Source: an uncultured Bacteroidales bacterium
GTDB taxonomy: Bacteria > Bacteroidota > Bacteroidia > Bacteroidales > F082
NCBI GenBank assembly: GCA_946185535.1
Contig: CAMHJX010000008.1
Span: 1-64,000, forward strand
Length of the DNA: 64,000 nt
Reading direction: 5' to 3'
Position numbers and translations under genes: made by a program. The notes below the pieces were generated by a model, which was given only the letters and a program-made list of their open reading frames with translations, was not told the origin of the DNA and did no database searches. How positions within the stretch are numbered: the stretch's first letter is position 1; each line of letters opens with the position of its first letter. Shown one piece after another: positions 1 through 64,000 of this stretch.

Positions 1-48
1 CTCTTTACCTTGATAATTAATGTTTAACCGTCCAACTTCTGGGGGTCA
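1..48 (-). mobile_element. Possible terminal end of an insertion sequence, cut by the window edge
   Basis: Read on the minus strand, positions 48 to 29 give TGACCCCCAGAAGTTGGACG, which looks like the terminal inverted repeat of IS3-type elements. An AT-rich leader and an AAGGTAAAGAG ribosome-site-like stretch follow up to the window edge, where orfA would begin. No transposase is inside the window, so the call rests on terminus resemblance alone. A chance match or a decayed end is possible. Confidence 0.33.
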
Positions 49-349
49 CATCAGAGTCATAACCTTGTTTATCCCACACATTAGGCTCTCGCATTGCCCA
101 TCTCTCGAGGATAAACAATGCCGATGCCCACGCTTCGATTTATATACACAAATGTATATACGAAACAATGGACGTCGAACATTGTCTTACCGTGCGAGAG
201 ATTAGAATTTGCGAGATTCAATGTGTCGCAGATAAAACGTCAGTTCAACGTCTTTTCATTATGTCTGTCAAGCGCATTATTGTGCGTTTGACAAGGCAAA
301 GAAACGAAAAAATATTGGAATGGAGAAGGAATTATGAAAAAAATGTCAT
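49..349. other. Intergenic stretch without a supported gene
   Basis: Small open frames here (61 codons at most) have no signal peptide, recognisable motif or ribosome site, and I do not call them. The stretch holds an AT-rich inverted repeat, TATATAC (141-147) against GTATATA (154-160), which could be an operator. It also holds a hairpin at 266-293 downstream of the HEPN gene. Confidence 0.5.
266..293 (-). terminator. Hairpin downstream of the MNT/HEPN pair
   Basis: TGTCAAGCGCA and TGCGTTTGACA form an 11-bp stem with one mismatch and a 6-nt loop. It lies about 57 bp after the HEPN stop codon. No clear T run follows on the minus strand, so it may be a transcript-end structure rather than a classic intrinsic terminator. 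Confidence 0.35.
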
Positions 350-760
350 TTAGTCTAAATACCCATTTTCTCGAATAAGCTGCTCCAAAGTGTCAAGAAA
401 GACTTCAACAGTGGGCACCAAAGGCATGATATCTGCTTCCGTAACAACTTTCCAATCGTCATAGTCTCCTGTTTGTCGCAGCTCGAAAAGCTCACTGTAA
501 AATTTTCCCAATTCAGAAGAAATGATTCCTGTTTTGATAAAATGTAATCCAAAAAGACCGATAGTACCACCGTGGGTGTGGCTGCTCTGTCCATTTTTCA
601 GCAACAAGGCCGATACCATGTAATAACAGGCATAATACATTCTATTTGCTGCTGCATGCCAAAACTTGCTTTCTATGATGCCCTTGGCCTCAATCCATGT
701 TTCTCTTGAGCGTCTTACCTTGTTGGCTACCAAGGCTTTCCTTTCTTCATCAGTCAGCAT
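350..760 (-). CDS. HEPN domain protein (partner of MNT nucleotidyltransferase)
   Basis: The 136-residue, mostly helical protein has the central ANRMYYACYYMVSALLLKNG segment typical of HEPN proteins paired with minimal nucleotidyltransferases. A following SHTHGG..GLFGLHF stretch is common in Bacteroidota versions. HEPN proteins of such pairs are often RNase toxins, but I do not see a clean R-x4-6-H catalytic motif, so activity is uncertain. The start overlaps the end of the upstream MNT gene by 7 bp, which indicates one transcript and translational coupling. The pair could act as a toxin-antitoxin module or as a housekeeping nucleotide-binding complex; the sequence does not decide. Confidence 0.75.
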   Translation of the reverse strand: MLTDEERKALVANKVRRSRETWIEAKGIIESKFWHAAANRMYYACYYMVSALLLKNGQSSHTHGGTIGLFGLHFIKTGIISSELGKFYSELFELRQTGDYDDWKVVTEADIMPLVPTVEVFLDTLEQLIRENGYLD

Positions 761-1074
761 AATATAACTCCTTCCCTATCAATATTATCATAAAACAATG
801 TGCCCTTTCGTTTGGCCCATTCCGCAAAGGTGTAGATTTTCGGGCTGAAATAAGTGCCATATTCCCAGCCTAACTCTACGAATGGATAGGCATACGTTCC
901 AAAAATGTCGTTTTGCAGTTGCTTATCGTTAAGCAAGATGAGCAAATCCCAGTCGGAATCTTCACGAGCATCGTTGCGAGCCTGCGAGCCAAACAAGATA
1001 AGCCTCGCTCCCTTAGGCAACACTTTCGCTCCCAAAGCGCGAATGGAACTCAATATGGTTTCTTTTTCCGACAT
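754..1074 (-). CDS. MNT-type nucleotidyltransferase domain protein
   Basis: A small protein (106 aa from the chosen ATG at 1074) with the polymerase-beta-fold signature LFGSQARNDAREDSDWDLLIL: a GS motif followed by the D-x-D metal-binding pair. In MNT/HEPN systems this partner acts as antitoxin, in some cases by adding AMP to the HEPN toxin. A longer frame begins at 1119, but its first 15 residues (MNGCFFVVLQQNSKK) lack conservation, and MSEKETILSSIR is the natural N-terminus. It overlaps the HEPN gene downstream. Confidence 0.75.
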   Translation of the reverse strand: MSEKETILSSIRALGAKVLPKGARLILFGSQARNDAREDSDWDLLILLNDKQLQNDIFGTYAYPFVELGWEYGTYFSPKIYTFAEWAKRKGTLFYDNIDREGVILC

Positions 1075-1153
1075 TTTTTTACTATTTTGTTGCAAAACTA
1101 CGAAAAAACATCCATTCATCGCAACTTTTCCCTTTCTTTATAACATTTTATCG

Positions 1154-1161
1154 TACTTTTG
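1154..1161 (+). promoter_or_regulatory. Candidate TAnnTTTG promoter element (prolyl oligopeptidase)
   Basis: TACTTTTG matches the Bacteroidota -7 consensus. The leader to the ATG at 1306 would be about 140 nt and would contain the hairpin-type repeat at 1174-1233, so another promoter may exist closer to the gene. Confidence 0.4.
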
Positions 1162-1173
1162 TTTGCTGAAAAT

Positions 1174-1233
1174 GGATTGCTTCGTTTGCTTCGTTCCTCG
1201 CAATGACAACTCGCAGTGACGCGAAGCGACGAC
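1174..1233. repeat. Dispersed repeat with CTCGCAATGAC core
   Basis: The stretch contains TTCGTTCCTCGCAATGAC and then CTCGCAGTGACGCGAAGCGA. On the minus strand this reads as GTCATTGCGAGGAACGAAGC, a pattern I know as a recurring intergenic repeat in many bacterial genomes. TTCG/CGAA words allow a hairpin. It separates the MNT gene from the prolyl oligopeptidase gene. Confidence 0.5.
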
Positions 1234-1268
1234 AAGGATAGTCCCAAGCCCATCGAATTTTTGAATCT

Positions 1269-1296
1269 TAAATTTTGAATTTTAAATCTTTAAATC
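1269..1296 (+). repeat. AT-rich 28-bp leader repeat, copy 1
   Basis: This 28-bp AT-rich string (core AATTTTGAATTTTAAATC) sits 9 bp before the prolyl oligopeptidase start. An identical 28-bp copy lies in the eno leader at 26840-26867. Confidence 0.7.
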
Positions 1297-1305
1297 AACA
1301 CAATA

Positions 1306-3456
1306 ATGAAAAAACTCACTTTATTAGTTATGGGCACAATCACCCTATTCGGCTGCAACCAACAACCACAGCAGCCTGAACGCTATTCCGTCAAGGCTTA
1401 CCCCGAGACGAGAAAAGACACCACCGTCGTCGACGACTACTTCGGCACGAAGGTCGCCGACCCGTACCGTTGGCTCGAAAACGACACCTCCGCCGAGACC
1501 GCTAAATGGGTCAAGGCGCAGAACGAAGTCACGCAAGACTACCTGAGCCACATCCCCTTCCGCAGCGCCCTCAAGGATCGCCTCACGCAACTCGTGGACT
1601 ATGAACGCTATGGCATGCCTTCCAAGAAACACGGTCGCTACATCTACTCGAAGAACGACGGCCTTCAGAACCAAAGCGTCATCTACATGCAGGAGACGCT
1701 CGACGGCGAGCCTACCGTCTTGTTGGACCCCAACAAACTCTCCGATGACGGCACCGTCTCGTTGGGCGGCATCAGCTTCTCCAACGACGGCAAATACATG
1801 GCCTACACCATCCAACGCAGCGGCTCCGACTGGGTCGAGATCTATGTGAAGGACATGGCTACCCTCGAACTCCTTCCCGACCACATCGAATGGGCCAAGT
1901 TCACGGGTGCCTCATGGTACAAGGACGGTTTCTTCTATGCCGCCTACGACCGCCCCGAAGCTGGCAAGGAATTCAGCAACGTGAACGAAAACCATAAGAT
2001 ATACTACCACAAACTCGGCACGCCACAGGAGCAAGATGAACTCTTCTACTCCAACCCTGCCCAACCGCGCTACTTCCACCAGGTGGATCTCACCGAGGAT
2101 GAGCATTACATGTTCCTCTTCGAGAGCGGTCAAGGCGCAGGTAGCACATTGTGGATTCGCGATATGCAAGACCCGAAGGGCAAGTTTGTTCAGATTGCCG
2201 ACAACATGGACTACCAGTACAACCCCATTGACGTGATTGATGATGTATTGTATATTTTCACCAACTACAACGCGCCCAAGGGTCGTATCTGCAAAGTGTC
2301 AGCCAAAACCCCACAGATGGAGAACTGGGTAGATGTGATTCCTGAAAGCGAAAATGTCATTTCGGGCATCAACTTGGCCAAGGGCAAGATGATTGTCACC
2401 TACGACAAAGACGCCGCCAACCACGCCTACGTCTACACCATGGACGGTCAGCAACTTCACGAGATTGCGCTGCCGACCTATGGCGCCGTCGGTTTCAGCA
2501 GCAAATACGAAGAGCCTGAAGTGTTCTACGCCTTCACCTCTTTCGCCTTCCCGACCACGATTTACCAATACAACATCGACGATAACACCTCGTCTGTGTT
2601 CCGTGCTCCTGCCATCGACTTCAAGTCGGACGACTACGTCACCGAGCAGGTCTTCGTCACCTCGAAGGACGGCACCAAGGTACCGATGTTCCTGACCTAC
2701 AAGAAAGGCTTGCAGAAAGACGGCACCAACCCGACCTTCCTGTATGGTTACGGCGGGTTCAACATCACCCTCAACCCAGGCTTCAGCACCTCACGCCTGC
2801 CCTTCATCGAGAACGGCGGCATCTACGCCCAGATGAACCTGCGCGGCGGTAACGAATACGGCGAGGAATGGCATATCGCCGGCACCAAACTGCAGAAACA
2901 GAATGTCTTCGATGACTGCATCGCTTGCGCTGAATATCTTATCAATAATGGCTACACCTCGAAGGAGTACTTGGCTCTGAACGGTGGCTCCAACGGCGGT
3001 CTGCTTGTCGGTGCTGTCGTCAACCAGCGTCCCGACCTCTTCGCCGTGGCAGTGCCGCAAGTTGGCGTGATGGACATGTTGCGTTACCACCTCTTCACCA
3101 TCGGTTGGAACTGGGCCAGCGACTATGGCACCAGCGAGGATGATGAGGCCATGTTCAAGGCTTTGTATGCTTATTCGCCGCTGCACACCATCAAGAGCGG
3201 TGCTGACGTACACTATCCTGCCATCATGGTCACCACTGCCGACCACGACGACCGTGTGGTTCCCGCCCACTCGTTCAAGTATGCAGCTGCCTTGCAAGCT
3301 GCCCAGACTGGCGACCAGCCCAAGATCATTCGCATCGACACCAAGGCCGGTCACGGTGGCGGCAAACCCATCTCCAAGGTTCTGGAAGAACAAGCAGATA
3401 TCTATTCGTTCATCCTGTACAACATGGGATTGACCTATCCGAAGGAGGCGAAATAA
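1306..3456 (+). CDS. Prolyl oligopeptidase family serine peptidase (S9A), lipoprotein
   Basis: A 716-residue protein of normal length for S9A prolyl endopeptidases, which cut short peptides after proline. It begins with a lipoprotein signal ending in LFGC (Cys17), so it is probably anchored in the envelope. The N-terminal seven-bladed propeller spans about 30-440 (KVADPYRWLEND is the typical entry). The alpha/beta-hydrolase domain follows, with nucleophile Ser562 in GGSNGG, the acid in TTADHDDRVVP and the base in AGHGGG. ATG at 1306 is the only start compatible with the signal peptide. The gene is monocistronic, with a hairpin after the stop. Confidence 0.95.
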   Translation: MKKLTLLVMGTITLFGCNQQPQQPERYSVKAYPETRKDTTVVDDYFGTKVADPYRWLENDTSAETAKWVKAQNEVTQDYLSHIPFRSALKDRLTQLVDYERYGMPSKKHGRYIYSKNDGLQNQSVIYMQETLDGEPTVLLDPNKLSDDGTVSLGGISFSNDGKYMAYTIQRSGSDWVEIYVKDMATLELLPDHIEWAKFTGASWYKDGFFYAAYDRPEAGKEFSNVNENHKIYYHKLGTPQEQDELFYSNPAQPRYFHQVDLTEDEHYMFLFESGQGAGSTLWIRDMQDPKGKFVQIADNMDYQYNPIDVIDDVLYIFTNYNAPKGRICKVSAKTPQMENWVDVIPESENVISGINLAKGKMIVTYDKDAANHAYVYTMDGQQLHEIALPTYGAVGFSSKYEEPEVFYAFTSFAFPTTIYQYNIDDNTSSVFRAPAIDFKSDDYVTEQVFVTSKDGTKVPMFLTYKKGLQKDGTNPTFLYGYGGFNITLNPGFSTSRLPFIENGGIYAQMNLRGGNEYGEEWHIAGTKLQKQNVFDDCIACAEYLINNGYTSKEYLALNGGSNGGLLVGAVVNQRPDLFAVAVPQVGVMDMLRYHLFTIGWNWASDYGTSEDDEAMFKALYAYSPLHTIKSGADVHYPAIMVTTADHDDRVVPAHSFKYAAALQAAQTGDQPKIIRIDTKAGHGGGKPISKVLEEQADIYSFILYNMGLTYPKEAK

Positions 3457-3478
3457 TCGCTGTGATTTTTTTAGCTGA

Positions 3479-3520
3479 AATCGCCCGTTAGAAACAATTC
3501 TGGCGGGCGATTCTTTATTT
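3479..3520 (+). terminator. Hairpin terminator after prolyl oligopeptidase
   Basis: AATCGCCCG and CGGGCGATT form a 9-bp stem around a 16-nt loop, followed by CTTTATTT. It starts about 22 bp after the stop codon. Confidence 0.5.
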
Positions 3521-3571
3521 GTTTGTCCAAATAATTCACACTTCCAAACTGCAAATTTCAAAAAATGTTGT

Positions 3572-3579
3572 TATTTTTG
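3572..3579 (+). promoter_or_regulatory. TAnnTTTG promoter element of the ParE-type module
   Basis: TATTTTTG followed by C, 26 bp before the antitoxin ATG, matches the Bacteroidota -7 element. Confidence 0.6.
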
Positions 3580-3605
3580 CAGTCAGAAAGAAAAAGTAAA
3601 TCAAA

Positions 3606-3863
3606 ATGCACGGGGTATCTATCAATATCAATTTGCCGACTTATGGCAATTTCTCTCCTGAAGAACTTACTCGAAAAGTGAGGAATTTCGCAATGGAATT
3701 GGTGTCGCAAAAGGAAAGAAATACCGACACTCCACCATGCTGCTACACTGAGGATGAAGTGGAAAGACTTCTCAATGAGCGCATGCAAAGCATCGAAGAT
3801 GGCACAGCCGAATTCGTTTCTCATAATGAGGTCAAGGCTCGTATCAAAGCGATGTTGGCATGA
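3606..3863 (+). CDS. Probable antitoxin of a RelE/ParE-type module
   Basis: An 85-residue protein with no signal peptide, directly upstream of a ParE-like toxin gene and overlapping it by ATGA. The C-terminal half (TEDEVERLLNERMQSIEDGTAEFVSHNEVKARIKAML) has the pattern of an antitoxin tail that wraps the toxin. The VSHNEVKARI stretch resembles the C-terminus of many Bacteroidota addiction-module proteins. The N-terminal part probably mediates dimerisation or DNA binding, but I recognise no named fold there. The assignment rests mainly on gene order and size. Confidence 0.7.
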   Translation: MHGVSININLPTYGNFSPEELTRKVRNFAMELVSQKERNTDTPPCCYTEDEVERLLNERMQSIEDGTAEFVSHNEVKARIKAMLA

Positions 3864-4180
3864 GAGAGATTCTATGGCTCAAGGAAGCAGAAGGCGAATT
3901 GGCTGCCATAGTTGATTATGTCCTTCAGAATCAAGGACAAAATGTGGCTTTGCAAGTTTACGACAACATCATTTCTCAAATTGATTTGTTGGCTGAGTTT
4001 CCCGAATTAGGTACTTCTGAATCAAAATTCAAATTCAAAGGCAAGCCTTTGCGAGTGCTTCATTCTCGACATACAAGAGTATTCTATTCCATACAAGAGA
4101 CAAGAATTGATATCATACTGCTTTGGAATAATCGTATGGATGACAGAAAAATCAGGAAGTTTCTTTCTGAAAGAAATTAG
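3860..4180 (+). CDS. ParE/RelE superfamily toxin
   Basis: A 106-residue protein with the ParE-type pattern: an N-terminal strand (REILWLKEAEGELAAIVDYV), a helical hairpin with FPELGTSE, then the strands KPLRVLHSRHTRVFYSI and RIDIILLWNNRMD. The FPELG, R-x-L and IxLLWxNRxD elements are typical of the type II toxin RelE/ParE family. These either poison gyrase (ParE) or cleave mRNA in the ribosome (RelE); the sequence does not tell which. The ATGA overlap with the antitoxin gene supports coupled translation. Confidence 0.85.
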   Translation: MREILWLKEAEGELAAIVDYVLQNQGQNVALQVYDNIISQIDLLAEFPELGTSESKFKFKGKPLRVLHSRHTRVFYSIQETRIDIILLWNNRMDDRKIRKFLSERN

Positions 4181-4249
4181 TAGCAATAATTGAGAATTAA
4201 AAAATCTTTGTGACAAATCCAAAGAATCAACGTAGTTTAATCAATACCG

Positions 4250-5404
4250 ATGAAAAGACTTTTACTTATCACTGCAATAATATTGTGCACGAGTTCCCTG
4301 TATGCACAAGAGCCCGTTTTTTTGCAAAAGGCATACGAGTTCCTAATCAAACGGGACGATGTCGACACAACGCGTATTTACCAACCCTCAAAAGCTTGTT
4401 TATCATTAGGTTTGTTAACTACGGGCCAAAAGGCGGGTTTCGATGTAGATGTCGACTTTAAAGTCAAATTTGATGATGCCAGTTCACTCAATAGCATTTC
4501 AAAATACAGTCTCAGCGAAAACCTTTGCAAGAAAATCGGCCTTGAAGTCGGCTATGGCAATGCGAGTTTCAGCTATAGCCTTGAAGTGGGGCCTCGAAGC
4601 GCATGGAAAAAGAGTGCCTTCGGCTTAGGCATCATGGGCAAGTCGTGGGGCGCGAAGTTCAATTATTCTAAAATCACCAATCCTTTCATTTCTTCGTTTA
4701 CCGTTGGGCAAGAGGGTAATGAGGGCTACTTTCACGATGAAATCATCACCGAAGAGGCTGCTGTTTTGAAGAATTTTACCATTGACGGCTACTATGTTTT
4801 CAACAACAAGCGTTTCGCCTACCCTGCCGCCTATAAGATTGGTCTCATACAACGCCATACTGCGGGCTCCTGGATGCTGACGGCACGCTATATGCAAGGC
4901 AGCCTATACAACTCCCCTGAAGCTTCATGGGATTCCTACAATATGCTGGACTGCTTCTCCACCATGCAAGCTTCCGTAGGTGGAGGCTATTCGGTCAATT
5001 TCGTGCTTTGGCATAAAAATCCCGTTGGACCTCGTGACGAAGGCTTGGGTAATCTCACCATTAATTTGACGGCTATGCCTGTGATTACCTTAGTCAATTA
5101 CCTGAAAACCACATCTTATGAATACGGCTCTGACGAGGAGACCAATGAGGTTTACAATACTGGAGAAAAGATTTCTAAGATTTGGTGCTATCCCATGCCT
5201 AACTATATTGGAAGTGCCGCCATTAGCCTTACCATGTGGCGATTCTTTTTCTCCACCCAGTTCACTTACAACAGGTTCTATTTCCGTAGCCGCGACGCCT
5301 TCAATGCCAGCCAGATGGACCTGCCCAATTATGTGGACGACCTCAGTTTCAGAGGCACTTTCCACGACTGGATGCTGAAAGGAATATTGGTTTATAGGTT
5401 CTGA
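4250..5404 (+). CDS. DUF4421-like outer-membrane protein
   Basis: A 384-residue protein with a signal peptide (cut after SLYAQ). Alternating hydrophobic/aromatic strands follow and a terminal aromatic residue (GILVYRF) ends the chain, as expected for an outer-membrane beta-barrel. The composition and the GLLTTGQKAGFDVDVDFKVKFDD and FFFSTQFTYNRFYF segments resemble the DUF4421 family of Bacteroidota, whose function is unknown. It is convergent with the repeat-protein gene, 18 bp away. The family match is from memory of its general pattern and is moderate. Confidence 0.6.
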   Translation: MKRLLLITAIILCTSSLYAQEPVFLQKAYEFLIKRDDVDTTRIYQPSKACLSLGLLTTGQKAGFDVDVDFKVKFDDASSLNSISKYSLSENLCKKIGLEVGYGNASFSYSLEVGPRSAWKKSAFGLGIMGKSWGAKFNYSKITNPFISSFTVGQEGNEGYFHDEIITEEAAVLKNFTIDGYYVFNNKRFAYPAAYKIGLIQRHTAGSWMLTARYMQGSLYNSPEASWDSYNMLDCFSTMQASVGGGYSVNFVLWHKNPVGPRDEGLGNLTINLTAMPVITLVNYLKTTSYEYGSDEETNEVYNTGEKISKIWCYPMPNYIGSAAISLTMWRFFFSTQFTYNRFYFRSRDAFNASQMDLPNYVDDLSFRGTFHDWMLKGILVYRF

Positions 5405-5422
5405 ACCAATTGTTCGTCATAT

Positions 5423-5911
5423 CTACCAACAATATTTCACCGCATACCAAATGGCCACAAACTGTTCGATGGTGACATTGTCGGAAAGGGTGAAATCGAC
5501 ATCCGATGAATAGCTGGAGTTGTCTTTATACACTTTGAGACCTTTCTTATTGGCAAAAATGTCTGATGTATAGCTCGAATTGCCTTTGTAAAGCTTGCCA
5601 TCCTTGACGGTGAAAACAACATCGGATGAATACGATGATGTCCCTCTATAGACTTTACCATCCCTGATGGTGAACAGTATATCACTACGGTAGGTGGAAT
5701 TGTTCTTGTACACCTTGTTGTCGTCAATTCGGCAAAGGATGTCGGAGGTGTATGAGGAATTGCCTTTATACACTTTATTATCCTTCAAGTTGCATATCAC
5801 ATCGCTGCTGTATGAAGAATTTCCTTTATACACTTTCACCTGGGCGAAACTGCTGATAAAAGCAAAACAGAAGCATACGGTCAACAGGGTTCTCTGATAG
5901 TGTTTTTTCAT
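5423..5911 (-). CDS. Secreted protein made of six 20-residue KVYKGNSSYSSD repeats
   Basis: A 162-residue protein: a signal peptide (1-24, ending SFAQ), then six near-identical 20-residue units starting at about residue 26, such as KVYKGNSSYTSDILCRIDDN and KVYRGTSSYSSDVVFTVKDG. A short non-repeat tail follows (TIEQFVAIWYAVKYCW). Each unit has two short strands (KVYKG and DILFTI), so the protein probably forms a small beta-solenoid or open sheet. The 60-bp period is visible in the DNA. No enzymatic motif is present and the function is unknown. A TACTTTTG promoter lies just upstream. Confidence 0.85.
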   Translation of the reverse strand: MKKHYQRTLLTVCFCFAFISSFAQVKVYKGNSSYSSDVICNLKDNKVYKGNSSYTSDILCRIDDNKVYKNNSTYRSDILFTIRDGKVYRGTSSYSSDVVFTVKDGKLYKGNSSYTSDIFANKKGLKVYKDNSSYSSDVDFTLSDNVTIEQFVAIWYAVKYCW

Positions 5912-5937
5912 GATAGTCGAACATTCATTTTACCATG

Positions 5938-5945
5938 CAAAAGTA
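5938..5945 (-). promoter_or_regulatory. TAnnTTTG promoter of the tandem-repeat protein
   Basis: On the minus strand TACTTTTG is followed by CATGGTAAAA. The same 18-bp string occurs at the promoter of the TonB-plug receptor (9236-9243), which suggests shared descent or shared control. Confidence 0.65.
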
Positions 5946-5980
5946 GCTAATACAAAAGCATCTCGCTACTTTGAGAAAGA

Positions 5981-6946
5981 TTATTTTTCCGTCATCCCCA
6001 AAACATACTCTTCAATGTTCCCTCTGGCCTCGGTCATACCCAATTTCTTGCGGATATTGGTGCGTGCTTTACCGATCATCGCGGATGATACATCTAAAAT
6101 GTCAGCCACTTCCTTCACTGAAAAAGGCATCATCGATAATATGCAGACCTTGATTTCACTATCGGACATAGCAGGTTGATTGCTCTTGATGCGTTGAACC
6201 ACATCGGGATAAACCTTGTTGTATTCTTCAAAGATGGCGTCATAAGTATTGTCCGCCTCGCGACCGCAAACACATGACTTCAGCTTATCGAATGAGGTCT
6301 TGTCGATATCCTTGTTATTGCCTATTAGGAAGACCTTGTAAATCATCATCACCTTTCGGAAAAGATTTTCACGGTTGGTCTCTGCCATAGTTTCAGACTC
6401 CTGTTGCAGTCGGCTGATGTCCAAGTTCAACTCTGCTATGGTCGCTCGTTTCTGCGCCGAACGGTATAACAAGAAAAAGACGAACGCAACCAAGGCTACC
6501 AAAGCCAACGAAATGACAATGATTATCTTACGTCGGCGAAGAAACACTGAAATCATATTCTCGCTATGGTCCAAGTCGCCATTCAAGGTCGAGATGGTGG
6601 TCTGCACTTTTTCCATCAGTTTGATGTCTTCGCTCGACCTTGCCGTGACAATGGCCTCATTCAAAGCCGCCATGGCTGAGTCGAAGTTGTTTTGCTGCCA
6701 ATAGACGCAACCGCTGTAAAGGGCCGACAAGGTCTTCATCTCGGCATCGTCAGATAGGTTGAAATAACGCCGCGCTTGGAAGATGGAGGTGTCTTGCGAG
6801 ATGTCCTCTCCCCTGCTGAATTTGCCTTCGATCTCCAACACCGTCCGCTCCATGTTGTCCATATCGGACTTCACATTGCAGGCCGCCAAAAGGCATATCA
6901 GCACAAAGGCCAACCAACTTCTTGATTTGTATAGCAAATTCAGCAT
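5981..6946 (-). CDS. Membrane-anchored HTH regulator with TPR-like sensor part
   Basis: A 321-residue protein with an N-terminal signal carrying a lipobox-like LAAC (Cys23) and a helical TPR-like region (about 50-125). A strong membrane segment (140-162) follows RRRK, then a coiled coil (165-195) and a C-terminal helix-turn-helix of LuxR type (about 265-310: FSVKEVADILDVSSAMIGKARTNIRKKLGM). This order places the N-terminal part outside and the DNA-binding part inside the cell, a known layout for Bacteroidota one-component regulators. It lies 43 bp after the TonB-plug receptor gene on the same strand, so the two may be co-transcribed. A lipid anchor together with a membrane span would be unusual; the first segment may instead be a plain signal or a second membrane span. 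Confidence 0.75.
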   Translation of the reverse strand: MLNLLYKSRSWLAFVLICLLAACNVKSDMDNMERTVLEIEGKFSRGEDISQDTSIFQARRYFNLSDDAEMKTLSALYSGCVYWQQNNFDSAMAALNEAIVTARSSEDIKLMEKVQTTISTLNGDLDHSENMISVFLRRRKIIIVISLALVALVAFVFFLLYRSAQKRATIAELNLDISRLQQESETMAETNRENLFRKVMMIYKVFLIGNNKDIDKTSFDKLKSCVCGREADNTYDAIFEEYNKVYPDVVQRIKSNQPAMSDSEIKVCILSMMPFSVKEVADILDVSSAMIGKARTNIRKKLGMTEARGNIEEYVLGMTEK

Positions 6947-6989
6947 TGTCTCAACGATTCAACTATAAAACAACGCAAGAATTCAACAA

Positions 6990-9206
6990 TTATTGCCCTG
7001 CCGCCTCGCCTCCATTCTTGGCCTCATTCTCTAGTTCGATGTTGCCGAAACGCAATGTAAAACCAGCGCACACACAAGATGAATTGTATTTCGATGTCTC
7101 TGAAACCGTTACCGTTGGGCTATCAATGTATGTGTCATGCTTCAACAAGCCAAACAAATCGTAGCCGTTGACAAACACCGACAACTTATGATCGAAGAAA
7201 TCGGCACGAAGACCACAATCAACGGAATAATTGGCACCCTTCTTCCAAAACAACGTCTGGGTCGGAGAGTTGTAGTAAGTCGAGGCATGCACTTCCAACC
7301 GGTCCCAAAGTTTGGTCCAAAGGTTCAGACGAAAACTGTAGCAAAGCATCTCACTCGGTTCCAAAGCATCTTCGGTCTTGATGTAAGAGTCATAAAGGTT
7401 GGCATAAAACCGCAAATTGAACATCCCGTTCGGACGATACATCATGTTGAACTCACCACCCGCATTATACGACCTGCCTACATTGACTGGCCAGCTGAAA
7501 GAAACCACCCTGCCATAATGCTCATGGTAAGCCGCATCAGTTATCTTGTTGATTTCGTTTTGTTTTCCCTTGTAATAGCCCGTCAAACCGACAGAACCAA
7601 AATCGTCCCAATACTTCGTCCAACTTGCCTCAATGTTGTGGGTGAAAACCTGTTTCAGCTTAGGATTGCCCGTAGCATAGGATTCCTCATCGAATTTGAT
7701 AAAAGGACTCAGTTGCTCTGCGTAAGGATTTTGAATTCTCAAAGAATAACTCAACTTGAAGTTGTGCATCGACTGGGTGTGATACGACAGATGCAGCGAT
7801 GGCAAAGGATAGAAATAATAAGCTGTAGAATCATAATTTGGAGCGTCGGGATAGACAATACCCGTCCGATAATACCTCAAGCTCAAAGTAGGCTGCACAG
7901 TAAAATTGCCGAAACGATGCCGGACCTGGAAATAGCCGCCCAAATGATGATCGACCTGACGGAATCGGTACGACATCACTGAGTCGTGTACATATACGCC
8001 ATTGGCCAGACTGTCCAATGGACTGCGCTCGTTTTTTCCTTCCCAACCGGCATTGATGCCCATGCCAAATTCGCCATTCTTGAAATAAGGTAAATTGTAA
8101 TCCACGCGAGCGTTGATGGGGATGTTGGTCGAGACATAGTCCATCACGAATGCTCTTTCATACGGAGACGGCAAGGTGTAAGTCTTGTGATAATCAATGG
8201 GAAGGGCCGAACGGGTGACACTTCCATTCATGCGTATAGTTAGGTTATGCCCTTCTTCATCGAATTTGTGCTGATAGGTCAACCCATATGGAAAAAAGAG
8301 ATAGTTTGAATTCGATTTGTTCACGATGGAGTATTTGTATTCGCCAGATTGCTCAATAAATTCAATGCGTTCGCGCTGCATCCTTACCTCCGATGGCCCA
8401 AATGAATCCCAAAACATGGCATAAAGAGAGAGTGTGTTCATCTTATCGGGCTTGTAGGCCAAGTCAAGGTTGAATCCAGGACTATAAGTCGTGTAATTGC
8501 TTAACATGCTGCTTTTCAAATGACTGGTCAACAATTGATTGCCTTCTTCATCCACGCCAAACAAGTCTTTATCGGCATGCGCCTCACTCCGACCATGATA
8601 CCAATAGGCATTCGTGTAGGCGTTTACTGTCCACTTCTCGTTTTTCCAAATGTATGAAAGCCAAGGCATCACATACGGCTGCGAAGAAGCATTTGTGCCA
8701 AAGCATAGGAACTCGTTTCGCTTGATTTTGGCATTCATCACGATGTTGATGATGCCATCGGCTTGGGTGGCATAGCGTGCCGAAGGGTTGGTGATGACCT
8801 CAATGCGGTCGATGGCATTGGCGGGCAAGGTTTGGATATAAGTCTTGAGGTTTTCTTGGGTGAGGTTGGAAGGCTGGTCATTAATCCAAATCTCGACAGA
8901 AGAAGTCCCGCGCAAAGTGACGTTGCCTTCCACATTGACGCTCACGCCGGGCGCGTTCTGCAAGGCATCGGAGGCCACGCCGCCTTGCACGGTCGGGTCG
9001 TCTGAGACTTGGTAAAGTGTCTTCTCGCCTTCGACGGAAAACAATGGTCTTTCCGCCGTGATGGTGACACCTTCAAGCAGCAATGTGTCGACCGCCATCT
9101 GCAGGCTGTCGGTTTTCGGTTTGACTTCTGGAATTTCGACTTGGGCAAAGACCGCCACGCTGACCATCGCAAAGGCGGCTGTGAGGAATAGGTTTCTTGT
9201 GTTCAT
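6990..9206 (-). CDS. TonB-dependent-receptor-like outer-membrane protein
   Basis: About 738 residues: a signal peptide (MNTRNLFLTAAFAMVSVAVFAQ), a plug domain (LLEGVTITAERPLF..LQNAPGVSVNVEGNVTLRG..IEVITNPSARY..GIINIVM), then a barrel of the outer-membrane beta-barrel family type 3. The usual N-terminal carboxypeptidase-like domain is missing. The substrate is unknown. The frame is open to 9218, but transcription from the TACTTTTG element at 9236-9243 should begin near 9230, so ATG at 9206, which also gives the better signal peptide, is preferred. The chain ends without the usual terminal aromatic strand: a short hydrophilic tail (NEAKNGGEAAGQ) follows FTLRFGNIEL. Confidence 0.85.
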   Translation of the reverse strand: MNTRNLFLTAAFAMVSVAVFAQVEIPEVKPKTDSLQMAVDTLLLEGVTITAERPLFSVEGEKTLYQVSDDPTVQGGVASDALQNAPGVSVNVEGNVTLRGTSSVEIWINDQPSNLTQENLKTYIQTLPANAIDRIEVITNPSARYATQADGIINIVMNAKIKRNEFLCFGTNASSQPYVMPWLSYIWKNEKWTVNAYTNAYWYHGRSEAHADKDLFGVDEEGNQLLTSHLKSSMLSNYTTYSPGFNLDLAYKPDKMNTLSLYAMFWDSFGPSEVRMQRERIEFIEQSGEYKYSIVNKSNSNYLFFPYGLTYQHKFDEEGHNLTIRMNGSVTRSALPIDYHKTYTLPSPYERAFVMDYVSTNIPINARVDYNLPYFKNGEFGMGINAGWEGKNERSPLDSLANGVYVHDSVMSYRFRQVDHHLGGYFQVRHRFGNFTVQPTLSLRYYRTGIVYPDAPNYDSTAYYFYPLPSLHLSYHTQSMHNFKLSYSLRIQNPYAEQLSPFIKFDEESYATGNPKLKQVFTHNIEASWTKYWDDFGSVGLTGYYKGKQNEINKITDAAYHEHYGRVVSFSWPVNVGRSYNAGGEFNMMYRPNGMFNLRFYANLYDSYIKTEDALEPSEMLCYSFRLNLWTKLWDRLEVHASTYYNSPTQTLFWKKGANYSVDCGLRADFFDHKLSVFVNGYDLFGLLKHDTYIDSPTVTVSETSKYNSSCVCAGFTLRFGNIELENEAKNGGEAAGQ

Positions 9207-9235
9207 CGCATGGTACATTTTGAAGTTTTACCATG

Positions 9236-9243
9236 CAAAAGTA
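9236..9243 (-). promoter_or_regulatory. TAnnTTTG promoter of the TonB-plug receptor
   Basis: TACTTTTG on the minus strand, followed by CATGGTAAAA. It starts immediately after the terminator of the upstream phosphoesterase operon. Confidence 0.65.
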
Positions 9244-9248
9244 TACTG

Positions 9249-9305
9249 AAAAAACAGGCTCTCCGCAAGCCTCTGTCTCGCGTAGAGACATTTGCGGAAA
9301 GCCTG
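9249..9305 (-). terminator. Strong intrinsic terminator of the phosphoesterase operon
   Basis: CAGGCT-TCCGCAA pairs with TTGCGGA-AGCCTG (one mismatch in a 14-bp stem). The loop holds a second small hairpin, TGTCTC/GAGACA. A run of six T follows on the minus strand (9254-9249). Confidence 0.8.
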
Positions 9306-9370
9306 AAATTAATTGTTTATAATTCAATGGATTACAAAACAGATGGTAGAGACTTTTCTTGCCTCAAACC

Positions 9371-10279
9371 TCAGTCCATATCCAACTCTTGATACTCATA
9401 TCTCACCTTCTCCCCTACATTGACAACCAAATAACTCGGTGTCACCTTGCCGTCATTGAGGTTGTCGGTCATGATGTATTGCACGCCGCCGAACTGGCGC
9501 TGCTCGCGCATGTGGAAGTGTCCCATGATGACCATCTCCACATTGTTGTTGCTCATCAGGTCCATGAATGCGTATTGTTCATCCTGCGGCAGGTTGGCGG
9601 CTGGCGTGGTGGTGTAGTTGTATGAGGTGCGGAACAACCAATTGTGGCTGATGACGAAGCAGTGACGATAGTCCTTGCGATGCGAGAGCTTCTCCTCCAG
9701 CCATTCCAGTTGGCGCTTGCCATGGGTGCCATTGCCCGAATCCAAAAAGATGAACAAATCTTTGTATCCACTGACGGTATTCACCGTCACGGTATAGGTC
9801 GAGGTGTGGAAATACTGCTTGAAGAACGGTGTACAGTCGAAGTACACATCATGGTTGCCCATGACCAAGAAACATGGGTCGTTTTTTGCTTGATTCACGG
9901 AATCGTAACGCAAAGCGTCGTTAGTCATTCTGAAACCGGCTTCGCCGCTCTCGTTGACCATGTCACCGGCATGGATGGCAAAGATGGCCTTCGGGTCGTT
10001 GCGCTCGGCGGTGATGTATTTGTAGAGGCGGTCTTTCTCGCCTTGAGGCACGATGCTGTCGCGCTCGGAATAGTGCGAGTCGGAACAGGAATAGACATGG
10101 TACTCGTCAGGAGCATTCTCGATGACGGGTTCGCTGTTTTGGGCGTTGTAGTCGAGCCAGTCGGCCACGCGCTCTTCGGTGTCGCTCCGGTTGATGACCA
10201 TGCCTGCGACGTCAAGACGGTTGCAGCCTGTAGCAAAGATCGCGGCTGCTGCGATGATAAATATAAAGTGTTTTTTCAT
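9371..10279 (-). CDS. Calcineurin-like metallophosphoesterase lipoprotein
   Basis: A 302-residue protein with a lipoprotein signal (FATGC, Cys19). The five metallophosphoesterase motifs appear in order: SDSH, GDMVN, GNHD, SHNW and GHFH. These ligate the two active-site metals, so the protein is probably an active envelope phosphohydrolase; the substrate cannot be told. It follows a beta-barrel gene by 5 bp and shares its promoter. A strong terminator closes the operon. Confidence 0.85.
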   Translation of the reverse strand: MKKHFIFIIAAAAIFATGCNRLDVAGMVINRSDTEERVADWLDYNAQNSEPVIENAPDEYHVYSCSDSHYSERDSIVPQGEKDRLYKYITAERNDPKAIFAIHAGDMVNESGEAGFRMTNDALRYDSVNQAKNDPCFLVMGNHDVYFDCTPFFKQYFHTSTYTVTVNTVSGYKDLFIFLDSGNGTHGKRQLEWLEEKLSHRKDYRHCFVISHNWLFRTSYNYTTTPAANLPQDEQYAFMDLMSNNNVEMVIMGHFHMREQRQFGGVQYIMTDNLNDGKVTPSYLVVNVGEKVRYEYQELDMD

Positions 10280-10284
10280 GATGT

Positions 10285-10983
10285 TCAGTTTTTAGGTTTC
10301 CAAATCAGTCCGACATTGCCGTACCAGCCATTGTATTGTGCCGAGAGGTTGAGTACGCCGCTGGGATGCATTCCTGCTTCGGCAGTCAAGCGCAGCCCAT
10401 TGCCGAGGTCGTAATAGCCATTCACGCTATAGAAGAATAAGGTGAAACGCTCGATAACAAAGTCTCTGTAATTCGACACGCGGGCACCTACATTCCAAGG
10501 ATGCTCTTGGTCAAACAAGTTGCCTTCCACGCAGAAAGTGACATTCATCGGTTCAAAAACGGTCTCCATACCGCCATTTTTTCGCAACGGTATAGGTGCT
10601 GTGTATCGGTTGGTCAAACCGAATTGGAAGTTGAAATGACGGTTGCGCCAGCCCAAGTCAAGCACGCCGTTGAATTCCTGCAAATTGTAATTTGGGTACA
10701 AACGGTACAAATAACGGTTTTCCAAATAAAGTGTGCCACAATTGGCCTTGAGCAGATTCACCTGGTATTGCAGGTTGATGGCATGACGGTTCAGCGTCGT
10801 GCCTTGATAGCCAAAGCCAATGTTGAAGTTTTCGGCCAACTGATAGTCAGCTTTTAAGGCCAACGAGGCACTATTGCCAGAAGTACGCGTGTAATCGTAC
10901 TCCCCATAGGTTTGCAAAGTCCACTGCGCTCTTGCGGCAAATGCAAAGAACAGGAGACCGAGTGTAATCAGTATTTTCTTCAT
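10285..10983 (-). CDS. Outer-membrane beta-barrel protein of unknown function
   Basis: A 232-residue protein with a signal peptide (FAARAQ). Alternating strands fit about ten to twelve barrel strands (LALKADYQLAENFNIGFGYQG, HFNFQFGLTNRY, YGNVGLIWKP). It is the first gene of a two-gene operon with the phosphoesterase lipoprotein. I do not recognise a named family; barrel-type composition and length are the basis. Confidence 0.65.
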   Translation of the reverse strand: MKKILITLGLLFFAFAARAQWTLQTYGEYDYTRTSGNSASLALKADYQLAENFNIGFGYQGTTLNRHAINLQYQVNLLKANCGTLYLENRYLYRLYPNYNLQEFNGVLDLGWRNRHFNFQFGLTNRYTAPIPLRKNGGMETVFEPMNVTFCVEGNLFDQEHPWNVGARVSNYRDFVIERFTLFFYSVNGYYDLGNGLRLTAEAGMHPSGVLNLSAQYNGWYGNVGLIWKPKN

Positions 10984-11000
10984 AGGTTAAATATTTGGTG

Positions 11001-11008
11001 CAAAAGTA
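11001..11008 (-). promoter_or_regulatory. TAnnTTTG promoter of the barrel/phosphoesterase operon
   Basis: TACTTTTG followed by CACC on the minus strand, 17 bp before the start codon of the barrel gene. Confidence 0.65.
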
Positions 11009-11050
11009 AGGAAAAGTCTAAAGCGAATGAAAAGCGATGGCTCTTTTTCC

Positions 11051-11058
11051 TATTTTTG
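11051..11058 (+). promoter_or_regulatory. TAnnTTTG promoter of the T9SS cargo gene at 11086
   Basis: TATTTTTG followed by CA, 27 bp before the ATG. It is about 40 bp from the divergent promoter at 11001-11008, so the two share one control region. Confidence 0.65.
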
Positions 11059-11085
11059 CACTTCATTCAAAATACCTTATTGTTT

Positions 11086-12390
11086 ATGAAAAGCATATTT
11101 ATCGGAATCTTCAGCCTGCTCGTTTTCAGCTTTTTATCCCTTAATCTTTCTGCCCAATATGGCCCTCAGTTCGATAATCGTGGTTTTGAGCAATGGACCG
11201 ACCGCGTCAGCGAACCTGTCCATTGGCATTCGGGGGGTACGGCAACAGGCACTTTTTCTGGGTTTGTGTCAAGCCAATTAGAAAGCTCTACACAAATCAG
11301 ACCTGGCTCCACAGGAAGCAAGAGCGCTCGGGTTTTCCCAACAAGCGTTATCGGCATCACGGCCAATGGCAACATCACCAACGGTCGCATGAATGCTGGT
11401 AGCATGTCGGCTACGGGCTCAGGCAACTATAACTATACGCAACGTTCTCAAAGTGCTTACAACACACCCATTAACCAACTGCCCGACTCTATTACGGTTT
11501 GGGTGTGCTTCCGAAGCTCGAGCGCGACTGACAAAGCTCAGGTGAAGGCCGTGGTCCATGGCGACGCCGACTATAAATTCATCGCCAACGGCACGGAAGA
11601 GCCTACCGACAAGCATGTCGCCACAGCAGTGTCATCTTTCACTCGCACTTCAACTGCCAATGGCGCTTACACTTGGCATCGTTTGAGTATACCGTTCGAC
11701 AACAATGGTCCCTGCACCGACGTGCGTTATATCCTTTTTACTGCGACCACGAACGAAACACCTGGCACTGGCAGTACCAGCGATGACTTGTTCGTTGACG
11801 ATGTTCTGCTAATTTACAAGTCTACACTAAAGATGGGCAACCTTAACCAAACCCAATTCAAGCCCGATGAATCCATTAACATTAACTTCACGCTTACGGG
11901 AACCATGTCGCCCGATAATCTCAATAATGCTCCAAATGAAGTCATTGCCCAGCTTTCCGATGCCAATGGTAACTTCAGCAATCCCATTGAGTTGGGGCGA
12001 AAAACCACAAACGAAAGCGGTGCTATCATAGGGACCATTCCGAGTGTGCCCAATGGCGACCACTATCGTGTTCGCGTGGTTTCCACCAATTATCCCATGA
12101 TTGGAGACAACATTCAAGAAATCCGCATTTCAGATACCTTGGACATTAATGAGAACACGTTTTTTTGTAGCCTGTACCCCAACCCTTTCACAACTACCTT
12201 GAATGTCATAACGGAAGATGAGGTCAAAAGCATTCGTGTCTATGATGTTAACGGTCGAATGCTGAAGGAACAGTTCGTTTCGGGCACACAATTCAATCTT
12301 GATATGAGCGAATTGAGTATAGGTACTTATCTGCTGCAAATCGATCACGGCCTCTGGCAAAGCTTTCACCGAATGATGAAAGTCGAATAA
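11086..12390 (+). CDS. Secreted protein with PCMD-like domain and T9SS sorting tail
   Basis: A 434-residue protein from ATG 11086. The frame is open further upstream, but the promoter at 11051 and the signal peptide MKSIFIGIFSLLVFSFLS fix this start. Residues about 25-245 (FDNRGFEQWTD, then VWVCFRSSSATDKAQVKAVVHGD and SDDLFVDDVLLIY) resemble the PCMD beta-sandwich, a putative carbohydrate-binding module. A beta-rich middle follows (FKPDESININFTLTGTM). The C-terminal 75 residues (LYPNPFTTTLNV..IRVYDVNGRML..GTYLLQI) form a type A sorting domain for export by T9SS to the cell surface. Confidence 0.8.
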   Translation: MKSIFIGIFSLLVFSFLSLNLSAQYGPQFDNRGFEQWTDRVSEPVHWHSGGTATGTFSGFVSSQLESSTQIRPGSTGSKSARVFPTSVIGITANGNITNGRMNAGSMSATGSGNYNYTQRSQSAYNTPINQLPDSITVWVCFRSSSATDKAQVKAVVHGDADYKFIANGTEEPTDKHVATAVSSFTRTSTANGAYTWHRLSIPFDNNGPCTDVRYILFTATTNETPGTGSTSDDLFVDDVLLIYKSTLKMGNLNQTQFKPDESININFTLTGTMSPDNLNNAPNEVIAQLSDANGNFSNPIELGRKTTNESGAIIGTIPSVPNGDHYRVRVVSTNYPMIGDNIQEIRISDTLDINENTFFCSLYPNPFTTTLNVITEDEVKSIRVYDVNGRMLKEQFVSGTQFNLDMSELSIGTYLLQIDHGLWQSFHRMMKVE

Positions 12391-12432
12391 AAAGAAATCG
12401 CGACGAGGTTCTTCCCCGCCGCGATTTTCTTT
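12391..12432. terminator. Bidirectional terminator between T9SS cargo gene and sodB
   Basis: AAATCGCG and CGCGATTT pair around a loop, with A-rich sequence on the left and TTCTTTT on the right, so it can serve both converging genes. Confidence 0.6.
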
Positions 12433-12446
12433 TAGATGCGTTTAGT

Positions 12447-13025
12447 TTAGAGCCTTTCGTTTACCACGTCCCAGTCGATGATTTGCCACAAAGCATTCAG
12501 ATGGTCAGGACGACGGTTCTGGTAGTCGATGTAATAGGCGTGTTCCCAAACATCGAAGGTGAGCAAGGGTTTGAAGCCGCGTTGCACAGGGTTGCCGGCA
12601 TTGGTCTCCTGCGTGATTTGCAGTTTGCCGTCTTTGTCGACGGAGAGCCACACCCAGCCCGAGCCAAACAAGGTTGCACCTTTCTTCGTAAATTCCTCCT
12701 TGAAGGTGTCGAATGAACCGAACTGTTGGTCGATCCACTCGGCAATCACGCCTGTGGGCTTGTTGTCGGCTTTCGGAGCGCGGAACTGTGTGAAATACAA
12801 ATTGTGGTTCAAAATCTGGCCAGCGTTGTTGAATACGCCACCGTCGGCGGTCTTCACAATTTCCTCCAAAGGCATCTCTTCGTATTTTGTGCCTTCGATG
12901 GCCGCATTCAGGTTGTTGACATAGGCGTTCAAGTGTTTGCCGTGGTGGAATCCCAGAGTCTCTTTGCTGATAACGGGTTCCAAAGCATTTGCCTCATAGG
13001 GCAATTTGATGAGTTCGTATTTCAT
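12447..13025 (-). CDS. sodB: Superoxide dismutase, Fe/Mn family
   Basis: A 192-residue enzyme that converts superoxide to oxygen and hydrogen peroxide in the cytoplasm. Metal ligands are His27 (GFHHGKH), His74 (ILNHNLYF), Asp158 and His162 (FDVWEHAYYIDY). Gln70 in NNAGQILNH sits where iron-type enzymes carry the active-site glutamine, so an iron or cambialistic enzyme is likely, as in other Bacteroidales. The frame is open to 13115, but MKYELIKLPY at 13025 is the family N-terminus, and a promoter lies inside the extension. Confidence 0.95.
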   Translation of the reverse strand: MKYELIKLPYEANALEPVISKETLGFHHGKHLNAYVNNLNAAIEGTKYEEMPLEEIVKTADGGVFNNAGQILNHNLYFTQFRAPKADNKPTGVIAEWIDQQFGSFDTFKEEFTKKGATLFGSGWVWLSVDKDGKLQITQETNAGNPVQRGFKPLLTFDVWEHAYYIDYQNRRPDHLNALWQIIDWDVVNERL

Positions 13026-13051
13026 ATGATGTCGTTTTAGTGATTTGACTG

Positions 13052-13059
13052 CAAAAATA
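13052..13059 (-). promoter_or_regulatory. TAnnTTTG promoter of sodB
   Basis: TATTTTTG followed by CAGTC on the minus strand, 26 bp before the ATG. Confidence 0.65.
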
Positions 13060-13072
13060 TAAAAAAAGTCGA

Positions 13073-13127
13073 AATATAAAAACAGACCGTCTATAGATTC
13101 CCGAGGGAATGACATAGGCGGTCAGTT
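13073..13127 (-). terminator. rpoD terminator built from a repeat-type hairpin
   Basis: On the minus strand AACTGACCGCCTAT pairs with ATAGACGGTCTGTT, followed by TTTTATATTT. The loop carries a second hairpin, ATTCCCGAGGGAAT. The loop and its flanks are nearly the same as in the terminator at 20455-20507. Confidence 0.7.
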
Positions 13128-13128
13128 T

Positions 13129-13995
13129 TCATTGGTTCATATACATCTGATAAAGCGGAGAGTTAGGCTCGCTCTTCAACCGTTTCAAGGCACGGTCGCG
13201 AAGTTGACGGGTACGCTCACGCGAGATGTCGAGCTTCATGGCGATTTCTTCCAAGGAATACTCACGCGAAGTGCCGAGGCCGAAGTACATGCTGATGATG
13301 GTACGTTCCTTCTCGTTAAGCATGTCGAGAGAATTGCGGATGGCGTTGCTGGTCGATTCCTGCTCCACGGCAGCATCGGTCTTCACTTCATCATCGGCGA
13401 CAAAGACATCCAAGAAGTTGGCATCGTCTTCATCATCCAAAGGCGCGTCGGTCGACACGGTGCGCGAGTTGAGGTTCATCAGCTGTTCCACCTTGTCTTC
13501 AGGCATATTGATCTCGTCGGCAATCTCCTTGATGGTAGGACGGCGCTCCAGCCTCTGTTCCAACAAGGAAACGGCCTTCTTCACCTTCGCCAAAGCGCCT
13601 ACCTGGTTCATGGGCAGACGAATAATGCGTGCCTGTTCGGCCACGGCCTGCAAGATGCTCTGACGGATCCACCATACGGCATACGAGATGAACTTGAAGC
13701 CTCTGGTCTCATCGAAACGTTGGGCGGCTTTCACCAACCCCAAATTGCCCTCATTAATCAGGTCTTGCAAGCTAAGACCTTGGTTTTGGTACTGTTTGGC
13801 CACCGAAACGACGAAGCGTAGGTTGGCCCTGACCAGCTTGTCCAATGCGACCTGGTCTCCCGCTTTGATGCGCTGCGCCAGTTCGACTTCCTCGTCGGTG
13901 GTCAGCAACGCCTCCTTCGCAATGTCAGCCAGATACTTGTCCAAAGTACCTGCATTGCGGTTGGTGATTTGCTTTGAAATTTTTAGTTGTCTCAT
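13129..13995 (-). CDS. rpoD: Primary RNA polymerase sigma factor (sigma-70, Bacteroidota type)
   Basis: A 288-residue sigma factor. Region 1.2 starts at about 15 (GTLDKYLADIAKEALLT). Region 2 is at about 50-120 (LVRANLRFVVSVAKQYQ..DLINEGNLGLVKAAQRFD..FISYAVWWIRQSI). Region 3 is at about 125-200. Region 4 ends with the helix-turn-helix YSLEEIAMKLDISRERTRQLRDRALKRLK. Lack of region 1.1 and the short length are typical of Bacteroidota primary sigma factors, which read TTTG and TAnnTTTG promoters; both are seen all over this window. It lies downstream of the Do-type protease gene on the same strand, separated by 317 bp. Confidence 0.95.
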   Translation of the reverse strand: MRQLKISKQITNRNAGTLDKYLADIAKEALLTTDEEVELAQRIKAGDQVALDKLVRANLRFVVSVAKQYQNQGLSLQDLINEGNLGLVKAAQRFDETRGFKFISYAVWWIRQSILQAVAEQARIIRLPMNQVGALAKVKKAVSLLEQRLERRPTIKEIADEINMPEDKVEQLMNLNSRTVSTDAPLDDEDDANFLDVFVADDEVKTDAAVEQESTSNAIRNSLDMLNEKERTIISMYFGLGTSREYSLEEIAMKLDISRERTRQLRDRALKRLKSEPNSPLYQMYMNQ

Positions 13996-14312
13996 TTCTT
14001 CGTAATCTTTTATTGTTTATTAGTGCTTGTTTTCATGTTCTCACACATCATACCAATCTCCTCAGTTTTTTTTGCATAATCTTCTAGCTTGGAAGGAAAG
14101 TGGGCTTGCACTTTCACTCCCAAACTAAAAGTAAAATACTACAATAATCGTACCGAAATCTCTGTTTTTCAGGGAAAAACTACATTATTTTTGACTTTTG
14201 GTTACTAGTGACTATGACTGCTTTCACTTTCGTTGAAGCGGTCATAGTCATTGTCACAAGTCATTGTCACATAGCTTCAAGTGTTTTAAGCAATTTAATC
14301 TCGCTCATTTAC
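13996..14312. other. Intergenic region upstream of rpoD with palindromes
   Basis: This 317-bp stretch has no supported gene. It contains a long palindrome (14209-14250), two adjacent 13-bp direct repeats AGTCATTGTCACA (14246-14271), and a perfect small inverted repeat GTTTTTC/GAAAAAC near 14165-14181. The rpoD promoter must lie here or further upstream, but I see no full TAnnTTTG match in the right direction near the start codon. Confidence 0.5.
14209..14250. repeat. Imperfect palindrome upstream of rpoD
   Basis: TGACTATGACTGCTTTCA faces TGAAGCGGTCATAGTCA with few mismatches around a short loop. There is no T run on the minus strand, so it is either a weak terminator for the protease gene or a regulatory hairpin for rpoD. 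Confidence 0.55.
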
Positions 14313-15788
14313 TTAGTAGTAGAACGATCCCGTCATACCGTTCGGGAAGACACCTTCGATGGTCGTGCGGCGCGAACGGGCATTCTTCAGCGCATTTTCA
14401 AGGTCGGTCTTGTTGTTCACGGCATAGCCGTTCACCTTGGTGATGACAAAGTCTACCGGAACACCCGAGTTCATGAAACGGCCTTCGCGTATTTCGACAA
14501 TCTTCAGACCGTTCTTGATGTTCAGTCGGCCCATGTCGTTTTGATTGATGGGTTGCAGCATCAGCCCAAACTCCGAATTGTAGAATGCCTCGCCATTCTT
14601 GACCAGATCCACATTGCCAGCTTCATTCAGCAGGGTCAGCTCATAATGATGGTGATGACCGTTGCGGTTCACCTCGACATCCACTTTGTCGCCAGGACGG
14701 TATTGTCCGATGTTTTCCTTGAGTTGTGTCGTGGAATTCACCTTCTTGCCGTTGATGGCTGTGATTACATCACCGGCTTTCATGCCTGCCAATTTGGCAG
14801 CACCGCCTTCCGTAACTTCGGCGACATAGACGCCTTCAATGTTTTCCAAACCTTCCTTATCGGCCAACTCTTGGGTGAGCTCGGCAATCTGTACACCAAG
14901 ATAGCCGCGTTGGGCTGTGCCATAGAGTAAGAGGTCATCGACCACCTTGCGTACGATGTTGGACGGGATGGCGAAGGAATAGCCTTCGTAGGAACCCGTG
15001 TGCGAGGCGATGGCGGCATTGATGCCAATCAGCTCACCTTTGGTGTTCACCAGAGCGCCACCACTATTACCAGGGTTGACAGCAGCATCGGTCTGGATAA
15101 ACGACTCAACCGAAGTGCCTTCACCTAAAATACTGAGGTTACGCGCCTTGGCGCTGACAATACCTGCCGTGACGGTAGAGGTCAGGTTGAAAGGATTACC
15201 TACAGCCAGTACCCATTCGCCGATGCGGACATTGTCGGAGTCGCCGAAGGTAAGGAAGTGTAAGTCGGATGCTTCCACCTTGATTAAAGCCAAGTCGGTG
15301 GTCGGGTCAGTTCCGATGATGGTAGCGGTCTTCTTAATCTTATTATTAAAGGTAACCTCCACTTCATCGGCGCCTTCCACAACATGGTTGTTGGTGACGA
15401 TGTAGCCGTCGGGGGTCAGCACTACGCCGGAACCGTAGGCCACCATCGTGTTGTTGCGCGTCTGCCCTGGGTAGCCATAGATTTGGCCGAGCAAGGCTCC
15501 GAAGAAATCCTCGTAGGTGTTGCTTTGTCTCACCACTTTGGTCATGATATGCACCACTGCGTCGACGCTGTTTTCGGCAGCATTGACAAAGTCGGGTGTG
15601 TTTTCGGTAGGCAGGAATGCCGTCCGTTGTACACGGGGTTGAACTTGTTCAACTTGCGAGACACCTTCCTCTTGCAGTTGTTCCTGTTCGTTTTGGTTCT
15701 CGTTCTCTTTCGCTTTGTTAAGCATGGCATCACATGATGTTGCCATCAGCAGTCCGGCAAGCATCAACATCAAACTCACTTTTCTCAT
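14313..15788 (-). CDS. htrA: Do/HtrA family periplasmic serine protease
   Basis: A 491-residue periplasmic protease/chaperone for misfolded envelope proteins. The trypsin-like domain spans about 65-285 with triad His135 (TNNHVVEG), Asp165 (TTDLALIKV) and Ser242 (PGNSGGALVN). PDZ1 (about 295-385, RGYLGVQIAELT) and PDZ2 (about 400-490, FGLMLQPINQNDMGRL) follow. The N-terminus MATSC (Cys19) looks like a lipobox and would tether it to the membrane. The linker at 25-55 is rich in N, E and Q. Placement next to rpoD is common in Bacteroidota. Confidence 0.93.
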   Translation of the reverse strand: MRKVSLMLMLAGLLMATSCDAMLNKAKENENQNEQEQLQEEGVSQVEQVQPRVQRTAFLPTENTPDFVNAAENSVDAVVHIMTKVVRQSNTYEDFFGALLGQIYGYPGQTRNNTMVAYGSGVVLTPDGYIVTNNHVVEGADEVEVTFNNKIKKTATIIGTDPTTDLALIKVEASDLHFLTFGDSDNVRIGEWVLAVGNPFNLTSTVTAGIVSAKARNLSILGEGTSVESFIQTDAAVNPGNSGGALVNTKGELIGINAAIASHTGSYEGYSFAIPSNIVRKVVDDLLLYGTAQRGYLGVQIAELTQELADKEGLENIEGVYVAEVTEGGAAKLAGMKAGDVITAINGKKVNSTTQLKENIGQYRPGDKVDVEVNRNGHHHHYELTLLNEAGNVDLVKNGEAFYNSEFGLMLQPINQNDMGRLNIKNGLKIVEIREGRFMNSGVPVDFVITKVNGYAVNNKTDLENALKNARSRRTTIEGVFPNGMTGSFYY

Positions 15789-15868
15789 CTTGTCTCAATT
15801 TTATGGTTTCTTTTCTGTTTTATAGTTTCATTAATGCTTTTTTTCAACCTTTATTGCACTGAAAAGTG

Positions 15869-15876
15869 TATTTTTG
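15869..15876 (+). promoter_or_regulatory. Candidate TAnnTTTG promoter of the GNAT/mltG pair
   Basis: TATTTTTG lies 73 bp before the GNAT start, in the divergent space between htrA and the acetyltransferase gene. Confidence 0.5.
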
Positions 15877-15948
15877 TCGAAAAATTCAGCGGGCTATATC
15901 AATCAAATTATGTGCCAGCCTGCATGAAAAGCGAGTAATTTCAAAGAA

Positions 15949-16503
15949 TTGGATGAAATGTTCATCAAGAATGACACGATAACGCTTCGTTGTGCCGAGC
16001 CCGAGGATGCCGGACAGATTTTCCTTTGGGAGAACGATCGCGACATCTGGCGGGTCAGCGGGACACACGTGCCCTACACCCGTTTCCAGATTGAGCAATT
16101 CCTTTTGGGTAACAACGACTTGTTCAGCAATAAGCAACTCCGCCTGATGATTGACCTGACCGAAAGCGGGCAGTCCATCGGCTGCATCGACATTTTCGAC
16201 TATGACGGCATCAACCAACGGGCGGGCTTGGGCATTTTGATTGACAAAGCGTTTCGCCAACAGGGCTATGCCAAGGCAGCTTTGGCTTTGTGCATTGAAT
16301 ATCTATTCAAGGATGTCATGCTGCATCAAGTGTATTGTTCCATTGATGAAACCAATACAGAGAGTCAGCAACTGTTTGTCGGCCAAGGATTTGAATTATG
16401 CGGGAAACGAAAGGATTGGATAAAAACAGAAGAGGGATATTTGGATGTTCTCGAGTATCAGTTGATATCTCAGGTTGATACCACAGTTTTTTCCCGATTT
16501 TAA
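15949..16503 (+). CDS. GNAT family N-acetyltransferase (RimJ/RimL type)
   Basis: A 184-residue protein with the RimJ/RimL-type GNAT layout: ITLRCAEPEDAGQIFLWENDRDIW at the N-terminus, IGCIDIFDYDGINQRAGLGILID as the central strands, and the acetyl-CoA loop FRQQGYAKAALALCIEYLF, then DETNTESQQLFVGQGFELCGKRKDW. It transfers acetyl from acetyl-CoA to an unknown amine or protein N-terminus. ATG at 15949 is used; ATG at 15958 (MFIKNDT) is equally possible. It is 31 bp upstream of mltG and probably co-transcribed. Confidence 0.85.
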   Translation: MDEMFIKNDTITLRCAEPEDAGQIFLWENDRDIWRVSGTHVPYTRFQIEQFLLGNNDLFSNKQLRLMIDLTESGQSIGCIDIFDYDGINQRAGLGILIDKAFRQQGYAKAALALCIEYLFKDVMLHQVYCSIDETNTESQQLFVGQGFELCGKRKDWIKTEEGYLDVLEYQLISQVDTTVFSRF

Positions 16504-16534
16504 GCATTTTACAATCAAAAAGAATAACACGTAT

Positions 16535-17638
16535 ATGGTCAAAATAGAAACAAAGCTCCCTGATGAGAAAAAGCCGCGCAAAAGCGGCAAAAAGAAAAAC
16601 AGCAAAAGCTCGAAACGTACCGTATGGCTCGTGCTCATTATCTTGCTGATCTTTGCTGCAGCATTCGGCTACTGGGGCTACAAAACCGTTATGTCGCCCA
16701 ATGTGAAGACCGCGGATGGGAAACCTGTCGAGCTATTCATCCCGACGGGCTCCAATTATGACCAAGTGAAAGCCCTCTTGGCGGAAACGCATTGCATCGT
16801 CAATGAGAAGGGCTTCGATTGGTTGGCGGAGAAGAAAGACTTGCCCGCCAACATCCATTCTGGCCACTACGTGTTGAAAAACGGCATGACCAACAACCAA
16901 CTTGTCAACATGCTGCGCGGCGGACTGCAAACACCCGTGAAGGTCACCTTCAACAATATGAGAGATGTGAACCAACTGGCTGGCCGTATCGCATCCCAAA
17001 TCGAAGCCGACTCCACTTCCCTATCCAATCGGCTCCACAACCAGGAATATATCAAGCAATTGGGCTTTAACAAATACACCATCCCTGCCCTATTCTTGCC
17101 CGACACCTATGAGTTCTACTGGAACACCGATGCCGAAGGCTTTGTAAACCGTATGTTTCAGGAATACAACAAGTTCTGGAATGAAGAGCGCAAGCAACAG
17201 GCCCAAACCAAGGGCTTGACACCTGTTCAGGTCAGTACCCTGGCCTCCATTGTCAACAAAGAAACCAACATGAGCGACGAGATGCCTCGCGTGGCTGGCG
17301 TCTACCTCAATCGGCTGAAAAGTAACTGGCTGTTACAAGCCGATCCCACTCTTGTCTTCGCATGGAACGACTTCACCATCAAGCGGGTGCTTGACCGTCA
17401 CAAAGAAATCGAATCACCTTATAACACCTACAAATATCCTGGCCTACCTCCTGGCCCTATCTGTATCCCTTCCCTCGCCGCCGTTAAGGCTGTGCTGAAT
17501 GCCGAAGATCACCATTACTTCTACTTCTGCGCCAAGGAGGACTTTTCGGGCTATCACAACTTTGCCAAGACCTTAGCCGAGCACAACCGCAATGCAGCCA
17601 AATACCAACAGGCATTGAACCAAAGAGGAATTAGATAG
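16535..17638 (+). CDS. mltG: Endolytic murein transglycosylase MltG
   Basis: A 367-residue inner-membrane enzyme that cuts nascent peptidoglycan strands and is thought to set glycan chain length. A basic cytoplasmic N-terminus (KKPRKSGKKKNSKSSKR) is followed by one membrane span (29-50) and a LysM-like region. The YceG domain carries the catalytic glutamate in ASIVNKETNMSDEMPRVAGVYLNRL and the NTYKYPGLPPGPICIPS signature. The frame is open to 16475 upstream, but MVKIETKLPDEKK at 16535 is the natural start. Confidence 0.93.
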   Translation: MVKIETKLPDEKKPRKSGKKKNSKSSKRTVWLVLIILLIFAAAFGYWGYKTVMSPNVKTADGKPVELFIPTGSNYDQVKALLAETHCIVNEKGFDWLAEKKDLPANIHSGHYVLKNGMTNNQLVNMLRGGLQTPVKVTFNNMRDVNQLAGRIASQIEADSTSLSNRLHNQEYIKQLGFNKYTIPALFLPDTYEFYWNTDAEGFVNRMFQEYNKFWNEERKQQAQTKGLTPVQVSTLASIVNKETNMSDEMPRVAGVYLNRLKSNWLLQADPTLVFAWNDFTIKRVLDRHKEIESPYNTYKYPGLPPGPICIPSLAAVKAVLNAEDHHYFYFCAKEDFSGYHNFAKTLAEHNRNAAKYQQALNQRGIR

Positions 17639-17642
17639 CTAA

Positions 17643-17695
17643 GGCCCCTGAGCCCGTCGAAGGGCCGACCTAAAACTTCGACAGGCTCAGCAACC
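17643..17695. repeat. Inverted pair of the CCTGAGCC..GTCGAAGG repeat
   Basis: CCTGAGCCCGTCGAAGGGCC is followed by CTTCGACAGGCTCAG in reverse orientation, giving a 15-bp stem with one mismatch. It lies between mltG and the phosphohexomutase gene. The same repeat family occurs inside two genes, at 38477-38500 and 46763-46810. Confidence 0.8.
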
Positions 17696-17743
17696 TGCTT
17701 TAACTGAACAACTGAATAACTGAATAACTAAACAACTGATAAA

Positions 17744-19087
17744 ATGAAAGCATTCAAAGCATACGACATCCGTGGCGAATGGGGCACCGACCTCAACGAA
17801 ACCATCGCCTACCGCATCGGTTATTTCTTGCCTGATGTGCTCGACACCAACACATATCTCGTGGGACGCGACATGCGCCTCTCATCTCCCACGCTCTTTG
17901 ATAATCTTACCCGTGGCCTCACCGACCGTGGCAAAAACGTCGACTTCATCGGCCTTTCCACTACGCCTTTGGTCTATTGGTCGACAGCCAAATATGGGTA
18001 TGGTGCGTCCATCCAAATCACGGCCTCGCACAATCCGAAGCACCACAATGGACTCAAGATTTCGGCCAAGGATGCTCTTCCCGTGGGCTACGATACCGGT
18101 TTGAACCGACTTGAAGCTCTTGTGGCGAGCAATAAAGCCACCGTGCCCTGTGAGAAAAAAGGCATCATTCGCGAAAAGAATGTCTATGCCGACTACTTGG
18201 CCTTCCAGAAGCAGTTTGTGGGACCGCACGACAACCTCAACATCGCCGTAGACTGTAGCAATGGCATGTCATCCATCTTTGTCCACGAGCTGATTGGCGA
18301 AGCGCATTACATCAACGACACCTTGGACGGCAATTTCCCCAACCATGAGCCCAATCCTCTGGAAGCCAACGCGCAGGAACAAATCAAGGCTTTGGTGAAG
18401 AAAGAGGGATGCGACATCGGTCTGCTCTTCGACGGCGATGCCGACCGCATCACATTCATCGACGAGAAAGGCCGTTTCATCAGTCCCGACCTCATCATTG
18501 CTTTCTTGGGCGACTATTTCATTGGAGAGCAAAAACAAAAAGGCATTGTGTTGCAAGACATCCGCAGTTCGCGTGCCATACAGGAATACCTCAACCGATA
18601 CCAGGCTAAGGTGGAGACTTGGCGTGTAGGTCGCGCTTACGCGGCTTTGAAACTCCGTGAGTTGGATGGATGCTACGGTGGCGAACTTGCTGGTCACTAC
18701 TATTTCCGAGATTTCTATTATTCCGACTCTGCCTTGCTGGCCGCATCCATCGTGCTCAGACTCTTGTCCGAACGCAAGAAAGAAAGCAAGACCATGAGCC
18801 AAATCATTGATGAGATATCACCATATAACAATTCGGGCGAGATCAATTTCAAAATTGAGCGCAAACAAGAGGCTATGGATGCTGTCAAAGACCACTTCGC
18901 CCGAATTGAGAAGCCGGAGCGTTTCTTGGACTTCGATGGTTATCGCTTGGACTATCCCGACTGGTGGCTTAATATCAGACCTTCCAATACGGAGCCGTAT
19001 CTGCGTTTCCTTTGCGAGGCCAAGAGTGAGGCCAAACTGAAGGAAATCATCGACACAGTGACGGGAATTATTCACAAATTCGAATAA
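17744..19087 (+). CDS. manB: Phosphomannomutase/phosphoglucomutase
   Basis: A 447-residue alpha-D-phosphohexomutase that interconverts hexose 6- and 1-phosphates for sugar nucleotide synthesis. The phosphoserine is Ser95 in TASHNPKHHNG, the magnesium loop is LFDGDADRITF, the sugar-specificity loop is GGELAGHYYFRD and the phosphate site is RPSNTEPYLRF. Length and motifs match the bacterial PMM/PGM (AlgC/ManB) group; specificity for mannose or glucose cannot be told. Confidence 0.9.
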   Translation: MKAFKAYDIRGEWGTDLNETIAYRIGYFLPDVLDTNTYLVGRDMRLSSPTLFDNLTRGLTDRGKNVDFIGLSTTPLVYWSTAKYGYGASIQITASHNPKHHNGLKISAKDALPVGYDTGLNRLEALVASNKATVPCEKKGIIREKNVYADYLAFQKQFVGPHDNLNIAVDCSNGMSSIFVHELIGEAHYINDTLDGNFPNHEPNPLEANAQEQIKALVKKEGCDIGLLFDGDADRITFIDEKGRFISPDLIIAFLGDYFIGEQKQKGIVLQDIRSSRAIQEYLNRYQAKVETWRVGRAYAALKLRELDGCYGGELAGHYYFRDFYYSDSALLAASIVLRLLSERKKESKTMSQIIDEISPYNNSGEINFKIERKQEAMDAVKDHFARIEKPERFLDFDGYRLDYPDWWLNIRPSNTEPYLRFLCEAKSEAKLKEIIDTVTGIIHKFE

Positions 19088-19120
19088 CCAAGGATGCTCC
19101 CTCAATGAGGGATTGGGCAA

Positions 19121-19996
19121 ATGAAGCACAAGCTGATTTCAATTCTTCTCGCATTGTCGTTTTGTTCCGCATGGGCACAACAACCTACCGATTCCATTGT
19201 CAGGCGCAATGCCAAAATCGTTTTTGGGAGCCATGCCGTAATCTATGGCGGTACGGTAGTTGGACTGAACCGGCTTTGGTTCAAGGACTGCCAATGGGTT
19301 GGCATTCATACCATTAACGACAATGGTGACTGGCTTCAGATGGACAAGTTGTGTCACGCTACCACTTCTTACCACACTAGTTTATTTGGTGATGAAAGCA
19401 TGCGCTTGGCAGGTTTGGACTCGAAACGGTCTGCCCTTTATGGCGGTGCTTATTCCTTGCTTTTCATGACCACCATCGAGCTTATGGATGCTGGATATGA
19501 AGGCTGGGGCTTTTCGTGGGGCGACATGGCTGCCGATGTCAGTGGTATCGCGCTTTATACCACCCAACAACTGCTTTGGGACGAACAGCGTATCAGCCTG
19601 AAATACTCATTCCACCCTACCGAATATGCCCAATACAATCCTGAAGAATTAGGCCACAACCTGATAAGCCAGTCTTTGAAGGACTATAACGGAATCACCC
19701 TTTGGGTCGCCTTCAATGTCAAGGAATTGCTGTTGGATTCGGAAAGTAGCTTCCCCGAATGGCTCACCGTCGATTTTGGCTACGGTGCCAAAGGCATGGT
19801 TGAGCCACAGCCCACCGCCGATTTCGACCGTGTACGACAATTCTATCTCGCTCCAGGTGTTGACTTGGCGAAACTCCCCGTTGAGAACCGCTATTTAAAA
19901 GCAGTACTGAGAGCACTGAGCTTCATCAAACTGCCTACGCCCGCATTGGAGTACAATGCTTCCGAGAAATTCGTTTGGCATTGGCTCTATTTCTGA
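19121..19996 (+). CDS. DUF2279-like envelope protein
   Basis: A 291-residue protein with a signal peptide (CSAWAQ). The segment WLQMDKLCHATTSYHTS matches the DUF2279 signature (DK-x-x-H), and YGGAYSLLFMTTIELMDAGYEGWGFSWGDMAADVSG also fits that family, found in Bacteroidota and Proteobacteria envelopes. Function is unknown. It lies 33 bp after the phosphohexomutase gene. Confidence 0.7.
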   Translation: MKHKLISILLALSFCSAWAQQPTDSIVRRNAKIVFGSHAVIYGGTVVGLNRLWFKDCQWVGIHTINDNGDWLQMDKLCHATTSYHTSLFGDESMRLAGLDSKRSALYGGAYSLLFMTTIELMDAGYEGWGFSWGDMAADVSGIALYTTQQLLWDEQRISLKYSFHPTEYAQYNPEELGHNLISQSLKDYNGITLWVAFNVKELLLDSESSFPEWLTVDFGYGAKGMVEPQPTADFDRVRQFYLAPGVDLAKLPVENRYLKAVLRALSFIKLPTPALEYNASEKFVWHWLYF

Positions 19997-20005
19997 AAAA
20001 AGACT

Positions 20006-20013
20006 TATTTTTG
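20006..20013 (+). promoter_or_regulatory. TAnnTTTG promoter of the TPR lipoprotein
   Basis: TATTTTTG followed by CAG, 18 bp before the ATG. It begins 10 bp after the stop of the preceding gene. Confidence 0.65.
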
Positions 20014-20031
20014 CAGCAAAAATTTACTGAA

Positions 20032-20442
20032 ATGAAGAAACTAGCATTGATAATCACCACCATTTGTGTTGTTTTCCTGGCCAGTTGCGAAAATCCTGCC
20101 AAATCCCGCCTTTACACGGAAGAAGGCTCCAAACAACTGCTTCGCTATAGTGATTATAAAAAAGCAGAAGAGATCCTTACCGAGGCTATCAAATACGACA
20201 AAAGTAACTTCGAAGCCTATTATTACCGTGGCTGCGCCAAAGTGAATGCCATGAAATACAACGAAGCCATTGCCGATTTTGAAAAGGCTGTTGAACTGAA
20301 GCCCGACTATGCCGATGCCTATTTCAACATGGGCAAAACCTATTTCCTGATGAATAATGAGGACAAGGCATGCGAGTATTATAAGTTAGCGGATAAATAT
20401 GGTCGGGCCAACATGGAGGATTATCTCAGAAGATGCAATTAA
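20032..20442 (+). CDS. Small TPR lipoprotein
   Basis: A 136-residue protein with a lipoprotein signal (FLASC, Cys19) and about three tetratricopeptide units (YKKAEEILTEAIKYDKSNFEAYYYRG, MKYNEAIADFEKAVELKPDYADAYFNMG, EDKACEYYKLADKYG). It probably acts as a protein-binding scaffold at the membrane. The frame is open upstream to 19975, but the promoter at 20006 and the signal peptide fix the start at 20032. Confidence 0.8.
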   Translation: MKKLALIITTICVVFLASCENPAKSRLYTEEGSKQLLRYSDYKKAEEILTEAIKYDKSNFEAYYYRGCAKVNAMKYNEAIADFEKAVELKPDYADAYFNMGKTYFLMNNEDKACEYYKLADKYGRANMEDYLRRCN

Positions 20443-20454
20443 GGAAAACCAAAA

Positions 20455-20507
20455 CGAAACCTACCTCCTTTAGATTCTCGCAGGAATGACATAGGTGGTA
20501 GGTTTCG
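20455..20507. terminator. Bidirectional terminator with repeat-type loop
   Basis: CGAAACCTACCTCCT pairs with AGGTGGTAGGTTTCG (one mismatch) between the converging TPR and MORN genes. The loop TAGATTCTCGCAGGAATGAC is nearly the same as the loop of the rpoD terminator at 13073-13127. Confidence 0.65.
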
Positions 20508-20510
20508 TAT

Positions 20511-21188
20511 TCAGTACACAAACTCGCCAAAAGTCTCTTCGGCAATGACGTCGCCTTCCTCATTGTAGGTCTTCCAAGTGCCCGATTTCTTTCCCTTCGT
20601 ATATTGTCCTTCTTCTTTTAGGGCTGTGCTGGGATAATAGGTCTTGGTCGGACCTTCAAGCAGCCCTTCATGGTATTGGCATTCCATGACTAAAGAGCCT
20701 GTGTCGGAGTACTTCTTGCATTTTCCTTCGGGTTGACCCTCAACAAATTGCGTTTCCTCGGCCAGCACGCCGTTTTGTGGATTATAGATCCTTGACCAGC
20801 CGTGAACCTTGCCCTCTTTGTTGTCCTCCACCAAACGAAGCTGACCCGATTGGGCGTCATAATACTTCCACTCCCCGTCTTTCTTTTGGTTCAGGTAAAA
20901 GCCAGTGGCAATCACCCTGCCGTTTGGGGCGTAGGTCTTGTTCAACGCCTTTTCGCCCGACTTGTCGAACTCGTTGGTAGCCTTCAAGTTACCTTGTTCG
21001 TCATAATATCGGAAAGTACCCTTGCACTTGTCGTTCTTGAACGCTCCTTCGTAACGCAGCTGCCCGTTGGGATAAAAGTCGCGCCACTGCCCTTGACGAC
21101 GGCCTTTCGAGTCGATTTGGTTGAAGTCCTGGGCCATGGCAAATACCGTAAGCAACAAAGCTGCAATGATGAGGCAATATCTTTTCAT
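20511..21188 (-). CDS. MORN_2 repeat protein (YwqK type), secreted
   Basis: A 225-residue protein with a signal peptide (VFAMAQ), then about seven MORN_2-type repeats (GQWRDFYPNGQLRYEGAFKND, GEWKYYDAQSGQLRLVEDNKEG, GPTKTYYPSTALKEEGQYTKGKKSG). These build a beta-rich elongated protein. Annotation pipelines often name such proteins YwqK-family antitoxins, but a secreted form without a partner toxin gives no support for that role. Function unknown. Confidence 0.75.
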   Translation of the reverse strand: MKRYCLIIAALLLTVFAMAQDFNQIDSKGRRQGQWRDFYPNGQLRYEGAFKNDKCKGTFRYYDEQGNLKATNEFDKSGEKALNKTYAPNGRVIATGFYLNQKKDGEWKYYDAQSGQLRLVEDNKEGKVHGWSRIYNPQNGVLAEETQFVEGQPEGKCKKYSDTGSLVMECQYHEGLLEGPTKTYYPSTALKEEGQYTKGKKSGTWKTYNEEGDVIAEETFGEFVY

Positions 21189-21229
21189 GATTTCTTCAGT
21201 TTTGAGGCTGCAATTTTAAGGAAATAACT

Positions 21230-21237
21230 TAATTTTG
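21230..21237 (+). promoter_or_regulatory. TAnnTTTG promoter of recR
   Basis: TAATTTTG followed by CCGCG, 13 bp before the recR ATG, giving a very short leader. The MORN gene diverges from the same 60-bp region. Confidence 0.6.
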
Positions 21238-21250
21238 CCGCGATTATTGT

Positions 21251-21862
21251 ATGGCCGAGTATTCATCCATATTACTTGAGAATGCGGTAGAGTCGCTATC
21301 AAAATTGCCTGGCATTGGTAAGAAGACGGCTTTGCGCCTAGCGTTGCACCTGCTCAATAGCGAAGATCTGGAAACCGAGCAACTTGCTGATTCTTTGCTG
21401 AAAATGAAGCACAACATCATGCTTTGCGAACGGTGCTACAACATCAGCGACACAAAAGTATGCTCTATTTGCAGTAATCCGCATCGCGACGAGAACACGC
21501 TATGCGTGGTGGCCGACATGCGTGATGTGCTGGCCATTGAGCGCACGGCTTCCTACAACGGACTCTATCATGTGTTGGGTGGGGTCATTAGTCCAATTGA
21601 AGGCATCTCGCCTAATGACTTGAAGATAGCACAATTGGTACAACGCACGCAAAAAGAAGACATTAAGGAAATTATCTTGGCCTTGCCTGCCACCATTGAG
21701 GGTGACACGACCAACTTTTACATTTTCAGGCAACTGAAAGACTTTGAAGGAAAGATTTCGGTGATTTCGAAAGGCATTGCCGTTGGCGATGCTTTGGAAT
21801 ATGTCGATGAGGTGACCTTGGGAAGGTCGATACAGAACCGAATTCCGTTCAATCAGAAATGA
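21251..21862 (+). CDS. recR: Recombination mediator RecR
   Basis: A 203-residue DNA repair protein that, with RecO and RecF, loads RecA on gapped DNA. It has the N-terminal helix-hairpin-helix (LSKLPGIGKKTALRLALHLL), a four-cysteine zinc motif (CERCYNISDTKVCSIC), a Toprim domain (TLCVVADMRDVLAIERT..YHVLGGVISPIEGISP) and the C-terminal Walker-B-like part. Length is normal for the family. Confidence 0.95.
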   Translation: MAEYSSILLENAVESLSKLPGIGKKTALRLALHLLNSEDLETEQLADSLLKMKHNIMLCERCYNISDTKVCSICSNPHRDENTLCVVADMRDVLAIERTASYNGLYHVLGGVISPIEGISPNDLKIAQLVQRTQKEDIKEIILALPATIEGDTTNFYIFRQLKDFEGKISVISKGIAVGDALEYVDEVTLGRSIQNRIPFNQK

Positions 21863-21907
21863 TGATTGAAAGGCTCATTGACGATGCTTGGACAAGCTCA
21901 GCAGCGT

Positions 21908-22156
21908 TCAATCCAACATGAGGGTTTCGGAAAACAAATCCAATTGGTTCTCAGTGAGGTACAAATCCGTGGGAACCTCATATTCGTACGCCGTGATGAA
22001 CCGCTCTATGTTTTTCTTGATCAGCTTGATGGGTGTTGTACGGCGGGCTTTGCAGTAATTGCGTAGCGAACGGTACTGCCCTGCCGACAACTTGAAGGTA
22101 ATCGCATGGTAATGGTAATTGCGACGCTTCCTCTTCTTGCTTTGTTGGAGTGCCAT
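21908..22156 (-). CDS. Small basic hypothetical protein
   Basis: An 82-residue protein from ATG 22156: a basic N-terminus (QQSKKRKRRNYHYHAITFKLSAGQ) and a helical middle (YRSLRNYCKARRTTPIKLIKKNIERFI). The frame continues upstream to 22345 but would run through the pfkB promoter, so the internal start is used. KRKRR and the ITFKLSAGQYRSLRNYC pattern resemble a ribbon-helix-helix or other small DNA-binding protein, but I cannot assign a family. It converges with recR. Confidence 0.55.
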   Translation of the reverse strand: MALQQSKKRKRRNYHYHAITFKLSAGQYRSLRNYCKARRTTPIKLIKKNIERFITAYEYEVPTDLYLTENQLDLFSETLMLD

Positions 22157-22225
22157 AACACATTGATTTGAAGGCACGAAATAACATAATAAAAACGTGA
22201 AATCCAAATTCTCACAAAAGTTTTC

Positions 22226-22233
22226 TACTTTTG
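22226..22233 (+). promoter_or_regulatory. TAnnTTTG promoter of the PfkB kinase gene
   Basis: TACTTTTG, 20 bp before the ATG. An AAAGGA ribosome-site-like stretch lies just before the start codon. Confidence 0.65.
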
Positions 22234-22253
22234 TCCTCCAAAACAAAGGAATC

Positions 22254-23150
22254 ATGAAGATTACCGTCATTGGAGAATCCAACATCGACATTGCAGTGAA
22301 GCCCCATGCCGAAGCAAATGACAAGGGTTGCATATCAGGAAGCATCGCTTTCCATCATGGAGGCGTGGCCCGTAACATCGCCCATAACCTTTGTCTGTTG
22401 GGCCATGAAGTGAAGTTGGTAAGTGTTTTTGGCATCGATGATTTTGCCAGCCGCATGATATCCGACTGCAAGCAAATCGGTATGGATTTGTCGCTTTCCG
22501 ACCAGTTTGAAGATGCGAAAAGTCCCATTTTCCTCAGTTTCAATGACGACACGGGTAATATGGTTTCAGCGATTTCCGATGTAAGCCTTAACGAGCGTAT
22601 GGATTTGGGTTGGCTCAAAAACAAGATGGAAGTCATAAACACATCGGACATCGTGGTTGCTGACACACTGCTCAGCACGGAAGCCCTCGCCTATCTCATC
22701 GACCATTGCGAGGCTCCCTTATACATTGATGCGGTTTCTCCAGGTAAAGCCTTGAGGTTTGCGAAGGCTATGAGAATAGCAAAAAAGCATGCCGTCTATG
22801 CATTGAAATGCAACATGGCTGAGGCGGAGCAAATCACTAGTGAAGGCACAGCAATTGAAGCATCCAAAAAACTGTATGACAATGGTGTATACAATGTCTA
22901 TTTAACCTTAGGTTCAAGTGGCGTTGTCTGTTGTTCAGAAGGTGTTGTAACCACTTATCCAGCCCTTCCTACAGCTATTGTCAACGTGACAGGTTCGGGC
23001 GATGCGTTCTTTGCTGGCGTGATTCATGCCCATGCAAATGGACACTTTGGAAAGGATGCGGTTGCTTTTGGCTTGAAGGCCGCCCAACACAACATAAAAA
23101 ACGAAGCGCCGGTGAATCCGACGCTTCGCGTTGATGTTTTCTGCAAATGA
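22254..23150 (+). CDS. PfkB/ribokinase family carbohydrate kinase
   Basis: A 298-residue kinase. PfkB signatures: HHGGVARNIAHNLCLLG near the N-terminus and VNVTGSGDAFFAGVIHAHANG near the C-terminus, where GSGDAF holds the catalytic Asp and the anion hole. It phosphorylates a sugar or nucleoside. The IGESNIDIAVKPHAEANDKGCISG start resembles pseudouridine kinase-like members, but the substrate is not certain. Start at 22254 is set by the promoter at 22226 and the family N-terminus. Confidence 0.85.
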   Translation: MKITVIGESNIDIAVKPHAEANDKGCISGSIAFHHGGVARNIAHNLCLLGHEVKLVSVFGIDDFASRMISDCKQIGMDLSLSDQFEDAKSPIFLSFNDDTGNMVSAISDVSLNERMDLGWLKNKMEVINTSDIVVADTLLSTEALAYLIDHCEAPLYIDAVSPGKALRFAKAMRIAKKHAVYALKCNMAEAEQITSEGTAIEASKKLYDNGVYNVYLTLGSSGVVCCSEGVVTTYPALPTAIVNVTGSGDAFFAGVIHAHANGHFGKDAVAFGLKAAQHNIKNEAPVNPTLRVDVFCK

Positions 23151-23157
23151 TTAATTC

Positions 23158-23937
23158 TTAGAAACTGAATCCAATACGGCCTAAAACCATAATTGGGTGA
23201 ACTGTTCCAAAGCTAGGATAATCTACATCTTTTGTCGTTACGTTATCGTTGAGAGTCGTGGTTTTCAAGGTATGCTCACTATTGACAGTGGCACTGCCAA
23301 GATCATAGAAGCTGCAACCAATGACGAGATTCTTGGCCACTTCGAAGCCGATGCCAGCTTGATATGCAAAGGTGAAGGCCTTTTCAAAATCCTGAATTTC
23401 TGTAACTTGAGTTTCTATCCCAAACAAAGTACCTTTGGTAACGGTTTCCATGTCTGTGATTAAACGCAGGTTGCCGCCTGCACCAGCTTCAATGTAAATG
23501 CCAAGATTGGAGTTGAAATGGAAAATATAATTCAAACCCACCATAGCAGGAATGTTGACATATTTAGGCGTAGCATTATATTTGAAACTACCACCAATAA
23601 ACTGACCGCCAGCTTCTCCTTCTTGATTGCGATAAGCATTCTTCAATTCTTTAGTAGGGCCATTGTAGAAGCCGTCCACTGAAAGCAAAACGCCCAAGCC
23701 ATTGACACCAACGTTGTAATACCACTTGAGGCCAGCATTAAAGCCCATGCCAGCACCAGCATCGCTTACACTAGGCGTTGTCAAGGCGAAATTGCCATAG
23801 AAAGGTCCATCATACTTAGCATAATCTTTCATCGGGAAAGTAGCACTGAGAAACATAGCACCTCTAGATTGCGCCATTGCCTGACCACCCAAAACCAGCA
23901 TGAGGGTCATTGCAAACACTTTTAATAGTTTATTCAT
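23158..23937 (-). CDS. Outer-membrane beta-barrel protein (porin-like family)
   Basis: A 259-residue protein with a signal peptide (GGQAMAQ) and an eight-stranded OmpX/OmpW-like barrel pattern (GAGMGFNAGLKWYYNVGVNGLGVLLSVDGFY, VNIPAMVGLNYIFHFNSNLGIYIEAGAG, TFAYQAGIGFEVAKNLVIGCSFYDLG). The chain ends with an aromatic (RIGFSF), the signal for barrel assembly. Ligand unknown. It converges with the kinase gene 7 bp away. Confidence 0.75.
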   Translation of the reverse strand: MNKLLKVFAMTLMLVLGGQAMAQSRGAMFLSATFPMKDYAKYDGPFYGNFALTTPSVSDAGAGMGFNAGLKWYYNVGVNGLGVLLSVDGFYNGPTKELKNAYRNQEGEAGGQFIGGSFKYNATPKYVNIPAMVGLNYIFHFNSNLGIYIEAGAGGNLRLITDMETVTKGTLFGIETQVTEIQDFEKAFTFAYQAGIGFEVAKNLVIGCSFYDLGSATVNSEHTLKTTTLNDNVTTKDVDYPSFGTVHPIMVLGRIGFSF

Positions 23938-23984
23938 CTCTTTGATAATTTAAGGTTAGTTTTTCCGTTTGAATTAAAACGCGG

Positions 23985-23992
23985 CAAAATTA
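23985..23992 (-). promoter_or_regulatory. TAnnTTTG promoter of the porin-like gene
   Basis: TAATTTTG followed by CCGCG on the minus strand. It lies only 11 bp from the divergent promoter at 24004-24011, so the two polymerase sites overlap. Confidence 0.65.
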
Positions 23993-24003
23993 CAAAAAAT
24001 TTG

Positions 24004-24011
24004 TATTTTTG
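24004..24011 (+). promoter_or_regulatory. TAnnTTTG promoter of the membrane protein/ligA pair
   Basis: TATTTTTG followed by CGATT, 18 bp before the ATG at 24030. This excludes the longer frame start at 24009. Confidence 0.65.
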
Positions 24012-24029
24012 CGATTCAATTGGATTATT

Positions 24030-26803
<2,774 letters not shown>

Positions 26804-26813
26804 TAAAAAACAC

Positions 26814-26821
26814 TACCTTTG
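26814..26821 (+). promoter_or_regulatory. TAnnTTTG promoter of eno
   Basis: TACCTTTG followed by CAC, with ATTG 19 bp upstream as -33 element. It gives a leader of about 60 nt that contains the 28-bp AT-rich repeat. Confidence 0.7.
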
Positions 26822-26839
26822 CACTTCGGTTTTAAACCA

Positions 26840-28192
<1,353 letters not shown>

Positions 28193-28210
28193 TCTTGTGA
28201 TTTCAAATTG

Positions 28211-28246
28211 AAAAGCCGTGCTTCGATTCACGAGGCACGGCTTTTT
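28211..28246. terminator. Bidirectional terminator between eno and the aminotransferase
   Basis: AAAAGCCGTGC pairs with GCACGGCTTTTT around a 13-nt loop, between converging genes. Confidence 0.8.
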
Positions 28247-28264
28247 CTATGTGGCGAGATAGTA

Positions 28265-29431
28265 TTATCCGAATACAGCTTTCAGTTGCTTCATTGCTTC
28301 CTCCACTGTTGCCCTCGGGCAAGCCAAGTTCACACGGAAAAAGCCACTACCAGCTTCCTCGCCAAAGTCCTTGCCTCGGTTGAAACCCAATTGTGCCTCT
28401 TGGGTCATCTTTTGCCAAAGCTCTTTTTCCGAAAGACCATAACCGTTGAAGTCGAGCCACATCATGTAAGTGGCTTGAGGTTTGTGGAACTTGACCTTGG
28501 GTAAGTTCTCGGTTAGGAAATTGGAGACATAGTCGATGTTGCCTTGCACATATTCCAATAGTTGTTCCAGCCATTCGTCACCTTGGTTCATGGCGGTTTG
28601 TGTTGCCACTTTGCCGAAAATATTGCCAAGATGAGCCTCCAAGGCTTCAACATAATCGACATAAGTCTTTCGCAGCTCCTCATTGGGAATGATTGCCGTT
28701 GAGGTGGCTAAACCAGCAAGGTTGAAGGTTTTGGAGGCAGCGTGGAAGGTGATGCTGTTTTGAGCGAACTCCTTATCCAATGAGGCAAATGGATGATGTC
28801 GATAACCAGGCAACACCAAATCGCAGTGGATTTCGTCGGAGATGACTAACACGTTGTTCTTCATGCAGATTTCGCCCAAAAGCAATAACTCGTTTTGCGT
28901 CCAACAACGCCCCACAGGGTTGTGAGGATTGCAGAGAATCAACATTTTAGCTGTTTTGGTTTGCTCAACCAATTGGTCATAATTGAACTCGTAGCCGTCA
29001 CCTCTATTAATTAAGGTGTTGTAAACCAACTTCCGTCCATGGCTGCTGACGGCATGATGGAATGGCGGATACACGGGTGGCTGAATGATGATTTCATCAC
29101 CAGGTTGGGTGAAAGCCAGCACTGCCATATTGAAACCACATACCACACCTGGCACAAACGACATCCAATCCTTATGCACATTCCAATGATGATGCCTAAG
29201 AACCCATTTCCTAATGGCCTCAAAATAAGCTTCATCCTTGAAATGATAGCCGTAGACGGGATGCTCAGCCCTCTTGATGACGGCCTCGCGCACGAATTCA
29301 GGGGTCTCAAAGTCCATGTCGGCCACCCACATGGGCAGCACATCGGGATTGTCGAAGACCTGTTGGCGCAGGTCATATTTAACGCAGTTGGTATCAGCGC
29401 GATTGATGATTTTGTCGAAATCGTATTTCAT
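28265..29431 (-). CDS. MalY/PatB family PLP-dependent aminotransferase (C-S lyase type)
   Basis: A 388-residue fold-type I PLP enzyme. The N-terminal MKYDFDKIINRADTNCVKYD and LPMWVADMDFETPEFVREAV are the hallmarks of the MalY/PatB cystathionine beta-lyase group. The PLP lysine is in FHAASKTFNLAGLATS; the cofactor Asp is in VISDEIHCDLV; a carboxylate-binding Arg is in FFRVNLACPR. It likely cleaves cystathionine or cysteine-type substrates. The frame opens at 29521 but MKYDF at 29431 is the family start. Confidence 0.9.
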   Translation of the reverse strand: MKYDFDKIINRADTNCVKYDLRQQVFDNPDVLPMWVADMDFETPEFVREAVIKRAEHPVYGYHFKDEAYFEAIRKWVLRHHHWNVHKDWMSFVPGVVCGFNMAVLAFTQPGDEIIIQPPVYPPFHHAVSSHGRKLVYNTLINRGDGYEFNYDQLVEQTKTAKMLILCNPHNPVGRCWTQNELLLLGEICMKNNVLVISDEIHCDLVLPGYRHHPFASLDKEFAQNSITFHAASKTFNLAGLATSTAIIPNEELRKTYVDYVEALEAHLGNIFGKVATQTAMNQGDEWLEQLLEYVQGNIDYVSNFLTENLPKVKFHKPQATYMMWLDFNGYGLSEKELWQKMTQEAQLGFNRGKDFGEEAGSGFFRVNLACPRATVEEAMKQLKAVFG

Positions 29432-29503
29432 CGTATTTGAATTTGATGCTGCAAAGTTGCGAAAAAAATCGTGGAGTTTTGCCGCAGGTACGGAAAAAAG
29501 ATG

Positions 29504-29511
29504 TACTTTTG
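29504..29511 (+). promoter_or_regulatory. Promoter of tRNA-Tyr
   Basis: TACTTTTG with a -33 TTTG at 29478-29481 (22-bp spacer), 37 bp before the tRNA. Confidence 0.75.
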
Positions 29512-29548
29512 CAGCGCTCAAGGTAAGAGCAGGGTTCTATAACATTTT

Positions 29549-29630
29549 GGGGGAGTCGCATAGTGGCAATTGCAACAGACTGTAAATCTGTCCGGGAATC
29601 CGTTCGGTGGTTCGAGTCCACCCTCCCCCA
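29549..29630 (+). tRNA. tRNA-Tyr (GTA)
   Basis: A class II tRNA: acceptor GGGGGAG/CTCCCCC, anticodon stem ACAGA/TCTGT around the loop CTGTAAA (anticodon GTA at 29582-29584), a long variable arm (CCGGGAATCCG) and T arm GGTGG-TTCGAGT-CCACC. Discriminator A. The 3' CCA is not encoded (CAT follows). Confidence 0.95.
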
Positions 29631-29637
29631 CATCAAG

Positions 29638-29662
29638 GCGAAGTTTCAGGCTTCGCTTTTTT
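29638..29662 (+). terminator. Terminator of tRNA-Tyr
   Basis: GCGAAG/CTTCGC stem with a 7-nt loop, followed by six T. Confidence 0.8.
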
Positions 29663-29732
29663 GTTGCAATCAATATCAGTTATAATTATCAAATATTTCA
29701 TGTTTTTTTGTTAGTGCTATCAATTTATTGTA

Positions 29733-29740
29733 TATCTTTG
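29733..29740 (+). promoter_or_regulatory. Promoter of the RRM protein gene
   Basis: TATCTTTG followed by CAC, with TTTG at 29707-29710 (22-bp spacer). Confidence 0.7.
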
Positions 29741-29760
29741 CACTACTAATTCAAATCATT

Positions 29761-30081
29761 ATGAAGATTTTTGTCGCCAAACTAGCTTTTAAGACCACTA
29801 CAGAAGATTTAAAAGCCTTGTTCGAGCAATTCGGCACGGTGGAATCATGTAAAGTCATTATGGATCATGAAACGGGACGCTCAAAGTGCTACGGCTTTGT
29901 AGAAATGCCCAACGACGATGAAGCCTATAAGGCCATCGTGGAAACCGATGAAACTGTTTTCATGGGTAACGAGTTGCAAGTCAAGAAGTCACGTCCTCAG
30001 GCTGCCGCTACTCCAAAACAGGAGAAGCCTGCTCGCCCGAAACGTCCTCACCATCCTTACGTCCCTAAGACAGAAGAATAA
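29761..30081 (+). CDS. RRM-type RNA-binding protein
   Basis: A 106-residue protein with one RNA recognition motif: RNP2 (KIFVAKLAF) and RNP1 (KCYGFVEM) around residues 1-75. A basic, proline-rich tail follows (RPQAAATPKQEKPARPKRPHHPYVPK). Such small glycine- or proline-tailed RRM proteins are common in Bacteroidota, where they bind single-stranded RNA and affect many transcripts. The ATG at 29761 gives the canonical start; the frame opens slightly earlier, inside the promoter. Confidence 0.92.
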   Translation: MKIFVAKLAFKTTTEDLKALFEQFGTVESCKVIMDHETGRSKCYGFVEMPNDDEAYKAIVETDETVFMGNELQVKKSRPQAAATPKQEKPARPKRPHHPYVPKTEE

Positions 30082-30137
30082 AACAGACAAATTGTAATTT
30101 TTTCGCTGAATACGGTTTAATACATTAAAAAAAGTCG

Positions 30138-30145
30138 TACCTTTG
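30138..30145 (+). promoter_or_regulatory. Promoter of tRNA-Arg
   Basis: TACCTTTG followed by CACCC, 15 bp before the tRNA. Confidence 0.7.
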
Positions 30146-30160
30146 CACCCGCAAAGCGAT

Positions 30161-30234
30161 GGCCTGGTAGCTCAGCTGGATAGAGCAACAGCCTTCTAAG
30201 CTGTGGGTCTTGGGTTCGAATCCCAACCGGGTCA
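30161..30234 (+). tRNA. tRNA-Arg (TCT)
   Basis: Acceptor GGCCTGG/CCGGGTC (with two G-U pairs), D arm GCTC-AGCTGGATA-GAGC, anticodon stem ACAGC/GCTGT around CTTCTAA (anticodon TCT at 30195-30197), T arm TTGGG-TTCGAAT-CCCAA. Discriminator A; CCA is not encoded. Confidence 0.94.
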
Positions 30235-30245
30235 CGAAGCAATTC

Positions 30246-30282
30246 AACCCCTATCTTGTAAACCAACAAGTTAGGGGTTTTT
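30246..30282 (+). terminator. Terminator of tRNA-Arg
   Basis: AACCCCTA-CTTGT pairs with ACAAG-TAGGGGTT, followed by TTT. Confidence 0.75.
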
Positions 30283-30312
30283 CTTTTTGCGACTTCCTTG
30301 TATCAATGGATA

Positions 30313-30348
30313 CAAAAAAACATCCCAGCCCTTTACGGAACTGGGATG
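30313..30348 (-). terminator. Terminator of the thrS-infC-rpmI-rplT operon
   Basis: On the minus strand CATCCCAG and CTGGGATG form an 8-bp stem followed by seven T. Confidence 0.8.
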
Positions 30349-30377
30349 ATTCGTTATCGATGGAACAATAACGCAAT

Positions 30378-30722
30378 TTACTTCACCTGGTCGACGATGG
30401 CCTTGAAAGCCTCGGGATTGTTGAGGGCGAGGTCGGCAAGGACCTTGCGGTTGATCTCGATACCCGACTTGGTGAGCTTGTCCATGAATTGGCTGTAGTT
30501 CATGCCATATTCACGCACGGCGGCGTTGATACGGACAATCCACAGGCTGCGGAACTCGCGCTTCTTGTTTCTTCTGTCGCGATAAGCGTAGGTTTGACCC
30601 TTTTCGTAAGAGTTCTTCGCCACAGTCCACACGTTCTTTCTCGTGCTGAACTGACCTTTGGTCTTCTTCAGGATTTTCTTTCTTCTGGCTCTTGAAGCCA
30701 CTGCATTGACTGATCTTGTCAT
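30378..30722 (-). CDS. rplT: Ribosomal protein bL20
   Basis: A 114-residue large-subunit protein that binds 23S rRNA early in assembly. The whole sequence matches the family: [55 protein letters not shown] and the C-terminal [16 protein letters not shown]. It is the last gene of the infC-rpmI-rplT group; in other bacteria L20 represses this operon by binding the leader, but I see no leader copy that I could point to. Confidence 0.97.
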
Positions 30723-30798
30723 TTTGTTTGATTTTTTCGTCCAGCGCCTCGCTCCTTTCGAGAACTTTTCTGCTGAGACAAATTACACATTTGGTTAA

Positions 30799-30993
30799 TT
30801 ACATGAGAAGCATTTGTTTCACGACTTTCTCGTCTGCTCTCTCAACGATTGCAGTGTGGTCGAGGTTGCGTTTTCTCTTCTGGCTCTTCTTGGTCAGGAT
30901 GTGGCCATGATAAGCATGCTTTCTCTTCAGCTTGCCGCTACCCGTTACTTGGAAACGCTTCTTGGCAGCGGACTTTGTCTTCATTTTCGGCAT
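30799..30993 (-). CDS. rpmI: Ribosomal protein bL35
   Basis: A 64-residue basic protein, [20 protein letters not shown] followed by [24 protein letters not shown], the typical L35 pattern. It sits 76 bp upstream of rplT and 32 bp downstream of infC. Confidence 0.96.
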
Positions 30994-31025
30994 TTTACAA
31001 ATAATTTAAAGTATTAAAAATGAGT

Positions 31026-31595
31026 TTATTTCTTTGTTGATTTAGGAGCTATCATCATCTGCATGCGCTTGCCTTCCAACTTGGGCATCATCTCCACCTT
31101 TCCGAACTCTTCCAACTCTTGCGCAAACTTGAGCAATATGATTTCACCTTGTTCCTTGTAGACGATGGAACGGCCTCTGAAAAACACTTCCACCTTCACT
31201 TTCGAACCTTCCTGCAAGAATCGTTTAGCGTGGTTCAGCTTGAACTCGAAGTCGTGGTCGTCGGTTTGGGGTCCGAGTCGGATTTCCTTGATGACGACTT
31301 TGGTGGCCTTGGCTTTCTGTTCCTTCAGGCGCTTCTTCTGGTCGAAAACGAACTTCTTGTAGTCCATCGCCTTGCAGACCGGCGGGTTGGCATCGGGCTG
31401 GATCTCGACGAGGTCGACACCCAATTCCTCTACGATTCTCAAGGCTTCGCGCAAGGGATAAATGTTAGGCTCAACACCCTCGCCCACCAAACGCACCATC
31501 GGGGCTTTCACCTGTTCGTTGATACGGTGGTTGAATCCGTCCTTGTCTTTGTTCGGCTTTTGTCCAGGCCTACCTTTTTGTGGAATCTGTGCTAT
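31026..31595 (-). CDS. infC: Translation initiation factor IF-3, probable non-AUG start
   Basis: IF-3 prevents early subunit joining and proofreads the start codon. N-domain: [22 protein letters not shown]-domain: [33 protein letters not shown]. The first ATG/GTG-type codon in frame (GTG at 31511) would cut into the conserved RINEQ motif. In-frame sequence continues to a TAG at 31608-31610 without any ATG, GTG or TTG. A GGAG ribosome site is 9 nt before an ATA codon (31595), giving (M)[27 protein letters not shown]; an ATT at 31586 is the alternative. Rare starts of infC (AUU in E. coli) allow IF-3 to repress its own synthesis. Confidence 0.85.
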
Positions 31596-31636
31596 AGTTT
31601 TAGTCTCCTATATTAAGTTTATATTCAGTTAATTAG

Positions 31637-33577
31637 TTATCTCTTGTTCTGTTCCTCTTCGACTTGCTTGCGAATCATCTCTGCGAATGCATCCGTCGGC
31701 ATCGTGCCGAGGTCGACTTGGCCATGCTTGCGCACAGACACTTGATTTTCAGCCGCTTCCTTCTCGCCAACGATAAGCATGTAAGGATATTTCTTCATTT
31801 CAGCATCGCGGATCTTACGGCCGATCTTCTCGTTACGCTCGTCAATGAGGGCGCGAATATCGGACTTTTTCAGATACGATTGCAAATTTTTCGCAAAATC
31901 GAGGTATTTTTCGCTCACGGGGAGGATAATCACCTGGTCGGGAGCCAGCCACAGCGGGAACTCACCAGCGCAGTGCTCGAGCAACACGGCCACGAAACGC
32001 TCCATGGAACCGAAGGGCGCGCGGTGCACCATCACGGGACGGTGTTTCTCATTGTCGGCGCCAATGTAACTCAGGTCGAAACGCTCAGGCAGGTTGTAGT
32101 CCACCTGGATGGTACCCAACTGCCACTTACGGCCGAGGGCGTCCTTCACCATGAAGTCGAGCTTGGGACCATAGAAAGCGGCCTCGCCGTATTCCACATG
32201 AGCGGGCAGACCCTTCTCTGCGCAAGCCTCCTGGATAGCGGCCTCAGCCTTTGCCCAATTCTCATCCGTACCCACATACTTCTCGTGGTCGTTGGGGTCG
32301 CGGAGCGATATCTGTGCTTCAAAGTTCTTGAAGTCAAGAGCCTTGAAGATGATTTCGATGATTTCCATCACGCGGATGAACTCTTCCTTCACCTGGTCGG
32401 GACGGCAGAAGATATGGGCGTCGTCTTGGGTGAACGAACGCACACGGGTTAAGCCGTGGAGTTCGCCACTCTGCTCATAACGGTACACAGTACCGAACTC
32501 AGCGCAGCGGAAAGGCAGATCCTTGTATGAACGCGGCTTCCACTTGAAGATCATGCAGTGGTGAGGGCAGTTCATGGGCTTCAGCAGGTACTCCTCGCCT
32601 TCTTCTGGCGTGGTGATCGGGCGGAAGCTGTCTTCACCGTAGTGGTCCCAGTGACCTGAGGTCACATAGAGTTGCTTGCCACCGATATGGGGCGTGATGA
32701 CTTGTTCATAACCATACTCCTTCTGGATCTTGGTCAGGTACTCCTGCAGGCGAAGACGCAATTCGGTACCTTTGGGCAACCAAATCGGCAGGCCCTTACC
32801 CACAGTGTCGCTGAACATGAAGAGCTCCAACTCGCGGCCCAACTTACGGTGGTCACGTTTCTTGGCTTCTTCGAGCAACACGAGATATTCATCCAGTTCC
32901 TTCTGTTTCGGGAAGGTGATACCATAGACGCGAGTAAGCTGCTTGCGCTTCTCATCGCCACGCCAGTAAGCGCCAGCCAACGAAGTCAGCTTCACAGCCT
33001 TGATGAAGCCTGTGTTCGGGATATGGGGACCGCGGCAGAGGTCGGTGAAAGCACCACATTTATAATAGGTGATAGTACCGTCTTCCAGTTCGCTGATCAG
33101 TTCTTCCTTGTACTCATCACCTTTCTCGGTGAAATACTTCAGGGCCTCGGCCTTGCTCACATCAACGCGCTCGAAGGTCTGCTTCTCGCGGGCCAGTTCA
33201 AGCATCTTCTTCTCGATGGCGACAAGGTCGGTCTCGGTCAGGGTGATGTCGCCCGTGTCGATGTCATAGTAGAAACCAGCGTCCACTGCGGGGCCGATGC
33301 CGAACTTCACGCCTTTATAGAGGGCCTCGATGGCTTCGGCCATGAGGTGGGCCGAAGAGTGCCAGAAGGTAGCCTTACCTTCGGGGTCATCCCAGGTAAA
33401 GAGTTGGATAGTCGCATCCTCGTTGACGGGGCGCATGGCATCCCACATCTTGCCGTTCACTTTGGCGGACAGCACGTTACGTGCCAAACCCTCGCTCAGG
33501 CTCTTGGCGATATCCAGCGGCGTGACACCGGCTTCAAATTGTCTGACACTATTGTCAGGGAAGGTTATGTTAATCAT
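31637..33577 (-). CDS. thrS: Threonyl-tRNA synthetase
   Basis: A 646-residue class II synthetase. TGS domain (1-62, [24 protein letters not shown]), the HxxxH editing domain ([12 protein letters not shown]), a catalytic core with motif 2 ([36 protein letters not shown]) and motif 3 ([13 protein letters not shown]), and the anticodon domain ([15 protein letters not shown]). Zinc ligand Cys in [10 protein letters not shown]. The frame opens at 33676, but the promoter at 33605 excludes that start. It heads an operon with infC, rpmI and rplT, the classical order. Confidence 0.97.
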
Positions 33578-33604
33578 ATAAATAGGTCTTTTTGAAAGCG
33601 GCTG

Positions 33605-33612
33605 CAAAAGTA
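33605..33612 (-). promoter_or_regulatory. Promoter of the thrS operon
   Basis: TACTTTTG followed by CAGCC on the minus strand, 27 bp before the thrS ATG. Confidence 0.7.
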
Positions 33613-33684
33613 CAAAATATTTCGTTACGATTAGCAGATTCTCAGCCTTTGAGAATTTTTTTTTCACTTTATTCATAAAAATGC

Positions 33685-33692
33685 TACATTTG
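33685..33692 (+). promoter_or_regulatory. Promoter of the SGNH/C10 protease operon
   Basis: TACATTTG followed by CGCC, 16 bp before the SGNH hydrolase ATG. Confidence 0.65.
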
Positions 33693-33708
33693 CGCCAAAA
33701 TTTGAAAT

Positions 33709-34386
33709 ATGAAGAAACGTTTCATACTCATCATTTTTGTTATCATGTCGATTTTTGGTTATTCCCAAGACTGGTTCGGCTTCAATCGCTATAAGGCCGA
33801 TAACGAACGCATTATTGCCAGTGGAAACTACCCAGAAGTGGTCTTTATGGGCAACTCTATTACCGATAATTGGGCCTATTTCCATCCCGATTTCTTCAGC
33901 AGCCACAACTTCTGCGGAAGGGGAATCGGTGGTCAGACCTCTGCACAGATGCTTGTGCGGTTCACCGCCGACGTCATCGACCTTCAGCCAAAGGCTGTGG
34001 TCATCATGGCTGGCACCAACGATGTGGCACACAACGAATATTGGGTGTCGCCCGAACGAGTGGTCGACAACATTGTTGCCATGTGCAACCAAGCCCAAGC
34101 CCATGGCATCGTGCCCATCATCAGCTCCATCCCACCCTGCTCAGAATTTCCATGGCGTAAAGAAATTAAAAATCCAGGGCAGACCATCGTAGACATCAAT
34201 AAGAGCCTGAAGGCATATGCCGATGCGAATGGGATAATTTACCTCGACTACCATTCGGCTCTCACTGACGAGAACCTCGGTCTTTCCAAGACGCTCAGCG
34301 ATGACGGCTGTCATCCTAATCCTGACACTTATTTCACTATGGAAGACATGGTCATGGAGGCTATTCAAAACGCATTAAAACAATAA
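33709..34386 (+). CDS. Secreted SGNH/GDSL hydrolase
   Basis: A 225-residue protein with a signal peptide (SIFGYSQ). SGNH blocks: Ser50 in VFMGNSIT, Gly in GIGGQTS, Asn in MAGTNDV and the Asp/His pair in SDDGCHPN. It is probably an esterase that removes acyl or acetyl groups from carbohydrates. It is the first gene of an apparent four-gene operon: 11 bp to the C10 protease gene. Confidence 0.88.
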
Positions 34387-34397
34387 CAAATATCACT

Positions 34398-37043
34398 ATG
34401 AAAAGACTATCTCTCGTTTTACTACTGGTTTTTGCCTCGCTTTCCCAAACTTTTGCGCAATCCACTGTCGATAAAGCATTGGCTTACAAAACAGCGCAAG
34501 CATTTGCTGACGCTCATCAGGACTTCAAGGGACAAAGTTTGGATTTGGTATCTTCTGACGGAAACTATATTTACAACATCGGTAACCAAGGCTTTATCAT
34601 CATTTCTGGCAATACTGTGCTTCCGCCTGTCTTGGGCTGGTCCAATCAAGGCAATTTTCCCGACATGGAAGATGCTCCAGAGAATTTTGCCTCATGGATA
34701 GCACATTATTCCGAGATGATCGATTTTGCCGTCGCCAACAGCATCGCTCCTGAGGAGAAAATCCAACGCCAATGGGACAATGCTTCTCATGGCATCTTCG
34801 GGACGCGAAACAGCCAAACCGTTGATCCTTTGGTCAGTACGCGCTGGAACCAGGACTGCTACTACAACGAGTATTGTCCAGAGACAGATGGTGGTTGGTG
34901 GTGGGGTGGCCCTTGCGGTCACTGCTATGCGGGCTGTGTGGCTACTGCCATGGGACAGGTAATGAAGTATTGGGACTATCCTGAGACGGGCTTTGGCTCA
35001 CATAGCTACACACACAGTCAATACGGTGAACAAAGCGCCAACTTTGCCGCTACCACTTACCATTGGGATAATATGCCTAACGAGATTTGGAATAGCAACG
35101 ATGCCATAGCCACCTTGCTGTACCACTGTGGTGTGAGCGTCAACATGAACTATTCGGCTTCGGGCAGTGGAGCGCAGTCGGCCGACGTGGAGACCGCACT
35201 TCGCTCCTACTTTGGATACTGCGGCGCAAAATACCGCCAAAAGAGCAGTTACCAAGAAGAGGCATGGATTGCCATGCTGAAAGCCGACCTTGACCAGTCA
35301 CATCCCATATATTACTCTGGCGCCAACGGCGACAGTGGCCACGCCTTTGTCTGCGATGGCTATGACGACAACGACCTCTTCCACTTCAACTTCGGATGGA
35401 GCGGCAGCGGCGACGCATTTTATTCGACCTACGACGTAAACGGTTTCAATCAAGGTCAGGCCGTGGTGACCAACATCTATCCTGTCAGTATCCAAGCCGA
35501 TGACAACGGCATCATCTATGTCAGCGAAAATGGCACTGGCGACGGATCCTCGTGGAGCAACGCCACCAACAAGTTGCAGTTTGCCTCAGCCCTCTCAAGT
35601 GGCGGCGGCACCAAGGTCTGGGTGAAGTCGGGTATCTATTTTGGCGACACCACCGACATGGAAGGTGCATTCAGTATATCGCCCAACAATCGTATCTATG
35701 GTGGATTTGAAGGCACCGAAGGCCCCGACTTTGACCTCTCGCTTCGTGACTTCGACAAGTTTCCTACCATCCTCGATGGACAGGGTGCTCGGCGAGTGTT
35801 ACTGCAAGACCAAGCCTTCACTTCAGCTACCATGCCTGTTTGGGACGGTTTCACCATCCAAAACGGAGCCATCGGTAGCGGTGCAGGAGCCTACCTGAAC
35901 AACTATGTCACGCTGAACAACTGCACTATCATCAACAACACCGCCACTATGTACGGTGGTGGCATTTACATCAACTCAACGGGTGGCACTGCGCATGTCA
36001 CTTTGAACAATTGCTGTATCACAGACAATAGCGCCTCGATGGGAGGTGGCGTGTGCGACCGTGTCGGAGCTGATTACAACAACTGCCGCATCAGTAACAA
36101 CATTGCCACAACCAAGGGTGGTGGAATATACCTCTATAATAACACAGAGCCGACACTCAAAAACTGCATCATTAGTAACAATTCGGCAAAAAACGCAGGC
36201 GGCATGTATGCCCGAGGCAAGTTCACTGCCTACAATTGTGATTTCGTGATGAACCTCGCCACGGAGAGCATCGGAGGCGTCTATCATGAGGAAAGGCACA
36301 ACAAATACATTAACTGCATCCTATGGGGCAACATGGCCAACGGTCAGCCGAGCCAGGTGGATGGTGTGAGTGATTATGAGTACTGTGCTGTGCAAGGTGG
36401 AGTCGAAGGCACAGAGATAACCAATCTGTCAACCGAAAACAGTGGCGTTGAACCTGGTTGTTATGTGCGATTCAATCATCCCGCCCAAGGCGCAGGAGCC
36501 GAATATCACAACAGCAATTGGAGCATTCATCCGCGCAGTATCTGCCTCAATGCAGGCAAGCCTTACACTACAGGTTTGGGTAATACCGACATTGCAGGCA
36601 ATCTTCGCCTTCAGAAAGGTCGCGTTGAAATAGGTGCTTACGAGAGCTGCGCTTCGCTCACCTTGGTTGAAGACAATTTATATGAAAGCGATACTCCGTA
36701 TTGGTTCTTCAGCCGTCCGTTGACCGAGCCTGGCTACTACACCCATGTCCTCGAAGGTTCTGACTGCGACAGCGTCATCGGCCTCACTTTGATGGTTTTG
36801 GAAGGCGTAACTGAAACTTCTGAAAATGCCATACAGGTATGGCCGAATCCCACAAAAGGCCTGCTGCACATCGAAGCGCAAGACATTGACAAACTAGAAA
36901 TCCGCAATCTTTTAGGGCAGTTGGTATTGGAAGCAAGAAAAGCTGAAATCCTCAGCCTCGAAGGATTAGAAAAAGGCGTTTATTTCTTGATTGCCAGCAA
37001 TAAAAACGGAGTAAAGACCGTTACCAAGGTAATCAAGGAGTAA
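34398..37043 (+). CDS. C10 (streptopain-type) cysteine protease with beta-helix and T9SS tail
   Basis: An 881-residue secreted protein with a signal peptide (QTFAQ) and a propeptide region to about 140. The C10 protease domain (about 145-365) has nucleophile Cys180 in GCVATAMGQVMKYW and His315 in GDSGHAFVCDGY. Next comes a right-handed parallel beta-helix (about 375-720) with repeats such as LNNCTIINNTATMYGGGIYI and LKNCIISNNSAKNAGGMY. The T9SS sorting domain closes the chain (VWPNPTKGLLHIEAQDI..YFLIA). The helix may bind glycans or act as a surface stalk. Both catalytic residues are intact, so the protease is likely active. Confidence 0.88.
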   Translation: MKRLSLVLLLVFASLSQTFAQSTVDKALAYKTAQAFADAHQDFKGQSLDLVSSDGNYIYNIGNQGFIIISGNTVLPPVLGWSNQGNFPDMEDAPENFASWIAHYSEMIDFAVANSIAPEEKIQRQWDNASHGIFGTRNSQTVDPLVSTRWNQDCYYNEYCPETDGGWWWGGPCGHCYAGCVATAMGQVMKYWDYPETGFGSHSYTHSQYGEQSANFAATTYHWDNMPNEIWNSNDAIATLLYHCGVSVNMNYSASGSGAQSADVETALRSYFGYCGAKYRQKSSYQEEAWIAMLKADLDQSHPIYYSGANGDSGHAFVCDGYDDNDLFHFNFGWSGSGDAFYSTYDVNGFNQGQAVVTNIYPVSIQADDNGIIYVSENGTGDGSSWSNATNKLQFASALSSGGGTKVWVKSGIYFGDTTDMEGAFSISPNNRIYGGFEGTEGPDFDLSLRDFDKFPTILDGQGARRVLLQDQAFTSATMPVWDGFTIQNGAIGSGAGAYLNNYVTLNNCTIINNTATMYGGGIYINSTGGTAHVTLNNCCITDNSASMGGGVCDRVGADYNNCRISNNIATTKGGGIYLYNNTEPTLKNCIISNNSAKNAGGMYARGKFTAYNCDFVMNLATESIGGVYHEERHNKYINCILWGNMANGQPSQVDGVSDYEYCAVQGGVEGTEITNLSTENSGVEPGCYVRFNHPAQGAGAEYHNSNWSIHPRSICLNAGKPYTTGLGNTDIAGNLRLQKGRVEIGAYESCASLTLVEDNLYESDTPYWFFSRPLTEPGYYTHVLEGSDCDSVIGLTLMVLEGVTETSENAIQVWPNPTKGLLHIEAQDIDKLEIRNLLGQLVLEARKAEILSLEGLEKGVYFLIASNKNGVKTVTKVIKE

Positions 37044-37047
37044 AACC

Positions 37048-37686
37048 ATGAAAAGACTTGCATTCGTATTTTCCATTATTCTTATTGCCTTCGCATCATG
37101 CAATAGGACTGACAATTACATTATCCCTGTGGATTACGAAAAGTATTACGAGGGTATCACCAGTCTAACCGAAAAGGAAGGCCAAGAGCTCAGCCAAAGG
37201 ATTTATATGGATTGGTACAACAATACGATGGGAAAGGAAATACCTGACCTCAATGTGAAAGACCTCGATGGGAAAACCGTCAAACTCAAGAAATGGCTTA
37301 AAAGAGAAACCATCCTCGTTTTCACCGACACGCATTGTGGATTTGGGAAGGAAGAGGTTGAAAAAGAATTACCAATAGCCATCGGCAACATGAAGGATGA
37401 ACTTGTTGGCATTGACATTCTGTGCCTCGTTGAAGACGCTGAGATTTCAGCACCTGGAGAAGCGCTTGATTATGCCAAAAGCCTTCAAGGCAGTTACAAC
37501 AATATATTCATCATCGATCAACAGGATGCCTTACGGATGAACCTCACTGGCAGTCCCACAAAATTTTACATTGACAAAGACCAAATTGTAAGACAAGTCC
37601 ACATTGGTTTTGCTATGAATCAGGAACAGCGTGAGGAAAGCATCCGACAAGGAATCTCACTAATGAAAAAGGAAAAGCAAAAATGA
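37048..37686 (+). CDS. Redoxin-fold lipoprotein with single-cysteine motif
   Basis: A 212-residue lipoprotein (FASC, Cys18) with a thioredoxin-like fold: GKEIPDLNVKDLDGKTVKLKKW, then ILVFTDTHCGFGKEEVEKELP and the cis-Pro region GSPTKFYID. The active site is C-G-F-G: Cys97 is kept and the second Cys is Gly100, so it cannot act as a normal dithiol TlpA-type reductase. It may be a peroxidase-like or glutathionylation-type member, or a thiol chaperone. It follows the protease gene by 4 bp and overlaps msrA by ATGA. Confidence 0.75.
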   Translation: MKRLAFVFSIILIAFASCNRTDNYIIPVDYEKYYEGITSLTEKEGQELSQRIYMDWYNNTMGKEIPDLNVKDLDGKTVKLKKWLKRETILVFTDTHCGFGKEEVEKELPIAIGNMKDELVGIDILCLVEDAEISAPGEALDYAKSLQGSYNNIFIIDQQDALRMNLTGSPTKFYIDKDQIVRQVHIGFAMNQEQREESIRQGISLMKKEKQK

Positions 37687-38162
37687 AAAAAGCATATTTC
37701 TCAGCAGGTTGCTTTTGGGGCGTGGAGTATTACTTCAAGCGTCTCAAGGGCGTGACGAAGACCGTCGTCGGCTTCATGGGTGGCGATTTGGAAAACCCGA
37801 GCTACAAACAAGTCAAGACGGGCACCACGGGGCATTTGGAGACCATCGAAGTGGAATACGACCCCGAACTGGTTTCCTACGAAGCCTTAGTGCGCTATTT
37901 CTTCGAAATCCACAACTTCGAGCAGGCCGACGGCCAAGGCATCGACATTGGCACACAATATCTTTCCGCCATTTGGTTCAACGACACCACGGAGCGCGAC
38001 ACGGCTATTAAAGTCTTTGGTGAACTGATGCAGATGGGCTATCATCCTGCCACGCAGATTCGCCAAGCCATGGCCTTCTACCCTGCCGAGGACTATCATC
38101 AAGACTATCTGGACCAGCGGGGTGAAACGCCCGAGTGCCATGTCTGGCATAAAATTTTCTGA
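37683..38162 (+). CDS. msrA: Peptide methionine sulfoxide reductase MsrA
   Basis: A 159-residue enzyme that reduces methionine-S-sulfoxide in proteins. The catalytic Cys10 lies in AGCFWGVEYYF; GTTGHLETIEVEYDP, FFEIHNFEQADGQGIDIGTQYLS and AEDYHQDYL are the typical family segments. No signal peptide is present, so it works in the cytoplasm although the upstream genes of the operon are exported. It ends just before a 71-bp palindrome. Confidence 0.95.
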   Translation: MKKAYFSAGCFWGVEYYFKRLKGVTKTVVGFMGGDLENPSYKQVKTGTTGHLETIEVEYDPELVSYEALVRYFFEIHNFEQADGQGIDIGTQYLSAIWFNDTTERDTAIKVFGELMQMGYHPATQIRQAMAFYPAEDYHQDYLDQRGETPECHVWHKIF

Positions 38163-38168
38163 AAAACA

Positions 38169-38239
38169 TGTAGGGCTGTCACATCGTGGCAGCCGCGTTG
38201 GGTTATTCGACGCGGCTGCCGCGATACGACAGCCCTACA
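38169..38239. repeat. 71-bp palindrome between msrA and the adhesin gene
   Basis: TGTAGGGCTGTC..GGCAGCCGCGT faces ACGCGGCTGCC..GACAGCCCTACA with 30-bp arms and only a few mismatches, mostly G-U. It can end both converging transcripts, but its length and GC content suggest a dispersed palindromic element rather than a simple terminator. Confidence 0.75.
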
Positions 38240-38257
38240 AACCTATTTATTTTGTGT

Positions 38258-40939
38258 TTATTTCACCACAAATTTCTGCGTAATACCATCAATGACAATG
38301 AAATACATGCCTTGAGGAAGGTTTGTCACATCAATTTGTTGGGTCTCACCCGAGATTTGTCCTGTCATCAAGGTTTGACCCATGGTGTTTGTGATACGAT
38401 ATGCGTTGGTTTGAGACGCGATAAATCGCGTCTCTACAAAGAGGATACCATGGGTAGGATTCGGATAAACCGTTAAGGTCCCTGAGCCCGTCGAAGGGCC
38501 GTTCTCTTCCACACCATCGGTATGCACCGTCACGAAATCATGGATGCCGTCAGCCGAAATTGCCGGAGCCGATTCACATTCTCCACCGACAATCGTGTTG
38601 ATGGCCGTCACCTGGTAATAATAGGTCTCGGCGCTGGAATCATGGTCATCAAAATGCATGTCCGTACCGGTGGCAATCCCAATCAAATCATAGTTTTGGC
38701 CATTGGTGGAACGATAGACATAGTAACCGTATGTCGAGCTTATCGTTCCTGCCCAAACCACATTTGTGACTGTAATGTTGTCGATAACCAAAGAATAGTT
38801 CGACACATGGGTGAAATGGCGGAAACCGAGGTAAATCTCCTGACCTTCGTATGCCGAAAGGTCGACAGAATAGGCATGATACGGATAGCCGGAATCCCAT
38901 TCTGCAATAGTAGCGATGTTCATTCCGTCACCTGAAGCTACAGCCACCCCAAAATGCTCCGTCGAATATGAGGGGTCAAAACCCGAAGCATAGAAGGTCA
39001 TCGAAGCATTTTCCATCACCTTAATTTTGGGCATAAAGGCATAGTTATCAGGCTGAAGCGATCCCAAACCATTCATATAGGAAAATGAACTTAGCGAGGC
39101 GTTGGTGTTGGTCGTGTTCACCGAACCATCCGAGTTCATACCGCCACCATTATAGATGCCAAAGATCTGTCCGTCGCCATCGGCATCGAGGAAAGTCCAG
39201 CCTTGTGGGTCTTCTTCAAAACCTGTGTAAATCTCGCGTTCCCACGAAATCCTCACTTTATCACCCAAATTCTCTGCCTTGAGGTTTTTGGGAGCGACAC
39301 AGTCCAACTCAGCTTCAGCACATTGAGGAGCAGCAAGGGCATAATAGTCACCTGTCTCGCGACTACCCTCTTGGATGATACGGATGCAATAATTAGAGGT
39401 GTAACGGTTCACCTCAAGGGTGAAAAAAGTCTCACCATGATTGAGCGTGGCAATCAACTCATTATCAGCATAAACCAATGCACCTATGGCAGGACGTGTC
39501 ACCTCAGCCTCAACACCAGTCACTTTGATGTCGTCAACGCAGAGGAAATAGGTCTCGCCCGTCGTGTTGAAGTGGCGAATGGCGACATAGATTTGCTGTC
39601 CGGCATAAGCTGAAAGATCGGCGGAATACTCAGTGTAGGTACCCGTGCTGTTCCACTCCTGAATCATGGTGAAATCTGAAGGATTAGTGTTGCCCGAAGT
39701 GGAAACAGCCACCCCAAAATGCTCAGGGTCGGGGGCAATGCCAGGCATGTCGGCATCGCAAGCCATGAAGGTGATGCGACCATTGGCAGTTGGAGTCAAT
39801 CGCGGCGTGACGATGAAATTGTCGGGGTTGAGTTCATCCATTCCAGCCATCCATGACCATGACCGCAGGCCAATGCCTCCATTATAACCGCCGTAAGGAT
39901 ACACACGGAAGTTCTGTCCATCGTTATTGGCATCGATGAGGGTAAGGTCCATCAAGGTGCTGTCGGCAAAGTCGTAATAGAGTTCCTCTACAGGGAAAGG
40001 CACATTCATCTCAGGCAATGTCCACGAGAGTTGCACTTGGTTGCCGTCACTCTCTGCGTGAAGACCGTTGGGCGAGCCTTGGAAGTGGTCGGGGGTGCGA
40101 TAGGTCCAAGCGTATTCGTTCTCAATCATTGCACCATTCTCATAATAAGCACGAATGGTGGTCGTGTGAGTCGAGCCGTCCGCAAAACCGTTGGTATTCA
40201 ACAAATAACTAGTGCCAAAATGATTCTCGGCCACTGTCTGACCATCAAGAACAATATCGCTACCGATTAAGAAACCGGCGTTGACGTTTCCGATGAAAAC
40301 ATTGTCAATGCAAATGGCGAACTTGTCGGAACAGTTAAAATGACGGATGGCGAGATAAACCTCCTGACCTGCGTAAGCAGAAAGGTCAACGGAGTACACA
40401 TGCCAATTGCCTTGACGGGTTCCGTTGTCTTTTGCGGTCAAATTCCATTCCTGAAGGGTAGTGAAAGCCGATGGGCTGTCGTTGACCGTCGTCGATATGG
40501 CCACGCCAAAATGCTCGGCGGGATACGCCTCATCCATAGCACTGGCATGAAAAAGTATCTCGCCTCTTTCAGGAACAATCAGGCGGGGCGAAACCATGAA
40601 ATTATTGGGCGTGAGCGGCGAAGTAGTGGCATTGTCGTAAGAATACGACACCAGCATACCATCGAAGCCACCAAATCCCATGCCGCCAGTTGAAGGCAGT
40701 TGCCAGTTGTGGCCATCACCATCGGCATCGATAAGGGTCCAGTCGAGGATGCGGCCTTCTTCGAAGTCTTCCTCGAAATCCCAATAGTAAGCTCCATCGG
40801 GGGAATAAACGCCTGGTGCTCGATAAAGCACATAGCCCGAGGCCGATACATAATTTTCTATGCCTTGTTGGGCTTTCGCTCCAAAGGGAGCGGTCATCAG
40901 TAGTGCCATTGTCAGGAATGGCAGGAGGTGTTTTCGCAT
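38258..40939 (-). CDS. Large secreted protein with three cleaved-adhesin domains and T9SS tail
   Basis: An 893-residue protein with a signal peptide (FGAKAQ). Three jelly-roll units of the cleaved-adhesin type follow (about 55-212, 323-476, 572-727). Each starts with a DFEE..W.LIDADGDG-like calcium loop and ends with YSVDLSAYAGQEVYLAIRHFN and CIDNVFI-like strands; they are separated by fibronectin-type linkers. Cleaved-adhesin domains bind host matrix proteins and haem in Porphyromonas surface proteins. The last 72 residues (VYPNPTHGILFVETRF..MYFIVID) are a T9SS sorting domain. Two different hairpin repeats lie in frame in the tail region (see repeat entries). Confidence 0.85.
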   Translation of the reverse strand: MRKHLLPFLTMALLMTAPFGAKAQQGIENYVSASGYVLYRAPGVYSPDGAYYWDFEEDFEEGRILDWTLIDADGDGHNWQLPSTGGMGFGGFDGMLVSYSYDNATTSPLTPNNFMVSPRLIVPERGEILFHASAMDEAYPAEHFGVAISTTVNDSPSAFTTLQEWNLTAKDNGTRQGNWHVYSVDLSAYAGQEVYLAIRHFNCSDKFAICIDNVFIGNVNAGFLIGSDIVLDGQTVAENHFGTSYLLNTNGFADGSTHTTTIRAYYENGAMIENEYAWTYRTPDHFQGSPNGLHAESDGNQVQLSWTLPEMNVPFPVEELYYDFADSTLMDLTLIDANNDGQNFRVYPYGGYNGGIGLRSWSWMAGMDELNPDNFIVTPRLTPTANGRITFMACDADMPGIAPDPEHFGVAVSTSGNTNPSDFTMIQEWNSTGTYTEYSADLSAYAGQQIYVAIRHFNTTGETYFLCVDDIKVTGVEAEVTRPAIGALVYADNELIATLNHGETFFTLEVNRYTSNYCIRIIQEGSRETGDYYALAAPQCAEAELDCVAPKNLKAENLGDKVRISWEREIYTGFEEDPQGWTFLDADGDGQIFGIYNGGGMNSDGSVNTTNTNASLSSFSYMNGLGSLQPDNYAFMPKIKVMENASMTFYASGFDPSYSTEHFGVAVASGDGMNIATIAEWDSGYPYHAYSVDLSAYEGQEIYLGFRHFTHVSNYSLVIDNITVTNVVWAGTISSTYGYYVYRSTNGQNYDLIGIATGTDMHFDDHDSSAETYYYQVTAINTIVGGECESAPAISADGIHDFVTVHTDGVEENGPSTGSGTLTVYPNPTHGILFVETRFIASQTNAYRITNTMGQTLMTGQISGETQQIDVTNLPQGMYFIVIDGITQKFVVK
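38413..38434. repeat. Perfect 10-bp-arm palindrome inside the T9SS tail coding region
   Basis: GAGACGCGAT and ATCGCGTCTC face each other with a 2-bp centre. On the coding strand it encodes ETRFIAS, in place of part of the first loop of the sorting domain. A similar GTCTC/GAGAC hairpin is in the loop of the terminator at 9249-9305. Confidence 0.75.
38477..38500. repeat. CCTGAGCC..GTCGAAGG repeat in frame in the adhesin gene
   Basis: The 24-bp copy encodes GPSTGSGT on the minus strand (residues about 814-821), exactly in the linker before the sorting domain (TVYPNP). Confidence 0.85.
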
Positions 40940-40976
40940 AAATCAATGTGATTAAAGTGGATTTGAAATTGGGCTG

Positions 40977-40984
40977 CAAAGGTA
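40977..40984 (-). promoter_or_regulatory. Promoter of the cleaved-adhesin gene
   Basis: TACCTTTG followed by CAGCCC on the minus strand, 37 bp before the ATG. Confidence 0.65.
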
Positions 40985-41066
40985 GGATTTTATCGCTGAC
41001 AATCCAAAATCTTGAAGCAAAACCAAATAAAAAGGCTATTTCTGTTTGACAAAAAGAAATAATCGT

Positions 41067-41074
41067 TACCTTTG
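41067..41074 (+). promoter_or_regulatory. Promoter of pckA
   Basis: TACCTTTG followed by CAC, with TTTG at 41045-41048 (18-bp spacer), 27 bp before the ATG. Confidence 0.72.
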
Positions 41075-41101
41075 CACATCATTTCAACTAAACTAACAAT
41101 T

Positions 41102-42733
41102 ATGGCAAAAAACATCGAAGAAATCAAAGCCGCGTTGGCCTCCTACAGCATCACCGGCGCAAAAGACATTTATTATAATCCGAGTTACGAGCAGCTCTTC
41201 AAGGACGAGATGGACCCCGCCCTGACTGGCTACGACAAAGGCGTGTTGACCGAACTCGACGCCGTCAATGTGATGACGGGTATCTACACCGGCCGTTCGC
41301 CCAAGGACAAATACATCGTCATGGACGCCAAGTCGAAGGACACCGTGTGGTGGACCACCGAGGGCTACAAAAACGACAACCACCCGATGAGCGAAGAGGT
41401 CTGGGCACAGGTGAAAGACCTCGCCAAGAAACAGCTCTCCGGCAAGAACCTCTATGTGGTCGACGCCTTCTGCGGCGCCAACAAGGACACCCGCATGGCC
41501 GTCCGTTTCATCATGGAAGTGGCATGGCAAGCACATTTCGTGCTCAACATGTTCATCAAGCCCACGGCTGAGGAACTGGCCGAATTCAAGCCCAACTTCA
41601 CCGTCTACACCGCCTCAAAAGCCAAGGTCGACAACTACAAGGAACTCGGCCTCAACAGTGACACCTGCGTGGCCTTCAACGTCAGCAGCCGCGAACAGGT
41701 GATTCTGAACACTTGGTACGGTGGCGAGATGAAGAAAGGCATGTTCTCGATGATGAACTACTACCTGCCGCTGCAAGGCATCGCCGCCATGCACTGCTCC
41801 GCCAACACCGATATGAAGGGCGAGAACACCGCTATCTTCTTCGGCTTGAGCGGCACTGGCAAGACCACCCTTTCGACCGACCCGAAGCGTCTGCTCATCG
41901 GTGATGACGAGCACGGCTGGGACGACGAAGGCGTGTTCAACTTCGAAGGTGGCTGCTATGCCAAGGTCATCAACCTCGATAAGGAAAGCGAACCCGACAT
42001 CTACAACGCCATCAAGCGTAACGCCTTGCTGGAGAATGTCACTGTCGATGCCAACGGCAAGATCGACTTCAAGGACAAGAGCGTAACCGAGAACACCCGT
42101 GTCTCCTACCCCATCGAGCACATCGAGAAGATCGTGAAGAATGTGCGTCCCATCTCAGCTGGTCCCGCCGCCAAGAACGTCATCTTCCTCAGCGCCGACG
42201 CCTTCGGCGTGCTGCCTCCTGTCAGCATCCTGACACCCGAACAGTGCAAGTACTACTTCCTGAGCGGCTTCACCGCCAAGTTGGCTGGCACCGAGCGCGG
42301 CATCACCGAGCCTACACCAACCTTCAGCGCCTGCTTCGGCCAAGCCTTCCTTGAACTTCACCCGACTAAGTATGCAGAAGAACTCGTCAAGCGTATGGAA
42401 CAAAGCGGTGCCAAGGCTTACTTGGTGAACACCGGCTGGAATGGTACAGGCAAGCGTATCAGCATCCGCGATACGCGTGGCATCATCGACGCCATCCTGG
42501 ATGGCTCAATCGAGAAAGCCCCGACCAAGATGATTCCGTACTTCAACTTCGAAGTGCCGACCGCATTGCCGGGCGTCGACCCGAACATCCTCGACCCGCG
42601 CGACACCTACGCCGACAAGAACGTTTGGGAAGAGAAAGCCAAAGACCTCTCCTCACGCTTCATCAAGAACTTCGAGAAGTTCACGACGAACGAAGCTGGC
42701 AAGGCTTTGGTGGCTGCCGGACCGAAACTGTGA
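41102..42733 (+). CDS. pckA: Phosphoenolpyruvate carboxykinase (ATP)
   Basis: A 543-residue enzyme that interconverts oxaloacetate and phosphoenolpyruvate. In gut Bacteroidales it runs mainly in the carboxylating direction toward fumarate and succinate. It shows [15 protein letters not shown]-loop [13 protein letters not shown], metal loop [24 protein letters not shown] and [13 protein letters not shown]. The frame opens at 41072, inside the promoter, so ATG 41102 is used. Codon use is strongly biased to C-ending codons, like eno, a sign of high expression. Confidence 0.97.
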
Positions 42734-42780
42734 TTTGGTTCACACGGAAATCACAGAAAACACAGAAAAAAAATGGAAGA

Positions 42781-42810
42781 CAAGCCGCTCCGATTGGGGC
42801 GGCTTGTTTT
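42781..42810 (+). terminator. Terminator of pckA
   Basis: CAAGCCGC-CC pairs with GG-GCGGCTTG, followed by TTTT. Confidence 0.8.
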
Positions 42811-42871
42811 GCATTATCCTTCCTCATTTTCAAAACCAACATCTTTTCCATTCCCGTTGTTATTATTTTTG

Positions 42872-42879
42872 TATTTTTG
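42872..42879 (+). promoter_or_regulatory. Promoter of the small T9SS cargo gene
   Basis: TATTTTTG followed by CACC. A second TATTTTTG lies directly upstream at 42864-42871. Confidence 0.65.
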
Positions 42880-42927
42880 CACCTTAAATTAATAAACGCT
42901 TAAACTAACCATAAAACGGCTACTACA

Positions 42928-43551
42928 ATGAAAAAACTATTTACTCTTATCGCTGCTATCGTATTGTGTTTCAACCTAAACGCTCAAAATCCATTCGAAG
43001 AGGAGCAAGTCATCGTAACCCCTGATTTTTTACATTTTTACTTTTATGCCTGTTCTCCTCATGGAGGTCAGGTGACCATCACCAATTATACCTCCGAGGA
43101 CTTGGTCATCAACCGCTGCTATGCCGAAAACTTCAATGTGGAATGCCTTTACGAAGGTCGGAACATCGCTGAAACTGGTATGTTTGTCCCCATTGGTGAG
43201 ACTGTCATCCTTGACACATATGCCTCCCCAATCACTAAAGACGTATATGGAACCTTGTGCATCGACACCGATTTTGGCATCTTTACCATAGCCATTTATT
43301 ATGAGACCACGTATGGTATTGATGAAAACAACCCGATATTCAGCCTTACCCCTATTCCAGCCAATGAATTTGTCACCATCAAGGGCGAAAATTTGGGCAT
43401 GGTAAGCATTTTCAACATGTTGGGACAAAAGATGGAAGACCATTTCGCTGACGGAAGTGAACTTGTCATTTCCACGAGCCATTATCCGAATGGCATATAT
43501 TTTGCTAAGAGCGCACAAGGTAAAACCCAACGCTTTGTCATTGCACATTAA
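42928..43551 (+). CDS. Small secreted protein with T9SS sorting domain
   Basis: A 207-residue protein with a signal peptide (NLNAQ), a single beta-sandwich-like domain (about 25-130, GGQVTITNYTSEDLVINRCYAENFNVECLYEG) and a T9SS tail of about 70 residues (FSLTPIPANEFVTIKGENLGMVSIFNMLGQKM..YPNGIYFAK). The usual YPNP start of the tail is LTPIPAN here. The ligand of the first domain is unknown; it resembles immunoglobulin-like moonlighting domains only in strand order. Confidence 0.78.
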   Translation: MKKLFTLIAAIVLCFNLNAQNPFEEEQVIVTPDFLHFYFYACSPHGGQVTITNYTSEDLVINRCYAENFNVECLYEGRNIAETGMFVPIGETVILDTYASPITKDVYGTLCIDTDFGIFTIAIYYETTYGIDENNPIFSLTPIPANEFVTIKGENLGMVSIFNMLGQKMEDHFADGSELVISTSHYPNGIYFAKSAQGKTQRFVIAH

Positions 43552-43583
43552 ACTAATCAATTGATAAACAAAAATTTAGAAAA

Positions 43584-44381
43584 ATGAAAAAAAACCTTAG
43601 AAGAATCGCCCCCGTGGCATTGGTCCTTATTGGATTGACAACCCTTTCATTTATGGCAAAAGACGGTATCACTCTCCGTCTGAAACCCCAACAAGGCAAG
43701 ACCTACACCATTACTTCGAAAGCCAACATGATGATGATGATGGAAGTGCAAGGCCAAACCATGAACCAAACCCAAAACATGGAGTATCGCCAAAGCTTTA
43801 CCGCTAAAGACGTTACCGCTAAAGATGTGCAGTTCGAAACCAAGATTGAAGCTCTGAAAATGAGTATCTCACAAATGGGCATGAAGTTGGAATATGACTC
43901 AGAGCACCCCGAAAAGACCAGCCCCATGCTTGCTGGCCAGACCAAGGAAATGGACGAAGCCATCAACAAGATGGGTACCATCAAGTATGATATCATGGGC
44001 AATGTCATTGACTCGCTCGACCTTGAAATGAGTCAGCTGGGGGGCGTCATTATCCAACTTCCCGAAAAAGAGCTGAGCGTAGGTAGTACCTGGAGCATCG
44101 ACAAGAGCCAAAATGTCAGCGGATCTGAGATGAACGTCCACTACACCTACACCGTTACTTCCATCTCCAAGAAGAGTGTTGACCTTAATGTAACAGGCAA
44201 TGTGACAGGAAAGGGTGCTGAGGAAATCAGCGGCAACTACAACGGCACGGCCAGCATCGACCCGCAACAAGGTTTCATCACCAAGAGCAGCCTTAAGAGC
44301 AATTTGTCAATGACCCTCAACGAACAAGGCATGAGCATTCCTGTCACTATCGTCGGAAACACGACTGTTGAGGTCAAGTAA
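43584..44381 (+). CDS. DUF6263-like exported protein
   Basis: A 265-residue protein with an N-terminal hydrophobic segment (PVALVLIGLTTLSFMA). The body is beta-rich with YRQSFTAKDVTAKDVQFETKIEALKMS, YDIMGNVIDS and GSTWSIDKSQNVSGSEMNVHYTYTV. This pattern resembles the DUF6263 family of Bacteroidota, function unknown. The methionine-rich stretch MMMMMEVQGQTMNQTQNME may be only a strand. It follows the T9SS gene by 32 bp, probably in the same operon. Confidence 0.6.
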   Translation: MKKNLRRIAPVALVLIGLTTLSFMAKDGITLRLKPQQGKTYTITSKANMMMMMEVQGQTMNQTQNMEYRQSFTAKDVTAKDVQFETKIEALKMSISQMGMKLEYDSEHPEKTSPMLAGQTKEMDEAINKMGTIKYDIMGNVIDSLDLEMSQLGGVIIQLPEKELSVGSTWSIDKSQNVSGSEMNVHYTYTVTSISKKSVDLNVTGNVTGKGAEEISGNYNGTASIDPQQGFITKSSLKSNLSMTLNEQGMSIPVTIVGNTTVEVK

Positions 44382-44437
44382 TTGTCTCACGCAGAATCCG
44401 CAGAAATCTTTGATTCGACGAAGTCAATCAATAGGAA

Positions 44438-44472
44438 TAAAAAAACCAGCGAGGACAACGCTGGTTTTTTTT
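44438..44472. terminator. Bidirectional terminator before dnaN
   Basis: AAAAACCAGCG pairs with CGCTGGTTTTT around a 7-nt loop, between converging genes. Confidence 0.85.
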
Positions 44473-44493
44473 GCTTTGGTTTAGCCCTAATAC

Positions 44494-45618
44494 TTAGTTC
44501 AGCATGACCGGCATGAGCAACATGAGCAGGTCTTCCGCTTCGTTCTCGTTGTCGACAGGAGTGATGATGCCGGCACGGTTGGGAGCCGACATGTCAATCT
44601 TAATCGTCTCTGAATCGAAATTGCCCAGCATCTCCTGCAAGAAGCGCGAGTTGAACCCGATTTCCATATCATCGCCTTCATAGCTACATGTCAGGCGTTC
44701 CTTGGCTTCATTGTAGAAGTCGATGTCCTCGGCGGTCAGCGTGAGCTCTTGTCCAGCAATGCGGAAACGCACTTGGTGCGTGGCTTTGCTGGAGAACACG
44801 GCCACACGGCGGATGGCGGAGAGGAAAGTCTGACGGTCGATGGTCAAATGATTGGGATTCTGCTTCGGGATGACGGCATCATAGTTGGGATAGCGACCTT
44901 CGATGAGGCGGCAAATCAGCATATAGTCGCCAAACACAAACGAGGCATTGGTCTTGTTGAACTCAATACGAACGGGCTCGTCGGCCAGCGTAGCCAAGAT
45001 GCTCTTCAGCTGGTTGATGGGTTTCTTGGGCATAATGAAAGAAGCTACCACATCCGATTTCACATCCATCCTTCTGTAGCGCACCAGCTTGTGGGCATCG
45101 GTGGCGACAAAGGTCAAGAAGTTGTCGGTCATTTCCATCAACACACCCGACATGATGGGACGAATCTCATCCATACCTGTGGCAAATACAGTCTTTTCGA
45201 AGCCCTTGGCTAGCACATCGGCAGGAATCTCCCAAACCGAAGTATCGGCCATGGCAGGCAATTGCGGGAACTCGTCGCTCTTGTGACCTGCCAGTTTGTA
45301 GCGGCCTTCACCTGCAATCAGTTCGACAGCCAAGGTGTTGTTGTCGACCGAAACCGTAATCGGCACATCGGGGAAGTTCTTCATGATTTCCAACAGCAAA
45401 CGGGCTGGAATGGTCACTTCGCCAGTGCCCTCAACCATGTCGGGAACGAGACTGACCGTCATGGTCACATCAAGATCCGACGAGGTAATCTTCAGTTGGT
45501 TCTCATCCAAATGGAAGAGGAAGTCATCCAAGATGGGCAAAGTGTTCTTTGAGCCGATGACGCCACTCAAGGCTTGCAGGCTCTTCAATAGTTTGAGGCT
45601 TGATACTATGAATTTCAT
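44494..45618 (-). CDS. dnaN: DNA polymerase III beta subunit (sliding clamp)
   Basis: A 374-residue clamp that tethers the polymerase to DNA. It has three repeated domains; MKFIVSSLKLLKSLQALSGVIGSKNTLPILDDFLF is the N-terminus and LLMLLMPVMLN the C-terminus (the usual PMR/PVMLN end). ANNTLAVELIAGEGRYKLAG-like and FSSKATHQVRFRI stretches are typical. It is not next to dnaA in this window. The promoter lies in the 95 bp upstream, but no full TAnnTTTG match is there. Confidence 0.96.
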   Translation of the reverse strand: MKFIVSSLKLLKSLQALSGVIGSKNTLPILDDFLFHLDENQLKITSSDLDVTMTVSLVPDMVEGTGEVTIPARLLLEIMKNFPDVPITVSVDNNTLAVELIAGEGRYKLAGHKSDEFPQLPAMADTSVWEIPADVLAKGFEKTVFATGMDEIRPIMSGVLMEMTDNFLTFVATDAHKLVRYRRMDVKSDVVASFIMPKKPINQLKSILATLADEPVRIEFNKTNASFVFGDYMLICRLIEGRYPNYDAVIPKQNPNHLTIDRQTFLSAIRRVAVFSSKATHQVRFRIAGQELTLTAEDIDFYNEAKERLTCSYEGDDMEIGFNSRFLQEMLGNFDSETIKIDMSAPNRAGIITPVDNENEAEDLLMLLMPVMLN

Positions 45619-45712
45619 TGCGTTATGTGATTATTATTCATTCAAATTTGAAGTTGTAAAAATACAAATAAATTGGAATATGATGGACAATTAATCGAAA
45701 AAAACTCAATTT

Positions 45713-48700
45713 TTAGAAAGACCCAATGCTCAGCCCCGCATATTTCAGACGATTCAAGAAGTCGAGCATCGACTCGTAGGGCACCGCAACATATTGGAAT
45801 TTTTGCTCATCTTTGGTGCGAGTGCGGTTCTTTTCCTTCGTTTCTGCCAACCTCTGGTTGATGTCGGAGAAGGTGCAGTGCACTTGGAACTGTCCGTCGC
45901 CAGAGTTGTAGTTGATGTAGGTTTGGAACATGTCATCCTGGAAATAGTAAGTGATGTTGCCCAAACGACGGTCGAACACCACACAGCCATCCACATACTT
46001 GTTGACAACATGGCTACCAAAGTTGCCCAAACCAATCTTCCCTACCGACACAAAGGCATGCAACTGGTCGTTCCACACCATCTTCAAGTCGGGAATCACA
46101 ATCGTATTGCAGTAGAAATCAGAAGAAGACTCTATCTGCGGATAACCTCCTGCCAATTCGATGTTCATCCGCATTTCCTCGGTTTTTTCCTCCGAGTTTT
46201 CAGAACGGTAATAAGGCAAGAAATTGGTCCGTGTCAAGTCGATGGATTCGCCTGCGACGTTGGCAAAGACTTCCGCCATAGACTCCATGGCTTGGTCATC
46301 GAAGACGGGGGCATTGAATACATTGAGGCCCTGCAAAGTGATGCTGTCGTTGGGATATTGGGTGTAGTCGCCATGGAAAGCAAACTTGGCCAAAGGCGTG
46401 TCGAAGCCCAAGTCGGTCGTGCCTTGGCCATTGATGACGCCGCGTTTGTCAAGCTCAAGGCGGCTATCGAATTTTGTCGTATCAGTCACCACAAAACGCA
46501 AACTGTCAGCATCGAACCACAAGAATCCGTTGCATGGCTCAGCTTCATCCAACTCTTTCCTACCCTCTTTTGGCGTAAGGAAGGAGCCGAAATAGCCGCC
46601 ATCAATGGCCAGCTCATAATAAAGGCCGTTGGTCATCCTTGGTTCCTCTTCACGAATGCGATCCATATCGATGGGAATGCGAATCGCTGCCGGGTTGATA
46701 TGGGTGGCCGAGACAAACCAATGGTTGAGGGCGGCGATGGTGTCTTGTGCCGTCTCTGCAAGGGTCCCTGAGCCCTCGGTTCCTGAGCCTGTCGAAGGAG
46801 TCGAAGGGCCCGATTCATCCAACTCCGTTTCCATTTCTTCTGTTTCAATAACTGTTGAGTCAAGCGGCGTTTCGACAGGCTCAATGATCGCAGGCTCTTC
46901 AAAGGCTAGCATGGCGAACTTGCCATCAAAATAGCCTAACTGCTCCGTGGCATCCAATGTCAGTCGGCCTTGGAAGCCGAACTGCGTGTTCAACTTGAAT
47001 TCAGCCACATCGGCAATATGGGCATAGCCATGCGTGATTCCGTCAACAGGGACAATGGTATCCATCCTAATGGGGGTGCTGACTCCATCGGCATTGGTAT
47101 AATCCCATGTGCCTTGGGCATCATAATAGTTGCGACTGTGGATGTTCACCACGGCATCCTTATAAAGGTGATATTGGTTCAGCGTGTCGGCCAACAGGTC
47201 ACCATTCACAGGCTCCAACTTCGATTCGGCGTTGATGTCTACGTCGTGCATATAAGGGAACACAGCAGCATCAGCCACGCGAATGATTTTCACGTCGTGG
47301 GCATGGATGACATAGTTGGTCATATCGTATTCCGCACTCATGCTATAGAATTGCAAAGAATCTTGCTCAGGAACGAGCGAAATGAACTTGGAGGCATTAT
47401 TGTGCACGGCTAGCAACTCCTCATGTGTTGTTGCAGTGGCATAGTCACCGAAACTTTCCACCGGATTATATAGATGCAAACTATTGGAGGCCATATCCCA
47501 TTCGGCTTCTTTCAAGGAACAGATGTATTGGTTCATTGGGAAGTCGAGGTTACTGGTCTGGTCGAGGTAGTCATATTTCACTTTTTGTGCGTCGAAGTCG
47601 ACATTGGCTCGGTAGTTGGTCGCCGCAAAAGCAATGTTTGTCGTGTCGGCAGAATACAACAGGAATTGAGCCGAATCGGCCACGAAGGTTCTGGAATCCA
47701 AGGCGAAATGATCGGAATCGAATTCCGTCAGGCCAAAGCGCATCTTACCGTCAGCCGAATAACCGTCGGGCGACAGCACCGTCTTGCCTGAGAAATAGGT
47801 GTCGCCATACATGCAGATAGGTTTGTCAAAGGTCTCAGTGGTCAATTCCGGAATGCGAATGTCCCATTTCAGCTTAAGTGCATCGGCCGAAGCCATAGGG
47901 AATCCCGTGCCGTCCTCGCGTGGCACCATCTTGAACTGGTTCGTGATAGCGGTGACCGAGTCCAAATAAAACATAAACTGGTCGGAGTTGAACGCTGCAG
48001 TCTGATAATCGAGCTTCCCCTCGCCAAAGAAACCGCTTCCCGATAGGAAGACCCTGTTGTGGAACCTACCCAAGTCGCCGTACAAAGGATAAGATGCCGT
48101 TTCATCCCCCCCAATTTGGTGCACAAAACCTAGGGAAAAGTCTTCCATGACCACAAGCGGTTGCTCGATATTGGGCATAATGCCACCCGAAACCAATTCA
48201 CCGTCAAAACGCACTTTTTTCATCGAGAGGTCGTTCAAACTGTCGACGACAAAGGGATACACACTGTAATAGAATTTGCCATCGAGATCCTCGGCAGTCA
48301 TCACCGAGTCGACGTTGCCGGGATGGAACACGCCACCGTTGATTTTCCTGTAGAACTTGAAGCCTTCGGCTTCGCTGTGGAAGATAGGATAAGAAGGTGT
48401 CTCATAACGGCTCGACTTGTTGTCGCCATGGTCAATTTCCAAACGTCCCTTCAACTTTTCCAAGGTACCGTCAACAGGGACGACATGGTTGTTGTAACGG
48501 GCGTAGAAACGCAAGGAGTCGATCTTTTCCATTTTGATGGAAAAGTCTTCGTAATTGAACTCACTGTCTTTAGTGAAAAGTTCAAACATTCCCGCCAAGA
48601 TGCCTCCTGAGAACTTGAAATTCTGGTTTTTCGTGAAGGTGATACGTCCCAAGTCGGGAACAATGACCACGCGTTTGCGGTCACTTAAAGATATGGCTGA

Positions 48701-50422
48701 GCCTTCAAAACCATCAATCTGGCTCGTGATGCCATACACCAGCAAGTCGTTGGTGGTCAAATCGAGGCGAAGGTTGGGCTGACGATTTGTGGTGCGTGTA
48801 TGCAACTTGATAACGTCGTAGTCGATGGTCTCACGATAGGAGTCCACAACATCGAAAAAGCGCGGCAAGGCTGTTGCCCATTTTGTTTCGGGATCATACT
48901 CCACATAGCCCTCGGCTCGTAACTTAAGCATCAGTGCGATGACCTGCTCGATAGGATAACCCAAATAGGAAGCCAAGTCGCCCACAGCAAACTTCACCTG
49001 CCGGTCCACATTGTCGAAGCCTTGCAGGAACTTCTCGATACGTATCATGGGATGCGAACTGTCGAGACCTTGCAGGCGTTTGAAGTCATCGTGGCGGAAG
49101 TAGTTCACCGAAACCACATCGCCTTCGCTTACCGGGTTGACGCCTTCCATTCTCCTGAAATCCACCTGATTGCCATCGATGTCCCAATACATGGCCTCGA
49201 GGAAGATGTCAACCCCATGGTAATAATCATGGAAAGGCCCGTCACCGAAGTCCTTTTCGGAACGGAAAGCCATCATCTTGCGAGTCTTGTTGTCGTAACG
49301 GAATCCAATGCCGTTGTGATAGAGGGAATCCATTTCTGTTCCTACCGTGTCCATCAAATAAACACGCAGGGCGACGTTGTCCGATACCAGAAGCTCGTCC
49401 ATCGACATGAGGAAGCGTGGCGCTTGCACCCTCACGACTTCCCTGCCTCCTTGACGAAAATGGAAAACTGCCTTTTTGCTAACACCTCCAAACACATCCA
49501 CTTGGTTGCCCATCATGCCGATGCCACCTTCAAAGTCGATGTTTTGCATCAGGTTGGAGATGGCATAATCGGAACGATACGATTTCACTCGTGGAAACAT
49601 CGTTTTTTCGTTGGGCGTATTCACGAAGACCTTGTCTTCAAAGCAACAGAGGATATCTTGATGGAAATGCGTGCGTTCATGGAAAATGGCCGAGTCAATG
49701 GTATATTCCGAGCGGCTGAGATCAAGCTCGTAGAAGTCGGGCAAAGTGACAGAGACCTTTTCGGCAGGAATGTTGAAGCGCGACCAGTCGGCGCTACCTC
49801 CCATACCTTCCCAGCGGTTGCCGTCAAGATAATACACTCCTTTGGTGTTCTTCAGCAGCGACTCATCCTTTTGCGACACCAAGGCCAAGGTGCCGTCGAT
49901 GCTCAGTTCGAACTGCTCCTTTGAAGGGAAACTCCATAGTGCATCTCGGAGTGTCCATTGGGAGTTGCCTTTGGCAGACAAGACTTTATCGACAAAGATG
50001 CTACGGCATGAGGCAAAGTATTTGTCCACGCCGTTCAACGACTTCTGTGTCTTGGCGTCAGTAAAGCAGAGCCAATTGTTTACATCCGTGTGGGTCAGTC
50101 CTGCAGTAGGAATCTTTTGCACTACTTCAATGTAATTGAAGATGTTGGTGTAGGCCTTTCCACCCGTTCGGGCATGCAGGAGTTCGCAAAGCCGCATGAT
50201 CATTTCGGCCTCCTGATTGTCGTAGTAGCTGTCCCATACCCCTTTGAATGACTGCATGATGGCAGCCGCGTCTTCTCGATCCTGTTTCGCAGTGGAAGAG
50301 TTCAAATACGACGAAAGCTTGTCATAAAAAGCGTTCTTTTCTGTTGGAAAAAAGGCCTGAGCAAACGATGGGACAGCGCTCACGAAAAGCGCAAAAACAA
50401 CAATCAAGATTCCTTTCTTCAT
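45713..50422 (-). CDS. Giant secreted beta-rich protein of unknown function
   Basis: 1569 residues from ATG 50422 (a TTG directly before it is an alternative). A signal peptide (SAVPSFAQ) is followed by a helical region (about 25-190) and a beta-rich stretch of about 190-480 that recalls OstA/LptA-type sheets (VYLMDTVGTEMDSLYHNG). A winged-helix-like segment is at about 490-545 (VGDLASYLGYPIEQVIALMLKLRAEGYVEYDPET). A long beta-rich part with recurring LDSRTF..FLLYSADT-like strands runs to the end. No catalytic motif, sorting tail or membrane anchor is visible. It follows prmA by 32 bp and is probably co-transcribed with tpiA and prmA. I do not recognise the family; an outer-membrane biogenesis role is only a guess. 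Confidence 0.75.
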   Translation of the reverse strand: MKKGILIVVFALFVSAVPSFAQAFFPTEKNAFYDKLSSYLNSSTAKQDREDAAAIMQSFKGVWDSYYDNQEAEMIMRLCELLHARTGGKAYTNIFNYIEVVQKIPTAGLTHTDVNNWLCFTDAKTQKSLNGVDKYFASCRSIFVDKVLSAKGNSQWTLRDALWSFPSKEQFELSIDGTLALVSQKDESLLKNTKGVYYLDGNRWEGMGGSADWSRFNIPAEKVSVTLPDFYELDLSRSEYTIDSAIFHERTHFHQDILCCFEDKVFVNTPNEKTMFPRVKSYRSDYAISNLMQNIDFEGGIGMMGNQVDVFGGVSKKAVFHFRQGGREVVRVQAPRFLMSMDELLVSDNVALRVYLMDTVGTEMDSLYHNGIGFRYDNKTRKMMAFRSEKDFGDGPFHDYYHGVDIFLEAMYWDIDGNQVDFRRMEGVNPVSEGDVVSVNYFRHDDFKRLQGLDSSHPMIRIEKFLQGFDNVDRQVKFAVGDLASYLGYPIEQVIALMLKLRAEGYVEYDPETKWATALPRFFDVVDSYRETIDYDVIKLHTRTTNRQPNLRLDLTTNDLLVYGITSQIDGFEGSAISLSDRKRVVIVPDLGRITFTKNQNFKFSGGILAGMFELFTKDSEFNYEDFSIKMEKIDSLRFYARYNNHVVPVDGTLEKLKGRLEIDHGDNKSSRYETPSYPIFHSEAEGFKFYRKINGGVFHPGNVDSVMTAEDLDGKFYYSVYPFVVDSLNDLSMKKVRFDGELVSGGIMPNIEQPLVVMEDFSLGFVHQIGGDETASYPLYGDLGRFHNRVFLSGSGFFGEGKLDYQTAAFNSDQFMFYLDSVTAITNQFKMVPREDGTGFPMASADALKLKWDIRIPELTTETFDKPICMYGDTYFSGKTVLSPDGYSADGKMRFGLTEFDSDHFALDSRTFVADSAQFLLYSADTTNIAFAATNYRANVDFDAQKVKYDYLDQTSNLDFPMNQYICSLKEAEWDMASNSLHLYNPVESFGDYATATTHEELLAVHNNASKFISLVPEQDSLQFYSMSAEYDMTNYVIHAHDVKIIRVADAAVFPYMHDVDINAESKLEPVNGDLLADTLNQYHLYKDAVVNIHSRNYYDAQGTWDYTNADGVSTPIRMDTIVPVDGITHGYAHIADVAEFKLNTQFGFQGRLTLDATEQLGYFDGKFAMLAFEEPAIIEPVETPLDSTVIETEEMETELDESGPSTPSTGSGTEGSGTLAETAQDTIAALNHWFVSATHINPAAIRIPIDMDRIREEEPRMTNGLYYELAIDGGYFGSFLTPKEGRKELDEAEPCNGFLWFDADSLRFVVTDTTKFDSRLELDKRGVINGQGTTDLGFDTPLAKFAFHGDYTQYPNDSITLQGLNVFNAPVFDDQAMESMAEVFANVAGESIDLTRTNFLPYYRSENSEEKTEEMRMNIELAGGYPQIESSSDFYCNTIVIPDLKMVWNDQLHAFVSVGKIGLGNFGSHVVNKYVDGCVVFDRRLGNITYYFQDDMFQTYINYNSGDGQFQVHCTFSDINQRLAETKEKNRTRTKDEQKFQYVAVPYESMLDFLNRLKYAGLSIGSF
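46763..46810. repeat. Nested in-frame copy of the CCTGAGCC..GTCGAAGG repeat
   Basis: The stretch encodes GPSTPSTGSGTEGSGT on the minus strand. The outer 24-bp repeat (GPST+GSGT) is split by 24 bp of a second copy (PSTGSGTE). Frame is kept. A single half-copy (TTTCGACAGGCTCAATG, encoding EPVETP) lies at 46870-46886 in the same linker. Confidence 0.85.
46870..46886. repeat. Half-copy of the GTCGAAGG/CTTCGACAGG repeat in the same gene
   Basis: TTTCGACAGGCTCAATG is in the opposite orientation to the nested copy at 46763-46810 and encodes part of IIEPVETPLD on the minus strand, in the same acidic linker. Confidence 0.55.
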
Positions 50423-50454
50423 CAAATTATCAATTGTAAATTGTAAATTATCAA

Positions 50455-51282
50455 TTACTTAATAAACTCAGCAGCCACCCAGTTGTTGCGGCTCAGGTGA
50501 CGGCAATAGTGCAAACCGAGACGTTCCGCCTCAGCCTTGATGCTGTCCAAATCCTCCGTGTAGAAGCCACTGAAGAAGATACGGGCATTCTCACGCATGG
50601 CCTCAGCATAATAATGCATATCGCGCAAAAGGATGTTGCGGTTGATATTGGCCAGCACCACATCATATTGTCCATGGATGGCCAAAGCATCGCCAAGCAC
50701 GATTTCGATGTCGGAAATGCCATTCAACTCGCAGTTGGTGAAGGCGTTGCGATAGGCCCACTCATCGTTGTCGATGGCAACGGTGCGAATTGCGCCAAGT
50801 TTCTTGGCTAGGATGGCCAAAACGGCCGTACCGCTACCCATGTCGAGCACTTCTTTCCCTTTGAAATCGGTTTCCAGCATCAACTGGATGATTTGGGCGG
50901 TCGTCTCGTGGTTGGCCGTGCCAAACGACATCTTGGGCTCGATGACCAGGTCGAACTCAAAACTCGGGTCAGGGTCATGGAAAGGCGCCCTCACGCGGCA
51001 ACGCTCGTTGACCACCACAGGTTGATAGGAAGCCTCCCATAGTTCGTTCCAGTCCTTGTCGGGCATCTCCTCCACGTTCAACAGACGAATGTCAGTGAAT
51101 GACGGCTCCATCAAGAGGTTTTCCACAGCCAAATCATCACGGCATTCCTCTGAACAATAGGCTTTCAGGCATCGATCTTCATCCATAAACGAGTCGAAGC
51201 CTATTTCGGCCAACATGGTCACCAGCATATCATGCTGAATGTCGGAGTTGGGAGTTGTAAAGGTGTATTCAAACGTCTTCAT
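50455..51282 (-). CDS. prmA: Ribosomal protein L11 methyltransferase
   Basis: A 275-residue class I SAM methyltransferase that methylates ribosomal protein L11. The N-terminal recognition domain is at about 1-110 (FTTPNSDIQHDMLVTMLAEIGFDSF). The SAM motif is VLDMGSGTAVLAILAKKLGA, and DVVLANINRNILL carries the N-I-N catalytic-site motif. It overlaps tpiA by 4 bp, so translation is coupled. Confidence 0.92.
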   Translation of the reverse strand: MKTFEYTFTTPNSDIQHDMLVTMLAEIGFDSFMDEDRCLKAYCSEECRDDLAVENLLMEPSFTDIRLLNVEEMPDKDWNELWEASYQPVVVNERCRVRAPFHDPDPSFEFDLVIEPKMSFGTANHETTAQIIQLMLETDFKGKEVLDMGSGTAVLAILAKKLGAIRTVAIDNDEWAYRNAFTNCELNGISDIEIVLGDALAIHGQYDVVLANINRNILLRDMHYYAEAMRENARIFFSGFYTEDLDSIKAEAERLGLHYCRHLSRNNWVAAEFIK

Positions 51283-52058
51283 TCTTCGCCGATGTGTGAG
51301 GCTTGGTCGCAGATGGAGACGAAGTCTTCGGCTTTCAGTGAGGCGCCGCCGATGAGTCCACCATCGACATCAGGTTGTGAAAACAACTCTGTGGCATTCT
51401 TGGCGTTGCAGCTGCCGCCATAGAGGATACGGATGTCATCGGCTGTGGCTTCATCGTAGTGTTCCTTAATCAACGAACGGATATAGGCATGCATCTCCTG
51501 CGCCTGCTCGGGAGTGGCAGTCTTGCCTGTACCGATGGCCCAAACGGGTTCGTAGGCAATGATGGCATCGTAGATGGCATCGCCGTCCAAGTGGAACAAG
51601 CCTTTCTCCAGTTGTTCCTTGACAACCTCGAAATGGCGGCCTGCCTCACGCTCTTCCAGCACTTCACCCACACAATAAATGGGTGACATATTGTTCTCGA
51701 TCAGGCGGTTGATTTTCTCGGCAAGGATTTCATTGGTCTCGCCAAAGTATTTCCTTCTTTCGCTGTGACCGATGATGCAATAGTCCACGTCAATGGATTT
51801 CAGCATCTTGGCCGACACTTCGCCCGTATAGGCGCCCTTGTCGTAGGCGCTGCAATTCTGTGCGCCCACGTTGAATCGCTGTTCGTCGAACTCATAGTCG
51901 GTGAGCATTTCCAGATAAGGGAACGGTGGACAAAGGATGACTTCGCAGTTCATCTCGTCCATTTCGTCAAAGCGGTCAAGGAGATCATCGACCAAGGTTT
52001 CGGCCTCATCGAACGTGAGGTTCATTTTCCAGTTTCCTGCTACGATTTTGCTACGCAT
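51279..52058 (-). CDS. tpiA: Triosephosphate isomerase
   Basis: A 259-residue TIM-barrel glycolytic enzyme. Catalytic Lys11 (GNWKMN), His98 (IIGHSERR) and Glu170 (AYEPVWAIGTG) are present, with GGSCNAKNATELFSQPDVDGGLIGGASL at the phosphate end. It is the first gene of tpiA-prmA-giant gene. Confidence 0.97.
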   Translation of the reverse strand: MRSKIVAGNWKMNLTFDEAETLVDDLLDRFDEMDEMNCEVILCPPFPYLEMLTDYEFDEQRFNVGAQNCSAYDKGAYTGEVSAKMLKSIDVDYCIIGHSERRKYFGETNEILAEKINRLIENNMSPIYCVGEVLEEREAGRHFEVVKEQLEKGLFHLDGDAIYDAIIAYEPVWAIGTGKTATPEQAQEMHAYIRSLIKEHYDEATADDIRILYGGSCNAKNATELFSQPDVDGGLIGGASLKAEDFVSICDQASHIGEE

Positions 52059-52100
52059 AGTATTTTTTATTTATAAGGTTTATTACTCATTATAAAAAAG

Positions 52101-52108
52101 CAAAAGTA
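52101..52108 (-). promoter_or_regulatory. Promoter of tpiA-prmA and the giant gene
   Basis: TACTTTTG followed by C on the minus strand, with TTTG (52134-52131) at a 22-bp spacer, 43 bp before the tpiA ATG. Confidence 0.72.
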
Positions 52109-52178
52109 CAAAATTTCTCAATTGGTTATCCAAAATTGTGCTATTTTCAAAATCTATTCACGGAATGCGAAAAATAGA

Positions 52179-52186
52179 TATATTTG
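52179..52186 (+). promoter_or_regulatory. Promoter of the frameshifted transporter-like gene
   Basis: TATATTTG followed by CAG, 21 bp before the ATG. Confidence 0.6.
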
Positions 52187-52207
52187 CAGCCTCAATGGAT
52201 ATAGGAA

Positions 52208-52965
52208 ATGAAGTCAAAAATCTTATTGGCCCTGTTGCTTTGCGCAGGGATTTGCTACGGGCAGGAAGAGGAATTGCCCACCATTATTGCCGACCGACCA
52301 GGATACACCTGGGGGACCGAAGTGCTCCAACACCATAAAGTCGCATGGGAAAACGGTTTCCAGTTCGAAAAATCCACTGATGGAGCCAAAACACTGAGTC
52401 TCAGCAGCTCTGTTCTCAGATATGGCATTTTCAAGGGCACCGAAATCTATTTGGGCACTGGTGCTCAGGTGACTGATGAAGGACAGGTTGGGATTTCCAT
52501 GCCATCGGCATCGCCCCGATGCTCTTTGGAGCCAAAATCAAATGCTACGAAGGTGAGGGGTACATTCCTTCTGTCGGTGTGTTGGCTGAATTCAGGTCGC
52601 CTCACATCGGTTCGAAAGATCTGCTGCCGTCTAATATCGCACCTAGTCTTTACCTGCTGCTTGAACAGCCCATTTTTGAAAGTCTCAGCCTTTGCTACAA
52701 TGCAGGATTGGAATGGGACGGCGAATCGTCCACACCATCGACCTTCCTAGCCCTCGGTGCTTGGTTCAGCATCACCGATCAGCTTGGCGGCTATCTCGAA
52801 ACCAACAACTACCTTCACCCCGAAGGCAACCAATATCTAACGGAATTCGGTCTCACTTGGCTGGCTTCGCGCCGCGTGCAGCTCGACCTCGAAGCCGATT
52901 TGGATTTCAAGAACTTAGGAGGATATTATGCCATAGGTTTTGGTGTGGCGTGGCTCGTCAATTAA
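52208..52965 (+). pseudogene. Transporter-family outer-membrane protein, frameshifted
   Basis: Two overlapping frames make one protein of about 252 residues. The first starts with a signal peptide (GICYGQEEELPTIIADRPGYTWGTEVLQHHKVAWENGFQFEK), as in the MetA-pathway/phenol-type transporter family (pfam13557-like). It runs to about TDEGQV near 52490. The second starts at about 52500 with MLFGAKIKCYEGEGY and ends with the barrel-like FKNLGGYYAIGFGVAWLVN. Adding one G to GGG at 52489-52492 gives a continuous QVGDFHAIGIAPMLFGAKIK. It is either a disabled gene or a sequencing or assembly error in a homopolymer. Confidence 0.8.
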
Positions 52966-53029
52966 TGATTTCTAATCCCGATTGAGAACCTTCTAATCAT
53001 CAGCGAAAAAGTGCATTGGACTTTCTGTG

Positions 53030-53037
53030 TACTTTTG
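53030..53037 (+). promoter_or_regulatory. Promoter of the metal efflux operon, near-leaderless
   Basis: TACTTTTG followed by CGCC ends only 4 bp before the ATG at 53042. With the usual distance from element to start point, the transcript would begin next to or at the ATG. Confidence 0.65.
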
Positions 53038-53041
53038 CGCC

Positions 53042-54310
53042 ATGATTTGGAACAACCTCATATTTTGTGCGGCACTGCTGACCGCGACACCTTCCACAGG
53101 AGACACCATTCCGCTGCAACTAACTGTAAACCAAGCGGAACGACTTCTTCTAGAACGCAATCCGCAACTTCGTTTGGCCCAACTTGAAGTTGAGGCAGCG
53201 GAAGCCATACTCCTTCAGGAGAAAAAATGGGAAAATCCCGAAGTGAGCCTATTATATAATGTGTATAATCCCATCACTGGGAAGTATTTCGATGCCAGCA
53301 GCGAGGGCGAGACCGACATCGAAATTGAACAATCCATCCCGATTGGCGGTCAACGCAAAGAACGCATCCGCAAACAAGAAGCGACCGTAAACGCCGCTAC
53401 CTCACAACAGGAATGGACGAATTACCAAACCCGAATGGACTTGCATCGCTTGATGGCCGAAGTTTATTATCTGCAAGAAAAAGCAGCGGTATTCGATACG
53501 GAAATCCATTCGGTGGAACGCATCCTTACAGCCTACAGACGGCAGGCCGAGCAAGGCAACCTGCCGCACATGGATGTAGCCCGCATGGAAGCTTTGAAAC
53601 TCAGACTTGTCGGAGAGCAGAATGGTTTTTTGGGTCAACTTTTTGAGCGTAAAAACGACCTCAGACTGATGCTCTGCTTGGATGAAACTATTTTTGTTGT
53701 CAAATTTTCCTATCCATTGAGTGACGACCATCCAAGTGGCAGTCATTTTCCATCCCAACTGCCACTCTCCGACTTTTCCGTTTCGTCCCGCCCCGACTTG
53801 ATGGCATTGCAATCGCTGACGCAAGCCGCCGAGCACGACCTGAAACTGCAAAAAGCCAACGCCTTGCCTCGACTTGGCATGAAAGCCGAGTACGATAAAA
53901 ACGGCAACATCTGTCACAATTTCTTCGGCATCGGCGTCACACTGACCCTTCCCCTCCTCGACCGTAACCAAGGCAATATCAAGCAATCGAAAGTGGAATG
54001 CGAGCGAATCCAAATTGAGGCCGAAATCGCTCAAAGACAGGCCGATGCTGAAATCAGGCTTCGCTATGGGAACCTGATGCGCCAGCAATCCCTACTCGAA
54101 GAAGCGCAAGGCATGAGCCTCGCCGATTGGTCGCCAGAAACTGCTGAAAAGCAATTGCTTAACCGTAATATCTCCATGCTCGAATTCATCGACCTTTACG
54201 ACGCTTGGCGCGAGACGCAACTGCTCATCATCGAGGCCCGAAATAGACTTATGCAGGCCGCCATCAACCTTAACGAAGCCTTTGGAAAAGAAATCATTAG
54301 CATAAAATAA
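53042..54310 (+). CDS. TolC/CusC-type outer-membrane efflux protein
   Basis: A 422-residue outer-membrane factor. Short hydrophobic signal-like N-terminus (MIWNNLIFCAALLTATPS), then two OEP repeats with long helices: LTVNQAERLLLERNPQLRLAQLEVEAAEAILLQEKKWENPEVSL and the second from about residue 210. The EIEQSIPIGGQRKERIRKQEA stretch is a typical OEP turn. It works as exit duct of the RND pump encoded by the next two genes, which are 6 bp and 4 bp away. Confidence 0.88.
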   Translation: MIWNNLIFCAALLTATPSTGDTIPLQLTVNQAERLLLERNPQLRLAQLEVEAAEAILLQEKKWENPEVSLLYNVYNPITGKYFDASSEGETDIEIEQSIPIGGQRKERIRKQEATVNAATSQQEWTNYQTRMDLHRLMAEVYYLQEKAAVFDTEIHSVERILTAYRRQAEQGNLPHMDVARMEALKLRLVGEQNGFLGQLFERKNDLRLMLCLDETIFVVKFSYPLSDDHPSGSHFPSQLPLSDFSVSSRPDLMALQSLTQAAEHDLKLQKANALPRLGMKAEYDKNGNICHNFFGIGVTLTLPLLDRNQGNIKQSKVECERIQIEAEIAQRQADAEIRLRYGNLMRQQSLLEEAQGMSLADWSPETAEKQLLNRNISMLEFIDLYDAWRETQLLIIEARNRLMQAAINLNEAFGKEIISIK

Positions 54311-54316
54311 CTAACT

Positions 54317-55423
54317 ATGAGAAAGGAATTAATTGACGCGGGACTAAGGGACGCGAGACGCGGGGCTTTGGTATTTGCCATTTTATTGACATTCACGATG
54401 TTATTAGGGTGCAAGGAAGATGCAGCGACCCACCTTCAGGAAGACAAGGACGAGATTTTGGAAACTGTTTCTTGGGTCGAGGTCGTGGAACGTCCGATGC
54501 AAGGACATCTGCTTTTGAGCGGCGACATTGTGGCCAACGAGCAATTGATAAGTCGCGTGGTGACACCCATCAGCGGCAAGTTATCCAACATCAGCGTCGA
54601 GGTTGGGGATAAAATCGAGCGCGGAACCCGATTGGCTACCATCCGAAGCACAGAAGTATCTGACTATCAAAAGAAACTGAAATCCTTGGAATCGAAAGAG
54701 CGTACCGCCTCACGCGACTTGAAAATGAAGGAACAACTCTTGATGGACGGAATGGTTTCCGAGAAGGAAGTCAGCGAAGCCAAAGAGAAACTTTATATCG
54801 TGCAAACATCACTTAACCAACAACTTAACATCGGCAACATCAATGGTTTCGACACACTTTCGACCGCCGCCCTCATCGCGCCTATCAGCGGTACAATTCT
54901 GGAGCGACAAGTCTATAACAATCAATACATTGAGGCTGGAACCGAGGCGTTCATCCTCTCCGACTTGAGTCAGGTTTGGGCTGTCGCCGATGTGTATGAG
55001 AGCGACATCAGCCGCATCAGCGAAGGCGCCACCGTCGTGGTGCAAACAATGGCTTGGCCCAACGAGCGGTTTGAAGGCCGCATCGACAAAATCTACGGTG
55101 CCCTCGATGCCGAAAGCAAGACGATGAAAGTGCGCATCAACTTGGAGAACCCCGATTTGAGGCTCCGACCGGGCATGTTCGCCAGCGTCGCGGTCACGCA
55201 AAACGAAACGGAACAGGAAATGCTTTGCGTCCCCGCGCAGTCGGTCATTTTCGAGAACGGGCACCGATATGTCGTCGTCAAAGACGAAGCGACTTGCCGC
55301 CGACAGGAAGTGAAAGTCGCGCACGAAGCCGAGGGTTGGGTTTATATCAAAGAAGGTGTCAGCGAAGGCACGATGGTGGCCAATCGGAATGCATTATTGA
55401 TTTTCAACAAGTTGGGACAATGA
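54317..55423 (+). CDS. RND efflux periplasmic adaptor lipoprotein
   Basis: A 368-residue membrane fusion protein linking the inner-membrane pump to the outer-membrane duct. A rather long N-terminal region leads to a lipobox (MLLGC, Cys32). The barrel-sandwich/lipoyl half-motifs are LISRVVTPISGKLSNISVEVGDKIERGTRLATI and ALIAPISGTILERQVYNNQYIEAGTEAFILSDL, around a coiled-coil hairpin (about 105-165). No histidine-rich metal site is seen. It overlaps the pump gene by ATGA. Confidence 0.88.
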   Translation: MRKELIDAGLRDARRGALVFAILLTFTMLLGCKEDAATHLQEDKDEILETVSWVEVVERPMQGHLLLSGDIVANEQLISRVVTPISGKLSNISVEVGDKIERGTRLATIRSTEVSDYQKKLKSLESKERTASRDLKMKEQLLMDGMVSEKEVSEAKEKLYIVQTSLNQQLNIGNINGFDTLSTAALIAPISGTILERQVYNNQYIEAGTEAFILSDLSQVWAVADVYESDISRISEGATVVVQTMAWPNERFEGRIDKIYGALDAESKTMKVRINLENPDLRLRPGMFASVAVTQNETEQEMLCVPAQSVIFENGHRYVVVKDEATCRRQEVKVAHEAEGWVYIKEGVSEGTMVANRNALLIFNKLGQ

Positions 55424-58400
55424 ACAACCTCATCGACCGCATCATCAGTGGCTCGTTGCGCCACAAATACCTGATTCTCGCCCTGACTGCCTTGCTCGCC
55501 GTCATTGGTGTGCTATGCTTCATCGACACGCCCGTGGATGCCTTCCCCGATGTGACCAACACCAAAGTGACCATCATCACGCAATGGCAGGGCCGGTCGG
55601 CGGAGGAAATCGAGAAATTCGTCACCATTCCCATCGAAATCGCGATGAACTCGGTGCAGCAAAAAACCGACATCCGCTCCACCACGCTTTTCGGTCTCAG
55701 CGTCGTCACGGTTATCTTCGAAGACCACGCCGATGCGCAATTTGCTCGCCAACAGGTGTATAACATGCTCGCCGATGCCGACTTGCCCGAAGGCGCAACG
55801 CCCGAAGTGCAGCCGCTTTACGGGCCTACGGGCGAGGTGTATCGCTACACCATCCGCAGCGACCGCCATTCCGTGCGCGAACTAAAGACCCTGCAAGACT
55901 GGACCATCGAGCGGAAACTACGTTCCGTGCCTGGCATCGCCGACATCGTGAGTTTTGGCGGCGAGGTGAAGACCTTCGAGGTGAGCGTCAACCCGAACCA
56001 ATTGGCGCAATACGGCATCTCGCCCATCGAACTCTACGAGGCCATCGCCAATAGCAACATCAATGTGGGCGGCGATGTCATCGAAAAGAGCAGCCAAGCA
56101 TACGTAGTGCGCGGTCTCGGCCTCATCAACGACGCGGTGGAAATCGGCAACATCGTCGTGAAAAACATCAACGGGACGCCGATATTGGTGCGGAACTTGG
56201 CACGAGTTGGGGAATCGTGCCAGCCGCGCCTCGGCCAAGTGGGACGCAGTGCGGAAAACGATGTGGTGGAAGGCATCGTCGTCATGCGCAAAGGCGAAAA
56301 CCCGGAGAAAGTCATCGCAGCCTTGAAAGCCAAACTGAAGGAAATCGAGCGAGAACTCCCTGAAGGCGTGACGATTGAGCCGTTTTACGACCGCGAGGAC
56401 TTGGTGAATCTTGCCGTCAGCACGGTGCTGCACAATGTGTTGGAGGGCATTCTGCTCGTCACCCTCGTCGTGCTGCTTTTCATGCGCGATTGGCGCACGA
56501 CCATCATCGTGGCATCGGTTATTCCCTTAGCCTTGCTTTTCGCCTTCTTCTGCCTTCACACCTTCGGGATGAACGCCAACCTACTCTCGCTCGGCGCCAT
56601 CGACTTCGGCATCATCATCGACGGTGCCGTGGTGATGGTGGAAGCGCTTTTCGTCATGCTCGACGACCGCGCCCGCGAGATGGGCATGGCCGCCTTCAAC
56701 CGTTGGAGCAAGACTGGCGCCATTAGGCATACCGCCCGCGAAAAAGCCAAGAGCGTGGCCTTCGCCAAACTCATCATCATCACGGCACTCATTCCCATTT
56801 TTTCGTTCCAAAAAGTAGAGGGCAAAATGTTCTCACCGTTGGCCTTCACCCTCGGTTTCGCCTTGCTCGGCGCACTGGTTTTCACCCTGACTTTGGTGCC
56901 CGTTTTGTCCTCGCTCTTGCTCAACAAGAATGTCAAGGAAAAGAAGAACCGCTTCCTCGAACTCGTGAACCGCTTGGCCGACAAAGCCTTTTCGTTCCTG
57001 CACAAACACCGACCGCAAACCATCATCGCAGCAATCGTCATTATGCTACTGGGACTGTCGGTTTTCTTCCTGCTCGGCACCGAGTTTTTGCCACAGATGG
57101 ACGAAGGCAGCATCTACATCCGAGCCACGCTGCCGCAAAGCGTTTCGCTGACGGAGAGCGTACGCCTTGCCGACGAACTTCGCGCCAAGGTGGACGCATT
57201 CCCCGAGGTGAGCGAGGTGATGACACAAACAGGTCGCCCCAACGATGGCACCGACGCGACAGGCTTCTACAACATCGAACTCTTTGTGAAATTGGGCGGC
57301 GAAGGCCATCGCTCGAAGGAAGAACTCATTGCCGCCATCGATGCGTCGCTGTCGGTCTATCCCGGCATCGACTTCAACTTCTCGCAGCCCATCTCCGACA
57401 ATGTGGAAGAGGCAGTTAGCGGGGTGAAAGGTGCCATCGTCGCAAAGGTTTATGGTCCAGACCTTTACGAAAGCGAACGATTGGCCACGCAAATCTTCCG
57501 CACAATGAAGCCCATCGAGGGCATCACTGACCTTGGCGTTATCCGCAACATCGGCCAGCCCGAACTGCAAATCGACATCAACGAGGCTCGTTTGGCACGC
57601 TATGGCGTTGAAAAAGAAGCCGTTCAGCGCACCATTGAGATGGCCATCGGTGGCAAGGCAGCCTCGCAAGTTTATGAAGATGAACGCCATTTTGACCTCA
57701 TCGTGCGCTACGACCCGCAATTCCGTAGCGACGAGCAGCAGATTGCCAAGATAAAGGTGCAGGCCAGCGACGGGGCGATGATTCCCATCTCCGAATTGGC
57801 CGAAATCCGTACCATCACGGGGCCACTCATCGTCTATCGCGAGAACCACGAGCGCTATTGCGCCGTGAAGTTCAGTGTGCGCGGTCGCGACATGGGTTCG
57901 GCCGTCGATGAGTCGCGGCAAAAGGTGGCCGAAGCCGTCAGCCTGCCGCCCGGCTACCGCATCGAGTGGAGCGGTGACTTCGAGAACCAAAAACGCGCCT
58001 CGAAGCGGTTGGCACAGGTCGTCCCCATCAGCATCTTGCTCATTTTCGGCATTTTGTTCATCCTTTTCGGCAGCAGCCGCGATGCCTTGTTGGTCTTGCT
58101 CAATGTGCCCGCTGCCGCCGTCGGAGGATTGCTCATCCTTTGGATTACGGGCTTCAACTTCAGCATCTCGGCTGGCATCGGATTCATCTGTCTATTCGGC
58201 ATTTGCATCCAAAACGGTGTCATCATGCTCACCGACATCAAGCAGTTCATCCGTCAGCGGCAACCGCTGAAAACGGCTGTCGCCAACGGAATGCGTTCCC
58301 GCGTCCGTGCCATCCTCATGACCGCAATGATGGCCACGCTCGGCCTCCTGCCCGCCGCCTTGAGTCATGGCATCGGCAGCGAAAGCCAACGCCCGTTAGC

Positions 58401-58530
58401 CATCGTCATCATCGGAGGATTGGTCACGGCCACACTATTCACATTGTTCATCTTCCCGCTCATCGTGGAAGCCGTTTACGGCAGGCGCGTTTTCGACAAA
58501 AACGGGAAACTGCGACACGGGAAACTCTAA
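55420..58530 (+). CDS. czcA: Heavy-metal RND efflux pump (CzcA/CusA family)
   Basis: A 1036-residue inner-membrane pump with 12 spans. The TM4 motif is SLGAIDFGIIIDGAVVMVEALFVM (Asp395 and Asp401). DFGxxxDG is the signature of HME-RND pumps for divalent cations such as Zn, Co, Cd or Ni; Cu/Ag pumps lack this DFG motif. It has the typical start (RIISGSLRHKYLILALTALLAVIG), PDVTNTKVTIITQWQGRSAEEIEKFVTIPIE and FLLGTEFLPQMDEGSIYIRATLP. Start ATG at 55420 overlaps the adaptor stop; the longer frame upstream is a shadow of the adaptor gene. Confidence 0.93.
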   Translation: MNNLIDRIISGSLRHKYLILALTALLAVIGVLCFIDTPVDAFPDVTNTKVTIITQWQGRSAEEIEKFVTIPIEIAMNSVQQKTDIRSTTLFGLSVVTVIFEDHADAQFARQQVYNMLADADLPEGATPEVQPLYGPTGEVYRYTIRSDRHSVRELKTLQDWTIERKLRSVPGIADIVSFGGEVKTFEVSVNPNQLAQYGISPIELYEAIANSNINVGGDVIEKSSQAYVVRGLGLINDAVEIGNIVVKNINGTPILVRNLARVGESCQPRLGQVGRSAENDVVEGIVVMRKGENPEKVIAALKAKLKEIERELPEGVTIEPFYDREDLVNLAVSTVLHNVLEGILLVTLVVLLFMRDWRTTIIVASVIPLALLFAFFCLHTFGMNANLLSLGAIDFGIIIDGAVVMVEALFVMLDDRAREMGMAAFNRWSKTGAIRHTAREKAKSVAFAKLIIITALIPIFSFQKVEGKMFSPLAFTLGFALLGALVFTLTLVPVLSSLLLNKNVKEKKNRFLELVNRLADKAFSFLHKHRPQTIIAAIVIMLLGLSVFFLLGTEFLPQMDEGSIYIRATLPQSVSLTESVRLADELRAKVDAFPEVSEVMTQTGRPNDGTDATGFYNIELFVKLGGEGHRSKEELIAAIDASLSVYPGIDFNFSQPISDNVEEAVSGVKGAIVAKVYGPDLYESERLATQIFRTMKPIEGITDLGVIRNIGQPELQIDINEARLARYGVEKEAVQRTIEMAIGGKAASQVYEDERHFDLIVRYDPQFRSDEQQIAKIKVQASDGAMIPISELAEIRTITGPLIVYRENHERYCAVKFSVRGRDMGSAVDESRQKVAEAVSLPPGYRIEWSGDFENQKRASKRLAQVVPISILLIFGILFILFGSSRDALLVLLNVPAAAVGGLLILWITGFNFSISAGIGFICLFGICIQNGVIMLTDIKQFIRQRQPLKTAVANGMRSRVRAILMTAMMATLGLLPAALSHGIGSESQRPLAIVIIGGLVTATLFTLFIFPLIVEAVYGRRVFDKNGKLRHGKL

Positions 58531-58580
58531 TTGGGAAGAAAATGCCGACAAAAAGACATTCTAATTCTCTGGAATACCAC

Positions 58581-58588
58581 TACTTTTG
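58581..58588 (+). promoter_or_regulatory. Promoter of the two-component pair, very short leader
   Basis: TACTTTTG followed by CCCGCA, 6 bp before the ATG at 58595. It is the second near-leaderless promoter of this locus. Confidence 0.6.
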
Positions 58589-58594
58589 CCCGCA

Positions 58595-59287
58595 ATGACA
58601 GCGAAAAAACACATCCTGATTGCCGAAGACGAAGAAGGCATCCGCGACTTCATCCAGCGCGGTCTGAACGACTTCGGCTATGCCGTAACCACCGCAAACA
58701 ACGGGCTTCAGGCGTGGCAACACCTTGCCAATGAGCAGTTTGACCTCATCATTCTCGACATTCGGATGCCAGACATTTCAGGCACCGAAGTCTGCAAAAA
58801 ACTGCGCACCCACCAAGGTTATGCCACTCCCGTGCTGATGCTGACCGCCTTGGGCACCACTGACGACATCGTGATGGGACTCCATGCTGGTGCCGACGAT
58901 TATATGGTGAAGCCCTTCAAATTCATGGAGTTATTGGCGAGAATTGATGCGCTGCTACGACGGGTCGAAGCCTCGCGTACAAGCCAAACCACCCGTTACG
59001 CCGACCTGCAAATCGACCCGATTTCGCACAAAGCCACACGCGGCAACACCAGCATTGACTTGACCACCAAGGAGTTCCGTCTTCTGGAGTATTTCATTTC
59101 GCATCACGGCGAAGTGCTGTCGAGGCGACAAATCCTCAAAGATGTGTGGGACAAGGATTTCGAGACCAACACGAATGTGGTCGATGTGTATGTCAAATAC
59201 CTTCGCGCCAAAATCGACGAACCTTTTGGGCAAAAGTTGATTCGTACCATCGTCGGTGTCGGCTATGTTTTCGGAAGCAAGGAATGA
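58595..59287 (+). CDS. OmpR/CusR-type response regulator
   Basis: A 230-residue regulator with a receiver domain (1-120; acidic pocket EDEE, phospho-acceptor Asp55 in LIILDIRMPD, Lys106 in MVKPFKF) and a C-terminal winged helix (about 130-228; IDLTTKEFRLLEYFISHHGEVLSRRQILKDVW, NVVDVYVKYLRAKID). It presumably controls the efflux operon upstream in response to metal. Start at ATG 58595 because the upstream TTG would remove the promoter spacing. It overlaps the kinase gene by ATGA. Confidence 0.92.
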   Translation: MTAKKHILIAEDEEGIRDFIQRGLNDFGYAVTTANNGLQAWQHLANEQFDLIILDIRMPDISGTEVCKKLRTHQGYATPVLMLTALGTTDDIVMGLHAGADDYMVKPFKFMELLARIDALLRRVEASRTSQTTRYADLQIDPISHKATRGNTSIDLTTKEFRLLEYFISHHGEVLSRRQILKDVWDKDFETNTNVVDVYVKYLRAKIDEPFGQKLIRTIVGVGYVFGSKE

Positions 59288-60456
59288 AGCCCGGGCGCAA
59301 AATATCACTCATTTATTCAGGCATCACCATCGGGCTGGTGCTTTTGGCAGGCGGCGTGTTTTTCATCCTCTCATCTCGATACACGGAAACGCTGTATTTC
59401 AGATACTTGAACGAAAAAGCGCAAATCGTAGCGATGGAGCGTTTCGAGAAAGACGAACTCGACTCCATCCGATACCAGAATGTGGTTTGGCGCAGGCAAC
59501 ACTCCATCCCGACCTCGAAGGAAATTTTCATCAACACCGCCGACCGCGAAAAAGCCAATCAACAACTATCGGAATACCTTGAGGATGAGCAACTAAAATC
59601 CATTTTTGACGGCGACATTGTCAACTTCAGGCACGGCGACGAGGTGGGGGCAGCCATACTCTACTACGACAACGAAGGCACCTTTGCCGTCGTCGTCTTG
59701 AGTCGCAATCCCTACGGCGAAAAAATCGCCCGAACCATCGGTTGGGCCTTGGTTTGCCTCATCCTGCTCACTTCCGTAATCCTTTTCCTCATCAGTCGGC
59801 TCTATGCCACCCGAATGGTGAACCGCATCGACGCTGATTATCAAGCGGAAAAGCTCTTCGTCAACAACGCCTCACACGAAATCAACAATCCGCTGACCGC
59901 CATCCGTGGCGAATGCGAGGTGGCCTTGATGCGCGAGCGGAGCAGCGAGGAATACCGCAAGTCGCTGCAACGCATTTCGGACGAAACCGAGCGCGTGGTC
60001 GGCATCATCCAACAACTGTTGCTTTTCTCGCACGAAAGAGAGACTGAAAACGAGCAAGTTGCTATTTCACAGTTCCTTCAGCAATTCTCTGACGAGCAGA
60101 CTTTCATCATCATCGAAAGCGATTTCAGTGTCACGATGAAAGAGAAACTGTTGAAAATCGCCGTCCGCAATCTGATCGACAACGCACACAAATACGGCAA
60201 CGGGCGACCCGTCGTTGTCCGCGCCACCGAGCCACGCCAAATCGAAATCATCGACCAAGGCATTGGCATTCCCGAAGTCGACATGCCGCACATCTTCTCG
60301 CCTTTTTATCGTGCAAGCAACACCAACGGCACAAAAGGCAACGGCATTGGTTTGGCCTTAACCAAATCCATCTTGGAGAAATATGGCGCGACAATGAAAG
60401 TACAATCCATTGAAAACGAAGGGACTATCATCAAACTCACCTTTCCCGCACCATGA
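59284..60456 (+). CDS. Sensor histidine kinase
   Basis: A 390-residue kinase with two membrane spans (8-30, 152-172) around a periplasmic loop of about 120 residues. The HisKA domain carries His198 in NNASHEINNPLTAIRGE. The ATPase domain has N box NLIDNAHKYGNG, G1 DQGIGIP and G2 GTKGNGIGLAL. There is no clear HAMP signature. The loop has several Glu/Asp/His residues (DEVGAAILYYDNEG) that could sense metal. It ends just before the permease remnant. Confidence 0.92.
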   Translation: MKPGRKISLIYSGITIGLVLLAGGVFFILSSRYTETLYFRYLNEKAQIVAMERFEKDELDSIRYQNVVWRRQHSIPTSKEIFINTADREKANQQLSEYLEDEQLKSIFDGDIVNFRHGDEVGAAILYYDNEGTFAVVVLSRNPYGEKIARTIGWALVCLILLTSVILFLISRLYATRMVNRIDADYQAEKLFVNNASHEINNPLTAIRGECEVALMRERSSEEYRKSLQRISDETERVVGIIQQLLLFSHERETENEQVAISQFLQQFSDEQTFIIIESDFSVTMKEKLLKIAVRNLIDNAHKYGNGRPVVVRATEPRQIEIIDQGIGIPEVDMPHIFSPFYRASNTNGTKGNGIGLALTKSILEKYGATMKVQSIENEGTIIKLTFPAP

Positions 60457-60460
60457 TGTC

Positions 60461-60583
60461 TCACAAATAATCCGCCCAGCGTGCTTGCAGGCGTTCTTCG
60501 GCCACCTCGACGATATCGCGCAAATGCTTGCCATAGGAACGGTAATACACCAACCAAGCCGTGAAACCGTAGAAAAGCGTTTG
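60461..60583 (-). pseudogene. Remnant of an ABC-2 permease gene end (117-bp duplication, copy A)
   Basis: Positions 60467-60583 match 62337-62453 at 116 of 117 bases. In both, the minus-strand frame reads QTLFYGFTAWLVYYRSYGKHL.DIVEVAEERLQARWADYL and then a stop (TGA at 60461-60463; TAA at 62331-62333). Copy A has no upstream part, so it is a leftover gene end. Confidence 0.9.
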
Positions 60584-60615
60584 GGTTGCGGAATTTTTTC
60601 AGCCAGTATATTCTC

Positions 60616-60643
60616 AAAAAAAAGCCGACCCATAAGGCCGGCT
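60616..60643 (-). terminator. Terminator of the envelope gene pair
   Basis: On the minus strand AGCCGGCC pairs with GGTCGGCT (one G-U) around a 5-nt loop, followed by eight T. Confidence 0.75.
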
Positions 60644-60666
60644 CCAAATGATTTATGCCTAATCTC

Positions 60667-61272
60667 TCAAAGCGTAAAGCCGAGTCCGACAAAAAGTCCG
60701 TTGGTCTTCAAGGAAGCGTTGTCGCACTTGTCGAGGTCAAGCAGTCCGAGACGATAGCCACCAAACAGGTTGAAATTGGAAAACTTCACATCGGCACCAA
60801 ACACGGCGTAAAGGTTGAAACGGCTTTGGTTGCTGTTGTCGCCGTACCAGTCGTAGCTGTTTTCGCCAAAGAGGGGGTCGGCGCCTTTTGTGACACCCGT
60901 AAGGGCAATACTCGGCATAGGGCCGACAAACGGAACGATGGCCAAGTCGCGGTTGACTGCAACCTTATAGTTGAACAAAATCGGCACATCAATGATGGTC
61001 TGGGTTTCATTTGTTTTGCCGGTGATTCCCCAAATGGTTTGGGTCGTGTTTCTCATGTTCATGCGGAATTGGGCACCGGCGGCTACTCCGATACCTTTGG
61101 CCAAGTCGATGTTCTGTGAGAAACCGACTGAGAAACCTTGGTAATTTGTGCTGTTGCTGCCAGAGACAAAAGTCTCAGGGGCATAAGTTGCATAAATGGT
61201 TGATTGTGCCTGCACATTTCCGGCAACGAACATGGCGGCTACGAGAGCCACGATTGCTAATGCTTTTTTCAT
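60667..61272 (-). CDS. Outer-membrane beta-barrel protein
   Basis: A 201-residue protein with a signal peptide (GNVQAQS) and an eight-stranded porin-like pattern (FSVGFSQNIDLAKGIGVAAGAQFRM, IDVPILFNYKVAVNRDLAIVPFVGP, FNLYAVFGADVKFSNFNLFGGYRLGLLDLD). It ends with aromatic-rich strands (NGLFVGLGFTL). It lies between the two copies of the 117-bp duplication together with the next gene. Confidence 0.75.
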   Translation of the reverse strand: MKKALAIVALVAAMFVAGNVQAQSTIYATYAPETFVSGSNSTNYQGFSVGFSQNIDLAKGIGVAAGAQFRMNMRNTTQTIWGITGKTNETQTIIDVPILFNYKVAVNRDLAIVPFVGPMPSIALTGVTKGADPLFGENSYDWYGDNSNQSRFNLYAVFGADVKFSNFNLFGGYRLGLLDLDKCDNASLKTNGLFVGLGFTL

Positions 61273-61322
61273 TGTTGATTATTTTGATTAAATGAGTTTT
61301 ACTTTCTGGTTTTGTCTTGCTT

Positions 61323-62297
61323 TTAAAGGCTTAGTTCATACATGTAACCGTGATATTGCAGCGAGCCGTCAATGACTGGGAAGAAGAACTCGTTGTCGTG
61401 TTCCACGTTTTTCAGTTTGAGGTTTTCCATGATAACGGTCTTGGTGCCGTCGTCGTTGGTGACCACTTTCATGGTGCCGCTTTGGGCAATATAGCCCGTT
61501 TGGGGCTGGAAAGTCAAGAAATCGCTGTCGAGAGCGACATGCAAGCATGGGAATTTTGGCAGATAAGGCGTGCCAATATACCCTAGTTGGTATTCGCCGT
61601 CCACGACTTGACCGCCCAAATAGCTAACGATGAAGAAACGTTTACGGTCGGCCGACATGAAGAGCATCGACTTGACATCAAGCCCAAAAGAGCTCAGGTT
61701 GTTGAGTGTGGTAATGCCTGCCAGTCCGATGGGGCTTTCGATGTCCTTGATTTGGAACTTGTTGCTCGTGTCAAAGACGTATGGGGGCAAAGTGCCATTG
61801 AAGTTCAGAGCCATATTGACATCATGTCCGTTGGCATTGGTGCCTACGCATTGTGACAAAACGACAGTGTAAGTGCCGTTGTCTTCAGTGATTGAGAGTT
61901 GACCATTGACCCAAAAGTAGGTATCGCCAAAATACAGCGTGTCGGCACCCATTAGGAAGGGCAATTCACCCATGTTGAACTCATGCAGGCCGACTACTTG
62001 AGGAGCTGTACTTTTGGTGTTTTCGCTAATAGTGTAGGTGCCAGGGACAATGTCACCGTTGAAAATAATGGCAATGCCTTCGTTGTCGGCGGCAGTCATT
62101 TCCTTGGAAGTAAGGACAATGGCGTTTTGTTGGCCATATTTGACTGCATTGGAGGTGACGATGATCATGGTTTTGCTACCGACCGTCATAGCACCTTCTT
62201 CCACTTCGGGGGTTACCGTGTTGTTGTCTTTGTTGCAACTGGTGCTGACGAGGGCAAGGCCACATAAAAGCACCAAACTTAAAAACACTTTTTTCAT
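61323..62297 (-). CDS. Lipoprotein of unknown function
   Basis: A 324-residue lipoprotein (VSTSC, Cys21) with a mostly beta structure (GDIVPGTYTISENTKST, NGTYTVVLSQCVGTNANGHDVNMALNFNGTLPP). It has no enzyme motif and no known domain that I recognise. It is 50 bp upstream of the barrel gene and likely co-transcribed with it. Both sit on a segment flanked by the 117-bp duplication, so they probably came in together. Confidence 0.7.
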   Translation of the reverse strand: MKKVFLSLVLLCGLALVSTSCNKDNNTVTPEVEEGAMTVGSKTMIIVTSNAVKYGQQNAIVLTSKEMTAADNEGIAIIFNGDIVPGTYTISENTKSTAPQVVGLHEFNMGELPFLMGADTLYFGDTYFWVNGQLSITEDNGTYTVVLSQCVGTNANGHDVNMALNFNGTLPPYVFDTSNKFQIKDIESPIGLAGITTLNNLSSFGLDVKSMLFMSADRKRFFIVSYLGGQVVDGEYQLGYIGTPYLPKFPCLHVALDSDFLTFQPQTGYIAQSGTMKVVTNDDGTKTVIMENLKLKNVEHDNEFFFPVIDGSLQYHGYMYELSL

Positions 62298-62330
62298 GAT
62301 GATAAGTTTTATTTTGTTGAATTTCTGTCT

Positions 62331-63548
62331 TTATAGATAATCCGCCCAGCGTGCTTGCAGGCGTTCTTCGGCCACCTCGACGATATCGTGCAAATGCTTG
62401 CCATAGGAACGGTAATACACCAACCAAGCCGTGAAACCGTAGAAAAGCGTTTGTGCCCAAAGGGCAACCAGTTCTGGTTTCACATCGCGGAGCAAGGCAC
62501 CCATGCTACCAATCTTCACGAAACCGTTGATGCCAAAAGTCGAAGGGAAGAACCACGAAACGGTCCTCCAAAATGCTGGTATCGAGCACGATGGCCACGA
62601 AATGCCCGAGATGAACAACAACGGCACCGAGACGAACACGAACATGATGATGAACACCTCACGATTGTAGGCAATGCCCGAAATCGTCATACTGAAAAAG
62701 ATGCACGACAGCAAATAGGGCACCAAAAACGCCAACAAATCGCGCCACTGCCAAATCTGAATCAGGTGGAACCAATGCGGCACGAGGCACAACACATACG
62801 CCGCAACCAGCACATAGATTGACAGATACGCCGTGCTCTTGCCCAACAGCATTTCCACGGGCCGCTTCCCGATGACATGAGGCTCAAGGATGCCGCGACG
62901 TTTTTTTTCGCGCTCCTCCCCTGCCATCATTCCGATGCCCAAAACCATCGTCTGCTGAATGACCAACATCAGCACGGCAGGAATCATGAAAGTGGCGAAG
63001 CCGCTTTGCGTGTTGAACATTGGGACAAACTCATACTCAATGGGATAGGCGAAAGTATCCGACTGTTCCTTGGTCGCGCCAACCAGCCGTTGCGCCTTGA
63101 TGTCCTTGTTCATCGCCAGGGAGACCTCCGTACACGAGGCCAACACCGCCTTGTAATACAGCAGACTGCCCATGTCGGAATATAGTTCCACGATAGCTTG
63201 TTTGCCCTCCATCAAGGCATAATCGAACTCTGCGGGAATATAGATGATGCAATAGGCTTTATGCCTGTGAACCAATTCCTTGGCTTCCTGCATATCGGCG
63301 CAATGCCCGACAATGTCCACATCCGAAGTGGCGTCCACCTTGCGCAAAAACTCGCGGCTTGTGGAAGAATGTGCCAAATCCACGGCCACGGTGGGCACCT
63401 CGCGAACGCTCTCGTTTCCATAGAGATATGCATAAAGCAAAGGATAAAGCAAGGGCACGACGAAGAAAAACACGATGACACCCTCGTCGAAAATCGAGTT
63501 ATGGAGTTCCTCGCGGAAAACCTCCAATATGTTATGCAACCATTTCAT
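62331..63548 (-). CDS. ABC-2 type transporter permease
   Basis: A 405-residue permease with an N-terminal span (GVIVFFFVVPLLYPLLYAYLYG) and a large periplasmic loop. Five C-terminal spans follow (FATFMIPAVLMLVIQQTMVLGIG, STAYLSIYVLVAAYVLCLV, DLLAFLVPYLLSCIFFSMTISG, VFIIMFVFVSVPLLFISGISWP and a final one). This is the ABC-2 layout of YhhJ/YbhR-type exporters. The frame extends upstream to 63935, but ATG 63548 overlaps the stop of the next permease by 4 bp and gives the normal N-terminus MKWLHNILEVFREEL. Its last 117 bp are duplicated at 60467-60583. Confidence 0.85.
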   Translation of the reverse strand: MKWLHNILEVFREELHNSIFDEGVIVFFFVVPLLYPLLYAYLYGNESVREVPTVAVDLAHSSTSREFLRKVDATSDVDIVGHCADMQEAKELVHRHKAYCIIYIPAEFDYALMEGKQAIVELYSDMGSLLYYKAVLASCTEVSLAMNKDIKAQRLVGATKEQSDTFAYPIEYEFVPMFNTQSGFATFMIPAVLMLVIQQTMVLGIGMMAGEEREKKRRGILEPHVIGKRPVEMLLGKSTAYLSIYVLVAAYVLCLVPHWFHLIQIWQWRDLLAFLVPYLLSCIFFSMTISGIAYNREVFIIMFVFVSVPLLFISGISWPSCSIPAFWRTVSWFFPSTFGINGFVKIGSMGALLRDVKPELVALWAQTLFYGFTAWLVYYRSYGKHLHDIVEVAEERLQARWADYL

Positions 63549-64000
63549 TTCGTATATTGATATTCTAACAGACACTTTTTCAATCGATTGGGGAACAGTA
63601 GCGGCAAAATCAGGAAGGCCGTCAGCGCCGCGTACCACAGATAGGAATAATGCATCGGCAGGCCGTTCAGGGCTTGATCGACATAAATCAGGTAGTAATA
63701 ACGCAACGGGAACAAGTACGACAGCGAGCGCAAAGGTGCAGGAAATGCCAGTTGCGGGAACGAGAATCCTGAAATCGGGAAGGAAAGTACGCCCCACAGC
63801 GTGGCGATGCTCAATGCCCAACGCAAGGAAGGCAAAAGTTCGCAAAGAAACACGCCGAAGGCCTGCGAAACCACAATCAGCAGCAGTGAATCCAGCGCCA
63901 TCGGCCACAGGCCGCTTTTCAGCGGGAAGTCCCAATAGGCGTAAAGCACCACTAAATAGGTTGCACCCATCACAATCCAGACCATTAGTTGAGGCAACAG
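63545..64000 (-). CDS. ABC-2 type transporter permease, partial (5' end outside the window)
   Basis: About 150 C-terminal residues are visible: MALDSLLLIVVSQAFGVFLCELLPSLRWALSIATLWGVLSFPISGFSFPQLAFPAP (the ABC-2 core with the SGFSFP loop), LRYYYLIYVDQALNG and a last span. It is the first permease of a tandem pair, with ATGA overlap to the second. The exporter's ATPase and adaptor genes, if present, lie outside the window. Confidence 0.8.
   Translation of the reverse strand: MLPQLMVWIVMGATYLVVLYAYWDFPLKSGLWPMALDSLLLIVVSQAFGVFLCELLPSLRWALSIATLWGVLSFPISGFSFPQLAFPAPLRSLSYLFPLRYYYLIYVDQALNGLPMHYSYLWYAALTAFLILPLLFPNRLKKCLLEYQYTK

Follow-up and report, generated by a model that had tools for sequence, protein, structure and literature searches.

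Introduction

REP, REPIN and BIME elements are short imperfect palindromes that are present at about 100 copies per genome, often as pairs in opposite orientation and in some cases within genes; according to the accessible parts of the same two sources, REPs of E. coli also carry conserved stem mismatches (PMC8266576, PMC3733652). How REPs spread and choose their targets is characterized as poorly known in the available portion of PMC8266576. The CGTC-tagged REPs, which include RPE-4 and RPE-6 of Rickettsia conorii, are described from Bacteroidetes and Chlorobi, also in coding regions and, in the part of the account available to us, without a dedicated transposase; the stems of these families are 8–9 bp long and start with A-T pairs (PMC3733652). 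The Rickettsia element RPE-1 is represented by palindromic insertions within genes, which the same excerpt describes as longer insertions (PMC3733652).

The repeat analyzed here was encountered in a stretch of 64,000 nucleotides from an uncultured Bacteroidales bacterium (contig CAMHJX010000008.1, positions 1 to 64,000), referred to below as the window. The source, or own, genome comprises 3.67 Mb and is 93% complete; G-numbers denote genomes of its genus and L-numbers denote fetched loci. The family resembles REP/REPIN/BIME elements in palindrome type, copy number, opposite pairing, the presence of some genic copies and stem mismatches, whereas it differs in that the GTAG tag is not conserved (among 86 simple copies, 2 have GTAG and 3 have its complement within 10 nt of the hairpin), no RAYT was found in the own genome, and units nest in loops. 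The letters CGTC, after which the CGTC-tagged REPs are named, adjoin the hairpin foot, at a distance of up to 8 nt, in 11 of the 86 simple copies, but CGAC is the commoner foot (36/86), and the stem falls short of theirs and has interruptions, with three paired positions, T-A, mismatches, a bulged T and a GG/CC foot. The initial annotation had likened the element to the in-frame palindromes of Rickettsia; the behavior fits what the available text says of them, and the likeness, RPE-1 included, is one of description, the units here being only 24 to 48 bp long (PMC3733652). The element can be classed as a broad-sense REP and, within the reach of the tests applied, is neither GTAG-tagged nor a RAYT REPtron. 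A literature search with narrow terms, mostly outside subscription journals, returned no account of the repeat letters or of nested or loop-inserted REPs; a family of this kind may record REP target choice.

The nested element and its host gene

Positions 46763–46810 hold a REP-like hairpin whose loop contains another REP, and the reading frame is kept. The features to which the analysis refers are as follows:

45713..50425, minus strand: host gene of the nested REP, about 1569 residues if the start is the ATG in second position
46763..46810, minus strand: nested REP, 48 bp, peptide GPSTPSTGSGTEGSGT, defined by sequence reading and genome copies
46800..46810, minus strand: left arm of the outer REP, GGCCCTTCGAC, identical to the arm of simple copies
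46776..46799, minus strand: inner REP unit, 24 nt or 8 codons, with its own foot AACCGA
46774..46775, minus strand: loop of the outer REP, 2 nt (GG), 3' of the inner unit
46763..46773, minus strand: right arm of the outer REP, GCTCAGGGACC
46865..46889, minus strand: REP', a partner REP variant in opposite orientation, peptide IIEPVETP, in the same linker as the 48-bp nested REP
38477..38500, minus strand: simple 24-bp REP in the Cleaved_Adhesin gene 38258–40939, directly before the type IX secretion tail
17647..17691, no single strand: REP core at 17647–17663 (minus) with a possible diverged partner at 17675–17691 (plus, 2 mismatches), the partner being weak alone, with 1.35 chance matches expected per window at 3 mismatches allowed

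The 48-bp unit lies in frame of the open reading frame 45713–50425, where the minus strand from 46810 to 46763 is translated as GPSTPSTGSGTEGSGT. Near-identical copies are located on three other contigs (98, 96 and 96% identity; best E-value 1.2e-16), and, together with the re-read parts, they bear out the earlier description of a nested repeat kept in frame; the intact 24-bp copy that had been noted in the adhesin gene was found again on re-reading. The earlier reading overlooked REP'. The inner unit is situated at the boundary between the left arm and the loop of the outer REP, where the genus genome G106 has a 2-nt loop. The host protein begins with a signal-peptide-like stretch, as judged by eye, and on this sequence it is probably secreted; searches of Pfam, NCBIfam and PDB sequences gave no match to it. 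A search of Rfam at gathering scores was of no help, yielding two tRNAs.

Copy number, structure and pairing of the repeat family

When at most one mismatch is allowed, the core CCTTCGACNNGCTCAGG matches 60 + 60 = 120 places in the own genome, dispersed over many contigs (100 of the 120 matches listed), while the reversed pattern matches none; the core is thus frequent elsewhere in the genome, contrary to the absence that would have refuted the earlier reading. Support for the hairpin comes from stem covariation. Among 142 instances of the motif TGAGCNNGTCGAA from own-genome loci, three positions outside the motif are paired in 139, 138 and 132, against shuffle means of 117.8, 89.3 and 115.5, and the observed values were reached in 0 of 2000 shuffles. 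The stems are interchangeable, among them CCC/GGG (86), CGT/ACG (18), GCC/GGC (3) and TGC/GCA (3), and GG/CC pairs extend the stem when one T is bulged. The structured strand of the unit can be written as GG-T-CCC-TGAG-CNNG-TCGAA-GGG-CC, with a short stem, a bulged T and G.A mismatches. In DNA, G.A pairs that lie in tandem form a stable arrangement. Since single-strand DNA folding energies were unremarkable for the four strands modeled (z of 0.35, -0.39, 0.23 and 0.74), perhaps due to the G.A mismatches in the stem, the hairpin claim rests on the covariation.

A partner in opposite orientation lies 16–120 bp away for 86 of 159 motif instances, and in 40 of these 86 instances a CCC stem is combined with a CGT stem.

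Nesting across the family

In the own and genus genomes 83 nested elements were parsed, with a gain of 24 bp in 67, 15 bp in 15 and 23 bp in one; the net gain is thus 24 or 15 bp in 82 of the 83, whether inside or outside genes. Preservation of the frame follows from the length of the units, which in this genus is nearly always divisible by three, genic or not. A search pattern that asks for no more than a doubled left arm with one right arm was matched in 38 of 99 genus genomes, compared with 0 for the control.

The feet of the two units were compared in 68 footed nests from the own and genus genomes. The inner foot is GACCGC (40) or AACCGA (13) in 53 of them, whereas the outer foot is GACCTN in 52; with feet this unlike, the inner unit is no tandem duplicate of the REP that hosts it. 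The outer loop reads AG in 43, GG in 22 and AA in 3, similar to simple copies. Judged from these letters, the inner unit looks like a piece set between the left arm and the loop of an otherwise ordinary REP.

Nested forms occur in several phyla, and nesting is a trait of the family. A wider contig collection was scanned with a pattern of the same demand, and among the matches listed, nests with both arms doubled were found in records of Bacteroidales, Treponema, Chloroflexi, Phormidium, Rhodoferax and Propionicimonas. Twenty loci of this collection were assigned to the genus by DNA similarity and names; for those placed outside it, among the matches listed, 36 of 60 additions have a length divisible by three. 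The number of Russian-doll levels is two at the present locus and three in a genus relative (the triple nest of L247), and there are ten left and ten right arms in Phormidium.

The Phormidium case, L230 (Phormidium pseudopriestleyi NZ_JAFLQW010000149.1), is a staircase palindrome of ~150 bp in which the ten left arms precede the ten right arms. Relatives of the own genome by DNA match include rumen Bacteroidales MAGs.

Alleles at the linker of the giant gene

To compare the linker, the giant gene was read by eye at 30 loci in genomes of the genus, 28 of which were resolved. A nested REP is present in the own genome and in G016, in two different subtypes, and G114 carries a probable decayed 15-bp nest. 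Four genomes have a simple REP at the linker (G106, G021 with one mismatch, G028 and G082), a fifth (G012, L144) has a simple REP in inverted orientation, and four hold a decayed simple REP (G018, G097, G099 and G102). The site is free of a recognized REP in 16 of the 28, some of which show a REP-like stretch at the first site, most clearly G092. Orthologues therefore differ at the linker rather than sharing its residues.

The closest comparison is with G106, whose spacer is identical to the own one letter for letter and whose REP is the simple 24-bp form, with AA as the outer loop versus GG in the own copy. Over the 600 columns of the alignment that precede the linker window, the own sequence is 98–100% identical to both G106 and G016 (99% for G016), while over the 150 columns with the REP the identity is 96% with G106 and 76% with G016. 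Between the REPs (46763–46889; L137–L139) the linker is a mosaic, in which the REP' letters of the own genome equal those of G016 and the spacer equals that of G106. In sequence terms it is as if the exchange breakpoints lay at the REPs.

Alleles elsewhere and copies in genes

A second site with graded alleles is located in the transketolase gene (Pfam Transketolase_N). The 30 orthologues, counted by hand, all keep the frame: 17 are empty, 2 have a simple REP, 5 a decayed simple REP or REP-like stretch and 6 a nest of the 15-bp class. With alleles of the empty, single and nested kind side by side at one codon position, in transketolase as at other sites, the order of events becomes open to testing.

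At 16 distinct sites where the own genome has a simple REP, a relative is nested or triple between aligned flanks of 74–95% identity; this count is not a rate, as many of the relatives' loci were fetched for nesting and 40 of 106 own elements were usable, and it leaves out L044 (a simple REP plus a separate nest), L032 at 1581 (a neighboring element was caught) and L014 (an inverted nest). The automatic simple/nested classes of this comparison mislabel some elements; L447, for example, was classed as simple and is nested in the transketolase alignment. Inverted elements between aligned flanks were also observed in relatives, in L317 versus L085 and in L386 versus L014, with L386 as an inverted nest.

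A rough codon-score rule places 34 of 92 simple own copies in coding sequence, distributed over frames as 17, 9, 7 and 1, with GPSTGSGT as the commonest peptide. Twenty REP-bearing proteins were scanned, and a type IX tail was detected above the Pfam cut-off in four and below it in one. Other hosts include a gyrase B-type protein, S9 and tricorn-type proteases, GH2, ABC, MMPL and PHP-domain proteins, and transketolase. The earlier suggestion that such hairpins are tolerated in low-complexity linkers proved too narrow, as REPs lie in the catalytic domain of transketolase and in gyrase B-type and PHP-domain proteins; the palindromes add residues to an enzyme domain, beyond linkers. Gene enrichment of nests with a T at the seam relative to the other 24-bp class was unsupported (9/19 versus 17/54, p = 0.27).

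In the own genome (L027, contig C6), a gyrase B-type gene contains two close REPs, whose peptides in a single open frame are ALRQAQGP followed by GPSTGSGT. No REP precedes the tail motif VWPNPT of the window gene 34398–37043 (36760–36880 inspected); in a relative (L254, Bacteroidales RGIG7101; 3293–3440), a nested-like REP reading GPSTPSTGSGNAGT lies in frame at that place.

Candidate transposase

Three Y1_Tnp genes are encoded in the own genome, with NCBIfam IS200 scores of 72.8, 49.2 and 43.8 bits (cut-off 55), and a class-2 TnpA_REP (RAYT) was not found there, REP_Tyr_transpos scoring 28.8, 20.1 and 24.2 bits against a cut-off of 80. The signature Y---Q--HH is present in all 43 Y1 proteins examined, which represent a chosen part of the genus set and the own genome. 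In the accessible part of PMC6006769, this signature defines Y1 subclass 1.2, reported from Cyanobacteria and Bacteroidetes, whose genes are generally without terminal IS200 structures. The genus Y1 proteins share the signature with that subclass, and their tie to the REP is here a correlation. Y1_Tnp is present in 36 of 36 genomes with at least 20 exact cores and in 34 of 63 with fewer, and the 29 genomes without it have at most 15 cores each. REP count and Y1 count are correlated with rho of 0.59 over 99 genomes and 0.46 within a clade of 37, both values being confounded by kinship. These observations suggest a candidate substrate for an orphan Y1 transposase subclass.

Flanking of Y1 genes by the repeat was not supported: a repeat-like motif was detected within ~600 bp of the Y1 gene in 1 of the 43 examined and in 0 of the 3 in the own genome. 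The presence of Y1 in every genome with nested-type loci was likewise unsupported (5/8), Y1_Tnp not being seen in 3 of 8 genomes of other groups that gave such loci, although these genomes may be incomplete. Together with the kinship effect, both results weigh against a causal reading of the correlation.

Possible origins of the nested form

We hypothesize, with a rough probability of 0.57, that a REP-like hairpin in the gene had a second REP inserted at its left-arm/loop boundary, perhaps moved in trans by a Y1 transposase. The REP'–REP pair lies in a linker, the protein being probably secreted, and in the source lineage the REP carries a second REP unit at this boundary, a hairpin within a hairpin. 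The step may have been an insertion into the loop, existing REPs being favored targets if they expose a single-stranded hairpin; at the linker site, the simple form would be earlier than the nested one, and the putative mover would be a Y1 (HUH) transposase of the single-strand type that works in trans. Two properties keep the gene open: the unit has a length divisible by three, and the simple REP, as read from its sequence, is stop-free in five of six frames. The unlike outer loops of the own copy and G106 (GG versus AA) count against the insertion hypothesis. The initial annotation had also proposed that a repeat entered an existing copy. Of this reading, nesting, variation between relatives at the same site and a longer form that stays in frame are borne out, but a one-off local entry is not supported, and an event unique to gene 45713–50425 was rejected, since the nested form is dispersed. 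A wider version of this idea is possible, with the odds leaning against it: the extruded loop of a REP would be a favored insertion site for a REP of the same superfamily, resulting in Russian-doll growth of a self-targeting hairpin, with an orphan Y1 of subclass 1.2 as the mover in Bacteroidales and frame-neutral units that let the dolls live in housekeeping genes of the genus.

As the 48-bp nested form is itself dispersed and comes in several subtypes, a fresh insertion and an exchange with a nested copy from elsewhere look alike at this site; the spread of ready-made nests, or exchange, would by sequence give the same alleles as insertion. We regard it as rather unlikely that nests arose rarely and that simple and nested forms were then swapped by ectopic gene conversion or recombination via shared arms or longer flanks. 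Such swapping would agree with the two 24-bp nested subtypes, both dispersed and each multi-copy, and with the mosaic linker, where identity to G016 falls from 99% (600 columns before) to 76% (150 columns with the REP) as against 96% for G106, and where the own REP' letters follow G016 and the spacer follows G106. However, the arms in common measure merely ~11 bp, and several nested subtypes plus a triple nest at REP sites demand repeated events. Replication slippage, in which the left arm (8 bp) and the right arm (7 or 15 bp) would be tandem-duplicated separately, appears distinctly improbable. It draws on unequal arm numbers: with a strict right-arm rule, and counting arms as (left, right), (2,1) is common where loci were chosen for a doubled left arm, accounting for 13 of the 31 cores parsed in the genus set, versus 17 of (2,2), and for 61 versus 46 among the matches listed from the wider contig collection. 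The G106/G016 loci give 3 versus 5. Phormidium loci with (7,2), this one in the genome of L230, and (4,8) also exist, and the 15-bp step, being 8 + 7 bp, could reflect two tandem duplications. Against slippage, the feet differ between inner and outer units, and in the own genome, with 91 (1,1), 14 (2,2) and one each of (2,1), (1,2) and (1,3), 14 of the 15 cores whose left arm is doubled have the right arm doubled too, these copies being related. We give almost no credence to an ordinary Ser/Gly/Thr linker peptide that repeats by chance; a composition of this kind is common in linkers, but copies at the DNA level that lie inside as well as outside genes, are read in four or more frames and have covarying stems do not fit it, and this candidate was rejected on the genome-wide copies and the stem covariation.

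A second palindromic repeat in the window

Another palindromic repeat, similar to CGTCATTGCGAGGAACGAAGCAATC, is located at 1184–1208 of the window, with 2 mismatches, where none is expected by chance. Copies of this repeat adjoin REPs in loci L032 and L073. We take it to resemble the CGTC-type repeats.
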